From Rhodothermus marinus (GTDB taxonomy: Bacteria > Bacteroidota > Rhodothermia > Rhodothermales > Rhodothermaceae), in NCBI RefSeq assembly GCF_009936275.1, contig NZ_AP019797.1, positions 3,021,890 to 3,085,889 on the forward strand: a DNA stretch of 64,000 bases. The letters are read 5' to 3'. The position numbers and the translations under genes were made by a program. Below, piece after piece: positions 1-64,000 of the stretch. The notes under the pieces were generated by a model, which worked only from the letters and a program-made list of their open reading frames with translations, had not been told where the DNA came from and ran no database searches. How positions within the stretch are numbered: the stretch's first letter is position 1; each line of letters begins with the position of its first letter.

Positions 1-99
1 CCCCTCTACATCCAGCTGGCCCCGGGCCTGCACGTGCTGCTGAAGACCGGGGATGGCGAAGCGCCAGCACGCGGACGCGCTTCGAGCGCCGCACGCTAA
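1..99 (+). CDS. C-terminal tail of an unidentified protein (5' end outside window)
   Basis: An open frame runs from base 1 to a TAA at 97-99 and encodes about 32 residues, beginning PLYIQLAPGLHVLLKTGDGE and ending in an Ala/Arg-rich tail. Its stop overlaps the stop of the leftward hydrolase gene by a few bases, a convergent arrangement that recurs in this window. Too little is visible to name a family. The frame could be fortuitous, but its codon use matches the surrounding genes. Confidence 0.35.
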   Translation, partial: PLYIQLAPGLHVLLKTGDGEAPARGRASSAAR

Positions 100-1025
100 T
101 CCTCGGGTGCGAAAAGAAACCGGCGCACCTGCGCGACAAAGGCTTCCGCCTGCTCCAGCACCAGCAGGTGTCCGGCTTCGGGGAGCATCACGCCCTGAGC
201 ATTCGGCAAGCGTTCCAGCGCCAGCCGGAGCATATCGGCCGGAGTTTCGGCGGGGCGGAAGAAGCGATTGGGGATGAGCAGGTCGTTTTCGCCGAAAACC
301 ACCAGCACCGGGTGTTGCACCTGCGGCAGGTGTTCGAAAACCGGCTCGTCCAGCATGCCGGCCACAGCCCGGGCGTTGGCTTCGGCGTAGGCGCGGAAAT
401 CCGGACGCTCCTGGATCTGCGCACGCTGGGTCAGCAACCATCCGAACCGATCCGAATTCCAGCGGGCAAAATTGCGCCGGACATTCTGCTCGTAAAGCGC
501 CGCCGGCATCGAAGCAATGGCTTCGGCCGTAAACAGCGCTTTCAGTTGAGCAGCGGCTTCCGGCGTGAAGGTTTCGATTCCGGCCGGCGCAGCCAGCACC
601 AGCCGCCGGATGCGATTCGGATGCCGAAGGGCCATCATCAGCGCGACCTGTCCCCCCATCGACAGCCCCACCACATCCACCTGCGCCAGTTCCAGCATGT
701 CCAGCCAGGCCACCAGCACGTCGGCGTAGAACGAGGGCGTGGCCGGAACGCCATCCTTGTCCGAAAGCCCAAAACCCGGCAAATCCGGCGCCAGCACACG
801 CGCCTGCGTGGCAAGGCGGGGGATGATTTCCCGCCAGACCGACAGGTTCGTTCCCAGTCCGTGCACGAGCACGACCGGAGGGCCGGGGGTTCGGCTGTCG
901 TGGTACACCACTCGGTAGTTGCGCACCACGGCGGTATCGAGCCTGTCGGGATAGCCCACAAGCGGCTGGGCCACCGCACCGGTTGCCAGAAGCAGCATCA
1001 TTGCCAGCAGTCCAATCTTTTTCAT
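96..1025 (-). CDS. Secreted α/β-hydrolase fold enzyme
   Basis: A 309-residue serine hydrolase of the α/β fold, substrate unknown. Residues 1-19 (MKKIGLLAMMLLLATGAVAQ) form a signal peptide, so the enzyme is probably periplasmic or lipid-attached. The oxyanion-loop motif HGLG, the nucleophile elbow GLSMGG, the acid in FGENDLLI and the histidine in EAGHLL give a complete Ser-Asp-His triad. Its ATG overlaps the TGA of the upstream acyl-CoA ligase (ATGA), so it is the last gene of a six-gene leftward operon. Next to a CoA ligase and a TonB receptor, an esterase acting on an imported ester or lactone is plausible; that is inference. Confidence 0.85.
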   Translation of the reverse strand: MKKIGLLAMMLLLATGAVAQPLVGYPDRLDTAVVRNYRVVYHDSRTPGPPVVLVHGLGTNLSVWREIIPRLATQARVLAPDLPGFGLSDKDGVPATPSFYADVLVAWLDMLELAQVDVVGLSMGGQVALMMALRHPNRIRRLVLAAPAGIETFTPEAAAQLKALFTAEAIASMPAALYEQNVRRNFARWNSDRFGWLLTQRAQIQERPDFRAYAEANARAVAGMLDEPVFEHLPQVQHPVLVVFGENDLLIPNRFFRPAETPADMLRLALERLPNAQGVMLPEAGHLLVLEQAEAFVAQVRRFLFAPED

Positions 1026-2539
1026 CAGGAGATAAGTTTATGTGACCGTTCGCGAAGCGCCTGTTTGTCGCATTTGCCGGTGGGCCCAAGCGGCAGCGCC
1101 TCCAGAAAAAACACATGGCGGGGCACCTTGTAGCCGGCCAGCTGCGAGCGGCAGTAGCGTTGCACCGCCTCGGCCGTAAGCGTTCGCCCGGGCTTCGGCA
1201 CGACAAAGGCCGCGCCGGTCTCGCCCCATTTCGGATCGGGCACCCCTACCACGGCCGCGTCGGCCACGTCCGGGTGCGCCCGGAGTACGACCTCGATTTC
1301 GGCAGGATAGACGTTTTCGCCACCGCTGATGTACATGTCTTTTTTCCGACCCACCACATAGAAATAGCCTTCCGCGTCTCGCCGCACCAGATCTCCCGTA
1401 TGGAACCAGCCCTCCGCATCGATGGCCTCCGCCGTCGCTTCGGGCCGTTGCCAGTAGCCGGGCGTCACCACCGGTCCCCGCATCAGCAGCTCACCCACCT
1501 CATCGACCCCCACCTCCCGTCCCGTCTCATCGACGATCTGCGCCTCGACGTAAAAATTGGGAAAGCCAATCGAGCCGATCTTGCGAAGGGCATCGTCTTC
1601 GGGAAGCGAGAAGCAGTTGACCCCCACCTCCGTCATGCCAAATCCCTGACGGATAGGAACGCCTTTCTGGTGCCACCGCCGAATAAGGGGCTCCGGCATA
1701 GCCTCACCGCCCACGATGGCGTAGCGAATCGTCCGGAACGATGTCTGTTCAAAGCGCGGATGATCGGCCAGCATCCGGAGCATGGTAGGCACGCCCCAGA
1801 GAATGGTCACGCCCGCCTCGTCACATAGACGAAGAATCTGTTCCGGATCGAAGCGGTCGAGCAGATACGTATGGCCGCCCTTGAACAGAAACGGCGTCAG
1901 GAGCACGTTCCAGCCGCCCGTGTGGTAGAAGGGCGCCGCGTTGAACGAAACATCCCGGCTGGTCAGGTCCAGCCGGTGGATTGTGTTGAACGCATTCCAG
2001 GCGATCATGCCGTGCGTGATCAGGGCCCCCTTGGGCCGCCCCGTCGTGCCCGACGTGTACAGGATCATGAGCGGATCGTCCAGCGCGATCGCCGGACGGC
2101 TTTTCAGCGTGGCGCCGGAGCGGGCAAACGTCCGGATCGTCTCCAGCGGCAGTAATGCCACCGCGCCCAATCGCTGGACCACCCCGGTGTAGGGCGCGTC
2201 ATAGACCAGCAGGGCGGGAGCGCTGTCGGATACCTGGTAGGCCAGCTCCGGCGCGGCCAGCCGGTAGTTCAGCGGCACCAGGATCCATCCCGCCTTCTGG
2301 CAGGCTACGAACAGCAGCACGTGCTCCGGCCGATTTTCGGCCAGGATCGCAATGCGATCCCCTTTCTGCAGGCCAAAGCGCGCGGCCAGCACGGCGGCCA
2401 GCGCCTCGCCCTCGGCATGCAGCTGCGCAAATGTCCAGCAGGTGCCCTCCGGCACCCAGGTGAGCGCGGGTCGATCCGGCCAGTAGCACGCGTTGCGCGC
2501 CAGCCAGTCGGTGCGAATGAACGGTTGTCTTTTCATCAT
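1025..2539 (-). CDS. Acyl-CoA synthetase (AMP-dependent ligase, FACL type)
   Basis: ANL-superfamily ligase of 504 residues that should activate a carboxylic acid to its CoA thioester through an acyl-adenylate. The AMP-binding P-loop YTSGTTGRPK is at residues 161-170. The A8 hinge region GRKKDMYISGGENVYP and the C-terminal catalytic lysine in PTGKCDK are present, so the enzyme looks complete. The chosen ATG at 2537-2539 is followed by a second ATG and overlaps the symporter stop; the frame stays open further upstream but reads antisense-type sequence inside the symporter gene. The downstream hydrolase overlaps by 4 bases. Chain length and substrate cannot be read from the sequence. Confidence 0.88.
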   Translation of the reverse strand: MMKRQPFIRTDWLARNACYWPDRPALTWVPEGTCWTFAQLHAEGEALAAVLAARFGLQKGDRIAILAENRPEHVLLFVACQKAGWILVPLNYRLAAPELAYQVSDSAPALLVYDAPYTGVVQRLGAVALLPLETIRTFARSGATLKSRPAIALDDPLMILYTSGTTGRPKGALITHGMIAWNAFNTIHRLDLTSRDVSFNAAPFYHTGGWNVLLTPFLFKGGHTYLLDRFDPEQILRLCDEAGVTILWGVPTMLRMLADHPRFEQTSFRTIRYAIVGGEAMPEPLIRRWHQKGVPIRQGFGMTEVGVNCFSLPEDDALRKIGSIGFPNFYVEAQIVDETGREVGVDEVGELLMRGPVVTPGYWQRPEATAEAIDAEGWFHTGDLVRRDAEGYFYVVGRKKDMYISGGENVYPAEIEVVLRAHPDVADAAVVGVPDPKWGETGAAFVVPKPGRTLTAEAVQRYCRSQLAGYKVPRHVFFLEALPLGPTGKCDKQALRERSHKLIS

Positions 2540-4008
2540 GCCGGTTGTCCGGTTCGCTGCGGCATCCAGCGGCCAAGGAGCGCCACCATGGTCGAGAGCA
2601 ACACCGCCCAGGTGGCGGGCACGGCCGGGTTGTTCCAGTAAGGCCCGATCTGGCCGTAGTAGATGCCGAAGTGGACGAGAAGCGCGGTCAGCGCCGCCGC
2701 AACCACGACCCGGGGCCGGAGCGAAACGCCCAGCACGCCCATGAGCACCGGGGCGAAGGTGGCGGCAAACAGGCCGTAGACGCCGTTCTGCGCCAGGATC
2801 GCAACCGAAAGCGCCGGCGTGAGCTGATCGTAGCCGAGCACGAAAAGTACGGGCGCCAGCGCCACCAGCGTGAGTTTGCCCAGTCGGAGCGCCCGCTGTT
2901 CGGCCACTTCGGGCGCCACCCCCCTGCGCAGCGCCCACGATCGGTACAGATCGTTGCCCACGATGGCGGCCACCGCGACCAGCAGCCCCTCCAGCGTCGA
3001 GTAGCCGGCCGCCAGCAGCCCGATCGTGATCAGGCCCCGCACGACCGGTCCAAAACGTTCCACCAGATAGGTCGGGATCACTGCGTCGGCCACCAGTCCG
3101 GCCTCCGGCATGAGCAGCCGGGCGTAGAGTCCGGTCAACAGCACCGAGAAAAACACGAACGCCACGCCGAAACCCACCAGCAGATAGCGTCCCACGTCGG
3201 CCTCCGAACGCAGGTAAAGCGCCTTCGAAAGCAGGTGCGGCTGGGTGATGACGGCCACGCCGACCACAAAATTGGCCACGAACACCTCGAACGGGCTGCG
3301 AAACAGCAGGCTCTCGGGATTGACCGGACGTGCCAGGTTCGGATCGATGGCCGCCAGCCGCTGCAGCAGGCCCGACAGTCCGCCCTCCCAGTAGGAAAGT
3401 CCAGATCCGATCAGCAACACGGCCACGACCAGCATGATCAGCGCCTGCGCCGTGTTCGTCAGCGTGTGGGCGCCCGCTCCGCCCAGCAGCAGGTATCCCA
3501 TCGGGATGGCGATCGTCAACACCAGCGCGGCGATCAGACCGATTCCCAGCACGCTGGCCAGCACGCGGGCCAGTCCCACCACGATCAGCACCATGAAGGT
3601 GATGAGCAGCAGACTCAGCACTGCGTAGAGCACGCCCAGACGGCGGTCGCCATAGCGCGCCGCGATCCACTGGGGCAGTGTCAGTGCTGCATAGCGATCG
3701 CCCAGCTGCCGGAAGCGCCGACTCAGCAGCACCAGCCCCACCAGAATCCCCAGCGGCGTAGCGAGTCCGTAGCCCAGATAACCGGCCCAGCCATAGAGAT
3801 AGACCAGACCGGGATTGATCACGAACGTGGCCGCACTGGTCAGGTTGGCCGCCAGCGAAAGGCCCACCAGCACCGGACTGACCGTGCGGCTCCCCACGGA
3901 GAAGCCCGCCAGTCCACGCGCTCCCCGCATCCCCAGCAGGGCCGCACCGCCTACCAGCAGCAGGTAAGCCAGAAAAAAGCCCCAGCCGATCGCCTGCTCC
4001 GAAAGCAT
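2536..4008 (-). CDS. Sodium:solute symporter (SSS family)
   Basis: A 490-residue polytopic membrane protein with about 13 hydrophobic segments and the SSS pattern (GGAALLGMRGARGLAGFSVG near the N-terminus; SAATFVINPG in TM2). It should import a small solute, probably an organic acid, with Na+. I chose the ATG at 4008 because a purine-rich GGAAAAG lies about 7 bases upstream; an upstream in-frame start at 4038 would overlap the preceding gene. It lies between a KAS III-like gene and an acyl-CoA ligase, which suggests uptake followed by CoA activation of the same acid. Confidence 0.85.
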   Translation of the reverse strand: MLSEQAIGWGFFLAYLLLVGGAALLGMRGARGLAGFSVGSRTVSPVLVGLSLAANLTSAATFVINPGLVYLYGWAGYLGYGLATPLGILVGLVLLSRRFRQLGDRYAALTLPQWIAARYGDRRLGVLYAVLSLLLITFMVLIVVGLARVLASVLGIGLIAALVLTIAIPMGYLLLGGAGAHTLTNTAQALIMLVVAVLLIGSGLSYWEGGLSGLLQRLAAIDPNLARPVNPESLLFRSPFEVFVANFVVGVAVITQPHLLSKALYLRSEADVGRYLLVGFGVAFVFFSVLLTGLYARLLMPEAGLVADAVIPTYLVERFGPVVRGLITIGLLAAGYSTLEGLLVAVAAIVGNDLYRSWALRRGVAPEVAEQRALRLGKLTLVALAPVLFVLGYDQLTPALSVAILAQNGVYGLFAATFAPVLMGVLGVSLRPRVVVAAALTALLVHFGIYYGQIGPYWNNPAVPATWAVLLSTMVALLGRWMPQRTGQPA

Positions 4009-4019
4009 GGTCTTTTCCG

Positions 4020-4994
4020 TCAGGTGTCGTAGGCCCACCGTAGCGCCATGGCCGCCAGGGCCGCCCCTCCCCCCGAGGCGATTAGATAGACCAGATCCCC
4101 CCGCCGCAATCGATGCGCCCGGACTGCGTCGGCCAGCACCATGGGAATACAGGCGCTGCCCGTGTAGCCATAGCGATCCATCACGTAGTGCGTGCGCGAC
4201 TCGGGGAGCCCCAGCGCCGCCAGCGTCTCCCGGATGCTGAGCACGTTGATCTGGGTAAAGAACAGGTGGTCCACCTCCTCGGGGTGCACGCCCAGCTCTT
4301 TCGAGAGCCAGCGCACCAGGCGCGTCCAGTGCTCGACGTTGTAGGTCTTCGGAAATTTCTTGCGAAAGGCCAGCACCTGGGGCTCATGCGGGCAACAGGC
4401 TCCGCCCGTGTAGATGCCCATGTAGTCGTAGTACTGTCCTTCCGCTTCCAGCCGCGTCAGCAGAATGCCGGGTTCCTCGTCGTCGGCTGGAGCCAGTACC
4501 ACGGCCCCCGCTCCGTCGGCAAACAGTGTGGCGATATTGCGCTGCGAAAAGTCCAGAAACCGGCTCATCAAGTACCCTCCGGCGACCAGAACCGGACCGC
4601 TGCCGCCCTCCACGAACCGTCGGCCGACCTCCAGCGCCGTTACGAAGCCGGCGCAGGCCGCGTTGACGTCGAACGTGCCGGCACGACGGGCCCCCAGTTT
4701 GTGCTGCACGACGGTGGCCGTGGCCGGCGACAGGTAGTCCGGCGTGTCGGTGGCCACGATGATGAGCGCCAGATCCTGCGGCGTCATGCCGGCCTCGGCC
4801 AGGGCGGCCCGGGCCGCCTCCACCACCAGATCCGACGTGGTCTGCCCATCCTCGGCGTAGCGCCGCTCCCGAATGTTGCGCTGCGTGCGCAGAAAGCTAT
4901 CGACGTCCTCGCCGTAGTACTCGTTGAAGTAGGCGTTCGTCACCACACGCGGCGGTGCGTACAGGCCCGTTCCGATGATCTGTGCGCGTGCCAT
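4020..4994 (-). CDS. KAS III (FabH)-like thiolase-fold enzyme lacking His and Asn catalytic residues
   Basis: A 324-residue thiolase-superfamily protein of KAS III length and architecture. The nucleophilic cysteine is present (NAACAGF, C114). The usual His motif (PHQAN in FabH) reads FTQIN, with Thr247 at the His position, and the Asn motif (YGNTSAAS) reads YGYTGSAC, with Tyr277 at the Asn position. It therefore keeps the acyl-Cys nucleophile but not the decarboxylation pair, which argues against ordinary malonyl-ACP condensation. An acyltransferase, thiolase-like or CoA-transfer role is more likely, as in KAS III relatives of secondary metabolism. It is cotranscribed with a FabG-like reductase 3 bases upstream. 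Confidence 0.8.
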   Translation of the reverse strand: MARAQIIGTGLYAPPRVVTNAYFNEYYGEDVDSFLRTQRNIRERRYAEDGQTTSDLVVEAARAALAEAGMTPQDLALIIVATDTPDYLSPATATVVQHKLGARRAGTFDVNAACAGFVTALEVGRRFVEGGSGPVLVAGGYLMSRFLDFSQRNIATLFADGAGAVVLAPADDEEPGILLTRLEAEGQYYDYMGIYTGGACCPHEPQVLAFRKKFPKTYNVEHWTRLVRWLSKELGVHPEEVDHLFFTQINVLSIRETLAALGLPESRTHYVMDRYGYTGSACIPMVLADAVRAHRLRRGDLVYLIASGGGAALAAMALRWAYDT

Positions 4995-4997
4995 GGG

Positions 4998-5741
4998 TCA
5001 CAGGGTTAGTCCACCATCCACGTTGAGCACCGCGCCCGTGATGAACGACGCCTCGTCCGAGGCCAGAAACAGGTAGGCGCGGGCCACTTCCTCGGGACGC
5101 CCCATGCGCCCGAGTGGCGTGCGAGAGCGTACCATTTCAAGCACCTTTTCGGGTATGCGTTGCGTCATGTCGGTCTCAATGAAGCCGGGCGCCACGGCGT
5201 TGACCCGGATGCCATGTCGCCCCAGCTCCCGCGCCCAGGTCTTCGTCATCCCGATCACACCCGCTTTCGTGGCCACGTAGTTCGTCTGACCGAAATTGCC
5301 CGCGTGTGCCACCACGGACGAAGCGTTCAGAATGCAGCCGCCGCCCTGCGCTTCCATGTAGGGCAACACCGCCTTCGTGCACAGAAAGACGCCCGTCAGG
5401 TTGACCTCCAGCACGGCCTGGAACTGCTCCAGCGTCATCTTGCGCAGCGTGGCATCCCACGTGATGCCCGCGTTGTTGACCAGAATGTCGATGCGGCCGA
5501 AGTGCTCGGTGGCCTTCCCGGCCATTTGCTCGACCTGTTCGGGTCGGGTTACGTCGACCGACAGGGCCAGTACACGGGCGCCCTCGGCCCGTAACGCGGC
5601 CGCAAGGTCCTCTGCCGCCTCGCCGTCCCGATCGGCCACCATGACGGCCGCGCCCTCTCGGGCGAACAGCGTCGCGGTGGCCCGACCGATCCCGCGGGCA
5701 CCCCCCGTCACGATGGCAACTTTTCCGTTCAGTCTTCCCAT
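4998..5741 (-). CDS. Short-chain dehydrogenase/reductase, FabG-like
   Basis: A 247-residue classical SDR. It has the NAD(P)-binding TGGARGIG at residues 12-19, the NNAG motif near residue 89, Asn114, a serine in NASSVV near 141, and the YVATK catalytic pair Tyr155/Lys159. The C-terminal region and length match 3-oxoacyl-ACP or acetoacetyl-CoA reductases. It starts 2 bases after the TonB receptor stop and is followed at once by the KAS III-like gene. The pair could reduce a 3-oxoacyl thioester or act on an imported alcohol or ketone. A housekeeping FabG role is less likely in this operon. Confidence 0.87.
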   Translation of the reverse strand: MGRLNGKVAIVTGGARGIGRATATLFAREGAAVMVADRDGEAAEDLAAALRAEGARVLALSVDVTRPEQVEQMAGKATEHFGRIDILVNNAGITWDATLRKMTLEQFQAVLEVNLTGVFLCTKAVLPYMEAQGGGCILNASSVVAHAGNFGQTNYVATKAGVIGMTKTWARELGRHGIRVNAVAPGFIETDMTQRIPEKVLEMVRSRTPLGRMGRPEEVARAYLFLASDEASFITGAVLNVDGGLTL

Positions 5742-5743
5742 GA

Positions 5744-8179
5744 TCAGTACCGCAATCCAGCAAGGTGATAGGTGATGCCAAACCAGATAAAGCGACCCCG
5801 GACGGGGGCACCCAGCACGTCGTAGCCCTCGTTGTCCAGCAGGTTCGAGATGCTCAGCGTCAGATCCAGCCCAATCCGGGGCACCTGGTAGCCCAGCGTC
5901 AGATCCAGTACGGTGCGCGCCGGCACCTTGCCGTCGTGCCCGGGCAACATGGTCTCGCTGTTCCAGTAACCCGAAACGAACCGGTAGGCGCTCTGGTAAC
6001 GCGCGCTCAGGCTCGCAAAATATCCCTGCAGCCCCACGTTGCGCACGGTCACGTTACCCTTCAGCTTGGTCTCGGGTACGTTGAGCGGCAATTCGCTCTG
6101 CCCGGCCGTCTCCGTGAAGCTGCGCAGCGAAATCAACGACACACTGCCCGAAAGCGTCACGTAAGGCGACGGATACAGCGTCAACCCGGCATCCAGCCCG
6201 GCCACCTCCGCTCGACCAAAATTCAGGTAGGTCAGCAGGCCGTTGAACAGCGCGTCCGAAGCGGGGGCGCGCACCGGTGTGGTTCCGTCGGCCTCGTAGG
6301 CAATCGTCGTGAAACCGTCGGCGACCAGCGTCAGCGGGCTGATGAAGTTGCGATACCAGGAGTAGTAGCCCACCACGTCCACGAACGCCCGCGTCCCGAA
6401 AGCGCCCTTGTAGCCCAGCTCCAGCGCATCCACCTGCTCCGGCTCCAGCCCCTCCACCCGACTGACCACCTGTCCGCTCGCATCTTTGACCACGTAGCCG
6501 TCCCGGTTGCCAAAGGCGTTGACGTAGTAGCCGGTCAGGATGTCGAAGCGGCGGATGGGAATGAACAGATAGTTTTCCAGGATGGTGGGACTCTTGAACG
6601 CCCGGTTGTAGCCAAAGCGCACGTTATGGCCGGGCAGGACCGTATAGACCAGCGCCGCCTTCGGGCTGAACTGCGTACTGTAGTTCGTGTGGCGATCGAT
6701 GCGGGCCGCCGTCACCAGTCGCAACCGATCGGGGAGCAGACGCAGATCGAGCTGGGCATAGCCGCCTACTTCGGTCGCGCTCAGGTCTTCGCCGCCTGCA
6801 TCGGCCAGAAACGTGCCGTCGGAGTCCGGCAGGTAACGGCGCACCTGCACGCCGGCCACCACACGGCCCTGCAGGAACGGCAATGATTGCCGGTACTGCA
6901 CTTCGCCATCGAGCAGCGCCCCGCGATCCACGAACTTACTGGCTTCTCGAAGCGCTCCCAGATCAACCTGCTCCAGCGGCACCCCCGCCGCTACCTGGGC
7001 GGCCGCCGCCTGCACGACGGCATTGAGCTGGTACGTTCGGCCCGCGTCGTTCTTCGTACGCGTAAACTGGGCGTACCAGTTGGGATGGCTGACTTCGACC
7101 GTCTGATACTGCACTTCCCAACCCCGGATGTGATTGCGGCCGTTGTTGGTCAGCCCGAAGTTGTCGTTGCTCGAATAGCCGGCACCAGCCTTTGCCTGCC
7201 ATGGCCCCAGCCGGTAGTAAAGAAATCCTTCCAGCTTGGCCGATCGGATAGAATAGCCTCCGAGGTCGCGCAGCACATCGCCTTCAAAAATGGTAGTGCC
7301 ATAGTTATGCAGGCCTTCTTCGCGGCTTGGTTCGAAGTCGTCGGCTTCCAGATACTGCCCGGTAACTTTCCACCCCCAGGATCCGACCGTACCGGCGGCC
7401 CGCCCTGTGATGTCGATCAGCGACCGCTCGCCGGTACGTGCCGCCAGCGACAGGCCCGATTCGTCCCAGGGATCTTTGGTGATGACGTTCACCACACCGG
7501 TATGGGCATTGGGGCCGTAGAGCGCCGAAGCCGGTCCGACGACCACTTCAATCGCCTTCACGTCCAGCGGAGCCGTCGGCAGAAAGTTGCCCTGGGGGAG
7601 TCCGGTGCCGGGCAGCTGGGCCACCCGGCCGTCGGTCATCGCAAGCATGCGCGTGTTGAACTGGCTGTTGAATCCACGCGCCGAAATGCCCTGCGCATTG
7701 ATACCGGCATCCACGAAGTCGATGCCCTTCAGGCCGGCCAGCGCCGAGAGAAAGGTGCCGCCTCCTGTACGGGTCAGGTCGGCCGCGGTAATCGTTTCGA
7801 TGGTCACCGGCGCCTCGAGCAGCTTTTCGGTCTGGCGCGTACCGGTCACCACCACGGCCTCGGCTTCGAACAGGGCGGGCGCCAGCGTCAACGTCAATCG
7901 CATCGGCGCCGTGTCCACCTGCACAACCTGCGTGCGCGTCTGGTACCCCACGAATGACACCTGCAACGTATAGCGCCCGGGGGATACCGGCCCCAGCCGA
8001 AACGCACCGTCCACGTCGGTGGTCGTGCCCTGGCCGGTTTCCACGAGCACGACGTTGGCGCCGGGCAACGCCGCTCCGCTGGTCGCCTCCTGCACCTGTC
8101 CCTCAATCCAGACCGATTGTGCTAGAGCAAAAGGGCTTCCGAGCCAGCCCAGCAGACAGAACCAGAGCAGCCGTTTCAT
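5744..8179 (-). CDS. TonB-dependent outer-membrane receptor with CarboxypepD-like N-terminal domain
   Basis: An 811-residue outer-membrane receptor. Residues 1-20 are a signal peptide ending ALAQ. About residues 25-105 form a CarboxypepD_reg-like β-sandwich (TSGAALPGANVVLVETGQGT). The plug domain follows (about 110-235, with VVGPASALYGPNA), then a β-barrel rich in aromatic strand ends that closes with FGITYHLAGLRY. It heads the operon with the reductase, KAS III-like, symporter, ligase and hydrolase genes. A 20-bp dyad shared with the regulator promoter lies 53 bases upstream of its ATG. The ligand is unknown; the neighbours point to a carboxylate, ester or lipid-like compound. Confidence 0.9.
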   Translation of the reverse strand: MKRLLWFCLLGWLGSPFALAQSVWIEGQVQEATSGAALPGANVVLVETGQGTTTDVDGAFRLGPVSPGRYTLQVSFVGYQTRTQVVQVDTAPMRLTLTLAPALFEAEAVVVTGTRQTEKLLEAPVTIETITAADLTRTGGGTFLSALAGLKGIDFVDAGINAQGISARGFNSQFNTRMLAMTDGRVAQLPGTGLPQGNFLPTAPLDVKAIEVVVGPASALYGPNAHTGVVNVITKDPWDESGLSLAARTGERSLIDITGRAAGTVGSWGWKVTGQYLEADDFEPSREEGLHNYGTTIFEGDVLRDLGGYSIRSAKLEGFLYYRLGPWQAKAGAGYSSNDNFGLTNNGRNHIRGWEVQYQTVEVSHPNWYAQFTRTKNDAGRTYQLNAVVQAAAAQVAAGVPLEQVDLGALREASKFVDRGALLDGEVQYRQSLPFLQGRVVAGVQVRRYLPDSDGTFLADAGGEDLSATEVGGYAQLDLRLLPDRLRLVTAARIDRHTNYSTQFSPKAALVYTVLPGHNVRFGYNRAFKSPTILENYLFIPIRRFDILTGYYVNAFGNRDGYVVKDASGQVVSRVEGLEPEQVDALELGYKGAFGTRAFVDVVGYYSWYRNFISPLTLVADGFTTIAYEADGTTPVRAPASDALFNGLLTYLNFGRAEVAGLDAGLTLYPSPYVTLSGSVSLISLRSFTETAGQSELPLNVPETKLKGNVTVRNVGLQGYFASLSARYQSAYRFVSGYWNSETMLPGHDGKVPARTVLDLTLGYQVPRIGLDLTLSISNLLDNEGYDVLGAPVRGRFIWFGITYHLAGLRY

Positions 8180-8231
8180 GACCGCCTCCCAGTTTTGTGA
8201 GTGTATGACAAAGAAATCTTATCGTAGGCAA

Positions 8232-8251
8232 CGTTTGAAATTTTTCAAACG
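8232..8251. promoter_or_regulatory. Probable operator of the GbsR-like regulator (receptor operon side)
   Basis: Inverted repeat CGTTTGAAA-tt-TTTCAAACG with perfect 9-bp arms, 53-72 bases upstream of the TonB-receptor ATG. The same 20 bases with one change occur at 8798-8817, just upstream of the regulator gene. Sharing between the regulator promoter and the operon promoter is what supports the operator call. Confidence 0.7.
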
Positions 8252-8273
8252 AACAATCCAGAAAAAAACCCGA

Positions 8274-8780
8274 TCAATTCACCGAGGCGTTGGCGGCTTC
8301 CATTTGTGCCCGGACCCGCTCCCATTCCTTCGTAAAGTTCTCGTAGAACTGCTCCATCAGCCGGTAGAAAGCCTGCATATGGCGCAGTCGCTCGATGGCC
8401 GCCTGATGGGCTGGATCTCCGCTGGCCTCCATCTCCCAGAGAAACTGCTCGGCCGTGCGCCGATTTTTGCGCACCGTTGCCAGGTTGAACTTGAAGTTGT
8501 TCAAAAACAGATCGGGGTGCGCCACGTAGTAGTCGCGACGGTTTTCCGGACCGTTGACCTTGCGCACCAGCCCGATGCTCGCCAGCTCCCGGATCGTGCT
8601 TGAAATGGGCCCTTTCGACCGGTTGAGCAACGTGGCAATATCATCCAGCGAAAGCGGCTCCGGCTGCGTCAGGAGCAATCCCACGATCAATCCCTTCAGC
8701 CGCGAAAGGCCGTAGCCTTCGTAGATATTTCCGAACTCTTCCACCAGATCGCGCTGCAGCGGCGTCAGGCCCCGTCCCAT
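8274..8780 (-). CDS. GbsR/MarR-like winged-helix transcriptional regulator
   Basis: A 168-residue DNA-binding protein. The N-terminal half has a winged-helix pattern (SLDDIATLLNRSKGPISSTI, the recognition-helix region, then LVRKVNGPENRRDYY as the wing). The C-terminal half is helical and likely dimerises. The layout and length match the GbsR group of MarR-like regulators, which often control uptake operons. It has its own promoter region with the dyad at 8798-8817, and a second dyad lies between it and the receptor gene. Autoregulation plus control of the downstream operon is therefore likely. The effector cannot be predicted. Confidence 0.8.
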   Translation of the reverse strand: MGRGLTPLQRDLVEEFGNIYEGYGLSRLKGLIVGLLLTQPEPLSLDDIATLLNRSKGPISSTIRELASIGLVRKVNGPENRRDYYVAHPDLFLNNFKFNLATVRKNRRTAEQFLWEMEASGDPAHQAAIERLRHMQAFYRLMEQFYENFTKEWERVRAQMEAANASVN

Positions 8781-8797
8781 AGCATCAATTTTCCTTT

Positions 8798-8817
8798 CGT
8801 TTCAAATTTTTCAAACG
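8798..8817. promoter_or_regulatory. Probable autoregulatory operator of the GbsR-like regulator
   Basis: CGTTTCAAATTTTTCAAACG, 18-37 bases upstream of the regulator ATG at 8780. It differs from the 8232-8251 site at one base. That change breaks one pair of the dyad, which might make this a weaker site. Confidence 0.65.
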
Positions 8818-8889
8818 GAAGATAAAGAAAGCCCTTTCGTGTGTCAAGTCCTCATGAATAAAACCTGACCGGTGCCATCAGATCTGGAA

Positions 8890-8909
8890 CCCTGTAGTTA
8901 ACTACAGGG
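8890..8909. promoter_or_regulatory. Perfect 20-bp palindrome, MerR-family operator/promoter
   Basis: CCCTGTAGTTAACTACAGGG is a perfect 10+10 palindrome. Its form matches operators of MerR-family activators, which sit between the -35 and -10 elements (the SoxR site has a similar CAAGTTAACTTG core). It lies 34 bases upstream of the MerR-type gene start chosen here, so it probably controls the whole copper cluster and the regulator itself. Confidence 0.7.
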
Positions 8910-8943
8910 CGTAATGGAAGCCCGCAAACCGTTGGCTGAACCC

Positions 8944-9387
8944 ATGCTGACACGCGGTGAACTGGCGCAACGGGCCGGCGTGCATGCCGAAACGATCCGC
9001 TACTACGAGCAGCGGGGCCTGTTGCCTCCGCCCCGCCGGACGGCCGCCGGCTACCGCGCCTACTCCGAAACGGACGTGGCCCGCCTGCGCTTCATCAAAC
9101 GGGCGCAGGAGCTGGGTTTCTCGCTCCGCGAAATCGAAGAACTGCTGACGCTCGAGGCGACCCCGGGCGCCAGCAGCGGGCTGGTCCGCCAGCGGGCCCT
9201 GGCCAAGATCGCCGAGATCGAGGCGCGGATCCGGGACCTGACCCGCATCCGCGATACGCTGCGCCGGCTGGTGGCCGCCTGCGACGGAAAGGCGCCCGTC
9301 GAACACTGTCCGATCCTTCATGCCCTGCACGACGACCATGGAACGCACGCCGACACCGGAACCCCTGACGGAAACGCCCACGCCTGA
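8944..9387 (+). CDS. MerR-family metal-responsive regulator (CueR/ZntR-like)
   Basis: A 147-residue activator with the MerR winged helix ([20 protein letters not shown], then [10 protein letters not shown]) and a long dimerisation helix. The metal-binding loop reads [13 protein letters not shown] (Cys-x8-Cys), and no Cys is visible at the start of the dimerisation helix, where ZntR and MerR have one. This is closer to the monovalent-metal (Cu/Ag) CueR type. I chose the ATG at 8944 because it gives the normal MerR N-terminus; an in-frame ATG at 8914 is only 4 bases from the operator palindrome. The next gene, a Cu+ ATPase, overlaps its 3' end. Confidence 0.85.
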
Positions 9388-11818
9388 GGCGGAAACGGCG
9401 CTGCGCCTGCCCGTTGAGGGCATGGAATGCGCGGCCTGCGCCGTGCGCATCGAACGGCGGCTGCGCACCGTGCCGGGCGTCCGCCAGGCCAGCGTCAACT
9501 ACGCCACGGGCGAGGCGGCCGTGGCCATCGACCCGAAGGCCGTCCGCCTGGAACAGCTCGTCTCGGCCGTCGAGGAAGCGGGCTACGGCGTCCGCACGGA
9601 AACCCTGCGCGTGCCGCTGACGCGCACGCCTTCGGCCGACGAACTGGAGCAGCTCTTCGGCCGCACGAACGGCGTGCTGACCTGGGAAGTCGTCGACGAA
9701 GACGGCGCGCCCGTCCTTGCGGTGCGCTACGTGCCCGTCGTGGCCGATCCGGCCGCGCTGCAGCAGCAGCTCGTGGCGGCCGGATTGCTGGCCGAAAGCG
9801 CACGGCGGGCCGTTCCGACCGACCGCGAGGCGCTGCGCCGCGAGCGCGAGGCGCACTATCGGGACGTTCGCCGGCGCTTCTGGATCGCGGCGCTGCTGAG
9901 CCTGCCGGTGGTCGTGCTGGCCATGGCGCATGGCGCGCTGGACTTCCCCGGAAGCCGCTGGATTCAGCTGCTGCTCACCACCCCGGTGGTTTTCTGGGCC
10001 GGGCGGCCGTTCTTCACGGGCGCCTGGCGGGCTTTCCGCCACCACGCGGCCGACATGAATACGCTGGTGGCCATCGGCGTGGGCTCGGCCTACGTCTACA
10101 GCACGGTGGCCACCGTCTTTCCGGGCTTCTTCGAGGCGGCCGGGCGCGCGCCGGACGTCTACTTCGAGGCGGCGGCCGTCATCGTCACGCTGATCCTGCT
10201 GGGGCGTATGCTCGAAGCACGGGCCCGGGCCCGCACCAGCGCAGCCATCGAAAAACTGCTGGATCTGCAGCCGCCCCGCGCCCGCGTGGAGCGTAACGGC
10301 CGCCTGGAAGAGGTGCCCGTCGAAGCCGTTCGCGTGGGCGACCGCGTCGTCGTTCGCCCCGGTGAGAAGATTCCGGTGGACGGCATCGTCGAGGAGGGCA
10401 CGGCGGCCGTCGACGAAAGCATGATCACGGGCGAGTCGGTTCCGGTCGATAAAAAGCCCGGCGATCCGGTCATCGGCGGCACGTTGAATCAGAGCGGCGC
10501 GCTGGTGGTGCGCGTGACGCGCGTCGGGCGCGACACGGTACTGCAGCAGATCGTCCGGCTCGTCGAAGAGGCACAGGCGCGCAAGGCGCCCATCCAGCGC
10601 CTGGCCGACCGTGTGGCCGGCATCTTCGTGCCCGTGGTCATGCTGGTGGCGATCGCCACCTTCGTGCTCTGGTTCGACTTCGGTCCGGAGCCGCGCCTGA
10701 CGCACGCCCTGCTGACGTTCGTTTCGGTGCTGATCATCGCCTGCCCGTGCGCGCTGGGGCTGGCCACGCCCACGGCCATCCTGGTGACCACGGGTCGGGC
10801 GGCCCAGCTCGGCGTGCTCATCAAGGGCGGCGACGCCCTGGAGCGCCTGCACCACGTCGATCTGGTGGTGTTCGACAAGACCGGCACGCTCACCGAAGGG
10901 CGGCCGCATCTGGCGCACGTGGTGCCGCTCAACGGGCATGAGGCCGACGCGCTACTGGCGCTGGCGGCGGCCGTCGAGCAGCGCTCGGAGCATCCGCTGG
11001 CCCGGGCCGTGGTCGAGGCGGCCGAGGCGCGCGGGCTGACGCTTCCCCCCGTGCGCGACTTCGAGGCGCTGGCCGGGCTGGGCGTGAGGGCCCGCGTCGA
11101 CGGCCGTCACGTACAGATTGGGCGGCCAGCCTTTCTGGCCGAGCAGGGCGTTCCGGTGCCCGAGGAGCAGGTGACGGCGCTGGCTGCCGAAGGCCATACG
11201 GTGGTGGCCGTGGCCGTCGACGGGGTGCCGGCCGGTCTGCTGGCCCTTACCGATACGATCCGTCCATCGGCCGAGCCGGCCATCCGGGCACTGCACCGCA
11301 TGGGCCGCCGCGTGGCCATGATCACCGGCGACAGCGAGACGGCCGCCCGCGCCGTGGCCCGCCGCCTGGGCATCGACGAAGTCCGGGCCAACGTGCTGCC
11401 GCAGGACAAAGCCGCAGCCGTGGCCGCTTTTCAGGCGGAAGGGCACGTCGTGGCCATGGTGGGCGACGGTATCAACGACGCCCCGGCGCTGGCTCAGGCC
11501 GACGTGGGCATCGCCATGGGCTCCGGCACCGACATCGCCATCGAGGCGGGCGACGTCACGCTCATGCGCCCGGACCTGCGGGCCGTCGTCGACGCCTTCC
11601 GGCTGTCGGCCCGCACGCTTCGCACCATCAAGCAGAATCTGTTCTTCGCCTTCATCTACAACACGCTGGGCATCCCGATCGCCGCGGGCGTGCTGTATCC
11701 GTTTACCGGCCTGCTGCTCAATCCGATCATCGCCGCCGCCGCCATGGCACTTTCGAGCGTCTCGGTGGTCACCAACAGCCTCCGCCTGCGGCGCTTTCAA
11801 CCCGAACCGCTACACTGA
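9320..11818 (+). CDS. copA: Cu(+)-exporting P1B-type ATPase
   Basis: An 832-residue heavy-metal ATPase. One N-terminal HMA domain carries GMECAAC (Cys37/Cys40). The intramembrane metal site is CPC at 475-477. The phosphorylated aspartate is Asp519 in DKTGTLTEG. The SEHPLA motif of the N-domain and [20 protein letters not shown] of the P-domain are intact. The last two helices carry YNTLGIP and MALSSVSV, the residues typical of Cu+ (P1B-1) pumps. It should move cytosolic Cu+ or Ag+ to the periplasm. A start at 9338 is equally possible; both overlap the regulator gene. Confidence 0.93.
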
Positions 11819-11821
11819 GCC

Positions 11822-12148
11822 ATGGACACGACCGCCTGGATCGTGACGCTGATCGGCCTGGCCGCCATGGCCTGGGTCGTCTGGTACTTCTGGCTCTCGG
11901 AGCCGAAACGTCAACCCGCAACCCAACCTGAAAAAACCGCCATGAAAACGCAGGAAACCTTCCAGATCGAAGGCATGAGCTGCCAGCACTGCGTGCATGC
12001 CGTAACCAGTGCCCTGAAGAAGCTGCCGGGTGTCGAGGTGCAGTCGGTCGAAATCGGCCGCGCCACGGTGGCCTACGACCCGGCGCAGGTCAGCCGGGAC
12101 CAGCTCAAAGCCGCCATCGAAGCGGAAGGCTACACGGTGGTTTCCTGA
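11822..12148 (+). CDS. Membrane-anchored HMA-domain (copper chaperone-like) protein
   Basis: A 108-residue protein beginning 3 bases after copA. Residues 5-26 are a single hydrophobic helix (WIVTLIGLAAMAWVVWYFWL). A Pro/Gln linker follows, then one HMA domain from about residue 41 with GMSCQHC as the Cu-binding loop. An internal ATG at 11941 would give a soluble 68-residue chaperone of ordinary CopZ size. The longer form would tether the chaperone at the membrane. Which form is made cannot be decided here. Confidence 0.8.
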   Translation: MDTTAWIVTLIGLAAMAWVVWYFWLSEPKRQPATQPEKTAMKTQETFQIEGMSCQHCVHAVTSALKKLPGVEVQSVEIGRATVAYDPAQVSRDQLKAAIEAEGYTVVS

Positions 12149-12153
12149 AAGCA

Positions 12154-12190
12154 GGTGGCGTGTCGGTCCTTCTGAGCCCGGCACGCCACC
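12154..12190 (+). terminator. Stem-loop after the copA/HMA genes
   Basis: GGTGGCGTG (12154-12162) pairs with CACGCCACC (12182-12190), and the stem extends inward by a few pairs. It starts 5 bases after the HMA gene stop. The sequence that follows is A-rich, not a clear T-run, so it may act as an attenuator or an mRNA 3'-end stabiliser. Confidence 0.5.
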
Positions 12191-12270
12191 TTAAAACAAC
12201 TTAAGGTGAATGTGAGCCGCCTTTAAGTCGCGCTTTCCGAGCTTTCGCGCAGGCAACCGACGGAACGATC

Positions 12271-12768
12271 ATGAGCAGGTGGTTTCGATATGGCATCCAG
12301 GGCGTAGCGGCAGGGCTGGCGGCACTGCTGCTCACCGGCGCGTTCCACCTGCTGACGCCCGCCTGCACCATGCCGATCCGGGACGTCACCCCGCCGGTTG
12401 CCTGCGCCGCCATGCCCGACGTCCAGACGCATCCGAGCGCGCCGACCTGCACGACCTCGGAGCCGGCGCCCTGCTGTACCGAGGAGCAACCGCTTCTGAG
12501 CACCCGCCAGCCCGTCCCCTCCTGCTCCCATGCGCTCGGGGCGGCGAAGAGCCGCCTTCCCGTGAGCACACCTCGCCCGCTTCGGCCGGATAGAGCACGG
12601 CCATGTGCCAGGAAGGCGCGTCTCCCCTGCTGCAATGCGCTCGGGACGGCGAAGAGCCGCCTTCCCGTGAGCACACCTCGCCCGCTTCGGGCGCCGGCTG
12701 CTTCACCGATCCTCACGGTAACCCCTCCCGTCCCCCTGCACGTGCAATTCGCCGTCCTCCTGATCTGA
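12271..12768 (+). CDS. Putative secreted Cys-rich protein with internal repeat
   Basis: A 165-residue frame with a good signal/anchor segment (GVAAGLAALLLTGAFHLLT) followed by a Cys-, Pro- and Arg-rich chain with Cys at many positions (CTMP, CAAMP, TCTT, CCTEE, PCCNAL). Two 19-residue stretches (HALGAAKSRLPVSTPRPLR and NALGTAKSRLPVSTPRPLR) repeat at a 35-residue period. It lies between the HMA protein and the TolC-like gene, so a periplasmic Cu-binding role is plausible. No family is recognised. The repeated DNA is strongly palindromic, so part of the frame could be a mobile palindromic element read through rather than a functional protein. Confidence 0.45.
   Translation: MSRWFRYGIQGVAAGLAALLLTGAFHLLTPACTMPIRDVTPPVACAAMPDVQTHPSAPTCTTSEPAPCCTEEQPLLSTRQPVPSCSHALGAAKSRLPVSTPRPLRPDRARPCARKARLPCCNALGTAKSRLPVSTPRPLRAPAASPILTVTPPVPLHVQFAVLLI
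12530..12585. repeat. 56-bp direct repeat, copy 1
   Basis: This copy matches 12635-12690 at 55 of 56 bases. It contains the hairpin GGCGGCgaagaGCCGCC. The 105-bp period keeps the reading frame of the Cys-rich protein. Confidence 0.85.
12635..12690. repeat. 56-bp direct repeat, copy 2
   Basis: Second copy of the 12530-12585 repeat. It is followed by an extra CGCCCGcttCGGGCG hairpin that copy 1 has only in degenerate form. Confidence 0.85.
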
Positions 12769-12864
12769 TGGCCCGGGCGACGGCGCCCCACTCCGCGCGC
12801 CGAATGCCTGCTTCTGGACCGACACGTTGACGCTACCTCAGGGCCATCTATCCAGGAGACGTCT

Positions 12865-14148
12865 ATGCACCGGCGTTATTTCGTACTGATCAGTCTCTTT
12901 TTCATCCTCACAATCCCCGCCCGGGCGCAACGGCCCGACACGCTGCTGTCGTTATCCGCGCTGCTCCAGGAAGCCCTTCAGGCCAATCCGGCGCTGCAGG
13001 CAGCCCGGTTGCAGGCGGCAGCCCGGGCCACACGCCCCACCCAGGTCGGGGCACTGCCCGATCCGTCCTTTGAAGCCGGCTATCGTCCGCTGGCCATCGG
13101 CGACGTGGAAGGGCTGGCGCCCGCTTCGGCCTTGCTCATGCAGCGCGTTCCGTTCCCGGGCAAGCTCGGGCTGGAGGCCGAAGCTGCCCGCCTGGAGGCC
13201 GAAGCGACGGCCCGGGAGGCCGATGCACTGGCGCTGCGACTGGCCTATGCGCTGCGCACGACCTACTACGAGCTGTATCGGTTGCAGGAGACGCGTCGAC
13301 TGATCGAAGACTTCCAGGCGCGGCTGCGGGCCTTCGCCGAGGCGGCAGCCGTCCGCTACGAAGTCGGTCAGGGCTCTCAGGCGGCCGTCCTGCGCGTGCA
13401 GCTCGAGCAGCACCGGCTGTCCCGTCAGCTTCTGGACCTGCAGGGTGCCTGGCGGGCCCGCTATGCGCAGCTGATCCAGCTTACCGGTCGCACCGACCTG
13501 CCCGACACGGCGCGGCTGGCGCCCCCCGAGCCGCCGACGCTGCTTCCCTCGATTCCGCTGGCGGAAGCCTTCCGGCGCCACCCCGAAGCGCTGGCACTCC
13601 GGATCCGGGAAGACCGAGCGCGCACGCTCATCCGCCGCGCACGCCGCGAGTACTGGCCGGACTTCGTCGTGGGTGTGGGCCTCATGGACATGATGCGCAT
13701 GAACCAGCCTGTGGCGCCGCTGTCGGCACTGCGCGACCGCTTCGCCATCCGCGTCGGCGTGGTGCTTCCGCTGCAGCGTGCCCGCCGGAGTGCCCGTGTC
13801 GAGGAGGCGCGTCTGGAGGCCCGCACGCTGGCCTCCCGCTACCGGGATCTGCGCAACCTGTTCGAAAGCCGCTGGCGCGCCCTCGAGGCACGCTTTGCGG
13901 CCGACCGGGCCAACCTGGCCCTGCTCGAGCAGACGCTGATCCCGGAGGCCCGCACCACCCGCGAGGCGCTGCTCAGCGCCTACACGACCGGCCAGGCCTC
14001 TTATCTGGATCTGCTCGATGCCGAACGGGCGCTCTTCGAACTGGAGCGCCAGCGCGTCGACACGATCACGCGCCTGCTTGTCACACAGGCCGAAGCCGAA
14101 CAACTGCTGGGGCTGCTTCCTGAAAACATCAACCAGACCGGAGAATGA
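12865..14148 (+). CDS. TolC/CzcC-family outer-membrane efflux protein
   Basis: A 427-residue outer-membrane channel subunit of a tripartite metal pump. It has a signal peptide at residues 1-22 (ending ARAQ), then long amphipathic helices with two OEP-type halves (ALLQEALQANPALQAARLQA and LAEAFRRHPEALALRIREDR). A good AGGAGA ribosome site lies 8 bases upstream. It starts the adaptor-pump gene order expected for a CusCBA/CzcCBA system, with only 3 bases to the adaptor gene. Confidence 0.88.
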   Translation: MHRRYFVLISLFFILTIPARAQRPDTLLSLSALLQEALQANPALQAARLQAAARATRPTQVGALPDPSFEAGYRPLAIGDVEGLAPASALLMQRVPFPGKLGLEAEAARLEAEATAREADALALRLAYALRTTYYELYRLQETRRLIEDFQARLRAFAEAAAVRYEVGQGSQAAVLRVQLEQHRLSRQLLDLQGAWRARYAQLIQLTGRTDLPDTARLAPPEPPTLLPSIPLAEAFRRHPEALALRIREDRARTLIRRARREYWPDFVVGVGLMDMMRMNQPVAPLSALRDRFAIRVGVVLPLQRARRSARVEEARLEARTLASRYRDLRNLFESRWRALEARFAADRANLALLEQTLIPEARTTREALLSAYTTGQASYLDLLDAERALFELERQRVDTITRLLVTQAEAEQLLGLLPENINQTGE

Positions 14149-14151
14149 GCC

Positions 14152-15873
14152 ATGCGTCCACGCATTTTACTGGTCTCGAGCCTGCTGGGCCTGCTTTTGA
14201 TCGCCTACCTGGCCCGCTCGTTGTGGCGTAGCGATTCGAGCGCTACCCCGGCTCCTGCCGACACCGCCATGGCCACCGCCCCTGCGACGGGCGGGCTGGC
14301 CGCCTTCGACAAAAACGGGGACGGCATCGTCTACCAGGACCCCATGCACCCCTGGATCGTCCAGGACGCACCGGGCAAGGCGCCGGACTGCGGCATGGAC
14401 CTCGTCCCGGTCTCCGTTCACGAAGGGATGGACATGAGCGACGAGGGGACGGTCCGGATCGATCCGGTCGTCCTGCAGAACACGGGCGTGCGGTTGACGA
14501 CCGTCGAAGTGGCCCCGCTGGCGCCGACCGTTCGGGCCACCGCTCGCCTGGAAGTCAACGAGCAGCAGCTCGTGGCCGTCTCGCCCAAGATTGAGGGCTG
14601 GGTCGAGCGGCTGTACGTCGACTACGAGGGCGCTCGTGTCCGAAAAGGCGAGCCGCTGCTGGAAATCTACAGCCCGGCGCTGGTCTCCACCCAGGAGGAG
14701 TATCTGCTGGCGCTGCGTAATGTGCAGCAACTGGCCGGCACACCGGCCGAAGCCGACGCCCGTCGGCTGCTCGAAGCGGCCCGTCGGCGCCTGCAGTTCT
14801 GGGACATCACCGACGAACAGATTCGCCAGCTCGAGGCCACCGGCCAGCCGCGGAAAACGCTGACGCTCTACGCGCCGGCTTCGGGGACGGTGCTGGAAAA
14901 GCATGTCGTCGAAGGCCAGCAGATCCGATCGGGCCAGACGCTCTTCGTCCTGGCCGATCTTTCGACGCTCTGGCTGCAGGTGGACGTCTACGAACACGAT
15001 CTGAGTTGGATCAAGCCAGGCATTACCGCCGAAATTACGCTGCCCTATGACCCCACCGTTCGGCTTCAAGGCCGGGTGGATTACATGTACGACACGCTTA
15101 ATCCGGAGACACGCACGGCCCGTGCACGCATTGTCGTTCCCAATCCTGGCCTGCGCCTAAAACCGGGCATGTATGCCCTCGCAACCCTCCAGGGGCAGCC
15201 TACGCCGCCGCGTCCCCGCATTCCCACCGAGGCGCTTGTGCGTTATGGCGCAGAGGCCTGGGTGATTTTGGCGTTGGGAGAAGGGCGCTTTCGACCCGTG
15301 CGCGTGCAGCCTGGCTTAGAGGCTCAAGGCTATGTGCAAATCTTAGAAGGCTTGGAGGGTGGCGAACAAATTGTGGCACGCGCGCAATTTTTGATTGACT
15401 CCGAAGCACGGCTAAAGCAAGCCTTAGCTGCGTTTATGGGCGGCCATCAACATGGCGCGACCCCAGCTCCTGAGACGCAGCTCCAGCCTTCGCCTCGCGC
15501 GCCCGAACACCAAGAGCACGGCACGAGCCCAGCGCCTAAAACACAACCCCAACCTTTGCCGCGCATGCCTGAACACCAGGGGCACAGCGCCAATCAGGAT
15601 ACAACGGTTGTTTCCTTACGGATTGATGCCAACGGCTTTGTGCCTTCACGCATCGAAGTTCCGTCTGGACGGCCGGTTCGCCTAACCGTTACGCGCACCA
15701 CAGACCAGACCTGTGCCACGGCCATTCAGTTTCCCGAGCTGGGCATTGGTCCGGTAGATTTGCCCCTACACCAACCCGTAACGCTCACCTTCACACCAGC
15801 ACGCGCGGGGGCCTACCTGTTCACCTGCGGGATGAACATGCTCAAAGGGACGTTGCTGGTACATGCTAACTAA
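14152..15873 (+). CDS. cusB: RND efflux periplasmic adaptor (CusB-like) with C-terminal cupredoxin-like domain
   Basis: A 573-residue membrane-fusion protein. It has an N-terminal anchor; a heavy-metal-binding segment at about 58-88 (VYQDPMHPWIV...DCGMDLVPV, in which the first Cys of the usual YTCPMHP is Asp); then the CusB barrel-sandwich and β-barrel domains (about 105-415). A His/Gln/Pro linker with two imperfect copies (PEHQEHG, PEHQGHS) follows, then a C-terminal cupredoxin-like domain (about 485-573) with Cys and Met ligands (TTDQTCATA, FTCGMNML). From about base 15,060 the codon use changes to more TTA/TTG, CAA and GCT, continuing through the next gene. This suggests a recombinational mosaic. 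Confidence 0.88.
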   Translation: MRPRILLVSSLLGLLLIAYLARSLWRSDSSATPAPADTAMATAPATGGLAAFDKNGDGIVYQDPMHPWIVQDAPGKAPDCGMDLVPVSVHEGMDMSDEGTVRIDPVVLQNTGVRLTTVEVAPLAPTVRATARLEVNEQQLVAVSPKIEGWVERLYVDYEGARVRKGEPLLEIYSPALVSTQEEYLLALRNVQQLAGTPAEADARRLLEAARRRLQFWDITDEQIRQLEATGQPRKTLTLYAPASGTVLEKHVVEGQQIRSGQTLFVLADLSTLWLQVDVYEHDLSWIKPGITAEITLPYDPTVRLQGRVDYMYDTLNPETRTARARIVVPNPGLRLKPGMYALATLQGQPTPPRPRIPTEALVRYGAEAWVILALGEGRFRPVRVQPGLEAQGYVQILEGLEGGEQIVARAQFLIDSEARLKQALAAFMGGHQHGATPAPETQLQPSPRAPEHQEHGTSPAPKTQPQPLPRMPEHQGHSANQDTTVVSLRIDANGFVPSRIEVPSGRPVRLTVTRTTDQTCATAIQFPELGIGPVDLPLHQPVTLTFTPARAGAYLFTCGMNMLKGTLLVHAN

Positions 15874-15888
15874 TCAACAGACACGGCC

Positions 15889-18800
15889 ATGATCGAACGC
15901 CTTATTACCTGGAGCGCCCACAATCGCTTGCTCATTTTAACGCTTACGCTCCTTATCAGCGCTTTGGGGCTGTGGGCTACACTGAACACGCCGATCGACG
16001 CTATCCCAGATCTATCGGATGCCCAAGTGATCATCCGTACGGAGTACCCGGGTCAAGCACCCCAGATTGTCGAGGCGCAGATCACTTATCCCTTGGCTAC
16101 CGCCATGCTGGCGGTACCCGGGGCCCGTACAGTCCGGGGCTATTCGATGTTTGGGACTTCGTTTGTTTATGTGATTTTTGAAGATGGCACCGACCTGTAC
16201 TGGGCGCGAAGCCGTGTACTGGAATACTTAAATCAAGTAACCTTACCCGAAGGGGCTCAAGTCAGCTTGGGCCCGGATGCCACTGGCGTCGGTTGGGTTT
16301 TTCAGTACAGCCTAATTGATACCACGGGCCGGCATGACTTGGCTGACCTACGAGCCCTGCAGGATTTCTTTCTCAAATACGAACTCCAGTCCATTGAAGG
16401 CGTCTCAGAAGTAGCCACCGTAGGAGGCTTTCTCAAACAGTATCAGGTCGTTGTCGATCCGCAAAAGCTACTGGCCTATGGCATCTCCATCGATCAGGTG
16501 CGCCAGGCCATTGCGCACGCTAACCAGGAAGTCGGTGCCCGACTTTTAGAATTAGGTGAGCGAGAATTCCTGGTGCGCATTCCAGGCTATCTGCAAGGGA
16601 TCGACGATCTACGGCAAACCCCGCTTAAAGCGCAAAACGGCACTGTCATTACCCTAGATGATGTGGCCCGTCTGCAAGTAGGTCCAGAGCTACGCCGGGG
16701 CATCTCCGAGCGTGATGGCGAAGGCGAGGTGGTAAGCGGCATTGTGGTTATGCGCTATGGAGAAAATGCATTGCGTGTTATCGAACGCGTAAAAGCCCGC
16801 TTGGCCGAGCTTCAGGCCAGCCTACCGGAAGGGGTGAAGGTGGTTGTAGACTACGACCGCTCACGGCTTATTCGCGAGGCTGTGCACACCGCTACCATCA
16901 AGCTCTGGCAAGAGCTGGCTGTCGTAGCGCTTATTGTACTGGTCTTTCTGCTGCATGTGCGCAGCGCTTTTGTGGCCTTAGTCGCGGTGCCTGTGGGGGT
17001 GCTGATCTCACTGCTGATTATGTATCTCCTCGACATTAACGCAAACATTATGAGCCTGGGTGGTATTGCCGTGGCTATCGGGGTCATGGTCGATGCTTCG
17101 GTGGTGATGGTAGAAAATGCGCACCGCCACCTGGAGCGATTGCGCGCGCAGCACAATCGCCCGCTGCGTCACAGCGAGCATATGCAGGCTGTGCTAGAGG
17201 CCGCCCGAGAAGCTGGCCCCAGCTTGTTTTTTTCACTGCTGGTGGTGACCCTGAGCTTCTTGCCCGTTTTTGCCTTGCAAAATATCGAAGGTCGCCTGTT
17301 CCGACCCTTGGCCCTAACCAAAACGTTTGCCATGGCAGCAGCCTCGCTGCTCGCAGTGACCCTGGTGCCTGCCCTGATGGTGGTTTTTGTGCGAGGGAAA
17401 ATCCGCCCTGCAGCTCAAAATCCCCTAACTCGCCTGCTTACGCAAATGTACCAACCGGTCATCCGCTACGCACTTCGCCATCCCTGGCAGGTTATCGTAG
17501 GTAGCCTGCTACTGCTTGGGCTAACACTACTGCCAGTTCAACGCTTGCTTTGGGGCCGGGTAGCGATTCCGTTTCCTCAGATTGGGTCGGAATTCATGCC
17601 TCCGCTCAACGAAGGTGACCTGCTTTACATGCCCACTACGCTCCCAGGCCTTTCGCCCCAAAAAGCCAAAGAGCTGCTGCAGTTGAGCAACCGTATTATC
17701 AAAAGCTTTCCTGAGGTAGCTTCTGTAACAGGCAAAGCGGGCCGCGCCGAAACCGCCACCGATCCGGCATCCCTCTCGATGTTTGAGACCATTATTCAGC
17801 TTAAGGATCCTCGGGAATGGCGGCCAGGCGTGACGCTTGACCGCTTGATCGAAGAAATGAACCGAGCACTGCAGATTCCTGGCGTTACGAACGCCTGGAC
17901 CATGCCGATCAAGAACCGCACCGACATGCTGGCTACCGGCATGCGCACACCCCTGGGGATCAAGCTGATGGGGCCCGAGCTAGCTACGCTAGATCGGTTA
18001 GGCACTACGCTGGAAAGCCTGCTGCGCAACATGCCCGGCACGCGATCGGTCTATGCCGAGCGTGCTACTGGCGGCAGCTATTTGAACATTGTAGTCAACC
18101 GCGCCGAAGCTGCTCGCTATGGGCTGACCATAGGTAAGGTGCTCGATGTTGCCCAAGCTGCTATTGGTGGGCTCCATGTAACCACCACCATTGAAGGGCT
18201 GGAACGCTATCCCGTGCTCGTACGCTATCCCCAAGACCTGCGCGACAACTTACCGGCTTTACGCCAGGTGCTGGTGCCAACCCCTTCCGGAGCTCAGGTA
18301 CCCTTGGGCCAGCTCGCGCACTTTGAGCTCACCGAAGGCCCACCGATGATCCGCAGCGAAAATGCCCGCCCAACCGTATGGGTGTATATCGACCTGGCCC
18401 CAGGTGTAGACATTGGCACCTACGTGCAACAGGCCCAACAGCTCCTGGCACGTGAACTTTCGCTCCCTCCAGGCTATGCTTTGGTTTGGAGTGGCCAATT
18501 TGAGTACATGGAGCGGGCCAATCGCCGCCTGCAAATCTTAGGGCCATTGACCCTTGGTTTAGTCTTTCTAATTTTGATGCTGCACTTTGGCAACCTCCGG
18601 GAACCCTTGATGTTGCTTTCTACGCTGCCCTTTGCAGCCATTGGTGCGGTATGGCTGATGGTGGCGCTGGCCTTCGACATGAGCGTTGCGGTGGCGGTAG
18701 GATACATCGGTGTGGTAGGCTTGGCCGTGGAGACCGGGGTGGTGATGCTCACGTTTCTGGACGAAGCCGTACGTCGCTATCGTCAGGCAGGACAGCTTAG

Positions 18801-19053
18801 CACCATCGAACAACTTCGCGCAGCGATCGAAGAAGGCGCATTGCTGCGCTTGCGGCCCCTGCTGATGACCGTGTCGACCACGCTTATTGGCCTGCTGCCC
18901 ATCATGTTCGGCACGGAAACCGGCGCCGAAGTAATGAAGCGTATTGCAGCGCCAATGGTTGGTGGACTATTCACCGCGGCCGCTTTAACCCTAGTCGTGC
19001 TCCCCGCTTTGTATTTGCTTGTGGAGCGTTATCGGTGGCAGCGCAGGACTTAA
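15889..19053 (+). CDS. cusA: CusA/CzcA-family RND metal efflux pump
   Basis: A 1054-residue inner-membrane proton-driven pump. It has the RND layout: TM1 near residues 12-32, a large periplasmic loop, six TM segments (about 340-550), a second loop, and six more TM segments to the C-terminus. Heavy-metal RND hallmarks are present (TPIDAIPDLSDAQVI near the N-terminus, NRTDMLATGM in the second loop, as in the Met-lined CusA path), consistent with Cu+/Ag+. It starts 15 bases after the adaptor. GC is visibly lower than in the flanks: 58% in the hand-counted line 16501-16560, against about 68% at 14461-14520. Leu TTA/CTA codons are common. Confidence 0.92.
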   Translation: MIERLITWSAHNRLLILTLTLLISALGLWATLNTPIDAIPDLSDAQVIIRTEYPGQAPQIVEAQITYPLATAMLAVPGARTVRGYSMFGTSFVYVIFEDGTDLYWARSRVLEYLNQVTLPEGAQVSLGPDATGVGWVFQYSLIDTTGRHDLADLRALQDFFLKYELQSIEGVSEVATVGGFLKQYQVVVDPQKLLAYGISIDQVRQAIAHANQEVGARLLELGEREFLVRIPGYLQGIDDLRQTPLKAQNGTVITLDDVARLQVGPELRRGISERDGEGEVVSGIVVMRYGENALRVIERVKARLAELQASLPEGVKVVVDYDRSRLIREAVHTATIKLWQELAVVALIVLVFLLHVRSAFVALVAVPVGVLISLLIMYLLDINANIMSLGGIAVAIGVMVDASVVMVENAHRHLERLRAQHNRPLRHSEHMQAVLEAAREAGPSLFFSLLVVTLSFLPVFALQNIEGRLFRPLALTKTFAMAAASLLAVTLVPALMVVFVRGKIRPAAQNPLTRLLTQMYQPVIRYALRHPWQVIVGSLLLLGLTLLPVQRLLWGRVAIPFPQIGSEFMPPLNEGDLLYMPTTLPGLSPQKAKELLQLSNRIIKSFPEVASVTGKAGRAETATDPASLSMFETIIQLKDPREWRPGVTLDRLIEEMNRALQIPGVTNAWTMPIKNRTDMLATGMRTPLGIKLMGPELATLDRLGTTLESLLRNMPGTRSVYAERATGGSYLNIVVNRAEAARYGLTIGKVLDVAQAAIGGLHVTTTIEGLERYPVLVRYPQDLRDNLPALRQVLVPTPSGAQVPLGQLAHFELTEGPPMIRSENARPTVWVYIDLAPGVDIGTYVQQAQQLLARELSLPPGYALVWSGQFEYMERANRRLQILGPLTLGLVFLILMLHFGNLREPLMLLSTLPFAAIGAVWLMVALAFDMSVAVAVGYIGVVGLAVETGVVMLTFLDEAVRRYRQAGQLSTIEQLRAAIEEGALLRLRPLLMTVSTTLIGLLPIMFGTETGAEVMKRIAAPMVGGLFTAAALTLVVLPALYLLVERYRWQRRT

Positions 19054-19171
19054 GAGCCCTCTGAAATGCTGCTGGCTACTTCCACAGACAACTAACAATA
19101 GGCGTGTTTTTTGTAGGGCGTCTGTATCCTAATTTCCCCCAGCCTGTTTCCAACCGTTTCCGCCATTGGAA

Positions 19172-20659
19172 ATGCACAGACGCCTTACCCTGTGGCTGGG
19201 CCTGTGCATGGCCGTGCACCTTGCGCAGGCCCAGTCGACGCCTCCTCGGGCCACCCTGCTAGAATGGAGCGCTGAAATGCGCCGCCTGGTACTGGACCGC
19301 ACACACGGCTACGGCGGCCGCTACTACGAAGGGGGGCTTTTCCGCACGTTCACGCGGACCATGGATCACGAGTATGAGCTGGACCTGCTCACCTATCGGT
19401 TCAGCCTGTTTGAGGATCTCTTATGGACGCGAGCCAGTGGTGGCTACCGGGTCTACACCGGTAGCATTGACTATGGCGAATTTGTTACCGAAAGCCAGAT
19501 CAAACACGCCGTTCGCCTGGGCCGGCGCGGCACGTTTCACGTACTCGGTGTGCAGGAGGAAAACCTGCGCGCCCGTCGCTTTTTCGTCGAGGTGGGCTAC
19601 CGCTACCAGCTGGCCCCCGATCATCAGATCGGCGTGCGTCATACGCTGGGCATGGAAAAAGATGACCTGGACCTGTCGCTGCATTACATCTGGCGCTCAC
19701 TCGCCGAAGGGGGTGTGCATCTGGAGCTGGGCCTGCTCGACTGGACCGGTAATTTCGTCTATCACCTGATCGCCAACAGCAACCGAAGCTTCGACACGCG
19801 TCAGCGCTACCTGCGGCGTCCTTACTTTCTGGCCGTCGAGGCCACCACGCCGTCCCGGTGGCCGCTGCGGGCCGAAGTGACGGCCGGATTGCAGCGTCGC
19901 TCCCGCGCTCGGGTGGACGAAACCGTCGCCCGCATTCCCGGCCATGCCGGCTACGTGACCGAACACCTGGCCTCCTTCTACAACGAAGAGGCTGTCCGCT
20001 ACCTGGGCGTCCTGCTGGAATACACCGGTCCGCTTTTCACACTGGGCGCCACCTATCGGGGAAGTTACGGAGCCGTCACGCGCACGCCCGGCGCCGACAG
20101 CACGGGCTGCTGGGAGGCCGCCTCCGGACTGGGCCGCTGCTACGTCCCCTATCCTTACGATTTCCAGAGCCGTGAGTACACCAGCGCCTTCGGCCTGCAC
20201 GGTGCGCTGCGCTGGCGTCGGCTGGAACTGCGCACCGAGTGGATCCGCGCCATCAATGCGGATCGTCTGAGCGGCGCGGCGCTTCCTGAAGCTTACGTCA
20301 TGCCGTACGACTTTCGTGAACGCCGCCTGACGGGCAAAACGCGCCTGAGCTACCTCTCGCCGGCCGGCTTCTGGGGAGCGCTGGAACTCAACCTGGAAGA
20401 CCGCAACGTACGCGGCCCCCGCCAGGGCGGCACCATCAATCTGCCCTTCCGTCGTAACTTCCACGACCAGGTCGTTCCGTTCAACCGGCGGTTCACGCTG
20501 CTGCTGGGCTACCGGCGTCCCCGGCTGGAGCTGACCGCCGGAGTCTCCTACGACCAGGACGGCGACCTCTACAGCGGCTGGGGCATCCCCAGCCAGTGGC
20601 GGAGTAAACCGGCCCGCTTCGACGGCGGCTTCTTCCGGCTTCAACTGACCTGGCCCTGA
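19172..20659 (+). CDS. Predicted outer-membrane β-barrel protein, unknown function
   Basis: A 495-residue protein with a signal peptide (MHRRLTLWLGLCMAVHLAQAQ) and a body of alternating strands ending in RLQLTWP, typical of an outer-membrane barrel. I chose the ATG at 19172; a TTG six bases upstream is in frame. Base composition returns here to the high GC of the genome. Its position between the Cu pump and a PepSY protein suggests a metal-stress or respiratory link. I do not recognise a named family. Confidence 0.75.
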   Translation: MHRRLTLWLGLCMAVHLAQAQSTPPRATLLEWSAEMRRLVLDRTHGYGGRYYEGGLFRTFTRTMDHEYELDLLTYRFSLFEDLLWTRASGGYRVYTGSIDYGEFVTESQIKHAVRLGRRGTFHVLGVQEENLRARRFFVEVGYRYQLAPDHQIGVRHTLGMEKDDLDLSLHYIWRSLAEGGVHLELGLLDWTGNFVYHLIANSNRSFDTRQRYLRRPYFLAVEATTPSRWPLRAEVTAGLQRRSRARVDETVARIPGHAGYVTEHLASFYNEEAVRYLGVLLEYTGPLFTLGATYRGSYGAVTRTPGADSTGCWEAASGLGRCYVPYPYDFQSREYTSAFGLHGALRWRRLELRTEWIRAINADRLSGAALPEAYVMPYDFRERRLTGKTRLSYLSPAGFWGALELNLEDRNVRGPRQGGTINLPFRRNFHDQVVPFNRRFTLLLGYRRPRLELTAGVSYDQDGDLYSGWGIPSQWRSKPARFDGGFFRLQLTWP

Positions 20660-20664
20660 CCACC

Positions 20665-21417
20665 ATGCGTCTGCCCGTACGTACGATTCGCAAACTGCAC
20701 CGCTACCTGGGATTGATCATCGGCATTCAGCTCCTGCTCTGGACAGGAAGCGGGTTGTTTTTCAGTCTGAACCCGATCGAAAAAGTCCGCGGCGAACACC
20801 TGATGGCCCCGCCGCCCGTGCTGGCTCCGGACGACACGCTGCTGGCCACCCCGACCCGGGCCCTGCAGGAACTCCGGCGTCGCTTTCCGGAAGCCGAAGT
20901 GCTGCAGGTCATGCTGCGCCCCTTGCTCGACCGGCCTGTCTACGAACTGATGTTCCGCCACGAAGGACGCCTCCGCTTTGCCCTGGCCGATGCCCGCACG
21001 GGCCGCCTGCGCCCCCCGATTACCGAGGCCGAAGCGGTGGCCATTGCACAGGCCGATTTTGTACCCGAAGCGCCAATCGCTGCCGTCGAATACCTGACCG
21101 AGGCGCCGCCCGGCTCCGAATTTCGGGGAAGCCCGCTGCCCGTCTACCGCGTGGTCTTCGACCATCCCACCGGCACCCGAATCTACGTGGCCGCCGAAAA
21201 CGGACGGGTCACGGCCCGACGCAACGACACCTGGCGCTGGTTCGACTTCTTCTGGATGTTCCACATCATGGACTACCGCACCCGCGACAACTTCAACCAC
21301 CTGCTGCTGCAGAGCTTCTCGCTGTTCGGGCTGCTGACCGTGCTCAGCGGCTTCGTGCTCTGGGCCGTCACCTCCCCGACGCTCCGCGGCCGCCGTAGAA
21401 AAAGCCCACCTACGTGA
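20665..21417 (+). CDS. PepSY-domain membrane protein
   Basis: A 250-residue protein with an N-terminal TM helix (about 11-33; TIRKLHRYLGLIIGIQLLLW is the PepSY-TM signature), a periplasmic region carrying PepSY-like segments (ALQELRRRFPEAEVLQVMLR, ITEAEAVAIAQADF), and a C-terminal TM helix (about 218-242). PepSY-TM proteins often accompany metal uptake or reduction. It starts 5 bases after the β-barrel gene, so the two are probably cotranscribed. Its 3' end overlaps the convergent vapC by 8 bases. Confidence 0.8.
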   Translation: MRLPVRTIRKLHRYLGLIIGIQLLLWTGSGLFFSLNPIEKVRGEHLMAPPPVLAPDDTLLATPTRALQELRRRFPEAEVLQVMLRPLLDRPVYELMFRHEGRLRFALADARTGRLRPPITEAEAVAIAQADFVPEAPIAAVEYLTEAPPGSEFRGSPLPVYRVVFDHPTGTRIYVAAENGRVTARRNDTWRWFDFFWMFHIMDYRTRDNFNHLLLQSFSLFGLLTVLSGFVLWAVTSPTLRGRRRKSPPT

Positions 21418-21820
21418 GTACCTGCGCACCGGTTAGCCTTCCCACCCGCCGATCAAAGGTGACCAGCCCGGCCGCACCCGCTTTCTGATAAGCTACATGC
21501 TGGTAGGCATCCGCGAAGTCAACCGATGACGAGCGGAACAGCTGCAACGCTCCGCGCACCAGCTCCGCCTCCATGATGTAGAGGGTCGGGGTATCCAGCA
21601 GGGCATCGATCGCCTCCGCAATGCGCTGACGCGGCACGTTGTATGCAGCGCGCAATACCCAGACCAGCTCGCACAGGGTGACCGGATGCACCAGAGCCGG
21701 ACGATCGACGCTACATTGCTCCTCAATGTACCGTCGGGCTGCCTCGGCCTGAATCGGATCGTCTTCCACCAGATACCGGACCAGCACGTTGGTGTCCAGC
21801 CCACCGCTGAACTGTGGCAT
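21410..21820 (-). CDS. vapC: PIN-domain toxin (VapC-like ribonuclease)
   Basis: A 136-residue PIN protein. Acidic metal-binding residues are visible in GLDTNVLVRYL (Asp9), in ELVWVL, in VDFADAYQH and in TFDRRV. This is the complete PIN set, so it is probably an active endoribonuclease that cleaves tRNA or rRNA when freed from the antitoxin. It lies 15 bases downstream of an AbrB-type antitoxin gene. Confidence 0.85.
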   Translation of the reverse strand: MPQFSGGLDTNVLVRYLVEDDPIQAEAARRYIEEQCSVDRPALVHPVTLCELVWVLRAAYNVPRQRIAEAIDALLDTPTLYIMEAELVRGALQLFRSSSVDFADAYQHVAYQKAGAAGLVTFDRRVGRLTGAQVLT

Positions 21821-21835
21821 GTCTGCGCGATGGAT

Positions 21836-22096
21836 TCAGGTTGAAGTGCGAAACTGCCGCGTAACTTCCTCGCCTATTGCCTGATCCATTTCTTCGACAG
21901 AAACCGGCTTCTTCGGCGCAAAAGTATGCAACGTACCCCGAGCAGCGTACACGGACTCAGAAGCTCGGTGCAGGATCACCGTCCCATCTGACCGGATTTC
22001 AAATTGCACGGGATCCCCTTCTTTGAGCTGCAGATGCTCGCGAACAGCTTTAGGTAATGTAATCCGTCCCTTTTTTGAAACCCGGGCAATCGTCAT
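21836..22096 (-). CDS. vapB: AbrB/SpoVT-type antitoxin (VapB-like)
   Basis: An 86-residue protein with an N-terminal swapped-hairpin DNA-binding domain (TIARVSKKGRITLPKAVREH, then LKEGDPVQFEI) and a C-terminal arm that should wrap the toxin. I chose the ATG at 22096 because it starts directly at the domain; an in-frame GTG lies 21 bases upstream. It forms a type II module with the PIN gene and probably represses its own promoter. Confidence 0.87.
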   Translation of the reverse strand: MTIARVSKKGRITLPKAVREHLQLKEGDPVQFEIRSDGTVILHRASESVYAARGTLHTFAPKKPVSVEEMDQAIGEEVTRQFRTST

Positions 22097-22143
22097 GCTT
22101 CTTCCCAAAGTCTGCACCGACGTGCCTTACCAGAGGCATAAAT

Positions 22144-23391
22144 TCAAAGTTCCTTGTATGTTTGCGGCCGCGTTTCGGCAAGCGTAGTGGCGGCCACTCC
22201 GCCGGAAAGGAGCGTCAGGGCGGCGATGGCACCGATGGCCCAGGGGATGCTCAGCGCGTCGGCCAACACCCCGGCCAGCAAAGCGCCGACCACATAGCCG
22301 CCGTCCCGCCAGAGGCGGTAGACACCTACGGCCGTCGAGCGCCAGGCGGGGTGCGCCACGTCGCCGATGACGGCCAGCAGCGTCGGATACACCATGGCCG
22401 TACCGATGCCCAGCCCGACCATGGCCGCCGCCTGCCAGGCAAACACATCGGAAAAGAGCATGGCGCCGATGCTCACGCCCTGCAGCAGCATCCCGCCCAC
22501 GATGAGCGGCCGCCGGCCGATGCGGTCCGAGAGCGCTCCGGTCACGAGTTGCCCCAGCCCCCAGACGGCCGGATAGAGCGCCGCCAGCCAGCCAATCTGC
22601 GTCAGTCCGTAGCCCAGCGCGGCAAAGAAGAGCGGAAACAGCCCCCAGGCCATGCCGTCGTTCAGATTGTTGACCAGGCCCGCCTGGCACACGGCAAACA
22701 GGCGCCGATCGCGCCAGGAGGTGCGCACGAATACTTCTCTGAAAGACGGCACCGGCGCCGAAGCGTCGAAGTGCTGCCGGGCCTCCAGGTCGGCGTGGTG
22801 CTGCGTCTCCCGCACGAAAAGCGCTGAGAGCAGCAGTCCCACTCCCGAGAACACCACACCCAGGTAGAACGGCTGCGGACGCAATCCATAGGTCGCCGCC
22901 ACGTAGCCCGTGGCCAGCGCCGCCAGCGACACGGCCAGATAGCCGGCCGCCTCGTTGAGCCCCATCGCCAGTCCGCGCTGCCGGGGACCGACCAGGTCGA
23001 TCTTCATGATGACCGTCATCGACCAGGCCAGCCCCTGATTCACTCCGAGCAGCACGTTCGCCGCCACCACCCAGGCCCACGACGGCGCCCACATCAGCAG
23101 CCAGGGCACCGGCAACCCTGCCAGCCATCCGGCCAGCAGTACCCGGCGACGGCCGATCCGGTCGCCCAGTCGCCCTGCCAGCAAATTGGCCAGCGCCTTG
23201 GTCAGCCCGAAGCTCGCCACGAACGACAGCGTCGCCACCCGCGAGGCCACCCCGAACTCCTGCTCGGCCAGCAGCGGCAAAATGGCCCGTTCCATCCCCA
23301 CCATCGCCCCCACGAAGGCGTTCACCACCACCAGCAGGGCGAACTGCTGCCAGTTGGCCCGCAACCCCAGACGTACCGATGCTGTCTCCAT
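22144..23391 (-). CDS. Major facilitator superfamily transporter
   Basis: A 415-residue transporter with 12 predicted TM segments and the MFS loop motif twice (GRLGDRIGRRR in loop 2-3, GALSDRIGRRP in loop 8-9). I chose the ATG at 23391; the longer open frame reads Arg/Ser-rich sequence inside the tenA gene. The gene follows tenA by 16 bases, so import of a thiamine precursor or analogue is possible, but family membership alone does not show the substrate. Confidence 0.85.
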   Translation of the reverse strand: METASVRLGLRANWQQFALLVVVNAFVGAMVGMERAILPLLAEQEFGVASRVATLSFVASFGLTKALANLLAGRLGDRIGRRRVLLAGWLAGLPVPWLLMWAPSWAWVVAANVLLGVNQGLAWSMTVIMKIDLVGPRQRGLAMGLNEAAGYLAVSLAALATGYVAATYGLRPQPFYLGVVFSGVGLLLSALFVRETQHHADLEARQHFDASAPVPSFREVFVRTSWRDRRLFAVCQAGLVNNLNDGMAWGLFPLFFAALGYGLTQIGWLAALYPAVWGLGQLVTGALSDRIGRRPLIVGGMLLQGVSIGAMLFSDVFAWQAAAMVGLGIGTAMVYPTLLAVIGDVAHPAWRSTAVGVYRLWRDGGYVVGALLAGVLADALSIPWAIGAIAALTLLSGGVAATTLAETRPQTYKEL

Positions 23392-23407
23392 GGGCAATGC
23401 TCCGGGG

Positions 23408-24121
23408 TCAGACCGGCCAGCGCTGCTGCTCCCAGGCCTGCTGCCAGAACATCCACTCGTAGCGCACGCTGGTGCGGAACGCCTCTTTCGCGCGCGCTCG
23501 CGCTGCGTCGTCCGCCTCCCGCGCAAACCGCTCCAGACGCTCCAGCAGATTGTCCATGTACGTATTGAACTCCGGGTTGCTGTACATCCGGAGCCAGTCG
23601 GCGTACGGGTGCGTGTCGGGGATCGTGCCCAGCTCCCGCGCCAGATGCTGCCCGAGCTCGACGTACAGCCAGGGGCACGGCGTGATGGCCGCCACCGCCT
23701 CGACCAGCGTGCCGCGCACGGCCGTCGCGATCATGTGGTCCTGATAGGCCCGGTTGTTCGGGGTCAGCTCAATGCGCGCCACATCCTCCAGCGTGTAGCC
23801 CAGCTTTTTGCCATAGCCGGCATGCAGCTCGCGCTCGACGACCAGCGCCAGCCGGGCCGCGTCGATGAACCACAGCTTGTCGTCGGGCCGCACGCACCGC
23901 GTGGCGATCAGACTGCAGGCATCGGCGAAAGCCTCCAGATAACGGGCATCCTGCATCTGGTAGAAGCGAAACCGCTCGGCGTCGAGCGTGCCCTCGGCCA
24001 GTGCCCGCACGAAGGGGTGCCGAAACGAGGCACCCCAGGCATCTGCGGCCGCTTCCAGGCATTCCTGCGCAAACGGTGGCACGGTAAAAGGCCGCTCCTG
24101 TACCGGTGCTTCCTGTTGCAT
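23408..24121 (-). CDS. tenA: TenA-type aminopyrimidine aminohydrolase (thiaminase II family)
   Basis: A 237-residue helical protein. The catalytic set of TenA is visible: Asp58 (FYQMQD), Cys149 (ITPCPWLY) and Glu222 (YEWMFW), plus an aromatic at Tyr126. The family hydrolyses aminopyrimidines from thiamine breakdown to hydroxymethylpyrimidine for salvage. GGAGGGA lies close upstream of the ATG. I looked for a TPP riboswitch in the leader and saw none. The gene is divergent from the arsR-type gene. Confidence 0.88.
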   Translation of the reverse strand: MQQEAPVQERPFTVPPFAQECLEAAADAWGASFRHPFVRALAEGTLDAERFRFYQMQDARYLEAFADACSLIATRCVRPDDKLWFIDAARLALVVERELHAGYGKKLGYTLEDVARIELTPNNRAYQDHMIATAVRGTLVEAVAAITPCPWLYVELGQHLARELGTIPDTHPYADWLRMYSNPEFNTYMDNLLERLERFAREADDAARARAKEAFRTSVRYEWMFWQQAWEQQRWPV

Positions 24122-24215
24122 GGCTCCCTCCGTTGCGTATCTATTTTCTTGGAGAAAACTTCCGCCCGCGCACCATGATCCGCTCTTGACGGCACGCGAT
24201 CACGGTATTAAATTA

Positions 24216-24235
24216 ATATCATTACATAATGATAT
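24216..24235. promoter_or_regulatory. Probable ArsR-family operator
   Basis: ATATCATTA-ca-TAATGATAT, an inverted repeat with perfect 9-bp arms in an AT-rich region 18 bases before the ArsR-type ATG. Position and form suit an ArsR/SmtB repressor site. It lies in the intergenic region shared with the divergent tenA gene. Confidence 0.72.
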
Positions 24236-24252
24236 GATCATTTTTTAAACCT

Positions 24253-24585
24253 ATGCTGACGATCACCGACACCGGCATCGCACTAAAGGCGAAGCTGTTT
24301 CGCGGGCTGGCCGATCCGTCGCGCCTGGCGCTGTTGGAGGCGTTGCGCGAGGGGCCACAGACCGTGACGGCGCTTGTGGAAACCACCGGACTGAGCCAGC
24401 CCAACGTCTCCAACCACCTGCGCTGCCTGCTCGATTGCGGGCTGGTACGCCGAAGCCGACGAGGGCGCTTCGTGGTCTACCGGCTCAGCGACGAGCGCAT
24501 CGCCGAGCTGTTGCGGCTGGCCGAGCAGGTGCTGGCCGACGTCGCCCGGGGCGTGTACCACTGCACGCGCTACAACGCGCCATGA
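24253..24585 (+). CDS. ArsR/SmtB-family metal sensor, CmtR-like
   Basis: A 110-residue winged-helix repressor (LTVALVETTGLSQPNVSNHL-type core). The recognition-helix region has RCLLDCG with Cys58 and Cys62, and a third Cys104 lies near the C-terminus. This spacing is very close to the Cys57/Cys61/Cys102 set of the Cd/Pb sensor CmtR, so a soft divalent metal is the likely inducer. Its stop overlaps the ATG of the downstream P-type ATPase (ATGA), giving an autoregulated sensor-pump operon. Confidence 0.87.
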   Translation: MLTITDTGIALKAKLFRGLADPSRLALLEALREGPQTVTALVETTGLSQPNVSNHLRCLLDCGLVRRSRRGRFVVYRLSDERIAELLRLAEQVLADVARGVYHCTRYNAP

Positions 24586-24664
24586 AGACGATCGAACTTT
24601 ATCTCAGAAACAAATATGGATCACCGGAAAAAACGCTACAACGCGCCATGAAGACGATCGAACT
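24568..24664. repeat. In-frame 31-bp direct duplication at the sensor/ATPase junction
   Basis: The 31 bases at 24568-24598, spanning the end of arsR and the start of the ATPase, recur exactly at 24634-24664. Between them are 35 AT-rich bases. The 66-bp period equals 22 codons, so the ATPase frame is kept and its start (MKTIEL) occurs twice. Confidence 0.9.
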
Positions 24665-26717
24665 GCCCGTCGAAGGCATGGATTGCGCCGAATGCGCGCG
24701 CCACGTGGCCCGGGCGCTCGAGCAGGTACCGGGCGTCTGTCGCGTCGAAGTGCTGCTGGCGGCGCAAAAGGCCGTGCTGGAAGTGGATCCGGCCCGCCCT
24801 CCGGAGCCGGACGCCCTCCGCCGGGCCGTCGAGGCCGCCGGTTACCGCGTACCTCGCACCGAAACGCCTGCACCGGCTGCTCCCCCGGCGCGTCGCACGG
24901 CCGGCCTGCTGGCCTTTCTGTTCGGCGCCGTGCTGACGGTCGTGGTGCTGGGCGAGTGGCTGGGGCTTTTCGAACAGCTCACTGCCCGGGTGCCGCTCCC
25001 GATCGGCATCGCGCTGGTCGTTGTGCTGGGGTATCCGGTCTTTCGCCAGGTAGTACAGGCGCTGCTTCGGGGCCGCATCCTCACCCATACGCTGATGAGC
25101 ATCGGCGCGCTGGCGGCGCTCGCCGTCGGCGCCTGGCCGACGGCGGCCGTCGTGGTCTTCTTCATGCGGGTGGGGGACTATGTGGAACGCTTCACGACGG
25201 AGCAGGCCCGAAGCGCATTGCGGGGACTGAGCCGACTGATGCCGCGCACGGCCCGCGTAGAGCGCGGCGGCGAGCTGGTCGAACTGCCCGCCGAAGCCGT
25301 GCAGCCGGGCGACGTGGTGCTGGTGCGTCCGGGCGAGCGCGTGCCGGTCGACGGCGAGGTGCTGGAAGGAACGGCCACGCTCGACACCTCGGCGCTCACA
25401 GGCGAGTCGATGCCCGCCGAGGTGGGTCCGGGCGATGCGGTGCTGGCCGCCTCGCTCGTTCGCCAGGGCTACCTGCGCCTGAAGGCCACCCGCACGGGCG
25501 CTGCCACCACGTTCGGCCGCATCCTGCACCTGGTCGAAACCGCCGAGGCGAACCGAAGCGCCACCGAGCGCCTGGCCGATCGCTTTTCGGCCTACTACCT
25601 GCCGGTGGTGGCGGCCGTGGCCCTGGGCACCTACCTGCTGCGCGGCGACGTGATGGCCACGGTGGCCGTGCTCGTGGTGGCCTGTAGCTGCGCGTTTGCG
25701 CTGGCCACGCCCGTGGCCGTGCTGGCCGCCGTCGGTGCGGCCGCCCGCCAGGGCATCGTGATCAAGGGCGGCCGCTACCTGGAAGCGCTGGCCCGCGCCG
25801 ACGTGGTTCTGCTCGACAAAACCGGCACGCTCACGCTCGGCCGTCCCCGGCTCACCGACCTGGTGCCCCTCGACGGCCGATCGCCGGACGCGCTGCTGGC
25901 GCTGGCCGCAGCGGCCGAATACGCCTCGGAGCATCCACTGGCCGAAGCCATCCGTGAAGCGGCCCGCGCGCGCGGCCTGCCGCTACGGCGACCCGACGAA
26001 GCCCGCCCGCTGCCGGGCGTCGGCATCGAAGCCCGCCTCGACGGCCACCGGGTACGCCTGCAGCGGCTGCCCGAGCCCGATGCCTTCCCGGAAGCTGCCC
26101 GGCTGGCAGCCGAAGGCAAGACGCTCATCCTCATGGAAGTGGACGGCCGCCCGGCCGCCCTGCTGGCCGCCGCCGACACCGAGCGGCCAGGCCTGCGCGA
26201 GGCGCTGGAAGCACTCCGAGCGCTGGGCGTGCACCATCTGGAACTGCTCACCGGCGATCATCCCCGCGCGGCCGAACCGCTGGCCCGCCGGCTGGGCCTG
26301 CGCTGCCGGGCCGGCCTGCTCCCCGACGACAAGATCCGCATCGTCCGGGAATACCAGGCCCGGGGCCACACGGTCGTGATGATCGGCGACGGCGTCAACG
26401 ACGCCCCGGCCCTCCTGCAGGCCGACGTGGGCATCGCCATGGGCTCGGGCACCGACGTGGCGCTCGACACGGCCGCCATCGTGCTGCTCCGCGACGACTG
26501 GCGCCAGCTTCCCGCCCTGTTCCGGCTGGCCCGACGCACACGCCGCACCATTGCCGTCAACCTCGGTTTTACGGCACTCTACAACCTGGTCGGACTCACG
26601 CTCGCCGCGCTGGGCTATCTGCCACCCGTGCTGGCGGCGGCCGCCCAGTCGCTGCCAGATCTGGGCATCCTGGGCAACTCGGCCCGACTGCTCCGTGCCC
26701 GTCTGTCGGCCTCCTGA
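24582..26717 (+). CDS. P1B-type heavy-metal ATPase with CSC transmembrane motif
   Basis: A pump of 711 residues from the ATG overlapping the arsR stop, or 689 from the second copy at 24648. It has one HMA domain (GMDCAEC); the phosphorylated Asp412 in [29 protein letters not shown]; and PDLG near the C-terminus (Asp693), which resembles the DxG ligand of Zn/Cd/Pb pumps. The membrane metal site reads [11 protein letters not shown]: Cys368-Ser-Cys370 where CPC is normal. The CmtR-like partner supports Cd, Pb or another soft metal. Confidence 0.88.
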
Positions 26718-26836
26718 CCGATCGGCTGCCATCCTGTCACCCGTCGGTCGGCCGGTATGTTTTTCGTAAAAGTCCGGCATGCGCACATTTACTGGCAACG
26801 TGTCAGGGAGCGCAAACCAATCAACCAGGGAAAACG

Positions 26837-29479
26837 ATGAACCTGCAGAAATTCACGGTCAAAGCGCAGGAGGCGGTACAGCGTGCGCTGGAGATTGCGG
26901 CGCAGAAGAACCATCAGGCAATCGAGCCGCCGCACCTGCTCAAGGCGCTGCTGAGCGAGCCGCAGGGCACGGCGGTATCCATCCTGAAGCGGCTGGGTGC
27001 CAGCCTGGAGCTGCTCAACACGAAGACGGACCAGGCGCTGGCCAAGCTGCCTGTCGTGCATGGCGCCTCCGTTTCGGGTCAGTACGTGGGGAACGAGCTG
27101 AAAAAAGTATTCGACCGCGCGCTGGCCGAGGCGGGCTTGCTCAAGGATGAGTACGTCTCGACCGAGCACCTGCTCATTGCGCTGGCCGAAAGCCAGACGG
27201 ACGTCGGTCAGGCGCTTCGGGAGCAGGGCGTCACGAAGGAGAAGATTCTGAACGTGCTCAAGGACGTGCGCGGCGCGCAGCGCGTCACCGACCCGCACGC
27301 GGAGGAGCGCTACGAGGCGTTGCAGCGCTACGGCCGCGACCTGACGGAGCTGGCCCGTAAGGGCAAACTGGATCCCGTCATCGGTCGCGACGAAGAGATC
27401 CGGCGTGTGTTGCAGATCCTCTCGCGCCGGATGAAAAACAACCCGGTGCTGGTCGGTGAGGCCGGTGTCGGTAAGACAGCCATCGTCGAAGGGCTGGCGC
27501 TGCGTATCGTGCAGGGCGACGTGCCCGAAAGCCTCAAGGACCGGCGCATTGTGGCGCTCGATATGGGTGCCCTGCTGGCCGGTGCCAAGTATCGGGGTGA
27601 ATTCGAGGAGCGGCTGAAGGCGGTCGTACGCGAGGCGGCGGCCTCCGAAGGCCAGGTGATCCTGTTCATCGACGAGCTGCACACGGTGGTGGGTGCCGGT
27701 GCCGCCGAAGGCGCCGTCGATGCCGCCAACATCCTGAAGCCGGCGCTGGCACGGGGCGAGATCCGTGTGATCGGCGCCACGACGCTCGACGAGTACCGGA
27801 AGTACATCGAAAAAGACAAGGCGCTGGAGCGGCGCTTCCAGCCCGTGCTCGTCGAGGAGCCGTCGGTGGAAGACACAATCTCGATCCTGCGCGGCATCAA
27901 GGATCGCTATGAGGTGCACCACGGCGTGCGCATCACCGACGGCGCGCTGATCGCGGCCGCCGAACTCTCGCACCGCTACATCACCGACCGGCACCTGCCG
28001 GACAAGGCCATCGACCTGATCGACGAGGCGGCCGCCCGGCTGCGGATCGAAATCGACTCGATGCCGGAAGAGCTGGACCAGCTCGAACGGCAGATCCGCC
28101 AGCTCGAAATCGAACGGGAGGCCGTCAAGCGCGACAATGATCAGGAAAAGCTCAAGGCGATCAACGAGCAGCTCGCCAACCTCGAAGAGCAGCGGCGGGC
28201 GCTCCGGGCGCGCTGGCAGCAGGAAAAAGAGCTGATCCAGCGCATTCGGAGCATCAAGGAAGAGATCGAACAGCTCCGGATCGAATCGGAGCAACTGGAG
28301 CGGCAGGGTGAATACGGCCGCGTGGCCGAGATCCGCTACGGCCGGATCCCCGAGCTGGAGAAGCAGCTCAAGGAGGCGCAGCAGCAGCTGGAAGAGGTCC
28401 AGAAAGACGGCGCCCTCCTGAAAGAAGAGGTGACGGCCGAGGACATCGCGGAGATTGTCGCGCGCTGGACGGGCATCCCCGTCTCGAAGTTGCTTGAAAG
28501 CGAACGCGAGAAGCTGCTGCGGCTCGAAGAGGAGCTGTCCAAGCGGGTGGTCGGACAGCCCGAGGCCATCTCGGCCGTGGCGAACGCCGTGCGGCGCGGC
28601 CGCGCCGGGCTCCAGGAGCCGAACCGGCCCATCGGGTCGTTCATCTTCCTGGGCTCGACCGGTGTCGGTAAGACCGAGCTGGCCAAGGCGCTGGCCGAGG
28701 CGCTCTTCAACGACGAAAACGCCATGATCCGGATCGACATGAGCGAGTACCAGGAGCGCCACTCGGTCAGCCGGCTCATCGGTGCCCCGCCGGGCTACGT
28801 GGGCTACGAGGAAGGCGGCCAGCTCACCGAAGCCGTCCGGCGTCGGCCCTACTCGGTCATTCTGCTCGACGAGATCGAGAAGGCGCACCCGGAGGTCTTC
28901 AACATCCTGCTCCAGGTGCTCGACGACGGCCGGCTCACCGACAACAAGGGCCGCACGGCCGACTTCCGCAACACGATCATCATCATGACGAGCAACCTGG
29001 GCTCCGAACTCATCCGCGAGCGCATCGACGCCTTCGGGGGCGAAGTGCCGCCCGAGGTCTATGAGCGGATGCGCGAGGAGATCCTGCAGTTGCTGCGGCA
29101 GCGGCTGCGGCCCGAGTTCCTCAACCGGATCGACGAGATCATCGTCTTCCGGCCGCTGGGCCACGAAGAGATCCGGAAGATCGTCGAGATCCAGTTTGCC
29201 CGGATCCAGCAGCTGGCGGCCCGCAGCCACAAGCTCAAGCTGGAGCTGACCGACGCGGCGAAAGACTGGCTGGCCGAGCGCGGCTTCGATCCGGTCTTCG
29301 GCGCGCGGCCGCTCAAGCGGGTCATGCAGCGCGAGATCACGAACAAGCTGGCCGAAGAAATCCTGGCCGGGTTCTTCACCGACGGCGATACGATCCGGAT
29401 CGACGTGGCGCCGGACGGATCGGGCCTGATCTTCGAGAAGATCGCCCAGGTCGAGGCCGAGCCGGCCGGCACGGCCTGA
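26837..29479 (+). CDS. clpB: ClpB disaggregase (Hsp100)
   Basis: An 880-residue AAA+ chaperone of full family length. It has the N-domain (1-150), NBD1 with GEAGVGKT (about 210-217), the coiled-coil middle domain rich in [15 protein letters not shown]-type heptads (about 405-530), NBD2 with [14 protein letters not shown] (about 610), and a C-terminal D2 small domain. It extracts proteins from aggregates with DnaK. It is monocistronic, with a strong terminator 30 bases after the stop. Confidence 0.97.
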
Positions 29480-29508
29480 GCGCCGACGCCGGTGGCTCCG
29501 TCCTCCAG

Positions 29509-29538
29509 CCCGGACCCACGACAGGGTCCGGGTTTTTT
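29509..29538 (+). terminator. Intrinsic terminator of clpB
   Basis: CCCGGACCC (29509-29517) pairs perfectly with GGGTCCGGG (29524-29532) across a 6-base loop and is followed at once by six T residues. Confidence 0.95.
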
Positions 29539-29677
29539 GTTAGGTGATTCCCCTTGCGCCCGAGCAAGCAAGCTGCGTTTCCGATGGCAAACGCTCGCGT
29601 CTGGCATAGGGGAACGGTGCGGCCTGCGGGTATATCCGATAGCACGACCCAACAAACCAGACCTGCGGTGAGGCGCC

Positions 29678-30043
29678 ATGCGTATGCTGAAGTCGTTGTT
29701 TGCCCTGCTGCTGATCGGTATGCTGAGCGCTGGACTGAGCCCAAACGCCGCTCAGGCCCATCCGAAGCGTGTCGTCAAAGTGCTTCCACATGGCCACGTG
29801 GTGGTGCATGTCGGAAAGGTGCGCTATCACTACCATGCGGGCGTCTTCTACCGGCCGGTACGGGGCGGCTTCGTGGTGGTGCGGGCCCCCGTCGGTGCGA
29901 TCGTGCCGGTGCTGCCGGTCGCCTACCGCGTGGTGCATGTCCACGGGCGCGTGTACTACTGCCACAACGGCGTCTACTATCGCCCGATCCGACACCACGG
30001 CCGCACGGCCTACATGGTGGTCGATCTGCACCTGGACCTGTAG
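29678..30043 (+). CDS. Small secreted His/Tyr-rich protein (DUF6515-like)
   Basis: A 121-residue protein with a signal peptide (MRMLKSLFALLLIGMLSAGL...AQA) and a mature part built of two similar units: YHYHAGVFYRPVRGGFVVV and YYCHNGVYYRPIRHHGRTAY, joined by APVGAIVPVLP. This pattern fits small periplasmic proteins annotated as DUF6515. The function is unknown; the His content could bind metal. Confidence 0.75.
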   Translation: MRMLKSLFALLLIGMLSAGLSPNAAQAHPKRVVKVLPHGHVVVHVGKVRYHYHAGVFYRPVRGGFVVVRAPVGAIVPVLPVAYRVVHVHGRVYYCHNGVYYRPIRHHGRTAYMVVDLHLDL

Positions 30044-30051
30044 TGCCATCC

Positions 30052-30087
30052 GGGCGTGGCCGTCGGATCCTTCCGGCGGTCACGCCC
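30052..30087. terminator. Bidirectional terminator-like hairpin
   Basis: A 15-bp stem (GGGCGTGGCCGTCGG with CCGGCGGTCACGCCC, two G-T pairs) closes a 6-base loop between two convergent genes. There is no strong T-run on either side. Confidence 0.6.
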
Positions 30088-30120
30088 ACGGCGCCAGCGC
30101 CAACCCACCGGTACCACGTT

Positions 30121-31365
30121 CTACCCGTGCAGCCACCGGTCCAGCCAGGCGAACGCGTCTTCCTGCATGCTTCGATTGAAGCGGTGGCCTTCGTCGTAGA
30201 ACAGGCCCTGAAAATGCGTGGGCGCGCCAGCCCGTCGATACACTTCCTGCAGGATCTGTACGGCCCGTTCCATTTCCGGGAGTGTAAACAGCGGGTCCCG
30301 GCGGCCGCACTGCACAAGCGTTGGAGCGGGCACCCGCAGCCCCAGCAATTCGGGGTAGTCCAGGTCACGGGCCAGCAGCGGAATGTAGAGCATCCAGGTG
30401 TGCGTGTAGCTCCGATTGCGGGCCAGGTCGCGCCAGGTGGTGAGCATGCAGGTCACCACGGCACAGCGGATGCGCTCGTCCATCCCCGCCAGCAGCACGG
30501 TCTGCCAGCCGCCGCCCGAAAGCCCCGCGCACCCGATGCGGCGAGCGTCCACTTCCGGTCGTCTGCAGAGTACATCGAGCGCCCCGCGCAACTCGGCCAG
30601 CAGCACGCCCGGCCAGGTCGTACCGGCCGCCAGCAGCGAACGGGCCACCATGTGTTCGTGCCACGACGCCCATTCGTTGTAGGCCCGGATTTCCTCGGCG
30701 GTCTCGGGCTCCCGGGCGGGCAACCCGCGCCGGACACGTGGCGGCACGTCGGCCAGCCGGATGCGCCGGCTGCCGAAGGCCATCACATCGGGCACCAGCA
30801 CCACGTAGCCCCGCCGTGCCAGTTCGTTCGCCCAGGCCCGTCCATCGTAGAGCTTTTCCTGATGGGCAACCATGAGGGGATGGCGCGTGCCCGGATCGAC
30901 GATCTTCTCGCGCCCGAAGAATTTGTCGCCGCCATGATCGTGCAGGGCCAGCACACCCGGTAACGGACCCGAAGCGTCGGCCGGACGCAGCAGATAGGCC
31001 CGCGTGGGCGGCCCGAAGGGAAGCTGCCAGCGCAGGTCCTCGATGATCAGACCGTCGTGCGCAACGCGGGCCACTACCTCGGCATGGAGCACCGCACCGG
31101 GCTCCGGCATGCCCAGCAACGCCAGTACCCGGGCGCGCGCCTGCTGCCGCCACGCTGCCAGATCCACGGTCTCCTGCCAGCGAAGCGACAGCCGGGGTGG
31201 ATCTTCGGCCAGCGCGGCCGCCCAGTCGCCGTAAGCGCCGAGCACCGAGCCGGCTTCGGCGTCACGCGCCGGGGCTTCGTAATCCTCCGGCGGCGTCCAC
31301 CGGCGCCATCCCAGCGCCGCCGTGCCCAGCAGGGCTTCAAGGAAGGTGCGGCGATCCAGTCCCAC
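30121..31365 (-). CDS. Tat-exported α/β hydrolase, acetyl-xylan-esterase/dienelactone-hydrolase-like
   Basis: A 414-residue serine hydrolase. It begins with a twin-arginine-like signal (LDRRTFLEALLGTAALG). The nucleophile motif is GLSGGGW, the acid is probably in GRRDPLF and the His in DEGHRFN. I chose the GTG at 31365, 5 bases after the pectinesterase stop; an ATG at 31398 would overlap that gene by 28 bases. As the last gene of the pectin locus, removal of acetyl or other ester groups from pectin fragments is a reasonable guess. Confidence 0.8.
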   Translation of the reverse strand: MGLDRRTFLEALLGTAALGWRRWTPPEDYEAPARDAEAGSVLGAYGDWAAALAEDPPRLSLRWQETVDLAAWRQQARARVLALLGMPEPGAVLHAEVVARVAHDGLIIEDLRWQLPFGPPTRAYLLRPADASGPLPGVLALHDHGGDKFFGREKIVDPGTRHPLMVAHQEKLYDGRAWANELARRGYVVLVPDVMAFGSRRIRLADVPPRVRRGLPAREPETAEEIRAYNEWASWHEHMVARSLLAAGTTWPGVLLAELRGALDVLCRRPEVDARRIGCAGLSGGGWQTVLLAGMDERIRCAVVTCMLTTWRDLARNRSYTHTWMLYIPLLARDLDYPELLGLRVPAPTLVQCGRRDPLFTLPEMERAVQILQEVYRRAGAPTHFQGLFYDEGHRFNRSMQEDAFAWLDRWLHG

Positions 31366-31370
31366 GGTTT

Positions 31371-33611
31371 TCAGACGAGGTCTCGCCAAGGCGTCCATCC
31401 GGCCAGCACATGGACCGGCGCGTACAGCACCGCTTCCGCCGCCGTGAGCCGGGGTCGATCGGGATGGGCTCCCGGCCCGCTGCTGCCGTATTCGAAAAGC
31501 CGCTCACCCATCGGATCCACGCCGTGCATCTCCGTCCAGCCCTCGGGCCGGATGTGATCGTCCATGTAGCAGTGCAGAAAAACGGCGTTGCTGCTGACCA
31601 GCCCCGGCTGGTTCGAGGGATGCCAGGGACGTCCCAGCCACACCGAAGCCGGAGCCATCGCAGGCGATTCCTTCAGCAGGCGGCATCGATAGAAAATCAG
31701 CCCGTAGGGACGGCTCCGGGGCGTGCTGGGTGCCACCACGTAGCCGTTGTTGGGCCGGCCGCGATCCCGCGAAATCAGATCGCAGGCTTCGAAAACGGCC
31801 GTGCCCCCGCCGAAAATGAAGTCGACATGGCCGAGAATCGTACAGTTGCGAAAATAGCTCCGGTTGCCCTCGACGAAGAGCGTGTCCTGATAGCCACGAA
31901 TCACGCAGTCGTAGAAGACGGTGCGGTCGGCCTCGCGATCGACGAGCACGGCTACGGCCTGCAGGTCGCGCAGGCTGTCCTGATAGGCCGGATAGTCGAA
32001 GGCGTTTTCCACGGTCAGATGGGCGACGCGCACCGCAGGGGCGGCAATGCGCAGCGTGAAGCTGCCCCGCGTACCGCAACGGTCGGGTTGGCGGGGCTGT
32101 GCCGAGCGGTTTTCGGCCTGCCAGCGTGCCAGCAGCGCCCGCCGCAGCGGGCTGTCGGTACAGGGACCACCCGCCACGTCGTCGTAGGAGAGCACGGTCG
32201 TCTCCCGATCTTCGCCGATCAGATAGACGAAGGGCCGGTCGATGGAAAGCTTCTCATGGTAGCGGCCACGCCGCACGAAGATCACGTAGGGGGCGTCGTT
32301 GTCGGCCGGCACGTCGGCCAGCGCCCGGCCGATGGTCCGGTAGCGCCGCACCCCGTCCACGCGCGCTCCTTCGGGGCCGACGTAAGCCGGATCGACCACG
32401 GCGGCGTAGGTGTACGTGTCGGGCGCGGTGCGCAGGGCGCCGGTCGATGGCGTGAGGATCGCCACCCGAAGCGGCTCTCGAAGGCGCTGCACGAAGCGAT
32501 CCAGATACGCCCACCAGTCTTCGACCTGGCGGAAGTCGCCGGCCGCCGTCCATCCTGCCCCGGCATAGTGCACGACGGTTTCGCCCGGACGCATGCGGCC
32601 AAGCAGCAGGTAGTGGTCGTTGGTCTCGCGCACCGCTTCGAGCCGGTCGCCCGGCATCAGGACGGCCGTGCCCAGCTCGCCGTGTCCGCCATTTTTGCGC
32701 TCGACCGGTCCCCAGACGCCCAGCCAGGTCCAGTCGTCGCGCTGCTTCCAGGCGCCCGTTACCCCTTCGCGCTTGACCAGTCCGATCGCATAGGTCAGCG
32801 GCTCGCTATCGGCCGCCCGGAAAGTCACTTCTTCCCGAAACAGATACTGTCCGGCGTCGATCGTGATGCGCCGCACTTCCGACACCTGGCGGCCGCCCAC
32901 CTCCCACGGTTCGTAGTGCAGTTCCACGATGGCCCGGAGCGGACCGGCGGCCAGGATGCGGTACGACTTGAAGTTGCGGGCCGGAAACAGCCGTCCCTCG
33001 TGCCAGATGGCCGTGCCGCCGGCGCCCAGACTCTGGCCGACGGAGAAAAAGTCGGCGCCTTCGCCCGTGTCGATATGATAGGCGTCGTGCCCCTTCGCGT
33101 ACCAGCGGGTGATCACCAGATTGCGCACGCGCTTGAGCCAGACGTCGATGCCGCTCGACACGAGCGACTCCAGCTGCCAGAGGCCCTGGCCGTAGGTGCG
33201 ATACGCCACCCGATCGCTTTCCCAGGCCACATCGTCGCGTTGCGGCTCGTGATAGGCGAAAGCCCGGGCGGCAAAGGTCGTCTCCGGGGCCGCGGCCTCC
33301 ACGCGATAGGTGCGCGCTTCGCGGGGCCAGAGGCTCACCAGAAAGAGCAGCACGTCCGGACGCCCGTCGCCATCGTTGTCCACCACCTGGTGCAGGACCG
33401 ACCGGCCGCTGGCCTCGTCACGCACGCGCACCTGCTCGGGCGTCAGGGCCGGAAGCCGCTCGGCCAGCGGCGCCCAGGCCAGCTCGACCAGTTCGTCGGG
33501 ACGCGCCACATCCGAGGGATTCTCCACGCGAACGCGCACCGCTTCGGGCGTTTCGACGGCTCCGCCCAGCAGCGGCAGCAGTCCCAGCAGCAGAATCCTG
33601 CACCAGCGCAT
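31371..33611 (-). CDS. DUF4861 - pectinesterase (CE8) fusion protein
   Basis: A 746-residue secreted two-domain protein. It has a signal peptide (1-18); then a DUF4861 domain at about 25-400 (NPSDVARPDELVELAW, SGIDVWLKRVRNLVITRWY, GQSLGAGGTAIWHEG); then a pectin methylesterase right-handed helix at about 420-720. The PME motifs GYQDTLFV, GHVDFIFGGG and LGRPWHPS carry the two catalytic Asp and the Arg/Trp of the site. It should remove methyl esters from galacturonan. The DUF4861 half, common in pectin and ulvan loci, may act on the sugar chain. Confidence 0.88.
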   Translation of the reverse strand: MRWCRILLLGLLPLLGGAVETPEAVRVRVENPSDVARPDELVELAWAPLAERLPALTPEQVRVRDEASGRSVLHQVVDNDGDGRPDVLLFLVSLWPREARTYRVEAAAPETTFAARAFAYHEPQRDDVAWESDRVAYRTYGQGLWQLESLVSSGIDVWLKRVRNLVITRWYAKGHDAYHIDTGEGADFFSVGQSLGAGGTAIWHEGRLFPARNFKSYRILAAGPLRAIVELHYEPWEVGGRQVSEVRRITIDAGQYLFREEVTFRAADSEPLTYAIGLVKREGVTGAWKQRDDWTWLGVWGPVERKNGGHGELGTAVLMPGDRLEAVRETNDHYLLLGRMRPGETVVHYAGAGWTAAGDFRQVEDWWAYLDRFVQRLREPLRVAILTPSTGALRTAPDTYTYAAVVDPAYVGPEGARVDGVRRYRTIGRALADVPADNDAPYVIFVRRGRYHEKLSIDRPFVYLIGEDRETTVLSYDDVAGGPCTDSPLRRALLARWQAENRSAQPRQPDRCGTRGSFTLRIAAPAVRVAHLTVENAFDYPAYQDSLRDLQAVAVLVDREADRTVFYDCVIRGYQDTLFVEGNRSYFRNCTILGHVDFIFGGGTAVFEACDLISRDRGRPNNGYVVAPSTPRSRPYGLIFYRCRLLKESPAMAPASVWLGRPWHPSNQPGLVSSNAVFLHCYMDDHIRPEGWTEMHGVDPMGERLFEYGSSGPGAHPDRPRLTAAEAVLYAPVHVLAGWTPWRDLV

Positions 33612-33716
33612 GTTTTTTCAAAGGTTAGCTCAAAATTTCAGGGTAAACTTCCTGTGCAGAGAGGCGCCCATTGCTGTCCCGGAATCCAGACGCACGCGCC
33701 GCTCCTATCGGGGCAT

Positions 33717-34898
33717 TCAGTGCAGGGCGCCCCCCTCAAAAGCTTCGATCTCCAGGCTGGCCAGAATGAACGGACCGACGCCCTTCGGATCGTCGCTGAC
33801 GATCGGCTCGCTCAGGTAGTACGCAATCGAACCGTCCCGCTGTCGCGGCCCGCCCAGTCCGGCCACCGCGCAGATCTGATGCAGGTGTACCGTCCCATCG
33901 GGATCCACCGAAACCAGCTGCTTTACAAGCCCCCGATAGCCACGCCGGGCCACCTCCAGGTATTTCGCCGGCAGGTATCCTTTGCGTACTCCTTTGGCCA
34001 GCGCGTACACGAACATGCTCGAAGCGGACGCCTCCAGGTAGTTGCCCGGATAGGCGGGCTGATCGAGCACCTGGTACCAGAGACCCGTGACCGGATCCTG
34101 CACGCGCGCCACGGCTTCGGCCAGATCCTCCAGGATCCGGATGATCGCCGGACGATCGGGATGATCTGCGGGGAGCCAGTCCAGCACGTCCACCAGCGCC
34201 ATGGCATACCAGCCCATGCCACGGCCCCAGAAGTTGGCCGAACGGCCCGTGATGGAGTCGGCCCAGATCTGCTGGCGTTTTTCATCCCAGCCGTGGTAGT
34301 AAAGACCGGTGCGCGGGTCGCGCAGGTAGCGGGCGACCAGCAGAATTTCACGGGCGGTTTCGTCGATGGCTTTCGCGTCGCCGAACGTCACGCCGTAGCG
34401 CACCAGAAACGGCCCCATCATGTAGATGCCGTCGAGCCAGAGCTGGTAGGGATAGATTTTTTTGTGCCAGAAGCCGCCCTCGCTGGTGCGCGGATGGTGC
34501 CGGAGCTGATCGCGCAGTGTATCGATGGCCCGGCGATATCGTTCTTCTCCGGTCTGCTCGTAGAGCAGAAACAGCAGTTTCCCGGTGTTGATCTGATCCA
34601 GGTTGTACTCCTCCTTCTCGTAGGTGCGAATGGTGCCCTCCGGCGTGACAAACCGGTCGATGTTGGCCCGGATGTACTCGAAATAGCGCGATTCACCTGT
34701 CCTGAGCCAGAGTTCCTCGAAAGCGCGCAGCATGACGCCCACTTCGTAGTGCCAGCGCTCGGAGAGTAGCGGCTTCTGGCGCATGACGGACTCGGCCATG
34801 CGGACCGACCACGGCCGCACGTCGGGCGGCTGCGCCTGCGCGATCAGTCCCAGCAGACAACCCAGTCCGATTCCCAGAATTCGTCCGTACCAGCGCAT
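33717..34898 (-). CDS. GH105 unsaturated rhamnogalacturonyl/glucuronyl hydrolase
   Basis: A 393-residue secreted (α/α)6-barrel enzyme of the YteR/YesR type. It has a signal peptide ending LIAQAQ, the catalytic Asp in YQLWLDGIYM, and the conserved FWGRGMGWYAMALVD. It releases the unsaturated uronic acid left by pectate or rhamnogalacturonan lyases. The ATG at 34898 has GGAG 4 bases upstream; ATGs at 34916 and 34922 are alternatives. It lies between the β-helix gene and the pectinesterase fusion gene in one leftward locus. Confidence 0.88.
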   Translation of the reverse strand: MRWYGRILGIGLGCLLGLIAQAQPPDVRPWSVRMAESVMRQKPLLSERWHYEVGVMLRAFEELWLRTGESRYFEYIRANIDRFVTPEGTIRTYEKEEYNLDQINTGKLLFLLYEQTGEERYRRAIDTLRDQLRHHPRTSEGGFWHKKIYPYQLWLDGIYMMGPFLVRYGVTFGDAKAIDETAREILLVARYLRDPRTGLYYHGWDEKRQQIWADSITGRSANFWGRGMGWYAMALVDVLDWLPADHPDRPAIIRILEDLAEAVARVQDPVTGLWYQVLDQPAYPGNYLEASASSMFVYALAKGVRKGYLPAKYLEVARRGYRGLVKQLVSVDPDGTVHLHQICAVAGLGGPRQRDGSIAYYLSEPIVSDDPKGVGPFILASLEIEAFEGGALH

Positions 34899-34944
34899 GG
34901 GGCTCCGATGATTCATCGTCATGTCAGGTCTTGCAAGCAGAAGC

Positions 34945-34970
34945 GCCCCGGGAGCTACGGCTCCCGGGGC
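34945..34970 (-). terminator. Strong stem-loop between the β-helix and GH105 genes
   Basis: GCCCCGGGAGC and GCTCCCGGGGC form a perfect 11-bp stem with a 4-base loop. On the leftward strand it is followed by a loose T/C-rich tract. It could end the upstream transcript or attenuate it, giving unequal expression of the two parts of the locus. Confidence 0.6.
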
Positions 34971-35000
34971 GTCTGCCCTGTTACCATCCCCGTAAGGGCA

Positions 35001-36737
35001 TCAGTTGGCCGGAAGCAGCAACATCTTGCGCGTCAGCACCGTGCCCCCGGCTTCCAGGCGGTAGAAGTAGACGCCGGGGGCCGCCTTCCGGCCCAGCAGG
35101 TCCATGCCATCCCAGGTAGCCGTGTAAACTCCGGCGGCCTGCCGGACGCCATCGGCCAGACGGGCCACCTCCTGCCCCAGCAGGTTGAACACGCGCAGCG
35201 TGACGGTGGCCGGCTCGGGCAGCGTGTACGTGATGCGGGTTTCCCGCGTGAACGGGTTCGGGTAGTTCTGATGCAGCCGGAAGGCCGTCACCGGCAGGTT
35301 GCCGGGCTGGCGTTCGATGGTTGTCAGTTCCCACTCGGCTTTTTTGTCCGGGAACCAGTTCAGGTCGCCGGCCGGGAAGCCCTTGGCCGCGCCGGTGTAC
35401 GCGGGCGAATCGGTGGGATACGAAGCGTCGAACTCACGCATGAAGTACGTCACCGGCTTCCGATCGAAGTCGTGCAATGCGCGCACAAAGCTCGTGGTGG
35501 ACTTGGTGCGGCCGGTCTGCGTCCGGTACCACTCGGCCATACGCAGCATCTTGCTGATGTAGGGCCGGTTGGCGACTTGCAGATCCTCCAGTTCGATGAA
35601 CGCATTGACCGAGTCGGCTCCCAGGCGGCTGTTGATGTGGTAGGAAAGCGGCGCGCCCGGCCCGATGATGTCGTTGTCGCCGTCGGTGCCGTTGTCGGGG
35701 TTGCCGTCGTCGCCTGCCCCATCGCCGTACTTTTCATAGAAAGCCTCCACCGAGTCCGACACGGCCCAGTAGTTGTTCGACACGACCCACTGGGTCGTAT
35801 CGTTGGGCACCGAGAAGATCCAGATCATCCGCGGCTTGCCGTTGGGGTACAGCTCGCCGTGCTCGTCGAACTCGGCCTGACGGCTGGCGTCGCTCGTGTC
35901 GGCCCCCAGCACGAAGGAATCCAGAAACAGGTTGTTCGTAATCCGCACGCTCTTGCCCACCCATCCCAGGGCCAGCGTGCCGTGATACGACATGCCGTTG
36001 AGGATCGTGTTGTGGTCGAAAATCAGGTTGTTGATGGGCGCCGTGCTGGACCGGTGGCGAATGATGCGGTCCTGGAAGTTCACGAACGTGCAGTTTTGGA
36101 TGAACAACGTATCGACCGACGTATCCCGCAGGTCGATGGCCTTGCCGGCCCCGAAGTTCGAGCGTCCCAGATCGCCCATGTTGGCGAAAATCGTGTTGGT
36201 AATGCGGATCACACGCGCGGCCGCCTCGGTGCGGATGTGCTGTCCCCGCGTGTTGGACATGACGACCCCGTCTAGGATCAGATCATATCCCGGCGAAGTG
36301 GTGCGGATGATCGTACTCCCGATGTTGACCACCTCGTTGGGATCGGCGTCCACATAGCCCACCAGCACCACGTCTTTGATCCAGACGTTGCCCTCCATGC
36401 GAATGATCGGGTCCGCCGCAAACGTACCGGTCTGGGTATTCACCACCGGATAGATGATGGCTTTTTCGCCCTCGCCTTCTTCCGTCATCAGGCGTAGGTC
36501 AAATCCACGAACGATGATGTCGTCGTTGACCAGGTAAACGCCGTTGCGCCGCAGCACGTACACCCGGTTGGGGTCGTTCCGCTCCCCGGTGGCCGTCGTG
36601 TCGCCAGCGATCACCTCGTTCAGATACTGCCCCGACACGTTGAAGGGCTCGACGATCAGTTCCTGCGCCCTGCTGTTCGCCGCGCCGAACAATAACAGGA
36701 CAAGCAGCCCGATCCATGCACTCGTAGCGGTCCTCAT
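35001..36737 (-). CDS. Secreted right-handed β-helix protein with T9SS sorting domain (pectate-lyase-like)
   Basis: A 578-residue protein. It has a signal peptide (ending NSRAQ); a parallel β-helix at about 60-330 ([50 protein letters not shown]); an Asp/Asn/Gly-rich region; and a C-terminal sorting domain ([20 protein letters not shown] ... [16 protein letters not shown]). The sorting domain implies export by a type IX/Por-like route. The fold fits a pectate lyase or related polysaccharide-binding protein. No clear lyase catalytic triad could be assigned by eye. Confidence 0.82.
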
Positions 36738-36774
36738 GGCTTCCTCCGGTTGGTTGAAGGGATTGGTTCAGTTT

Positions 36775-39700
36775 TCAGAGTACCAGCCGCAGGCCGAAGT
36801 CCACGGTGGTCCCGTAGATTTCCCGATCGTTGGGCAGCCGCCAGCCCTGCACCCGGTTCAGCACAAGGGTGCCCTCCTCGACGTTCGTCAGGTTGTTCAC
36901 ATTGAGCAGGACGTACAGGTTGGGCCGAATCTGCTGGCGGAGCGCCAGGTCCCAGCGTGTGAAGCTCTTGACCACCCGATCGTCGCGGCCATTGGGCGAA
37001 AAGCGCGTGTTGAATTCGCCCTGGTGGAACATGGAAAGCCGCGCCGAAAAGCCCCGATAGTCGTAGCCGATCGCCACGTTGCTGAGGAAGTCCGGCTGGC
37101 GCTCCAGCTTGTGCTTGCGCTCAACAAAACGATAGCGCAGCTTGGGCACGCAGATGCCCGGTAGAATCTCCTCGCAGTACTCCTCGGTCTGCGTGCCCGG
37201 GATGTAGGTCTCCGACCGGATGAACGACAGGTTGTAGGTCAGCACCAGGTTGCGAAGCACCCCCGGCAGGAACAGAAAGTTGGCCTGATGCTCGATTTCC
37301 ACGCCCCAGACCCGCGTCGGCTTCGAGGAATTGTACGGATAGGTCAGGGCGAACCCTTCGTTCTGGAAGGGACTGGTCACGTTGATTCCCAGCCTGTCGA
37401 ACAGCGAGTCGGCCGAAGCGGCGTCGAAAAACGCGCCGTTGATCTGGTGGTACATGTTTTTGATGTCCTTGTAGAAGGCCGACACCGAAAACAGCCCGAA
37501 ACGGCCGTCGTAAAGCGCCACGTTCACCTCGTAATTCCAGGCCTGCGCTGCCTTCAGATCCGGATTGCCTACGAAAAGCGAGTTGCCGGGATAGAACGTG
37601 CCGGCCTTGCGCGCCACGAAGCTGGGCAGACGCTGGTTGTAGTCGGGACGCGCCAGCGCTTTGTAGGCGGCCAACCGCACCGTGAGAAAATCGGTGGGCC
37701 GCAGCGTCAGGTGTACGTTCGGCAGCCAGATGGTCTCCGAAAACGTGCTGCTGGTGTCTCGATAGGTCCCTTTGGGTACCGGAAAGCCGGACAGGTCATC
37801 CGGCGTGTAGCGCGTGAGGTAGTCGTTGTTTTCGCGCTCGACGCGCACCCCGGCAATGAGCGAAACGCGCGGCCCGAAATGCAACGTGTTCATCACATAG
37901 GCCGCCGAGACCCGCTCGGTCAGGTCATAGAAATAAGCGTCGGCTTCCAGATTGCGCTCGAACTCCGGGTTCGTCCCGGCCTGATCCGAAAAACCGTCTC
38001 GGTTCAGATCCCACCAGGTGCGGAGCAGATCCCGATCGATCATCGGATAGAGCCGGAAGCGGTCGAACAGGTCGCGGTCCTCCGGATTGGCCCCCAGAAA
38101 GTTCGTCACCAGCAGCCGGTCGCCCACCATCTGAAGCTGCTCGAAGGGGGTGCCTGTAAAGTCCTTGGGTACGACCTGCCCATCGGCCGTCTGGACGTAG
38201 CGCGGAAACGCTTCGTTGTAATAGGGCGCCAGCAGCTCACTGCGCTCCCGAAAGCGCGTCTTGCTCCGAAACTTTCCGCCCAGCTTGAACTGTCCGGCCA
38301 CTCCCCCGCCCAGCGCGTAGTCCCGCGCCAGATCCAGGTACAGCGTGGTCTCCCCTTCGCGATTTTCCTCCTCCCGATAGAACGCCGTGTAGAAGTAGGC
38401 CCGTTCGAAGTTGTTCAACGCATGGGAAATAATGCTTTCCGGCGGACCTTTCAGCTCTTCGGGCGGGATGCGCCCCATGCCGGCGATCGGATTGCCCTGG
38501 GGATCGGTGGCCGAAGGCTCCGTGAAGCTGATATCGAAGTCGAACGGATCGTGCGATTGCGACCGGGCATAGGAAGCCCCCCAGTTAAGCTGCCATCCCC
38601 TCAGGTACTGTTCGCCCCGCAGCGCACTGGTGAACGTGTAGATGTTCTGCTCGCGATCCCGGGCGCCATAGAACATCTCGGAGCCCTCGGTGGGATAGTT
38701 GCGATAGTAGTCGATGAAGCTGCGCTGGGTGGCGTTGAAGACGTTGTTGAAACGAATCGTCCCACCATCCGGCGTGTCCAGGTCCAGCAACAGGCTGACG
38801 CCCTGGCGCGTGCGGATTTCGTTACGGAAGTTCAGCTCGATGTCGGAGATTTCGTAGTCCGTACCGCCGGCCAGCCCCATATCGTAGGAGAGATCGTAGT
38901 ACTCGCGGCTCCGATCGCGCCGCTCCAGGCTGCCGATGAGCTGCACGCCCAGCCGCTTGCGCCAGAAGCGCTCTCCGTAGCGGGCGCTCAGATCGTACTG
39001 CCCCCAGGTCTGGTTCAGCTGATTGTAAGCGCCCCGCACATCGAAGCGAACGAGCCGCTGCTCGGGCGCTTTCCTGGTGACCAGGTTGACGCTACCGGCA
39101 ATCGCGTCGGCGTCCTTGTCGGGGGTCAACGCCTTGTACAGCTCAATGCCGGCCAGCGAGCTCTGCGAGATCGTGCTCAGATCGAGGCCCCGGGCGTCCG
39201 CGTCGGTCGCAGCCAACCGCACACCATCGACCGTAATCGTCGTGAAGCGATCGCTCAGCCCACGCAGTACGATCTTGTTGGCCTCGCCGCCGGAACGCTG
39301 CACGGCCACCCCGGGCAGCCGCCCAAGCGCTTCCGCCGCGTTGGCGTCCGGCAGTTCCTGAATTTTTTCCTCCGAGACCACGTTGACGATCGTGTTCGCG
39401 TTGAGCTGCTGGTTGATGGCGGCCACCTGGCCTTCGACCTGTCCGACAATCACGATCTCCTCTCCACCGATCGACTCGGGCACCAGGGCAATGTTCAGCA
39501 CGATCGTCTCCCCGTCCTGAATGCGCAGGGGCAATTCGCGCGTCTGATAGCTCAGATAGGAAACGCGCAGCGTGTAGGTGCCGGGTGCAATGCCCGTGAT
39601 GCGATAGCGTCCTTCCAGATCGGTCGCACTCCCTTTGCCCGTGCCCACCAGATACACGTTGGCTCCCGGCAACGCCTCGCCCGTCAGCGAATCGGTCACC

Positions 39701-39789
39701 ACGCCATAGACCGTACCCTGCGCCAGTGCAGCCGGAACGGCCGTCAGCGCTCCCAGGGTCAGACTCAGTGCAAGCCACCAGTTTTTCAT
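36775..39789 (-). CDS. TonB-dependent receptor with CarboxypepD-like domain (pectin locus)
   Basis: A 1004-residue outer-membrane receptor. It has a signal peptide (MKNWWLALSLTLGALTAVPA...), a CarboxypepD-like domain at about 25-105, a plug domain (about 110-235, LPDANAAEALGRLPGVAVQR) and a large β-barrel ending DFGLRLVL. I chose the ATG at 39789; a TTG 15 bases upstream is in frame. It heads the pectin locus and should import oligogalacturonides or rhamnogalacturonan fragments. No SusD partner gene is visible next to it. Confidence 0.9.
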   Translation of the reverse strand: MKNWWLALSLTLGALTAVPAALAQGTVYGVVTDSLTGEALPGANVYLVGTGKGSATDLEGRYRITGIAPGTYTLRVSYLSYQTRELPLRIQDGETIVLNIALVPESIGGEEIVIVGQVEGQVAAINQQLNANTIVNVVSEEKIQELPDANAAEALGRLPGVAVQRSGGEANKIVLRGLSDRFTTITVDGVRLAATDADARGLDLSTISQSSLAGIELYKALTPDKDADAIAGSVNLVTRKAPEQRLVRFDVRGAYNQLNQTWGQYDLSARYGERFWRKRLGVQLIGSLERRDRSREYYDLSYDMGLAGGTDYEISDIELNFRNEIRTRQGVSLLLDLDTPDGGTIRFNNVFNATQRSFIDYYRNYPTEGSEMFYGARDREQNIYTFTSALRGEQYLRGWQLNWGASYARSQSHDPFDFDISFTEPSATDPQGNPIAGMGRIPPEELKGPPESIISHALNNFERAYFYTAFYREEENREGETTLYLDLARDYALGGGVAGQFKLGGKFRSKTRFRERSELLAPYYNEAFPRYVQTADGQVVPKDFTGTPFEQLQMVGDRLLVTNFLGANPEDRDLFDRFRLYPMIDRDLLRTWWDLNRDGFSDQAGTNPEFERNLEADAYFYDLTERVSAAYVMNTLHFGPRVSLIAGVRVERENNDYLTRYTPDDLSGFPVPKGTYRDTSSTFSETIWLPNVHLTLRPTDFLTVRLAAYKALARPDYNQRLPSFVARKAGTFYPGNSLFVGNPDLKAAQAWNYEVNVALYDGRFGLFSVSAFYKDIKNMYHQINGAFFDAASADSLFDRLGINVTSPFQNEGFALTYPYNSSKPTRVWGVEIEHQANFLFLPGVLRNLVLTYNLSFIRSETYIPGTQTEEYCEEILPGICVPKLRYRFVERKHKLERQPDFLSNVAIGYDYRGFSARLSMFHQGEFNTRFSPNGRDDRVVKSFTRWDLALRQQIRPNLYVLLNVNNLTNVEEGTLVLNRVQGWRLPNDREIYGTTVDFGLRLVL

Positions 39790-40275
39790 GGTCCTTCGAT
39801 ACAAGCAGCGGCACCACGCCCTGGGTGGTACCGGTTTCTTTCAGAATAGTTAACGGTTACTTTATCGTTTGACCAAAGTAGGAGTACCCTTTCATTCCCG
39901 CAAGCCCTTTCTACATCCCTCCTTCAACTTAACACCAATTTCATAAATTGACTGAATGAATCATACGATTTCCGGGAAATCATAGTGCATGTAAGGAAGC
40001 ACGGGCGCACACGGCGGTGCGCCCCTACCAGATCCTTAACGTTTTCCCTATCCCGTAGGGGCGGACCCCTGTGTCCGCCCGATCATACCCGCCGGATTAC
40101 GTTCGCCAAACGGGGTTGTGGCACCCTCATACACCGGTAAATCAGCGATCCCATATCAGCCGTGCCTGTGCGAAGGGCCGGTTGCAGACAGGAGGTGCTC
40201 GTCCTGCTTTCGCGATACGCCCGCACCTTTCGCCCCGCAAACCGGTATAACGTCAAAACCAATCCGCTGCTTGCC
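39790..40275. other. Intergenic region: receptor promoter and structured repeat
   Basis: A 486-base region between divergent genes. The part at 39840-39960 is AT-rich and should hold the leftward receptor promoter; I cannot assign -35/-10 boxes with confidence. The repeat described separately fills 39963-40148. The remaining bases form the leader of the DUF7009 gene. Confidence 0.6.
39963..40148 (+). repeat. Structured dispersed repeat, copy A
   Basis: About 186 bases whose reverse complement recurs at 49859-50040. Core hairpins are GGGCGCACacggcgGTGCGCCC and GGGCGGACccctgtGTCCGCCC. Conserved spacers include TTTTCCCTATCCCGTA and GATCATACCCGCCG. No coding capacity is seen. It resembles a palindromic REP/BIME- or MITE-like element. 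Confidence 0.85.
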
Positions 40276-40635
40276 ATGAAGCTACGCCTGACCGAACGCG
40301 ACGTGCGCCTTCGCCTGGAGGCCGAAGATCTGGAAACGCTGCGCCGGACGGGTCGGGTTGAACTCGTCACGCCGTTCGACGCGCAGACGGCCTTCACCTG
40401 CACGCTCCGCATCGATGCGCAGACGGCCGTGCCGGTCGCGCACCTGGACGGCGCGCACCTGACCGTACGGCTTCCCATCGAGGAAGCCCGGCGCTGGCTC
40501 GACAGCGACCAGATCGGCATCGAAGCGCGCCAGGCGGCCGGTCCGAACCGAACGCTCAAGCTGCTGATCGAGAAGGACATCGGCTGTCAGCACAAACCGC
40601 AGGCCCGGCCGTCCGATGTCGCCGCCGAACGCTGA
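40276..40635 (+). CDS. DUF7009-like small protein
   Basis: A 119-residue protein (MKLRLTERDVRLRLEAEDL start; LLIEKDIGCQHKP near the end) that I associate with DUF7009, a family of unknown function. I chose the ATG at 40276, after the repeat. Its last 20 bases overlap mobA, so translation is probably coupled, and a role linked to molybdenum cofactor or a molybdoenzyme is suggested by position only. Confidence 0.65.
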   Translation: MKLRLTERDVRLRLEAEDLETLRRTGRVELVTPFDAQTAFTCTLRIDAQTAVPVAHLDGAHLTVRLPIEEARRWLDSDQIGIEARQAAGPNRTLKLLIEKDIGCQHKPQARPSDVAAER

Positions 40636-41248
40636 CCTGACCGCCCTGCTGCTGGCCGGCGGACGCAGTCGCCGCTTCGGCACGGACAAGGCTCGGGCCG
40701 TGGTAGGGGGCGTACCCATGCTCCGGCGCATTTACGAGACGGCCTGCGCGCTCACGCCACACGTGCTGCTGAGCGTCCGGGCTGACGGCGACTTCTACCT
40801 CGACCTGGTGCCACTGGAGGTCCCCCGTCTGCTTGATCCCGTCCCGGACGCCGGCCCGCTGGCGGGTCTGGTGGCCGGTCTCCGGGCGGCGCAGACGCCC
40901 TGGCTGCTGGCACTGGCCTGTGACCTGCCCTTCCTGACCGACGACACACTCCGGCAACTGCTGGCCGCCCGCTCACCGGAAACCGCCGCCGTCGTGCCCG
41001 TCACACCCGACGGCCACCGCCAGCCGCTCTGTGCACTCTACCACGTGGACGTGTTGCGCCCGGTAGCTGAAGCCTGGCTCGCCGCCGGTCGCCATGCGCT
41101 GCAGGCGCTACTCGATCGGCTTTCCGTCACGACGCTGCCCGTTCCGGACGCACCGCTACGTAACGTCAACACGCCCGACGATCTACTCGCCGAGCGCGTC
41201 GGTCCGGAGCGGCACATCTCCGGTGGGCGGTCGCCTGCGCGTGATTAA
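40616..41248 (+). CDS. mobA: Molybdenum cofactor guanylyltransferase MobA
   Basis: A 210-residue nucleotidyltransferase. It has the GTP-binding N-terminus LLLAGGRSRRFGTDKA (about 11-26), the metal-binding ACDLPFLT, and the C-terminal VNTPDDL. It attaches GMP to Mo-molybdopterin to form the guanine dinucleotide cofactor. About 22 residues beyond the conserved core overlap the 3' end of the convergent Clp1-like gene (66 bases on opposite strands). Confidence 0.9.
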   Translation: MSPPNADLTALLLAGGRSRRFGTDKARAVVGGVPMLRRIYETACALTPHVLLSVRADGDFYLDLVPLEVPRLLDPVPDAGPLAGLVAGLRAAQTPWLLALACDLPFLTDDTLRQLLAARSPETAAVVPVTPDGHRQPLCALYHVDVLRPVAEAWLAAGRHALQALLDRLSVTTLPVPDAPLRNVNTPDDLLAERVGPERHISGGRSPARD

Positions 41249-42109
41249 TCCGACCTCGGCCGGATCCAGCCGAAAGCGCCCGAACTGAATCGTGGCGATC
41301 TCACGGGCCCGAAACGGCGGCGCCCAGAAATGGAGCCACGCCAGCTCGGCGTCGTACCGGGCCACGATGCCCAGTACACGGGCAAAGCCGTGCCGGTCGC
41401 AGAGGGCCACCAGGCGATGCCGGACCGCCTCGGGGTTGTCCAGTGGTGGCACCATGCCGTGCAACCCGCGGGCCTGCACCGAGAGTCGCCGCAGCCGCGC
41501 CCCGGCAAAGTACCTTTGGAACCGCTCGCGCCGGTAGTCGCTGCGCACCCACCGGTCGCGTTCCTGCACGGCCTCGGCCACCGGTAGTCGCACAATGCGC
41601 GGACGTCGACTCCGTCGAAAGCACCGCAACACCGGTTCCAGCTCGTCTTCGCGCTGCAGCGCCACCACGTAGTCGGGCCGGATCACGTCGAGCATCTGAA
41701 AGAAAAGCTCGCGGCCTGCGTCGTTGGCCATGTGGCCCGGCAGGTCGATCACCAGCCGCTGCGCCCGATGCCAGCGGGCCGCTTCGACCAGACGCACCAG
41801 GCCGCTGAGCATCTGCAGCAGATGGCCCTCGGGCGAGATGTGTCCGACGAACCGGAGCCGGAGCCAGCAGTCGGGGTCGATCGGCACCCGGCTCAACGCC
41901 AGCGTGGTCGGCGGCCCGATGAGCGACTGGCCGGGATCCGCGTCCAGAAAGAGCGTCCGGTAGTGTTCGCTCACCTGCGCGGCCAACCAGCGCGCCAGCG
42001 TCGTCTTGCCGGCGTTGACCGGACCGGCCACCATCAACGTACGCCACGGTGGCCCCTGCAGCAACCGCTCCCGCAGCGTTTCCCATTCGGTCAAAACCGC
42101 AACGTCCAT
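41183..42109 (-). CDS. Clp1/Grc3-family polynucleotide 5'-kinase
   Basis: A 308-residue P-loop protein with a Clp1-type kinase core: Walker A GPVNAGKT at 29-36; the family signature DADPGQ at 56-61 (compare DxDxGQ); GPPTTLAL just after; and a lid/clasp region near RLVIDLPGH. About residues 205-308 resemble the Clp1/Grc3 C-terminal domain. The family phosphorylates RNA 5'-OH ends in eukaryotes and archaea and is sparse in bacteria. It follows an ABC-class ATPase gene by 4 bases. Substrate (RNA or DNA ends) is unknown here. Confidence 0.8.
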   Translation of the reverse strand: MDVAVLTEWETLRERLLQGPPWRTLMVAGPVNAGKTTLARWLAAQVSEHYRTLFLDADPGQSLIGPPTTLALSRVPIDPDCWLRLRFVGHISPEGHLLQMLSGLVRLVEAARWHRAQRLVIDLPGHMANDAGRELFFQMLDVIRPDYVVALQREDELEPVLRCFRRSRRPRIVRLPVAEAVQERDRWVRSDYRRERFQRYFAGARLRRLSVQARGLHGMVPPLDNPEAVRHRLVALCDRHGFARVLGIVARYDAELAWLHFWAPPFRAREIATIQFGRFRLDPAEVGLITRRRPPTGDVPLRTDALGE

Positions 42110-42113
42110 GACT

Positions 42114-43862
42114 TCAGACAGGCGATTCGACGCGCACCCGGAGCGTCCGCAGACGGTTCAGCGCAGCGGCCAGCTCCTGTGCCCGGAAGCCGGCCAGATC
42201 CAGCAGGCCTTTGGGATCGAGCACGTCCAGACCTTCCCGCGCGATGTCTTCCATCACGGCCGCGATGATCTCCGGAACGGTGCGGCGACCGTCCATGTAG
42301 CGACGAAGGGCGTAGGCCAACGCCTGACCGATGGCCCGTGTCTGAGCCACATGCACCAGTTGCTCGACGGCCCTGAGATCGATCACGGCCGTGCCGAGCT
42401 GAAGCGTTTCGCGTCCGCGTGCCCGCACGTAGGTCGCACGCTTCCCCTTCTGGGGCGAAACGCTCGTCGGATCCGGCACGCGCCGCACCGGCGGATCCCG
42501 AAAGGGATCGTCCGGCGCCGGCATCCGCTCGCTCGGAAGCTGGCGGGCAATCTCCCGGGCGGCGTCCGTCACATCCTCCACCCGGTATTCGTGCAACTTG
42601 ATGACGGTGTCGGCCACGTCGAAAAAGTCGCCGCTGGAGCCCACGACCAGGATGGTACTGACGCCGCGTGTTTCGTAAAGCTGACGCACGCGGTCGATGA
42701 ACGGTGTGATGGGTTCCTGCGCACCGGGCACCAGGCGCTGCATACGCCGGTCGCGCACCATGAAGTTCGTAGCGGCCGTGTCTTCGTCGATGAGCAGCAG
42801 CGAGGTCCCCACCTCCAGTGCTTCCTGAATGGCGGCCGCCTGGCTGGTCGATCCGCTGGCGTTCGCCGTCGAAAACGTGCGCGTATCGATGCCCGAGGGC
42901 AGGTTGCGGATGAAGGGCGACAGGTCCACGCCGGCCACGCTACGGCCGTCTTCGGCGCGCACCTTGACGGCGTCGGGCACCGTCACGACAAACTCCCGGC
43001 CGTCGCCGGGCTCGTGGTTGTAGACGCCGCGTTCCAGCGCGCGCAGCAGCGTACTTTTGCCGTGATAGCCGCCGCCCACGATGAGCGTCACGCCGGCCGG
43101 AATGCCCATGCCGGTCAGGCGGCGACCGCTGGGCAGCACGACCTCGCGCCGCAGCGACGGCGGCGAGGCAAACAGCACCGCGCCGGTTTCCAGCGGCCGC
43201 TCATCGACGCCGGACCGTCGGGGCAGGCAGGCACCGTCGGCCACGAACGCCACCAGCCCCCAGGCGGGCAGCTGCGCCCGGAGCCAGGTGGCGTCCTCGT
43301 TCACTTCGGCGAAGGTGCGCACGGTTTCCGGATCGTAGGCGGCAAACCGAAGGCTTTCGCGCACCACGCGCGGCACGTCTTCCAGGAGCAACGCCCGGGC
43401 TTCGTCGGCCGCAATGCGGCGGCCGTGGGCGGGGAGTCCGATGGAAAAGCGGGCTTCGACACCCTCGGCCATCAGGCGTACGGCCGTGCGAGGGAGCACT
43501 TCCTGACCGGGTCGGTCCATTTCGATGCGGCCGCTGTGGCCGCTGCCACGCGGACGGCTGATGCGCCGGGCCTTTTCGGCGAAGGTGCGGGCCAGCAGAT
43601 GGGCCACGCCGACGGCCCGGGCCTCCGAGCCATAGCTCCACTCCGGAAAACCCGCGTGGCGCTGTGGAATCCAGACATGCACGCGGCTGGGCGTGGCGAA
43701 CGGATCGCCCTGCACGTGCACCAGATGCAGCACGAAGTCGCCCAGATCGTAGGCGCCCTGTAGCGTTTTGTAGGCTTTGTAGCCCCGACCGTCGATACGT
43801 GCCAGGCGCCGCCGCAGGTCTTCGACTGTACGCAGCGTTTCCGTAGCGATTCGTGCCGCCAT
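42114..43862 (-). CDS. ABC-class ATPase of the PF09818/MRB1590 type
   Basis: A 582-residue soluble protein with a single ABC-like ATPase in the middle: Walker A GGGYHGKSTLL (near residue 260), a signature-like STSQAAAIQEAL, and Walker B SLLLIDEDTAATNF. An N-terminal region (YKAYKTLQGAYDLGDFVLHL) and a C-terminal helical domain flank it. No membrane segments are visible, so it is not a transporter. The eukaryotic member MRB1590 is tied to mitochondrial RNA editing. I chose the ATG at 43862 because the upstream in-frame ATG lies on the T-run of the glyS terminator. Confidence 0.8.
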   Translation of the reverse strand: MAARIATETLRTVEDLRRRLARIDGRGYKAYKTLQGAYDLGDFVLHLVHVQGDPFATPSRVHVWIPQRHAGFPEWSYGSEARAVGVAHLLARTFAEKARRISRPRGSGHSGRIEMDRPGQEVLPRTAVRLMAEGVEARFSIGLPAHGRRIAADEARALLLEDVPRVVRESLRFAAYDPETVRTFAEVNEDATWLRAQLPAWGLVAFVADGACLPRRSGVDERPLETGAVLFASPPSLRREVVLPSGRRLTGMGIPAGVTLIVGGGYHGKSTLLRALERGVYNHEPGDGREFVVTVPDAVKVRAEDGRSVAGVDLSPFIRNLPSGIDTRTFSTANASGSTSQAAAIQEALEVGTSLLLIDEDTAATNFMVRDRRMQRLVPGAQEPITPFIDRVRQLYETRGVSTILVVGSSGDFFDVADTVIKLHEYRVEDVTDAAREIARQLPSERMPAPDDPFRDPPVRRVPDPTSVSPQKGKRATYVRARGRETLQLGTAVIDLRAVEQLVHVAQTRAIGQALAYALRRYMDGRRTVPEIIAAVMEDIAREGLDVLDPKGLLDLAGFRAQELAAALNRLRTLRVRVESPV

Positions 43863-43898
43863 GGCGTTGCCGGTCGCCTTCCGTTCCCGAACGCCCAT

Positions 43899-43939
43899 AA
43901 AAAACCGGCCCCGCTGCAACGTTCCTGCAGCGGGGCCGG
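43899..43939 (-). terminator. Intrinsic terminator of glyS
   Basis: On the leftward strand CCGGCCCCGCTGC pairs perfectly with GCAGCGGGGCCGG (13 bp, 9-base loop) and is followed by six T residues. It separates glyS from the ABC-ATPase/Clp1 pair, which therefore needs its own promoter or read-through. Confidence 0.95.
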
Positions 43940-43969
43940 GATTGGAAATCAGCTATTATTCAGTGCTTC

Positions 43970-45415
43970 CTATTGCGCCCCCACCGGCTTCCACTGACGC
44001 AGGCGGTCTTTGATGTAGGCGAGGACCTGGGTTTCGGGGATGCGTTCCTGCTGCATCGTGTCGCGGTCGCGCACGGTCACGGTGCCGTCTTCGAGCGTCT
44101 GGCTGTCGATCGTGACGCAGAAGGGCGTGCCCACCTCGTCCATGCGCCGATAGCGCCGGCCGATGGCACCTTTCTCGTCGTAGAAGGTGTTCAGAAGCGG
44201 CCGCAGGTCGCGCACCAGCGCCTGCGCCCGCTCGGGCATGCCGTCTTTGCGCACCAGCGGTAACACGGCCACCTTGATGGGCGCCAGGCGCGGATGCAGC
44301 CGGAGCACCACGCGCGTTTCGCCTTCCACCTCTTCTTCGTCGTAGGCCTCGCAGAGCAGCATCAGGATCGTGCGGTCCAGTCCGGCCGAGGTCTCCACCA
44401 CGTACGGAATGTAGCGCTCCTGCGTCTGCGGATCGAAGTATTCCATCTTTTTGCCGGAGAACTCCTGATGCCGCCGCAGGTCATAATCTGTGCGCGAGTG
44501 GATGCCCTCGACCTCCTGCCAGCCCATCGGGAACAGGTACTGAATATCGACGGCCGCGTCGGCGTAGTGCGCCAGCTTCTCGTGCACGTGGAAGCGCAGG
44601 TGATCCGGCCGGATGCCGTTTTCGATGTGCCACTGCAGGCGCTTTTCCTTCCAGGCTTCGAAGGCCTCCATCTGCGTGCCCGGCTTTACGAAGTACTGCA
44701 TCTCCATCTGCTCGAACTCGCGCATCCGGAAGATGAACTGCCGGGCCACGATCTCATTACGAAACGCCTTGCCGATCTGCGCAATGCCAAAAGGAATCTG
44801 GAGCCGCGACGAGTCCTTCACGTTGTGAAAGTTGACAAAAATACCCTGGGCGGTCTCCGGGCGCAGATAGACCTTCGTTTCTTCGGAGGCCACCGGCCCC
44901 ACGTGCGTGACGAACATCAGATTGAACTGTCGTACCTCGGTCCAGTCGAACGCCCCCGAATCGGGCGACGGAATGCGCTCGTCCATGATGATCTGGTAGA
45001 GCGCCTTCGGCATGTCCTCGGCGTTGAGCGCTTCGATGAGCCGCCGGTGCAGCGCCTCGGCCCGTTCCGTTTCGCCCTTCGCCCGGAGCTTCTCGATGTA
45101 ATCTTCGATGAGCTGATCGGCCCGGTAGCGACGCTTCGACTGGCGGTCGTCGATGAGCGGATCGTTGAAGGCATCCACATGGCCCGACGCCTTCCACACC
45201 ATGGGATGCATCAGGATCGCCGCGTCGAGCCCGACGATGTTCTCGTGCTCATAGACCATGGCCTCCCACCAGCGCTGCTGCACGTTGCGCTTGAGCTCGA
45301 CGCCCAGTGGGCCGTAATCGTACACGGCCGCCAGTCCTCCGTAGATTTCCGAAGACGGAAAGATGAACCCACGCCGCTTGCAGAGCGAAACGATCTTTTC
45401 GAGCCGATCCTGCAT
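43970..45415 (-). CDS. glyS: Glycyl-tRNA synthetase, dimeric α2 type
   Basis: A 481-residue class II synthetase that charges tRNA-Gly. The N-terminus MQDRLEKIVSLCKRRGFIFP and YGGLAAVYDYGPLGVELKRN are characteristic. Motif 2 (FRNEIVARQFIFRMREFEQM) and motif 3 (SAGLDRTILMLLCEAY) are visible, and the C-terminal anticodon-binding domain is complete. I chose the ATG at 45415; the frame is open further upstream but reads non-family sequence. Confidence 0.95.
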   Translation of the reverse strand: MQDRLEKIVSLCKRRGFIFPSSEIYGGLAAVYDYGPLGVELKRNVQQRWWEAMVYEHENIVGLDAAILMHPMVWKASGHVDAFNDPLIDDRQSKRRYRADQLIEDYIEKLRAKGETERAEALHRRLIEALNAEDMPKALYQIIMDERIPSPDSGAFDWTEVRQFNLMFVTHVGPVASEETKVYLRPETAQGIFVNFHNVKDSSRLQIPFGIAQIGKAFRNEIVARQFIFRMREFEQMEMQYFVKPGTQMEAFEAWKEKRLQWHIENGIRPDHLRFHVHEKLAHYADAAVDIQYLFPMGWQEVEGIHSRTDYDLRRHQEFSGKKMEYFDPQTQERYIPYVVETSAGLDRTILMLLCEAYDEEEVEGETRVVLRLHPRLAPIKVAVLPLVRKDGMPERAQALVRDLRPLLNTFYDEKGAIGRRYRRMDEVGTPFCVTIDSQTLEDGTVTVRDRDTMQQERIPETQVLAYIKDRLRQWKPVGAQ

Positions 45416-45467
45416 GGTGGTTGCTGGCCTATTTTTGACGAAAGAAGGAGCGTTCAAAAGTAGCCCG

Positions 45468-45947
45468 ATGATGCGCCCGACGCAACGCCTTCCTGTTGAA
45501 TTCCTGTCAAACCCTGCAAAAATACGGCTTCTGACAGGCGTGCTGTTGCTCCTGGGTCTCGGCGCCTGCGCCGGAGAGTCGCCGCCGGAGCCCCGGACGT
45601 TCCTGTTCGTGCATACGGCCACGGGCGCGTTGTTCCGGGCGCAGACGTCCCTGCCTGCGGTGATCGCACAGGCCGAGGCCGAACTGGACCGGCCCTTTCC
45701 GGAGCGGCGGCTGTTCCCCATCGGACCGATCGCCCGGGGCGACGGCGGCCACAACGCGCCCTGGTCGTGGCATTTCGTGCCGGACCGGTGGGAGCTGGCC
45801 GAAGTCAGCATCGAGGTGTGCGACGCAACGCCCGCGTACGTCGAGGCCCACCTGGATTACTTCGTCGATACGCTGGGAAGCTACTGTCCCTGGGGCGCCC
45901 GTCTGGTGCGCTCGGCCGAGGAAGCTCGTGCCGAGCTCACCCCATAA
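45468..45947 (+). CDS. Lipoprotein with BP74-like domain
   Basis: A 159-residue protein with a lipobox (LLLLGLGAC) that predicts outer-membrane lipid anchoring. The mature part (LFVHTATGALFRAQT, GGHNAPWSWHFVPDRWELAE, VSIEVCDATPAYVEAHLDYF, SYCPWGARLV) recalls the BP74 N-terminal domain known from Dictyostelium and scattered bacteria. Function is unknown. Starts at 45468 and 45471 are adjacent ATGs. It is divergent from glyS and overlaps radC by 11 bases tail to tail. Confidence 0.6.
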   Translation: MMRPTQRLPVEFLSNPAKIRLLTGVLLLLGLGACAGESPPEPRTFLFVHTATGALFRAQTSLPAVIAQAEAELDRPFPERRLFPIGPIARGDGGHNAPWSWHFVPDRWELAEVSIEVCDATPAYVEAHLDYFVDTLGSYCPWGARLVRSAEEARAELTP

Positions 45948-46674
45948 GCCCGCGTTCGGCCAGCGAGGTGTAGGTGGTGCCGGCGATGATGATGTGGTCG
46001 TGGACGGGGATGCCCAGCAGGCGGCCGGCCTCGACGAGCTGGCGCGTAATCCGGAGGTCGTCGGCGCTGGGCTCCGGATTGCCCGATGGATGGTTGTGCA
46101 GACAGATGATGCCGGCCGCATTGTCGAGAATGGCCCGCTGGAAGACGGCGCGCGGCTCGACGATGCTGGCGGCCAGCCCCCCTTCGCTGATCGTGTAGTC
46201 GGCGATGATGTAGTTGGCCGTGTTGAGCAGCACGATCTTGAAAACCTCGCGCTTGAGGTCGCGCAGGAGCGGTCCGTAGCAGGCGGCCACATCGGCCGGC
46301 GTGCGCACCTGGATGCGGCGGCCGGGCCGCTGCGCTTCGACGCGGCGGCCGATCTCGAAGGCGGCCACAAGTTGCACGGCCTTGGCGGGCCCCACCCCGG
46401 CCACGCGCGTCAGTTCTTTCAGGTCGCGCTGCGCCAGCGCGTAGAGCGAGCCGTAGGCCCGGAGCAGAGCCTGCCCGAGCTGCACGGCCGAGATGGATCC
46501 CTGCTTCGTGCGTGTGCCGCTGCCGAAGATCAGCGCGATCAATTCGGCATCGGAGAGGGCCGAGGGTCCCCGGCGCATGAGCTTTTCGCGGGGACGGTCG
46601 GCTTCGTCCCACTGGTTGATGGGCACCTGGTAGCGCAGAAGCGGCTCGCCCGAGCCATGAGCTTCGCGGGACAT
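45937..46674 (-). CDS. radC: RadC-family JAB-domain protein
   Basis: A 245-residue protein with an N-terminal helix-hairpin-helix part (LARVAGVGPAKAVQLVAAFE would be its core; LTRVAGVGPAKAVQL is read here) and a C-terminal JAB/MPN metal-binding domain with HNHPSGNPEPSADD. The family is named for DNA repair, but its role is unproven. It lies 58 bases downstream of rho on the same strand. Confidence 0.9.
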   Translation of the reverse strand: MSREAHGSGEPLLRYQVPINQWDEADRPREKLMRRGPSALSDAELIALIFGSGTRTKQGSISAVQLGQALLRAYGSLYALAQRDLKELTRVAGVGPAKAVQLVAAFEIGRRVEAQRPGRRIQVRTPADVAACYGPLLRDLKREVFKIVLLNTANYIIADYTISEGGLAASIVEPRAVFQRAILDNAAGIICLHNHPSGNPEPSADDLRITRQLVEAGRLLGIPVHDHIIIAGTTYTSLAERGLMG

Positions 46675-46732
46675 GGATCGGCCTGTGTTCGGGCTTTTCC
46701 TTTAGAGACACCCGTGCCGACCGACTGTTACT

Positions 46733-47845
46733 TCACTCCACCGGCACCAGGCTGTTGAGCAGCTCTTCGTTGGACTGCGTCTGCTGCATGTGGCGCAGCA
46801 GAGCCTGCATGGCCTCGATGGGCGGCCGCGAGTTGAGCGCCCGGAACAGCCGGTGATACTGCTCGATCCGGTCGCCGATGAGCCGCTCCTCGTTGCGCGT
46901 GCCGCTCTTGCGCAGGTTGATGGCCGGGAAGATGCGCTTGTCGGCCATCTCACGGTCGAGCACGATCTCAGCGTTGCCGGTGCCCTTGAACTCCTCGAAG
47001 ATCACCTCGTCCATGCGGCTGCCCGTCTCGATGAGCGCCGTGGCGATGATCGTCAGCGAACCGCCGCCTTCGATGTTACGGGCGGCGCCGAAGATGCGCC
47101 GCGGAATCTGAAGCGCCCGCGCGTCGAGTCCGCCCGAAAGCGTGCGGCCGCTGCTTTCGACGTAAAGGTTGAACGTGCGGCCCAGGCGCGTGAGCGAGTC
47201 GAGCAGCAGTACCACGTCGTGCTTCAGCTCGACGAGCCGCTTGGCAAACTCCAGCGCCAGCGTCGAAACGCGGATATGGTTGTCCTCCTCCCGATCGTTC
47301 GACGAGGCGAAGACGATGGCGGGCGTCGAGCGGCGAAAGTCGGTCACCTCCTCGGGCCGCTCGTCCACCAGGAGCGCCACCAGTTTGACCTCCGGATGGT
47401 TCTTGGCGATGCCCGCCGCGATCTGCTTGAGCAGGACCGTCTTACCAGCACGCGGCGGCGCCACGATCAGCGCGCGCTGGCCCTTGCCGATCGGCGCGGC
47501 CAGATCGACCACGCGCATGGCGTAGTCGGTCGGGCCGGTGACCAGGTTGAACTTTTCGTCCGGATAGACGATCTGCCCGGACTCGAAATCCTCGGTCTTG
47601 GCCCATTCCTCGGGCGAGACGCCCATGATCGAGTGGATCTCGTCCACCTGCATGTCGCCCTTGCGACCCGGGCGCAGCGTACCCTCGATCAGGACGCCAT
47701 CGCGCAGTTTGTACTGCCGGATGACCGGCGGCGGCACGAAGGGGTCGTTTTTGCCTTTGGGAAGATCGGGGCGAAATTCCCGCACAAAGCCAAACTTTTT
47801 GTCCCCGATCAGCTCCAGCATGCCACGAAACGTCTGCTCACCCAT
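46733..47845 (-). CDS. rho: Transcription termination factor Rho, short form
   Basis: A 370-residue Rho. The RNA-binding OSB domain is at about 5-80 ([34 protein letters not shown]). The ATPase/translocase has Walker [14 protein letters not shown] (about 128-140), Walker [12 protein letters not shown], and the Q- and R-loops. It is shorter than E. coli Rho and lacks the helical N-terminal domain and the long insert common in Bacteroidota Rho proteins. Confidence 0.95.
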
Positions 47846-48159
47846 AGATGCTACAATCCTGCTTCTTGACGGTACGAGTTAGTGGTTATCGATAACGAAC
47901 TGGACTATTTCAGATACCGGGAAGGTACAGGCATGCGCCTTGGAGCGCAATGCACAGAAAGCACACGTTGAACTCATCCATTCGATGAATGCTGCGGGGG
48001 CGTTGCCACCTGACCTCGGAGCCGTCCCTACCAACCGCGAATCTCGTTGGCCGACGGACTGAGAGGGGAACCTGAACCAACCGAACCGGTCCCTGCTGCT
48101 CGGTGGAACGACGGCCGTGCTGGTTGGTTTCCCGAGCGCAATCCACCGGATCGGCACCG
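47846..48159. other. Intergenic region between divergent rho and hydrolase genes
   Basis: A 314-base region holding both promoters. It contains the 12-bp palindrome GTTATCGATAAC at 47885-47896, about 40 bases upstream of rho, and an inverted pair AACCAACC (48075-48082) / GGTTGGTT (48122-48129) in the hydrolase leader. No small gene or RNA could be supported. Confidence 0.5.
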
Positions 48160-48987
48160 ATGCAAACGGCTGACGTCCAGAAAACCAATCCGGAACCGAC
48201 GGCCTGGCTGGAGCGGCTGCACCTGGAAGTGCAGGGGCCCGAGGATGGTCCGCCCGTGCTGCTGCTGCACGGCTGGGGCAGCAGCGCCCGGCTCATGGCG
48301 CCCATCGCCGAAGCGCTGGCCGACCGCTACCGTGTGTTCAACGTGGACCTGCCGGGCCACGGACTGACACCCCCACCGCCTGCCCCCTGGGGCGTGGCCG
48401 AGCACGCCGCGCTGGTGGCGGAACTGATCCGCACGCGCATCGGCCGGCCCGTCGTGCTCATCGGCCACTCGAACGGCGGCCGCATCGGGCTGTACCTGGC
48501 CTCGGAGCCGGAAGGCCCGGAGCTGCTGCGGGCGCTCGTGCTGATCAGTCCCTCCGGCATGCGTCCCCGGCGTCCCTGGCATTACTACGTGCGCGCCACG
48601 CTGGCCCGGCTGCTCAAGGCTCCCTTCCAGGTGCTGCCGCAACCGCTCCGGGAGCCGGCCCTCGACTGGCTGCGCCACACCGTCGTCTGGAAGGCGCTGG
48701 GATCGTCGGACTATCGCCGCCTCGAAGGCGTCATGCGCGAAGTCTTCGTGCGCATCGTCAACACCTACGTCGAGGACCGGCTCGACCGCATTCAGATCCC
48801 CGTACTGGTCTTCTGGGGCGAGCGCGACCGGGCCGTCGGCCGCGCGCAGATGGAGCGGCTCGTGCAGGCTCTGCCCGACGCAGGGCTCGTCGTGCTGAAA
48901 AACGCCGGCCACTACGGCTATCTGGACGACCCCGACACGTTCATCGCCGCCACCCGCTATTTTCTGGAACACCTGCCGGAACGCTGA
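48160..48987 (+). CDS. Cytoplasmic α/β hydrolase
   Basis: A 275-residue α/β-fold hydrolase without a signal peptide: HGWGSS oxyanion loop, nucleophile in LIGHSNGGR, acid in WGERDRAV, His in NAGHYGYL. I chose the ATG at 48160; the frame is open for 19 more residues upstream without family-like sequence. It may originally have been adjacent to the Mur ligase gene now 1.1 kb downstream, from which it is separated by a toxin-antitoxin pair and a repeat. Confidence 0.85.
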   Translation: MQTADVQKTNPEPTAWLERLHLEVQGPEDGPPVLLLHGWGSSARLMAPIAEALADRYRVFNVDLPGHGLTPPPPAPWGVAEHAALVAELIRTRIGRPVVLIGHSNGGRIGLYLASEPEGPELLRALVLISPSGMRPRRPWHYYVRATLARLLKAPFQVLPQPLREPALDWLRHTVVWKALGSSDYRRLEGVMREVFVRIVNTYVEDRLDRIQIPVLVFWGERDRAVGRAQMERLVQALPDAGLVVLKNAGHYGYLDDPDTFIAATRYFLEHLPER

Positions 48988-49100
48988 CCATGCCCGCACT
49001 GAGCGACCGCAGCCCTATGGTTGGCATCCGAAAGGAACTCGCAAGCAACATTTTGATAAGCGACGTGAAGAAACTCCAGACCTAAAAGCCCTCCTTACTC

Positions 49101-49349
49101 ATGGATGTTCAAGTGGTCTTTCCGGAAGAACTGCTGGTTGCGCTTAAAGAGGATCGCGAATCCTTTCGGAAAAAGGTGCTGCTCTACACACTGGGCAAGC
49201 TGTATGAGCAGGGGCGCATTTCCGCCGGTCTGGGTGCCCGAATCCTGGGCTGTGATCGTCAGGAGTTCTACCGCTTGCTTTCCGAACATGGCTTTTCTGT
49301 GATCGATTATCCCGAAGAGGAACTGACGCGTGAGGCGAATTCGGAATAA
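49101..49349 (+). CDS. UPF0175-family antitoxin
   Basis: An 82-residue protein with the UPF0175 pattern (VVFPEELLVAL, KVLLYTLGKLYEQGRISAGLGARILG, helix-turn-helix-like GCDRQEFYRLLSEHGF). It is followed after 5 bases by a PIN-domain gene and should neutralise it and repress the pair. Confidence 0.85.
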   Translation: MDVQVVFPEELLVALKEDRESFRKKVLLYTLGKLYEQGRISAGLGARILGCDRQEFYRLLSEHGFSVIDYPEEELTREANSE

Positions 49350-49354
49350 GCCCC

Positions 49355-49858
49355 ATGCGGGTTATCGTCAACAGCACCCCTTTGATCGCTCTTTCACTGA
49401 TCGATCAGCTCGATCTTCTCCGCCAGCTTTTCGATGAAGTCGTCGTACCCACCTCGGTCTATCAGGAAATTGTACTGCACGGACAGGGACGCCCCGGGGC
49501 CGATGCCGTCGCTCAAGCCGATTGGATCCAGATTCGCGAACCTGGCCTCCAGGCTACGCTGCCACCGATCCTTCTGGGACTGGATCAGGGAGAAATGGAC
49601 GTATTGCTGCTGGCCCGCGAACTTCAGGCCGACCTGGTGCTGATCGATGAGAAGCTTGGCCGTAGGATTGCCGGAATTCTCGGACTACGGGTACAGGGAA
49701 CCCTCGGCGTACTCTTACGCGCCTACCGAAAACATCTGATCTCACAAGAGGAAGCCGAAGCCGCTGTTCAGAGATTGGCCAACAGCTCGGTCCGGGTAAG
49801 TCCCCGCCTGATTCAATGGTTCAGAGAACAACTCACAAAAGGCACATCCACCGAGTGA
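49355..49858 (+). CDS. PIN-domain toxin, DUF3368 type
   Basis: A 167-residue PIN-fold protein: N-terminal VIVNSTPLIALSLI (Asn-Ser in place of the usual DT/DS, as in DUF3368), LGLDQGEMDVLLLA, and VLIDEKLGRRIA with acidic residues. It is a likely RNase toxin paired with the UPF0175 antitoxin upstream. The structured repeat copy B begins directly after its stop codon. Confidence 0.83.
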   Translation: MRVIVNSTPLIALSLIDQLDLLRQLFDEVVVPTSVYQEIVLHGQGRPGADAVAQADWIQIREPGLQATLPPILLGLDQGEMDVLLLARELQADLVLIDEKLGRRIAGILGLRVQGTLGVLLRAYRKHLISQEEAEAAVQRLANSSVRVSPRLIQWFREQLTKGTSTE

Positions 49859-50040
49859 TGCTGATTACCGGTGCATGAGGGAGCCACACTCCGTGTGGGG
49901 GACGTGATTCGGCGGGTATGATCAGGCGGACACAGGGATCCGCCCCTACGGGATAGGGAAAACGTCAGGGATCTGGTAGGGGCGCACCGCCGTGTGCGCC
50001 CGTGCTTTCTCATGTGCCCTATGGTTTCGGGGAATCGTAT
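49859..50040 (-). repeat. Structured dispersed repeat, copy B (inverted relative to copy A)
   Basis: The reverse complement of this segment matches 39963-40148 along nearly its whole length, with scattered substitutions and a few single-base gaps. It keeps both long hairpins; the third, CCACACggaGTGTGG, is intact here and degraded in copy A. It begins at the end of the PIN toxin gene and ends about 95 bases before the Mur ligase ATG. Confidence 0.85.
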
Positions 50041-50135
50041 AAGCTCCCATGAACCCATCGTGTCAGGCATGATTGGCGTTTCATTGCAGGCGGTACGTCC
50101 GTATCTTGAGCACCGGTTTTCCGAGTAGCTGTCCT

Positions 50136-51752
50136 ATGCTCTGGCTGTTTGCTCTGCTGGCCACGTTGTTTGCCGGGTGGCGCGCCGCGCGTCGCCTGCT
50201 GTTCTTCTTGCACCTGTTCCAGCTCGAAGGCTACAAGCCGGCCCGCTTCGTCCACTGGCTGCGCATGCATCCCGACGTGCTGCTGCGCCGCTCGCACGCG
50301 GCGGGGGCGCTGCTGCTGACGGTGGGCGCGCTGACGCTGCCGCTGCTGGGACCGTTCTGGGCGCCCGCACTGGTGCTGCTCGGCTGGTGCGTGGCCTTCG
50401 CCTCTTCGCGCCGCTATCGCCGCGACCGCCCCAAAAAGCCGCTCGCCTTCACGCCCCGCATGCGTCGCCTGCTGAGCGTGGCGGCGCTGCTGACGCTGGC
50501 GGGTCCCGCTCTGGGTGGTCTGCTGGGCCGGACCGAAGGAGCAATCGGCTGGCTTTACTACTTAGGCGGCTGGCTTGTGGCAGACCTCGGTGCGCCGCTC
50601 TGGGTGTTGCTGGCCGGCTGGCTGCTCTGGCCCGTCGAACGCGCCATCCAGGAAGGCTTCAAGCGCAGGGCCCGTCGCAAGCTGGCCGCACACCCGGACC
50701 TGACCATCATCGGGATCACCGGCTCCTACGGCAAAACCAGCACGAAATTCATCATTGCCGAGATCCTGAGCCTGCGCTACCAGGTGCTGGCCACGCCGGG
50801 CTCCTACAACACGCCCATGGGCATCTGCAAGGTGATCAACGAGCAGCTCCGTCCCGAACATCAGGTGCTCGTGCTGGAGATGGGCATCCGGCATCCCGGC
50901 GACATCCGCGAGCTGTGCGCCATCGCCCGACCCGACATCGGCGTGGTGACGGCCGTCGGTCCGATGCACCTGGAAACGATGGGCTCCATCGAAGCAATTG
51001 CGCGCGAAAAGAGCGAACTGGTGGCCTGCACACGCCCCGGCGGTCCCGTGGTGCTGAACGCCGACGATCGACACGTGGCGGCCATGGCCGAACGTGCCCG
51101 CGGACCGGTCTGGCGCGTGTCGGTCAAGGGCCACCCCGAGGCCGATCTTGTCGCCCGCGACATCACCTACGGGCCCGAGGGCACCCGCTTCGTAGTACGC
51201 GACGAAACCGGCACCGAGCAGGTGTTCCAGACGCGCCTGCTGGGCCGCCACAACGTGCTCAACATCCTGCTGGCGCTGGCCGTCGGACGCATCTTCGGGC
51301 TTCGACTGCGTCAGATGGCCCATGCCGTGGCGCGGCTCCGGCCGGTCGAGCACCGCCTGCAACTCCGCCGGGAAGGCCCCATTACGGTGATCGACGACGC
51401 TTTCAATTCCAACCCCGTCGGGGCCCGCAATGCGCTGGAGATCCTGGGGCAGTTCCGGACCGGACGCCGCATCGTGGTCACGCCCGGCATGGTGGAGCTC
51501 GGCGCGCGCGAAGCCGAGGAAAACCGCGCGCTGGGCCGCTTCATGGCGCAACACGTGGATCTGGCCGTGCTGATCGGGCCGCGCCGCACCCTCCCCATCC
51601 AGGAAGGATTGCGCGAGGCGGGTTTCCCCGAGGATCGGATTCGCGTATTCCGAAGCCTGTTCGAGGCGCAGGACTTTCTGAAGACGTATCTTCAGCCGGG
51701 CGACGTGGTGCTTTACGAAAACGACCTGCCGGATCAATACGACGAACCATGA
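50136..51752 (+). CDS. Membrane-anchored Mur ligase family protein (MurF-like)
   Basis: A 538-residue protein. About residues 1-185 hold several TM segments (LWLFALLATLFAGWRAARRL, LLTVGALTLPLLGPFWAPAL, LYYLGGWLVADLGAPLWVLL). The Mur ligase part follows: ATP loop GITGSYGKTSTK, the central domain (LVLEMGIRHPGDIRELC), and a C-terminal domain with DDAFNSNPVGARNAL. It probably adds an amino acid or dipeptide to a muramyl-type substrate at the membrane. Whether it is the only MurF cannot be told. It overlaps the deacetylase gene by 4 bases. Confidence 0.82.
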   Translation: MLWLFALLATLFAGWRAARRLLFFLHLFQLEGYKPARFVHWLRMHPDVLLRRSHAAGALLLTVGALTLPLLGPFWAPALVLLGWCVAFASSRRYRRDRPKKPLAFTPRMRRLLSVAALLTLAGPALGGLLGRTEGAIGWLYYLGGWLVADLGAPLWVLLAGWLLWPVERAIQEGFKRRARRKLAAHPDLTIIGITGSYGKTSTKFIIAEILSLRYQVLATPGSYNTPMGICKVINEQLRPEHQVLVLEMGIRHPGDIRELCAIARPDIGVVTAVGPMHLETMGSIEAIAREKSELVACTRPGGPVVLNADDRHVAAMAERARGPVWRVSVKGHPEADLVARDITYGPEGTRFVVRDETGTEQVFQTRLLGRHNVLNILLALAVGRIFGLRLRQMAHAVARLRPVEHRLQLRREGPITVIDDAFNSNPVGARNALEILGQFRTGRRIVVTPGMVELGAREAEENRALGRFMAQHVDLAVLIGPRRTLPIQEGLREAGFPEDRIRVFRSLFEAQDFLKTYLQPGDVVLYENDLPDQYDEP

Positions 51753-52684
51753 AACGCCTGCTGCTACTTCTCCTGCCGGGCTTCATCTGGAGCCTGACGC
51801 TGCAGGCCCAGTCGCTGCTGGAGCGGCTGGGCTATCCGCCGGACGCCCGCGTGCTCATCCTGCACGCCGACGATCTGGGCATGGCGCACAGCGTGAACCG
51901 CGCCTCGACCGAGGCCCTGGAGGCCGGCTGGATCAGTTCGGCCAGTATCATGGTGCCGTGCCCGTGGTTTTCGGAGATGGCCGCCTATGCCCGAACGCAC
52001 CCGGAGCTGGACTTCGGCCTGCACCTGACGCTCACCAGCGAGTGGAAATACTACCGCTGGGCGGGGCTGCTCGGTCCGAGCATGACGCCGTCGCTGCACA
52101 GTTCGGCGGGCTACCTGCACGCCACCACCGAGGAGGCGGTCGCCAACATGAAGCCGGAGGAGGTGGCCGCCGAGCTCCGGGCCCAGATTCTGCGGGCGCA
52201 GGACGCCGGGATCCCGGTCACGCACCTGGACACGCACATGGGCGTGCTGTTTCAGACGCCCGAGCTGTTCGCCGTGTATCTGCAGGTGGGCCGCGAACAC
52301 AACCTGCCCGTGCTGATCCCCCGCGAGCAGCTTGCGCAGCAGGCGCCGCACCTGCTGGAAATGCTCACGCCGGACGACCTGGTCATCGACCGGGTCTGGC
52401 TGGTGCCGACCGACACGCCACCGGATCGCTGGCTGGAAACCTACATCCGGATGATCGACAACCTGCCGCCGGGCATCACGGAGCTGATCGTGCACCTCGG
52501 CTACGCCAACGACGAACTGGAAGCCATCACCGTCGATCACCCCGACTTCGGGGCGGCCTGGCGCGCGCGCGATCTGGACGTGGTGCGCAGCGAGGCGTTC
52601 CGCGAGGCGCTCCGCCGCAACCACGTAATCCTGACCACCTGGCGCGAACTCTACCGGCGTTTTCAGACGCAACGCCATGAGTGA
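51749..52684 (+). CDS. YdjC/ChbG-family carbohydrate deacetylase, secreted
   Basis: A 311-residue protein with a signal peptide (MKRLLLLLLPGFIWSLTLQAQ). Family metal-site motifs are visible: LHADDLGM near residue 40, DFGLHLTLTSEW near residue 88, and HLDTHMG near residue 160. The family removes N-acetyl groups from small sugars such as chitobiose. A signal peptide is uncommon in the family. With a Mur ligase gene overlapping upstream, a cell-wall sugar substrate is possible. Confidence 0.85.
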   Translation: MKRLLLLLLPGFIWSLTLQAQSLLERLGYPPDARVLILHADDLGMAHSVNRASTEALEAGWISSASIMVPCPWFSEMAAYARTHPELDFGLHLTLTSEWKYYRWAGLLGPSMTPSLHSSAGYLHATTEEAVANMKPEEVAAELRAQILRAQDAGIPVTHLDTHMGVLFQTPELFAVYLQVGREHNLPVLIPREQLAQQAPHLLEMLTPDDLVIDRVWLVPTDTPPDRWLETYIRMIDNLPPGITELIVHLGYANDELEAITVDHPDFGAAWRARDLDVVRSEAFREALRRNHVILTTWRELYRRFQTQRHE

Positions 52685-53273
52685 ACCGCGGCCGGAGGTG
52701 CGCTGCTGGCAACAGGGCTACCGGCGGGTGGCCGGCGTGGACGAAGTGGGGCGCGGCTGCCTGGCCGGTCCCGTCGTGGCGGCCGCCGTGATCCTGCCGC
52801 CGCACGTGCAGCTCGACGGCGTGCGCGACAGCAAACAACTGCGCCCCGAAGTGCGGGAAAAACTGGCCGAGCGGATCCGGGCGCAGGCGCTGGCCATCGG
52901 GATCGGGATGTGCACGCCGGAGGAAATCGACTGCCTGAACATCCTGAACGCCGCGCTGGAGGCAATGCGCCGGGCCGTGGCCAATCTGGAGCTGACGCCC
53001 GACTATCTGCTCATCGACGGCAACCGTTGCTTTTCCGATCCGCCCTGTCCGGCCAAGCCGATCGTGAAGGGCGATCAACAGAGTCTGCTCATCGCCGCCG
53101 CGTCGATCATCGCCAAAACCACCCGCGACGCCCTGATGCAGCAATTGCACGAGGAGTTTCCGGTCTACGGCTGGGATCGGAACGTGGGCTACCCGACGCG
53201 GACGCACTACGAGGCGCTGGCCCGCTACGGGCCGTCGCCCTATCACCGGCGTTCGTTCCGGCTTGCGCGATAG
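52677..53273 (+). CDS. rnhB: Ribonuclease HII
   Basis: A 198-residue RNase H. The catalytic Asp22/Glu23 are in VAGVDEVGRGCLAGP, with further acidic residues in LLIDGNRC. It removes ribonucleotides and RNA primers from DNA. It starts 8 bases before the end of the deacetylase gene and converges with aroK, overlapping it by 31 bases. Confidence 0.95.
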   Translation: MSEPRPEVRCWQQGYRRVAGVDEVGRGCLAGPVVAAAVILPPHVQLDGVRDSKQLRPEVREKLAERIRAQALAIGIGMCTPEEIDCLNILNAALEAMRRAVANLELTPDYLLIDGNRCFSDPPCPAKPIVKGDQQSLLIAAASIIAKTTRDALMQQLHEEFPVYGWDRNVGYPTRTHYEALARYGPSPYHRRSFRLAR

Positions 53274-53824
53274 GTGCGGAGCGCGTGCAGCACGGCCTCG
53301 ACCGTCTCCTCCACGGAAAGCCCGTCGGTGGCGACCACGTGATGGGCCCGGCGGTACCAGGGTTCGCGACGGGCCAGCATGGCGGCGATGCGACGGCGCA
53401 GTGCGGCGCCCTGCAGCGGGCGTCGGTGCCGGTCCTGCAGGAGTGGACGCCCGGCCGCTTCCGGCGCCAGGCGGCGGGCCAGCTCGTCGGCCGACACCTG
53501 CAGGTAGACCACGCGCCCGTTGCGGAGCGCCCAGGCCAGGTTGTCGTCCGAAACCAGTGCACCGCCGCCCGTGGCGATCACGTAAGCGTCCAGAGCCGCC
53601 GTCCGGCGCAGTGCGTCGCGCTCCAGTGTCCGGAAGGCGGCCTCTCCACCTTCGGCAAAGATCTCCGGAATCGATCGTCCTGCCTGCCGCACGATCAGCG
53701 CATCCAGGTCCAGAAACGTGTAGCCCAGCCGTCGGGCCAGCAGCGGCCCGATCGTGCTTTTGCCACAGCCCATAAAACCGGTCAGGTAAATGCGCGGCGG
53801 AAGGTCAACGACGTGTCGCAACAT
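53243..53824 (-). CDS. aroK: Shikimate kinase
   Basis: A 193-residue P-loop kinase: [11 protein letters not shown] Walker A (about 16-26), FLDLDALI with the shikimate-binding Asp, and the [10 protein letters not shown] loop. It phosphorylates shikimate in aromatic amino acid synthesis. Its ATG overlaps the TAA of the zinc-ribbon/HEAT gene upstream, so the two are translationally coupled. Confidence 0.94.
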
Positions 53825-54219
53825 TATCCCTCATCCCCTTCGTCTTGCGCTGCTAACAGTTCTCGGGCCCAATTACGAACCAGCGAGAACCGATGATGGA
53901 CGGCCACTTCGGCCAGTAAACGACAGCTTTCCGCCGTACCCATTCGATTCAGGGCCTCCAGGATTTCCCGGATTACATAGACATCGCTTTCCGAACGTAG
54001 AAGTTGCTCAAAATAAGGAAAAGCAACGTGGCTTCCGAGCCGTCCCAGTAGCCGAATGGCCAGCAGACGATGCGCTCGCACCGGATGATGTAAGGCCCGA
54101 AGCAGCTTTTCCTCAAAAGACAACTTCGAAAGTTCCTGTAAGTTGGCTCCACAATGCGGACACCGGGATGCTTCGGCCGGCACTTCCTTCCAGCAGTATG
54201 GACAGAAAAATGTCACCAT
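53824..54219 (-). CDS. Zinc-ribbon protein with HEAT-like repeats
   Basis: A 131-residue protein: an N-terminal zinc ribbon (CPYC...CPHC, residues 6-23), then helical repeats of HEAT type ([54 protein letters not shown]). It probably acts as a small protein-binding scaffold. Coupling to shikimate kinase gives no clear functional clue. Confidence 0.75.
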
Positions 54220-54290
54220 GCGTGTGGAGCAACACTTCGGCCGAGCCCGCGTACACCGGCCCCGTCTGCATAAACAATCTCGGAGCGGGC

Positions 54291-55049
54291 GTGCCTACGT
54301 ATCGGTTGTTGATCGAGTACGACGGAACGGATTTCAGCGGCTGGCAGATCCAGCGCAACGGTCCCAGCATTCAGGCGGCGCTGGAGGAAGCGCTGGCCGT
54401 GGTGTTGCGCGAGCGCGTGCGCGTGGTCGGCTCGGGGCGCACCGATGCCGGCGTTCATGCTCGCGGCCAGGTGGCGCACTTCCGCACGGACCGCCCGGTC
54501 GATCCGGAGCGGCTGCAGGGGTCGCTGAACGGCCTGCTGCCGCCCAGCATAGCGATTCGGTCGGTCAGTCTGGCGCCCGATGACTTTCACGCCCGCTACG
54601 ATGCCCGCTGGCGCCGTTACCACTACTACGTGGCGACCGTCCCCTGCGCGCTGGAGCGCCACCTGCGCTGGTATCTGCGCCCGGCACCCGACTTCGCGCG
54701 CATGAACCGGGCCGCCCGTGACCTGCTGGGCACGCACGACTTCACCACGTTCTGCCGCACGCAGGCCGCCACACGCAACCGCACCTGCACGGTGTACCTG
54801 GCCCGCTGGGTGCCGGATCCCCGTCCCGGCGACTGGCATTTTGAAATCGTGGCCGACCGCTTTCTGCACGGCATGGTGCGGGCCATCGTGGGCACGCTGA
54901 TCGAGATCGGCCGGGGCCAGCGCGACATAGCGGCCATCCCGGAGCTGCTGGCCGCACGCGACCGACGGCTGGCCGGTCCGGCCGCCCCGGCCCACGGGCT
55001 CGTGCTGGAGGCCGTCGGCTACGAAGACGACCCGTTGCCCGTCCCATGA
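54291..55049 (+). CDS. truA: tRNA pseudouridine(38-40) synthase
   Basis: A 252-residue synthase with catalytic Asp52 in [11 protein letters not shown] and the TruA motifs [16 protein letters not shown] and [16 protein letters not shown]. It isomerises U38-U40 in tRNA anticodon arms. The start is a GTG at 54291 with GGAG 6 bases upstream. Upstream frame sequence does not resemble the family. It overlaps the next gene by 4 bases. Confidence 0.94.
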
Positions 55050-56347
55050 AGCCCACGGCGCTCATCCTGCTGTCGGTGCTGCTCGTGGCCTGCGAGCGGC
55101 CGTTTGTGCCGGTGCGCACGCCGGAGATCGAGGTGGTAGCGCCGGATCTGTCGGAGGTGCAGACCGACTCGACGCTGACGCTTCAGGTGCGGGCCACGTC
55201 GTTTCGGGCCATTGCCCACGTGGAGGTCGAAGGACGGCCGCTTCGCTACGACAGCCTGCGCGACGTGTGGCAGGGCAGCGTACCCCTGCGCTACGGCCTG
55301 AACCGCCTGCGCATCACGGCCATAGACGAAAAAGGCGTGTCCGCCACCGACACGGCCTGGGCGCTGCGTCTGCAGGCTACGGTGCTACCGGGACCACCAC
55401 TCCCCGACGGCCGCGGCGGCGGCCGCCTGGTGCGCCTGCCCGACGGACGGCTGCTCTTTGCGGGCGGTGCCGAGGTGTGGACCGGCCCGGCCGGCCGCGA
55501 CCTGTTCGTCTGGGTGCCCGGTGCGCCCGCGTTCGAGCGTCTGCGTCCCGGCCTGAACGCTCCTCGCGCCGGCCACACGGCCACACTGCTGCCCGACGGC
55601 CGCGTGCTGCTGCTGGGCGGCAACACCCAGGGGCGTCCCGAGCTGGCCAACAACCTGCGCACCGACGCCGAACTGGTCGATCTGGCCGCCGAAACCCGCC
55701 GGCTGCTGCCCCTCGCGATCGGAGCCGCCCGTGCCTGGCACACGACGGCGCTCCGACAGTACGAGGGCCGACGCTTTCTGGAAGTGCTGGGCGGCTACCG
55801 GCGGCTGCGCGGCGATTCGCCCGAGCTGGGCGTGGCGGCCGACCTGATCACCTTCGAGTTCCGAGACGATTCGCTCGCGCTGCTGACGCCCGGCCTGGGC
55901 CTCTACATCACACCGCTGGCCGCACACGTCATGGTCCCGCTCGATGCAGCCGGCACACGCTTTCTGGTGGCCGGTGCGCTGGTAACGCCGGATTACGTCG
56001 AGACGCAAACGTTCCGGCTCGTGCTGGAACCGGCCGGCCGCGTCGATACGCTGTTTGTGCCCGCGCTGCCCGAGCCGCGCCAGTTTGCCGCCGCCGTCCC
56101 GCTTCGTCCCGGCGTCGTGGTGCTGCTGGGCGGCTATGCCGGACAGCTATCGCGAACCTACCCCTACCCGCTCCTGTACGTAGAGGAGGCCAACCGTTTC
56201 TTTCGCTTTCGGGCGTTGCTCCTGCAGCCCCGCTTCGACGCCGCTGCAACTTCGCTCGAAGATTTTCGAATACTGATAACAGGCGGCTTCGGCCCCGACG
56301 GGCAGGGGCTCGCCTGGACCGAAGTGGTGGCCTTTGCGCCGTTTTGA
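55046..56347 (+). CDS. Lipoprotein with kelch/galactose-oxidase-type β-propeller
   Basis: A 433-residue lipoprotein (lipobox LLVAC within the first 15 residues). An Ig-like N-terminal part (about 25-110) precedes kelch-like blades with [35 protein letters not shown] and [14 protein letters not shown]. It is probably an outer-membrane or surface protein of unknown binding role. It is translationally coupled to truA. Confidence 0.78.
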
Positions 56348-56362
56348 AAACCCGGACGTGCT

Positions 56363-56548
56363 ATGGATCTGCAGCAGATATTGCGTGCGTTGATCGTGGT
56401 CATCGTGTTGCTGGTGGCCGCCGTATTGCTGGGGGTGATCCTTCAGGTCGCCACCGCATTGCTGAAGTTCGCCCTAAAGGTGCTGCTCATCCTGATGGTG
56501 GTGCTGATCGTGCTGCGCTTTTTGGAAATGCTTCGCCGTCGGGCCTGA
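56363..56548 (+). CDS. Small hydrophobic protein
   Basis: A 61-residue protein that is nearly all one or two TM helices (IVVIVLLVAAVLLGVIL and ALKVLLILMVVLIVLRF) with an Arg-rich C-terminus. It sits 15 bases after the lipoprotein gene and 60 before arcA. No family is recognised. Confidence 0.6.
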   Translation: MDLQQILRALIVVIVLLVAAVLLGVILQVATALLKFALKVLLILMVVLIVLRFLEMLRRRA

Positions 56549-56608
56549 TCTTCAAAGCGCTTCCGACGTATCTTTGGCCGTCGGTTGTCTGATGCATCCG
56601 GAAACACC

Positions 56609-57871
56609 ATGTCCACGCCCGCTTCGGTCCCGACCGTTTCGTTTCGCTTTGCCGTTGCTTCGGAGATCGATCCGTTGCAGCAGGTGATTGTGCACACGCC
56701 CGGCGTCGAGCTGGAGCTGGTGACGCCCGAGCAGCGGCTGACGTTGCTTTTCGACGACATTCTGTTCGTGGAAGAAGCCCAGGCCGAGCATCGCCAGATG
56801 TGCGCGCTGTTCGAGAAGGTGGTCGGGCCGGAAGGCGCCGTGCTGCAGATCACCGACCTGCTGCGCACCGCGTTTGCGTCGGAGGAGGCCCGCGAGGCGT
56901 TCGTCGAGCAGCTCTGCCGGTTGCAGCCGGAGGCAAACCTGCAGGCCTTTGCCCGTGAGCTGGCCGCGCTGAGCCCGGACGAACTGCTGCACTTTGCGCT
57001 GACGGGCCAGAGTCCGCTGCCGCTCAACGCGTTTCCGCTGCCCAACCTGCTCTTCACGCGCGACCTGGCCGCCGTCGTGAACGACCACCTGATCGTCAGC
57101 CATCCGGCCACGGCCGCCCGCGCCCGCGAAAGCCTGATCCTGCGCGTCATTCTGGAACACCACCCGGGCTTTGCCGGACTGCGTGAGCGGATCATCTACC
57201 TGCCCGAAGGGGTCACGTTCGAGGGCGGCGACCTGCTGGTGGCCTCGCCCGAAGTGGTGCTGCTGGGGCATTCGGAGCGGACGTCGCTGGGCGGCGTGGC
57301 GCATGTGGCGCGGGCGCTCTTCAGCCGCACGTCGGTCCGGCACGTGCTCGTGGTGGACCTGCCCAAGCAGCGCGCTTCGATGCACCTCGACACCGTGTTC
57401 ACGTTCGTTTCGGCCAATGAGTGCGTCGTCTTCCCGCCCATTCTGCACCAGGAAGGCAACGTGCTGCACCTGATGGCGGGCGACACGCCCGAGCAGTTCG
57501 TCACCGAAATGCCGCCCGACCTGAAAACCGCGCTGGAGCGCCTGCTGGACCGACCGCTGACCTTCATCCCCTGCGGCGGCGACAATCCCGTCCACCAGAA
57601 GCGCGAGCAGTGGACCGACGGGGCCAACTTCTTCGCACTGGCGCCCGGCGTGGTGGTGGGCTACGAGCGCAACCACTACACCTTCGAAGAAATGCGGCGG
57701 CACGGCTACCGCGTCGTCACGGCCGAGAGCTTTCTGTCCTATTATGCGGAAAGCCCCTTCGTCCCCGGTACGGAAAAGCTGGCCATCAAGCTGGAAGGCA
57801 ACGAGCTGTCGCGCGGCCGCGGCGGCCCCCGCTGCATGACCTTACCGCTGGCCCGCCAGCCGCTAGGTTAA
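56609..57871 (+). CDS. arcA: Arginine deiminase
   Basis: A 420-residue guanidino-group hydrolase converting arginine to citrulline and ammonia. The active-site pieces are present: LLFTRDL, FEGGDLL, the His in SMHLDTVFT, and the nucleophilic Cys409 in GGPRCMTLPL. I chose the ATG at 56609; a TTG at 56585 is in frame. No carbamate kinase or ornithine transcarbamylase gene is adjacent, so the pathway is not complete here. The stop overlaps the convergent HEPN gene by 4 bases. Confidence 0.92.
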   Translation: MSTPASVPTVSFRFAVASEIDPLQQVIVHTPGVELELVTPEQRLTLLFDDILFVEEAQAEHRQMCALFEKVVGPEGAVLQITDLLRTAFASEEAREAFVEQLCRLQPEANLQAFARELAALSPDELLHFALTGQSPLPLNAFPLPNLLFTRDLAAVVNDHLIVSHPATAARARESLILRVILEHHPGFAGLRERIIYLPEGVTFEGGDLLVASPEVVLLGHSERTSLGGVAHVARALFSRTSVRHVLVVDLPKQRASMHLDTVFTFVSANECVVFPPILHQEGNVLHLMAGDTPEQFVTEMPPDLKTALERLLDRPLTFIPCGGDNPVHQKREQWTDGANFFALAPGVVVGYERNHYTFEEMRRHGYRVVTAESFLSYYAESPFVPGTEKLAIKLEGNELSRGRGGPRCMTLPLARQPLG

Positions 57872-58278
57872 GCGCAATGCCCCATTCGTTCTGAGAGAAA
57901 TCGCTCAACCCGGGTTACAAAATGCGACGCCCGTGCCACCACCTCGGCTACCTGCTCGTCGTCCAGGTTGACAAATTCTCTGTAGTCGCCGATCTGCCGA
58001 AATTCAAAAGCCTCGTGAAACCACTTGCTCATTTCGACGGGCAACAGACCTGTTTTCACAAAATGCCGATCAAACAGCGCAATGACGCCACTGTGTCTGG
58101 ACGTGCGAAGTCCTGCGTATATCATCAATGCCAGCGCCGCATAAAACATGGCATAGTACGCACGATTCACAATGCTCCAGTTATTTCCGCCCTGTTCCTG
58201 AAGCAGGTAGGCGTCCTGCAACGTGGCTTTCGCCTGCTCCAGGCGGTACCGGATCAGCGCTTCCTGAGCGTCTGTCAT
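57868..58278 (-). CDS. HEPN-domain protein
   Basis: A 136-residue helical protein of the HEPN type (IVNRAYYAMFYAALALMIYA, RHSGVIALFDRHFVKTG). HEPN proteins paired with nucleotidyltransferases act as RNase toxins or as substrates for nucleotidylation. Its ATG overlaps the stop of the upstream nucleotidyltransferase gene. Confidence 0.85.
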   Translation of the reverse strand: MTDAQEALIRYRLEQAKATLQDAYLLQEQGGNNWSIVNRAYYAMFYAALALMIYAGLRTSRHSGVIALFDRHFVKTGLLPVEMSKWFHEAFEFRQIGDYREFVNLDDEQVAEVVARASHFVTRVERFLSERMGHCA

Positions 58279-58595
58279 ACAGAAATGCCTTCGGCTTGAG
58301 CGACCTGAAGGAGTGGCGAAGCCGCCAAGATGTCTTTTTCTGCAGCAGCTACTGGAATAACCGAGAGCACCTTCCCTGCTTTAAAACCGATCTCCCAGGC
58401 GGTATCAAGCAACAATCGCCATGTGTTGCGATCCAGCTCCGGGACAAACGCTATCAGGTCGATGTCAGAAGTCTCTTCCGCTTCGCCTCGCGCGTGGGAG
58501 CCGATCAATACCACTTCCACCGAAGCGTGCAATCGGCTTTCCAGCTGCGTTCGAAACGCACGGGCCAGTTCAAGAATTTCTGGCAAAGCGCTCAT
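58275..58595 (-). CDS. MNT-type minimal nucleotidyltransferase
   Basis: A 106-residue nucleotidyltransferase with GSHARGEAEETSDIDLIAF, the GS...DxD signature of polβ-like minimal transferases. It forms a two-gene module with the overlapping HEPN gene and probably acts as its antitoxin by AMPylation or NMPylation. Confidence 0.85.
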   Translation of the reverse strand: MSALPEILELARAFRTQLESRLHASVEVVLIGSHARGEAEETSDIDLIAFVPELDRNTWRLLLDTAWEIGFKAGKVLSVIPVAAAEKDILAASPLLQVAQAEGISV

Positions 58596-58661
58596 AGCGC
58601 GGAATTTTTACCTCGAATGTCCTGTAGAGGAAATACCCTGCACCATGCTGCGAAGTTCACG

Positions 58662-58696
58662 ATGAGCTTACATCGCCTGCTGGAAGGGCATCGGCG
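58662..58696 (+). repeat. Orphan copy of the first 35 bp of tadA
   Basis: 35 bases identical to the start of tadA at 59495-59529. The copy reads MSLHRLLEGHRR and then stops after one more codon. The RHH/PIN cassette lies between the two copies. Confidence 0.93.
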
Positions 58697-58699
58697 GCG

Positions 58700-59133
58700 T
58701 TAGAGCTGCTCCAGATCGAAAGTCGCGTCCAGAGGATTCAGGAAGGTCACGCCTTCGACAGTGCGCCCGGGCGAGAAATCTTCGCTCAAGACAACTGGAA
58801 TCTGGTTGAGCCGGGCAACCGCCCAGATCTGCGCATCATAAAAAGCAAACCGGTGGTCTCACACGCCACGAATTGCCTCCAGTACCACCGGTCCTGTAAC
58901 GGGGAGTACAGGAAACGTCAGTAGATACAATTCGACGTGTCGCAACAGCTCGTCCGGCGCAACCGGTGGTTCAAATTTGCGAAGCGCCACACTCGAAAAT
59001 TCGGAAAGAGCCTGCACCGGAATAGCCGCCGAAGGCCTCTTCTTAGAATTTCCTGCGCCCGCGCCTGTCGATAAGCCTCCGAGCCATCGATGGCATACAG
59101 CAAAATGTTGGTGTCCAGGACATACCGGAGCAT
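58700..59133 (-). pseudogene. Decayed PIN-domain toxin (VapC-like)
   Basis: The PIN start is clear (MLRYVLDTNILLYAIDG at 59133), but the frame shifts near 59040 (AQEILRR to RPSAAIPVQALSEF) and an in-frame TGA interrupts LEAIRGV-stop-DHRFAFYDAQIWAVARLN at about 58859. The C-terminal part (VEGVTFLNPLDATFDLEQL) is still readable to the TAA at 58700. The 434-bp length is not a multiple of three. It is probably inactive unless sequencing errors are involved. Confidence 0.85.
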
Positions 59134-59154
59134 CTTCCTGGAACATCGATTTGA

Positions 59155-59430
59155 TCAATCAAAAAGTTGACGGGCTTCTCGCTCCTGATAACACGCCGCC
59201 CGATCGAAACGAAAGCCGGCCGGCAGCTGATGGTGTGCCCCCAGTTGCCGACAGTTTTCCAGCAGACGTTCGACGGCCTCACTCTGCCCACGCCATGGAA
59301 GCGAGAACCGGGCCAGCGCTGCTTCCAGCGCCCTCCGAACCACCTCCGACGCGGAGACGCCCTGTTGCCGCGCCAGCTGCCTGATTGCCTGATCCTGCTC
59401 GGTGGTGATATAAAACTGTTTACGAATCAT
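59155..59430 (-). CDS. RHH/CopG-type antitoxin, apparently intact
   Basis: A 91-residue protein starting IRKQFYITTEQDQAIRQLAR (ribbon-helix-helix strand and first helix) with GVSASEVVRRALEAAL as the second helix. It precedes the broken PIN gene by 21 bases. It keeps an open frame although its toxin has decayed. Confidence 0.83.
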   Translation of the reverse strand: MIRKQFYITTEQDQAIRQLARQQGVSASEVVRRALEAALARFSLPWRGQSEAVERLLENCRQLGAHHQLPAGFRFDRAACYQEREARQLFD

Positions 59431-59494
59431 CGTAAATTGCGACGCTGATGGACCACTTTCCCTGAGACGGTATTCATCTGGAGCAGTTCCTTAC

Positions 59495-59529
59495 ATGAGC
59501 TTACATCGCCTGCTGGAAGGGCATCGGCG
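59495..59529 (+). repeat. 35-bp repeat, functional copy at the tadA start
   Basis: Second copy of 58662-58696, continuous here with the complete tadA frame. Confidence 0.93.
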
Positions 59530-59971
59530 CTGGATGGAAGCAGCGCTGCGTGAAGCCGAACAGGCCTTCGAGGAAGGTGAAGTCCCCGTGGGCGCCGTCG
59601 TCGTCAAAGACGACCGGATCGTCGGACGCGGCCACAACCGCGTCGAGCAGCTCAAAGACCCCACCGCCCATGCCGAAATGCTGGCCATCACGGCCGCCTG
59701 CGCCACGCTGGACACCAAGTACCTGCGCGGCTGCACGCTCTATGTGACGCTCGAGCCCTGTCCGATGTGCGCCGGGGCCATCGTCTGGGCCAGACTGGAC
59801 CGCGTCGTCTTCGGCGCCTTCGACGAAAAGGCCGGCGCGGCCTCCACGCTCTACAACATCCTGCAGGACCCGCGCCTGAACCACCGCGTGGAGGTCATCT
59901 CCGGCGTGGAAGCCGAACGGGCGGCGGCGCTGCTGCAGCGCTTCTTCTGCGAGCGCCGCGCCGAGGACTGA
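59495..59971 (+). CDS. tadA: tRNA adenosine(34) deaminase TadA
   Basis: A 158-residue deaminase that makes inosine at the tRNA wobble position. It has the zinc/proton-shuttle motif AHAEMLAI and the zinc cysteines in PCPMCAGAI. It has a GGAGCAG ribosome site 7-13 bases upstream of the ATG. The upstream sequence is now cassette-derived, so the original promoter may lie beyond the cassette at 58600-58660. Confidence 0.94.
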   Translation: MSLHRLLEGHRRWMEAALREAEQAFEEGEVPVGAVVVKDDRIVGRGHNRVEQLKDPTAHAEMLAITAACATLDTKYLRGCTLYVTLEPCPMCAGAIVWARLDRVVFGAFDEKAGAASTLYNILQDPRLNHRVEVISGVEAERAAALLQRFFCERRAED

Positions 59972-60073
59972 TACTTTTCCAACACTTCATGTCCGGCGCC
60001 GAAACCCGACCGGCCGGTTCCGGTACAGCCTGCAAGCCTGGCGCTTCCGCGTTCAAAAACGTCAAAAACAACC

Positions 60074-61081
60074 ATGTGGGATGTCGTCATCATCGGAGCC
60101 GGTCCCATCGGGCTTGCCTGCGGCATCGAAGCCAAGCGGCGTGGCCTCGAAGCGCTCCTTATTGAAAAGGGCGCGCTGGTGAATTCGTTTCTGGGCTATC
60201 CGACGAACATGGAGTTCTTCTCGACGCCCGACCTGATGGAAATCGGCGGGCATCCCTTTCCCACGCGCGGCTACAAACCCACCCGTGAAGAGGCCATCGA
60301 GTACTACCGGCGCGTGGCCGCCGCCGAACAGCTTCGCCTCCGGCTCTACGAGCGCGTGCTCCGCGTGGACGGCGAGGACGAAAACTTCACGGTGGTGACC
60401 GAAAAGGGCGCCTACCGGACCCGCAAGGTGGTGGTGGCCACCGGCTTTTTCGATATCCCCAACCGACTGAACGTGCCGGGCGAAGACCTGCCCAAGGTCA
60501 TTCACTACTACAAAGAGCCGTTTCCCTACATCGGCCAGAAGGTGGCGGTGATCGGCGGACGCAACTCGGCGGCCAAGGCGGCCCTGGACTGCTACCGGCA
60601 CGGCGCCGAGGTGACGCTCATCCACCGGGGACCGGCGCTTTCGGACAAGATCAAGTACTGGATCCGCCCGGACATCGAAAACCGCATCCGCGAGGGGAGC
60701 ATCCGGGCGTTTTTTAATTCGCGGGTACTGGAAATCCGTCCGGACAGCCTGCTGATCGAAACGCCTGACGGTCGGCTCGAGCTGGAGAACAACTGGGTCC
60801 TGGCCATGACCGGCTACCGGCCCGACCTGGAGTTTCTGGAGCAGCTCGGCGTCCGGCTCGGTGACGATCCGGCCCGCACGCCCTGCTACGACCCCGAGAC
60901 GTTCGAAACGAACCGGCCGGGGCTTTATCTGGCGGGCACGGTCTGCGGCGGATTGAACACGAGCCGCTGGTTCATCGAAAACGGCCGGCTGCACGCCCCG
61001 CGCATCATGGAGCACATCGCCACGGGCCGCGTGGCCGAAGCACCCGCCCTCGACGGCCAGCACTGGAAAACGGCGGAATAA
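60074..61081 (+). CDS. ypdA: YpdA-family FAD/NADPH disulfide reductase (bacillithiol-type)
   Basis: A 335-residue flavoprotein with GAGPIGLACG (FAD site, residues 8-17), FHYYKEPFPY-type HYYKEPFPYIGQKVAVIGG with GGRNSAAKAAL (NADPH site), and a C-terminal LAGTVCGGLNTSRWFIENG. The family reduces bacillithiol disulfide. The Cys reported as active in S. aureus YpdA (GGGPCG) is Ile here, with a different Cys three residues on. Confidence 0.85.
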   Translation: MWDVVIIGAGPIGLACGIEAKRRGLEALLIEKGALVNSFLGYPTNMEFFSTPDLMEIGGHPFPTRGYKPTREEAIEYYRRVAAAEQLRLRLYERVLRVDGEDENFTVVTEKGAYRTRKVVVATGFFDIPNRLNVPGEDLPKVIHYYKEPFPYIGQKVAVIGGRNSAAKAALDCYRHGAEVTLIHRGPALSDKIKYWIRPDIENRIREGSIRAFFNSRVLEIRPDSLLIETPDGRLELENNWVLAMTGYRPDLEFLEQLGVRLGDDPARTPCYDPETFETNRPGLYLAGTVCGGLNTSRWFIENGRLHAPRIMEHIATGRVAEAPALDGQHWKTAE

Positions 61082-61145
61082 GCCGAAACCTTGCGGTTTG
61101 CTCGACGTGCCTTCTGGAAAAAGCTATCGGCATTAAGGGCATACC

Positions 61146-61487
61146 ATGCCTCGGCTGCAGCGCCGTGTTGAAATCATCCAGCAACTTCACCGCCTTCTAC
61201 CCGAACTGCAGGAGAAATTCGGGGTGGAGCGGCTGGCGCTGTACGGATCGTTCGCCCGCGATCAGGCTTCTGAAGCAAGTGATGTGGACCTGATCGTGCA
61301 CCTGAATCGACCGCTGGGGCTGGACTTCATCCGCCTGATCGACTTTCTCGAGGCCCATCTTGGACGGCCGGTGGATCTGGCCACTTACGAAACCCTGCAG
61401 CGCAATCTACAACAGCCTCATACAGCCCGAATCGCTCGGCGCATTCTTCGTTCGCTTCAATATGTCTCGGCGTCGCAGGGACATTGA
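61146..61487 (+). CDS. mntA: MntA-type nucleotidyltransferase antitoxin
   Basis: A 113-residue minimal nucleotidyltransferase with exact GSX10DXD spacing (GSFARDQASEASDVDLIV). In the type VII system MntA adds AMP residues to HepT to silence it. It overlaps the hepT gene by 26 bases. Confidence 0.87.
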   Translation: MPRLQRRVEIIQQLHRLLPELQEKFGVERLALYGSFARDQASEASDVDLIVHLNRPLGLDFIRLIDFLEAHLGRPVDLATYETLQRNLQQPHTARIARRILRSLQYVSASQGH

Positions 61488-61812
61488 CTGCTTGCGAGAC
61501 ATTTATGAGAGCCTCCGGCGTATTCAACACTTTGCCGAAGGTCTCACGTTTGAAGCTTTTCTGGAGGATATCAAAACCCAGGATGCCATTCTGCGCAACT
61601 TCGAAGTGATTGGAGAAGCGACCAAACAGCTCTCCGAAACCTTAAGGACTCATTACGCGCAGTTTCCCTGGCGCGAACTGGCCCGCATGCGTGACAAACT
61701 GATCCACCACTACTTTGGGGTCAGCTATGAGATCGTCTGGCAAGTCGTGCAAGAGGTTCCACAGCTGCTGGTCGAAATTGAGCGAATCCTTCGCGACTTC
61801 GAACGGTCATGA
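61462..61812 (+). CDS. hepT: HepT-like HEPN toxin (DUF86)
   Basis: A 116-residue helical protein with the HEPN RNase motif RX4HXY (RDKLIHHY), the tyrosine of which is the usual AMPylation site. FEVIGEATKQLSETL and VWQVVQEVPQLL are typical DUF86. I chose the ATG at 61462; the frame is open further upstream inside mntA. It overlaps the convergent engB by 6 bases. Confidence 0.88.
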   Translation: MSRRRRDIDCLRDIYESLRRIQHFAEGLTFEAFLEDIKTQDAILRNFEVIGEATKQLSETLRTHYAQFPWRELARMRDKLIHHYFGVSYEIVWQVVQEVPQLLVEIERILRDFERS

Positions 61813-62403
61813 TTTCCCCAGCGACACCTGTTCGATCCAGCGCCACAGTTCGCGCAGGCCGAGGCCAGTGTGCGCCGAGGTGGGGATGATCGGCACTTCC
61901 ATGGCGCGGGCCTGCAAGGCCCGTTCGGCTTCCCGGACGGCCTGCGCGCGCCGGTTGCCCGATACCTTGTCGGCCTTCGTGAGCGCGATCAGGTAGGGGA
62001 CGTGCTGGCCGCGCATCAGGTCCATCATGGCCTCGTCGAGCGGCGTAGGCGGATGGCGGCTGTCGATCAGGTGCACCACGAGCGCCAGCGTGGGCCGCTC
62101 CTGCAGGTAGCGGGTGATGAGCCGTCCCCACAGCCGACGCTCCTGTTGCGAGGTGCGTGCATAGCCGTAGCCGGGCAGGTCCACGAAGTAGAGCTGCTCG
62201 TTGACCCGGTAGAAATTGAGCTGGCGCGTCTTGCCGGGCGTGCTGCTGGTGCGGGCGAGTCCGGGCGCCCGAAGCAGCGCGTTCAGCAGCGAGCTTTTGC
62301 CGACGTTGGAGCGTCCGGCAAACGCCACTTCGGGCAGCCCGTCGTCGGGCAGCTCCTCCCACCGCGTCACGCTCCGGAAGAAACGTGCCGCCGGCTTTTT
62401 CAT
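61807..62403 (-). CDS. engB: Ribosome biogenesis GTPase YsxC/EngB
   Basis: A 198-residue GTPase: G1 GRSNVGKSS, TPGKTRQLN, G3 DLPGYGYA, G4 TKADKV and a G5-type SAHTG. It is needed for 50S assembly in bacteria where tested. I chose the ATG at 62403, 13 bases after sucD, giving the normal N-terminus. Confidence 0.93.
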   Translation of the reverse strand: MKKPAARFFRSVTRWEELPDDGLPEVAFAGRSNVGKSSLLNALLRAPGLARTSSTPGKTRQLNFYRVNEQLYFVDLPGYGYARTSQQERRLWGRLITRYLQERPTLALVVHLIDSRHPPTPLDEAMMDLMRGQHVPYLIALTKADKVSGNRRAQAVREAERALQARAMEVPIIPTSAHTGLGLRELWRWIEQVSLGKS

Positions 62404-62416
62404 GCGGGTTCGGGTT

Positions 62417-63295
62417 TCAGGCCAGTGCGCCCAGGTGTTCGCGTACGGTCTCGCCGATGAGCGCCGGGTTGCGAATGACCACGGCACCGGCTGCCTCCAG
62501 CGCCTTGAACTTCTCCTCGGCCGTGCCCTTGCCGCCCGCGATGATGGCTCCGGCGTGGCCCATGCGGCGTCCCGGCGGGGCCGTCGCGCCGGCAATGAAC
62601 GCGAAGACAGGTTTGGTCATGTGCTCCTTGATGAAGGCGGCCGCCTCTTCTTCGGCCGTACCGCCGATTTCACCGATGAGCACGACCGCTTCCGTCTCCG
62701 GATCGTCCTGGAACAGCCGGAGCACGTCCGTAAAGCGCAACCCGATGATCGGATCGCCGCCAATGCCCACGGCCGTGCTCTGGCCCAGTCCCAGCCGCGT
62801 GAGCTGATCGACCGCCTCGTAGGTGAGCGTGCCGGAGCGCGACACGACGCCGATCGTCCCTTCTTTGAAAATCATGCCCGGCATGATGCCCACCTTGGCC
62901 TGTCCGGGCGTGATCACACCGGGGCAGTTCGGGCCGATCAGCTTGACCCCTTTCTGTTTCACGTAGTGATAAACCGGAATCATGTCGCGCACCGGAATCC
63001 CCTCGGTGATGCAGACGATCACCTCGATCCCGGCGTCGGCCGCCTCCAGAATGGCGTCGGCCGCAAAGGCGGGCGGCACGAAGATAATCGACGTGTTGGC
63101 TCCCTCTTTCTCGACCGCCTCGACCACCGTGTTGAAGACGGGACGATCCAGGTGCTTCTGACCGCCTTTGCCCGGCGTAACGCCGGCCACCACGTTCGTC
63201 CCGTACTCGATCATCTGCTGCGTGTGGAAGGTGCCCTCTTTCCCGGTGATGCCCTGCACCACCAGACGCGTGTTGCGATCGACCAGAATGCTCAT
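62417..63295 (-). CDS. sucD: Succinyl-CoA synthetase α subunit
   Basis: A 292-residue subunit with the CoA-binding Rossmann part ([15 protein letters not shown]) and the phosphorylated His in [12 protein letters not shown]. It forms the TCA-cycle enzyme with SucC, whose gene is not in this window. [20 protein letters not shown] is diagnostic. Confidence 0.95.
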
Positions 63296-63358
63296 GGGTC
63301 CTGTTCCGGCTTGTGAAAACGGGTTGGTTTCTGAAAGATAGAAAGCAGGTGCGCGTTT

Positions 63359-64000
63359 TCAGGCGGTGCCGCTCACTTCCATCAGGGCGCGGCCTACCCG
63401 GAGCAGCGTGGCCTCGTCGAAGTGGCGGCCCAGGAGCTGCGCCCCCACCGGAAAGCCGCTCGAATGCGTGCCCACCGGCACGACCAGTCCCGGAATGCCG
63501 GCCAGGTTGGCCGTCACCGTGTAAACGTCGCTCAAGTACATTTCAAGCGGGTCCGAAAGCTTGCTGCCCAGCGGAAAGGGCGGCGTGGGCGAGGCCGGCG
63601 TGAGCAGCACGTCCACCTGCTCGAAGGCGCGGTCGAAGTCCTGGCGGATCAGTCGCCGCACGCGCTGGGCCTTGGCGTAGTAGGCTTCGTAGTAGCCGGC
63701 CGAGAGCACGTAGGTGCCCAGCATGATGCGGCGCTTGACCTCGGTGCCGAAGCCCTCGCTCCGCGAGCGCACGTAGAGCCGGTAGATCACCGAGTCGTCG
63801 CTGTCGCTTTCGGCCAGCTCGCGCCGGATCTGCTGCACGTCGGCCCGGTAGCCGTAGCGGATACCGTCGTAGCGGGCCAGGTTGCTCGACGCCTCGGCCG
63901 TGGCCAGGATGTAGTAGGTGGCAATGCCGTACTCCGTATGGGGCAGCGACACTTCCTGCACCACGGCACCGACCGCTTCGAGCTGCGCCGCCCGCTCTTC
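63359..64000 (-). CDS. gatA: Glutamyl-tRNA(Gln) amidotransferase subunit A, C-terminal part
   Basis: The frame runs off the right edge of the window; 213 codons are visible. The C-terminal amidase-family features are clear: [56 protein letters not shown] and [13 protein letters not shown]. The Ser-Ser-Lys catalytic region lies outside the window. With GatB and GatC it converts Glu-tRNA(Gln) to Gln-tRNA(Gln). Confidence 0.93.

Follow-up and report, generated by a model that had tools for sequence, protein, structure and literature searches.

Gene organization around the fused gene

The window, a 64,000-nucleotide stretch of the Rhodothermus marinus genome, carries a 746-aa gene (positions 31371 to 33611, minus strand, as are all window features described below) in which a signal-peptide-like N terminus is followed by a DUF4861 domain and a CE8 pectinesterase domain. 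The DUF4861 domain (aa 29 to 383; positions 32463 to 33527) matches Pfam family PF16153 over profile positions 1 to 380 of 380, at 310.6 bits against a gathering score of 22.3 bits (E 1.9e-92). It also matches the NCBIfam BT_3233 family equivalog (NF058564) along its full length, although, at 314.3 bits in the whole protein and 317 as an isolated domain, it falls 3 to 6 bits short of the cut-off of 320, and it differs from that family by its CE8 fusion. Neither NF058564 nor PF16153 assigns a reaction, and a literature search found no paper naming DUF4861 or BT_3233.

An interdomain linker, delimited from the sequence (aa 384 to 419; positions 32355 to 32462), leads into the CE8 domain (aa about 420 to 741; positions 31389 to 32354), which matches PF01095 with 145 bits against a cut-off of 27 (E 2.7e-42). 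CE8 pectinesterases remove methyl esters from homogalacturonan. The solved-structure relatives of this half are Dickeya-type, PemA-like pectinesterases (1qjv, 2nsp; E 6e-56), and in alignment to PemA it retains GYQDTL (aa 573), DFIFG (aa 597), and GRPW (aa 660), which we take to be the catalytic motifs (Gln/Asp, Asp, and Arg/Trp, respectively).

Upstream of the fused gene and on the same strand lie three genes. The nearest encodes a YteR-like GH105 with a signal-peptide-like N terminus, predicted to be an unsaturated (rhamno)galacturonyl hydrolase (33717 to 34922; PF07470, E 7e-119; 4wu0, E 1.5e-120; YteR, E 7e-86). It is followed by a secreted 578-aa protein with a T9SS tail (35001 to 36737; TIGR04183, E 5e-13), which is beta-helix-like by eye and had no sequence match in the PDB, and by a TonB-dependent receptor (36775 to 39804; TIGR01782, 353.7 bits, cut-off 310). 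Downstream, overlapping the end of the fused gene by 28 bases, is an alpha/beta-hydrolase with a Tat-like N terminus, possibly an acyl esterase (30121 to 31398; PF00326 and PF01738 over their cut-offs; SusD/RagB-associated esterase-like 3g8y, E 6.6e-05). A KduI gene is present in the same genome approximately 0.2 Mb from the fused gene, outside the operon.

The sequence-only reading of this locus had described a fusion of DUF4861 to a CE8 pectinesterase in the company of GH105 and a receptor, and this description stands: both Pfam domains occur in one 746-aa frame in three of the seven genomes of the genus, and a GH88/GH105 gene and a TonB receptor lie upstream. In these three genomes the fused frame of 746 to 748 aa is open, DUF4861 is always fused, and the most distant fusion shares 79% identity across the CE8 half; a chance or local frame error was thereby ruled out as the source of the fusion. 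The 3.43-Mb, one-contig genome contains a single copy of DUF4861, a single detected CE8 gene, and one GH88-family place, which is the operon GH105.

Pairs of a TonB receptor and a T9SS-tailed, beta-helix-like protein recurred in our data (window 35001 to 39804; L131:3-4844; L132:317-5217; L026; L125), with close relatives of the window T9SS protein adjoining the receptor in L131 and L132. Many Bacteroidota use SusC/SusD pairs, and in this order the T9SS-tailed protein may be a surface partner that replaces SusD. In genome G001, a 1,218-aa frame adjoining the same operon (L127:1206-4859) combines two-component-type propeller repeats, Y_Y_Y, and an MCP signaling domain and is possibly a chemotaxis receptor for pectin fragments. 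The genome of the window also has, outside the window itself, a second pectin cluster (L144; G000:C1:2937000-2956900) with an SSF symporter, a short-chain dehydrogenase, GH28, two T9SS proteins, and a PL1-like protein that is 54% identical to the operon copy of genome G011 (L131).

Origin of the CE8 fusion

DUF4861 was found unfused or in a shorter frame in six further genomes among the 40 searched. Genomes G012, G016, and G036 have the order GH105, DUF4861, and a separate CE12-CE8 gene, and G011 has the order TonB receptor, T9SS protein, uronate isomerase, PL1-like protein, GH105, and DUF4861. At L131 and L132, both from the same order, the receptor, T9SS protein, uronate isomerase, GH105, and DUF4861 genes are consecutive, with the PL1-like gene in addition at L131 (PF00544, 20.8 bits, below the cut-off of 24). 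At L129, L130, and L132 a CE12-CE8 gene directly follows DUF4861.

Outside the genus, the nearest relatives of the window CE8 half among the loci compared are the CE8 halves of GH28-CE8 (L020, L023, L027), CE12-CE8 (L129, L130, L132), and PL10-CE8 (L024) genes, all positioned downstream of DUF4861 in their loci. The fusion differs from these relatives in carrying an N-terminal DUF4861 where they have CE12, GH28, or PL10, and its linker falls where, in sister genomes, the DUF4861 gene ends and the CE12, GH28, or PL10 part is found. The simplest account is that two neighboring genes were joined when the middle domain separating them was lost. A quickly built tree of 84 DUF4861 domains contained two of the CE8 fusions, and these grouped in a single clade (100*) beside Roseithermus. 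The CE8 fusion is a local event, found in one genus only, and is little informative on the DUF4861 family.

Gene neighborhoods of DUF4861 across bacteria

A scan of genome contigs, using two peptide patterns that cover A129-A136 and S152-K160, gave 554 relatives, the best 80 of which we treat as named loci. These 80 span Rhodothermota, Gemmatimonadota, Bacteroidota, Ignavibacteriota, Verrucomicrobiota, Lentisphaerota, Planctomycetota, Acidobacteriota, and Myxococcota, plus one Pseudomonadota bin. GH88/GH105 genes occur in 56 of the 80, and in 47 of the 56 loci of at least 12 kb; in 13 of the 80 they share one frame with DUF4861, and all 13 were confirmed by Pfam. KduI-like genes are present in 43 and KduD-like reductase genes in 48 of the 80, mostly adjoining DUF4861 on the same strand, and the KduI start often lies a few bases after the DUF4861 stop (e.g., L037, L061, and L068); Pfam confirmed KduI in 6 of 10 DUF4861 neighbors tested. 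No GH88/105 was seen in 24 of the 80 loci and no KduI in 37, many of these being short contigs. CE8 genes occur in 13 of the 80, in none of them fused. Counted from the release of the unsaturated uronate, DUF4861 is joined to the first step (GH105/GH88) of a route whose third and fourth steps (KduI and KduD) it adjoins.

The sequence-only reading had also pointed to other DUF4861 fusions as a check on its proposal; those listed here have GH88/105 (13 of 80 loci) or GH2 (L125) as the partner, with CE8 as a partner in one genus only. The GH88-DUF4861 order characterizes a set from Planctomycetota, Verrucomicrobiota, and Acidobacteriota, and one locus from a myxobacterium, together with a pair resembling Rubrivirga, has the DUF4861-GH88 order. 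GH88/105 fusions, in both orders, fall at at least three places on the DUF4861 tree, and the fusion states, with CE8 and GH2 included, require six changes on the tree of 84 domains, in which the long branches L124 and L125 are placed unsurely.

The GH88 partners vary in type. The window GH105 and the fused GH105 of L050 are YteR-like, and the fused GH88 of L061 is nearest to an ulvan unsaturated rhamnoglycuronyl hydrolase, and the family thus extends beyond pectin. Among plasmids, GH88 is present at five loci, from Hymenobacter, Persicobacter, and Fibrella; in four it is annotated, and in the fifth, which has no annotation, phmmer detected it. Four of the five further encode GH28, GH43, GH127, GH97, or DUF2264.

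Several other architectures were noted among these loci. L125:5469-8759 (G097) encodes a GH2-DUF4861 fusion beside GH88, a T9SS protein, and a TonB receptor. Planctomycetota have three-part BNR_4-GH88-DUF4861 proteins (L061:7658-11089 and L075:1915-5514); the BNR_4 part of L061 could be a lyase, and a sequence search of solved structures gave no match to it. At L035, L038, L055, L064, L071, L093, and L096, neighboring frames of approximately 890 to 1,005 aa match both GH28 and GH105 queries and are apparent GH28-GH105 fusions in Verrucomicrobiota. In a Massilia bin (L089), DUF4861 groups within Opitutaceae/Akkermansia sequences, which indicates either a transfer or a mis-binned contig.

Comparison of genomes with and without DUF4861

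Of 394 genomes sampled from the phylum, 80 carry DUF4861, which also occurs in several other phyla. From these 80 we hand-picked 41 genomes for genus spread (52 copies of DUF4861) and, for KduI comparison, chose by hand 41 genomes without a DUF4861 match from the same sample. The proximity count covered 106 GH88 and 45 CE8 places, with second pieces of counted ORFs and sub-cut-off rows (11 and 6 rows) excluded. Of the 52 DUF4861 copies, 33 have GH88/105 at a distance of at most 10 kb (random expectation, 0.77); for KduI the count is 23 at 10 kb and 34 at 20 kb (random expectation, 0.30 and 0.58, respectively). CE8 lies within 10 kb of nine copies (random expectation, 0.32), an enrichment that is far less than that of GH88/105. 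Further, GH88/105 is present in 40 of the 41 DUF4861 genomes, and in 17 of the 41 no CE8 place scored above the cut-off. CE8 as the usual partner of the family was ruled out by its proximity enrichment, far below that of GH88/105, together with its presence in 13 of 80 named loci and fusion in none.

The association with KduI extends to whole genomes, KduI being present in 41 of 41 DUF4861 genomes versus 3 of 41 genomes without DUF4861 (Fisher p 6e-20), a co-occurrence that is confounded, as the entire pathway is gained and lost together and DUF4861 is not separable from it. Contrasts within genera follow the same pattern: G000 has both DUF4861 and KduI and G002 and G003 have neither, G117 and G207 have both and G091 neither, and G094 has both and G059 neither.

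These distributions bear on the proposal of the sequence-only reading that DUF4861 acts on pectin or rhamnogalacturonan. The part that concerns the window locus is upheld by its pectin context (the operon, the CE12-CE8 neighbors in relatives, and the YteR-like GH105). As a statement about the family it is too narrow, given that GH88/GH105, KduI, and KduD are what recurs and that an ulvan-type GH88 occurs as a fusion partner. The strict form of the idea, in which DUF4861 would be a pectin-specific enzyme tied to CE8 and acting directly on pectin or rhamnogalacturonan, could draw on the window fusion, the operon content, the CE12-CE8, GH28-CE8, and PL10-CE8 neighbors in relatives, and the closer-than-chance spacing of CE8, but the DUF4861 genomes without a CE8 place, the low count of CE8 among the named loci, and the ulvan-type fusion make it improbable. 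The common denominator of the DUF4861 loci is the unsaturated uronate rather than the methyl ester.

Predicted fold and conserved residues

The AlphaFold2 model of the DUF4861 domain (61-row alignment; pLDDT 94.9, pTM 0.91) combines a RIFT barrel with a mutarotase-type beta-sandwich. Among solved folds it comes closest to the sandwich part of GH38 mannosidases (Z 16.5), GH65-type sandwiches (Z 15.4), and the PL26 exo-rhamnogalacturonan lyase (Z 15), and the mutarotases, heparinase HepC, and YidC sandwiches reach Z 13 to 14. The likeness to GalM (4bze; Z 13.2 over 200 residues) is one of beta-sandwich fold, for which many unrelated enzymes score similarly. DUF4861 shows no sequence match to GalM and differs from it by a RIFT barrel in addition to the sandwich and by an N terminus resembling a signal peptide. 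A search of the DUF4861 profile against solved-structure sequences gave just a chance antibody match (E 0.19), and a search for distant kin in Pfam at E 10 gave nothing useful and no PcRGLX family match.

PL26 (PcRGLX, 5xqg) is among the structural matches of widest coverage: it aligns to residues 20 to 390 of the model over 285 to 294 residues, using the part of its chain before the toroid (residues 23 to 513), with the RIFT barrel and central beta-sandwich in common; the coverage of GH38 is equal. It differs in that DUF4861, which ends at aa 383, is without the C-terminal alpha/alpha toroid (PcRGLX_3rd), and the structural identity is 10 to 11%. Against six PL26-like proteins, one of them from the genome of the window, profile-profile comparison gave a match confined to the N-terminal RIFT part (E 5.7e-7, probability 92%). 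An 880-aa PL26-like protein with a weak match to the PcRGLX families is encoded elsewhere in the genome of the window (L153:1145-3784; G000:C1, about 2.613 Mb), and PL26-like genes also occur in G059 and G091, genomes without DUF4861 and KduI. The AlphaFold2 model of the L050 DUF4861-GH105 fusion has pLDDT 77.6 and pTM 0.54, with part of its DUF4861 domain below pLDDT 50, and the 50 structural matches listed for it are mostly GH105/GH88 and other toroid enzymes, with PL26 not among them.

The structural and profile matches to PL26 suggest a second reading, in which DUF4861 would be a poly- or oligosaccharide lyase, a shortened PL26 relative without the toroid, that makes the unsaturated ends for GH105 and uses K160 and H179 as base and acid. 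PL4 rhamnogalacturonan lyase employs such a Lys/His pair. This reading gains from the requirement of GH105, YteR-like in the window, for a lyase product. However, separate lyase-like genes are present in the same loci (the PL1-like gene of L131, with its relative elsewhere in the genome of the window, and the PL10 gene of L024), an alginate-lyase family was found in 3 of 78 scanned neighbors (chosen from 161, with GH105 and CE8 already seen excluded), and a lyase would be expected to track one glycan, whereas the GH88 partner types vary. As the PL26 match is without the toroid and the profile likeness is confined to the N-terminal domain, we regard a lyase as rather unlikely.

The segment aa 125 to 187 (positions 33051 to 33239) holds most of the invariant polar residues. 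N31, Q75, E131, R138, Y140, D156, K160, and D187 are invariant in all 27 members found by the Pfam profile, which are 20 to 34% identical to the window domain, and Y178 (24 of 27) and H179 (23 of 27) are nearly so in these divergent members. In alignment A3, 61 of whose 61 members match NF058564, 17 of 28 conserved polar or Trp columns fall within aa 120 to 200, a region toward which this alignment is biased by the search patterns at A129-A136 and S152-K160. Invariance of this kind points to an enzyme or to a ligand site of high specificity.

In a third reading, DUF4861 would catalyze nothing itself but serve as a binding or scaffolding module by which GH105/GH88, CE8, or GH2 enzymes are capped or positioned. 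Its fusion to at least three unrelated enzyme types would fit such a role, and its fold could in principle pack on an alpha/alpha toroid, an arrangement known from other two-domain carbohydrate enzymes. The majority of copies, however, are free-standing frames of approximately 400 aa, and eight polar residues that stay invariant at this level of identity would be unusual for a binding module; we consider this reading unlikely and place it below the lyase.

Proposed role in the unsaturated-uronate branch

We conclude that DUF4861 is very probably a component of the delta-4,5-unsaturated-uronate branch (lyase, then GH105/GH88, then DKI, then KduI and KduD). Unsaturated galacturonate and unsaturated glucuronate are the same monosaccharide, as the C4 configuration is lost, and this sugar is the common intermediate of the pectin, rhamnogalacturonan, and ulvan lyase pathways. 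A constant GH105/KduI partner despite changing lyases and polysaccharides would thereby be explained, and when the downstream partner is constant while lyase and glycan vary, a step that acts on the freed uronate is a better fit than a lyase dedicated to one glycan. Further, mutarotase-type folds open sugar rings. On the strength of the partner pattern and this property of the fold, we consider ring opening the likeliest of the readings, followed by a PL26-like lyase and, last, a non-catalytic module.

In the proposed route, a lyase would cut the polysaccharide and GH105/GH88 would free the cyclic unsaturated uronate, which an extracytoplasmic DUF4861, with its RIFT barrel and mutarotase-type beta-sandwich, might open to the linear keto form (DKI; 5-keto-4-deoxyuronate), to be taken on by KduI and then KduD. 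The unsaturated uronate opens to DKI nonenzymatically or via KdgF, after which KduI and KduD act (PMC12838403). DUF4861 would resemble KdgF, which performs this step in some bacteria, in its proposed reaction and pathway position and differ from it in fold, KdgF being a cupin, and in appearing to be secreted. If secreted, DUF4861 would act in the periplasm or extracellularly in those pathways that combine an exported GH105/GH88 with a subsequent KduI. In the genus of the window, its gene became fused to the CE8 gene downstream, which would bring an early and a late pathway step into one protein.

The specific chemistry, the opening of the cyclic unsaturated uronate from GH105 to the linear keto form, is assigned tentatively. 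The fold is common to many carbohydrate enzymes, and, in the structural comparison, GH38 and PL26 outscore GalM, which counts against reading ring opening from the structure; the co-localization of DUF4861 with KduI would fit a lyase as well. The distance of KduI from the operon in the genome of the window and the named loci in which GH88/105 or KduI was not seen also weigh against this explanation. Taken together, an enzyme of the unsaturated-uronate branch with ring opening as its likeliest chemistry is the best explanation overall, one that we hold at slightly less than even confidence. Somewhat more speculatively than the chemistry itself, DUF4861 may be a secreted, non-cupin counterpart of KdgF with a mutarotase fold that serves pectin, ulvan, and other uronide pathways.

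Implications

The analysis gives DUF4861 a pathway and eight invariant polar residues, and the fusion protein, from an inferred thermophile, offers a convenient test object. If DUF4861 is a lyase, it would represent a new lyase family. If it opens unsaturated uronates, it would be an enzyme for a step that is considered spontaneous in many bacteria.

Follow-up and report, generated by a model that had tools for sequence, protein, structure and literature searches.

Two genes separated by four bases in Rhodothermus marinus raise the question of whether a bacterium pairs an RNA 5'-kinase with an RNA-remodelling ATPase. We analyzed a window of 64,000 nucleotides around them. The original prediction placed a Clp1-family polynucleotide kinase 4 bases after a soluble ABC-class ATPase of the PF09818 type, and the sequence confirmed both positions and the spacing. 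The ABC ORF (42114-43862, 582 aa counted from its ATG) lies upstream on the minus strand. Four nucleotides part its stop codon from the start of the Clp1-like ORF (TGA AGTC ATG), which covers 41183-42109, as originally predicted, and codes for 308 aa. A glycyl-tRNA synthetase (GlyRS) gene flanks the pair upstream and a convergent mobA downstream, their identities assigned by eye from the translated ORFs. The perfect hairpin and T6 run that follow the GlyRS gene separate it from the pair, which suggests that the Clp1 and ABC genes form their own transcription unit. The features are, with positions numbered from the first letter of the window:

41183..42109, minus strand: Clp1-family polynucleotide kinase gene (PF16575; modeled with AF2; Foldseek to Clp1 E=9.8e-19)
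41240..41497, minus strand: C-terminal beta-rich region of the Clp1-like protein, residues 205-290, Clp1/Grc3-like by fold alone (model and fold search; no Pfam match)
41531..41545, minus strand: lid region, residues 189-193, with R189 and R193
41927..41944, minus strand: DADPGQ motif, residues 56-61
42002..42025, minus strand: Walker A motif GPVNAGKT, residues 29-36
42114..43862, minus strand: MRB1590-type soluble ABC ATPase gene, PF20446-PF09818-MRB1590_C, 582 aa
42132..42428, minus strand: MRB1590 C-terminal (dimerisation) domain (PF21117, E=1.5e-30)
42510..43328, minus strand: ABC ATPase domain PF09818 (E=2e-122)
43347..43823, minus strand: ABC_N domain, the RNA-pore domain in MRB1590 (PF20446, E=5e-52)
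43416..43421, minus strand: R148-R149, aligned with Arg199-Arg200 of MRB1590 (alignment to 4yix)
43899..43940, minus strand: perfect 14-bp hairpin and T6, apparent terminator of the upstream glycyl-tRNA synthetase gene, read from the sequence

The downstream protein belongs to the Clp1 family, known in bacteria though rare there, by its CLP1_P domain, its motifs and its overall fold. Residues 29-203 matched the whole PF16575 CLP1_P model (positions 1-188 of 188) with E=8.3e-32 and 111 bits, the cut-off being 26.6 bits. All Clp1 catalytic motifs (Walker A, DADPGQ and the lid arginines) are present and are invariant or near-invariant across 34 bacterial homologues. The GPVNAGKT and DADPGQ motifs had been predicted, and their key residues are invariant in that set (G29, G34 and K35; D56, D58, G60 and Q61), as are R189 and R193 of the lid, which align with the R..R of Caenorhabditis elegans Clp1. 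Searched with the plain sequence, the PDB gave C. elegans and human Clp1 as the only relatives at E<0.01; a profile built from the 34 homologues additionally reached NOL9 and Grc3. A comparison of an AlphaFold model with Clp1 had been proposed. The model (pLDDT 91.8, pTM 0.88) had strong PDB matches to Clp1, Grc3 and NOL9 structures only, which took Foldseek ranks 1-23 with all others many orders of magnitude weaker, and so bore out the family assignment together with PF16575. Human and C. elegans Clp1 aligned with a TMq of about 0.70 over 303-319 columns, close to the length of the protein, which supports a Clp1-like C-terminal part by fold. The predicted C-terminal domain thus holds as a structure but not as a Pfam match, since the Pfam Clp1 C-terminal family did not match the protein. 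The fold is common to eukaryotic Clp1, Grc3 and NOL9 (PDB 8hmy, 4ohv, 7y17) over nearly the whole length at about 14-21% identity. Unlike these, the Rhodothermus protein is without the N-terminal domain, and no tRNA-splicing endonuclease or Las1 partner was found for it.

A 2019 study described Clp1 proteins from 144 species of bacteria and showed the Thermus scotoductus enzyme, Ts-Clp1, to be an RNA 5'-kinase; it has a Km for ATP of 2.5 µM, prefers RNA and phosphorylates DNA only when much enzyme is used (PMC6777427). Ts-Clp1 and the Rhodothermus protein have in common the PNK domain, the Walker A, DxDxGQ and lid motifs, and a short form that lacks the N-terminal domain of the eukaryotic proteins; Ts-Clp1 is described as about 27 kDa, whereas Rhodothermus Clp1 has about 308 aa with a beta-rich C-terminal region (PMC6777427). 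By analogy with Ts-Clp1, the Rhodothermus protein very probably phosphorylates 5'-OH RNA. Many bacterial Clp1 genes are annotated as GTPases or regulatory NTPases. That this one codes for such a protein, or for an enzyme acting mainly on DNA ends, seems to us highly improbable: its best sequence and fold matches are all Clp1, Grc3 or NOL9, even though weak generic P-loop matches were also seen and the RNA-clamp region is altered. There the CGW of worm Clp1 reads PGH in Rhodothermus and TG-Leu in the bacterial consensus, with the tryptophan replaced. The preference of Ts-Clp1 for RNA also speaks against a mainly DNA-directed enzyme (PMC6777427).

Judged from its three-domain architecture and its RNA-pore residues, the upstream protein is a member of the MRB1590/PF09818 family. 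Its predicted identity as a PF09818-type soluble ABC ATPase was borne out by the Pfam domains and by PDB sequence matches to 5D6A (E=1e-119) and Trypanosoma brucei MRB1590, also called KRBP72 (4yix; E=3.5e-108). The closest solved relative, over the full length, is 5D6A, a PF09818 structure titled 'Predicted ATPase of the ABC class' that we take to come from Vibrio vulnificus; its pore motif is GRD versus GRR in Rhodothermus. Common to MRB1590 and the Rhodothermus protein are the three domains, the ABC signature and the pore Arg-Arg and Phe, with F55 aligned to Phe95 in the 4yix alignment. DPF[A] is retained in 37 of 41 distinct fetched relatives; of the 35 in which the motif can be recognised, every one has the first pore arginine, and the second is variable. 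MRB1590 binds RNA, and the Arg199-Arg200 double mutant lowers that binding 590-fold (PMC4538832). KRBP72/MRB1590 also requires its own ATPase for editing past an RNA stem-loop (PMC11754742). RNA binding by the Rhodothermus ATPase is predicted from these characterised relatives. MRB1590, however, works with the kinetoplastid editing machinery, which is absent from bacteria, and the genetic partner of the Rhodothermus protein differs.

A system of this kind was originally thought not to have been described in bacteria. We found no paper on a Clp1-PF09818 pairing in a literature search, and the accessible part of the Ts-Clp1 report mentions no ABC ATPase paired with that enzyme; a bacterial Clp1 RNA kinase is nevertheless published there (PMC6777427), and 5D6A exists. 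The locus is therefore a new pairing of known families and not a new kind of enzyme. We know of no cellular role for bacterial Clp1 kinases or for bacterial MRB1590-type ATPases.

Across six Rhodothermus species the gap between the ABC and Clp1 genes is 3-5 nt. In two of these (G046 and G054) ABC is preceded by a gene other than GlyRS; this gene is PorV-like in G046, with further surface-protein genes beyond, so Clp1 and ABC stayed paired through rearrangement. In pairwise comparisons the ABC gene has dN/dS values of 0.065-0.15 and Clp1 values of 0.06-0.16, the Clp1 values against the seventh species (G151) resting on saturated synonymous sites, and synonymous divergence among the six pair-carrying species reaches about 1 substitution per site. 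Given these low ratios, both genes are maintained under purifying selection in Rhodothermus. G151 kept Clp1 and has no ABC gene in its genome; a PorV-like gene directly precedes Clp1 there (L131:8549-10616), where G046 has the ABC gene. It is a clean presence/absence difference, so Clp1 is independent of its neighbor. A frameshift splits the Clp1 frame in the draft genome G054 (L130:8313-9186), the ABC gene being intact, and may be an assembly error. Downstream of Clp1, mobA is equally linked in every Rhodothermus species whose sequence covers it. As this is no less faithful than the linkage of ABC, within-genus linkage is near background and is weak evidence alone.

We also surveyed the two families outside the genus. 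Among 245 genomes of the class, eight encode Clp1: seven are from Rhodothermus and the eighth is a MAG that belongs to another family (G069/KatS3mg041). The ABC gene is in six, all of them Rhodothermus and all with it adjoining Clp1, counting one genome (G531) whose contig breaks off within Clp1. Across the host phylum, 198 evenly sampled genomes gave no further clear case of either family. In the phylum of a deltaproteobacterial relative, also with 198 genomes, 27 encode Clp1, 43 the ABC ATPase and 10 both, where 5.9 would be expected by chance (Fisher test, one-sided p=0.039, genomes treated without ancestry correction). Of 14 named control genomes, which were scored for presence only, Thermus composti and Methanocaldococcus jannaschii have both families. 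Among the genomes surveyed for adjacency, from the class, the host phylum and the deltaproteobacterial phylum, the pairing is confined to Rhodothermus. We rejected a conserved cross-phylum Clp1-PF09818 operon for these genomes, as the genes are adjacent in 0 of the 10 deltaproteobacterial co-carriers and in none of the 245 class genomes outside Rhodothermus. The adjacency, for which a survey across Rhodothermota and other phyla had been proposed, thus extends beyond one strain to six species but not beyond the genus.

Elsewhere the neighbors of Clp1 vary and include, by eye, genes for a DUF72-like protein, a TGS-type GTPase, a macrodomain protein and a QueH-like protein, so a consistent Clp1 partner in other bacteria was rejected. 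The neighbors of the ABC gene are variable too. In one genome of the deltaproteobacterial phylum (L137:5671-7385) Clp1 starts at the final base of a macrodomain-like ORF, another possible RNA-end partner, and in two others (L140, L142; by eye) the PF09818 ATPase gene sits between RadA-like and LarA-like genes. Clp1 relatives were not found in plasmids, phages or IMG/VR, and a mobile-element origin was rejected on that ground. Some plasmids carry relatives of the ABC protein, as do three 'phage' records that lack annotation, with no evidence of pairing.

The RNA-end enzymes of the host bear on what a 5'-kinase could do there. RtcB joins 5'-OH ends and requires the 5'-OH, and it is present in the host genome. 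Its ORF (988 aa, L155:890-3856, G000:C1:591189-594155) is interrupted close to the metal-binding motif by what looks like an intein of about 480 aa (...GYDIN|CLTGEARVL ... VVSN|CGVRLL...), and the RtcB family match is split into two pieces. The complete genome gave no PF09414 RNA ligase, the Rnl1 family PF09511 being outside the search, and only sub-cut-off matches to RNase J, which was therefore set aside as an acceptor of 5'-phosphorylated RNA. No ligase, phosphatase or Hen1-like gene was recognised in the immediate neighborhood of the pair. At 49101-49858 the window has a small ORF pair that by eye resembles a UPF0175-type gene and then a DUF3368/PIN-like gene, in toxin-antitoxin style.

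A 5'-kinase is by its chemistry a healing enzyme, and Ts-Clp1 has kinase activity (PMC6777427), as would suit a pathway in which Clp1 phosphorylates damaged 5'-OH RNA, an ATP-dependent RNA ligase reseals it and the ABC ATPase holds the RNA. We consider this pathway improbable in Rhodothermus. With RtcB present and neither a PF09414 ligase nor an above-cut-off RNase J detected, classic heal and seal is unsupported, no enzyme for the remaining steps was recognised beside the pair, and phosphorylation would block the RtcB route. The predicted RNA end-processing or repair module accordingly stands as far as the families and their linkage in one genus go, but lacks both adjacency elsewhere and an evident sealing step, given the absence of PF09414.

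We tentatively propose, at somewhat under an even chance, that the two genes are a unit in which a Clp1 5'-OH RNA kinase and an RNA-remodelling ATPase act together. A dimeric ATPase of the MRB1590/COG3044 type would open and close its arginine-lined pore with the ATP cycle and so melt or remodel structured RNA. The 5'-OH fragments exposed in this way could then be phosphorylated by Clp1, which would transfer the gamma-phosphate of an NTP onto their ends. Ends so modified would no longer be rejoinable by RtcB, and the fragments would be committed to 5'-monophosphate-dependent processing or turnover. Both the cooperation and the fate of the phosphorylated RNA are hypothetical. A stronger version, by analogy a dedicated bacterial RNA-end machine whose pore ATPase unfolds RNA and feeds the 5'-OH end to Clp1, appears doubtful to us; such a putative machine could be likened to eukaryotic nuclease-kinase or editing complexes.

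About as likely as cooperation, and itself close to an even chance, is that an ordinary Clp1 and a COG3044 ATPase came into one transcription unit by a single rearrangement and have independent functions. The restriction of the pairing to one genus, the lack of adjacency in all 10 deltaproteobacterial co-carriers and the varied neighbors of both genes elsewhere fit such incidental neighbors, as does G151, which retains Clp1 alone at the same site behind the surface-protein gene that precedes ABC in G046. Cooperation is weakened further by the equal linkage of mobA, the broken Clp1 of G054, and the want of a PF09414 ligase or above-cut-off RNase J to take the 5'-phosphorylated product. The 3-5 nt gap, held in six species despite the synonymous divergence, is less readily explained by chance adjacency, and both proteins have RNA-related relatives. 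The kept catalytic motifs and pore residues, the dN/dS values and the weak co-occurrence in the deltaproteobacterial phylum likewise favor joint action. As the pairing is seen in one genus only, a joint RNA-processing machine of Clp1 and the ABC ATPase is possible, not demonstrated. The putative Rhodothermus operon makes a defined Clp1-ABC pair available for experiments in a thermophile that can be cultured, and it could tie the 5'-OH metabolism of bacterial RNA to factors that process and edit RNA in eukaryotes.
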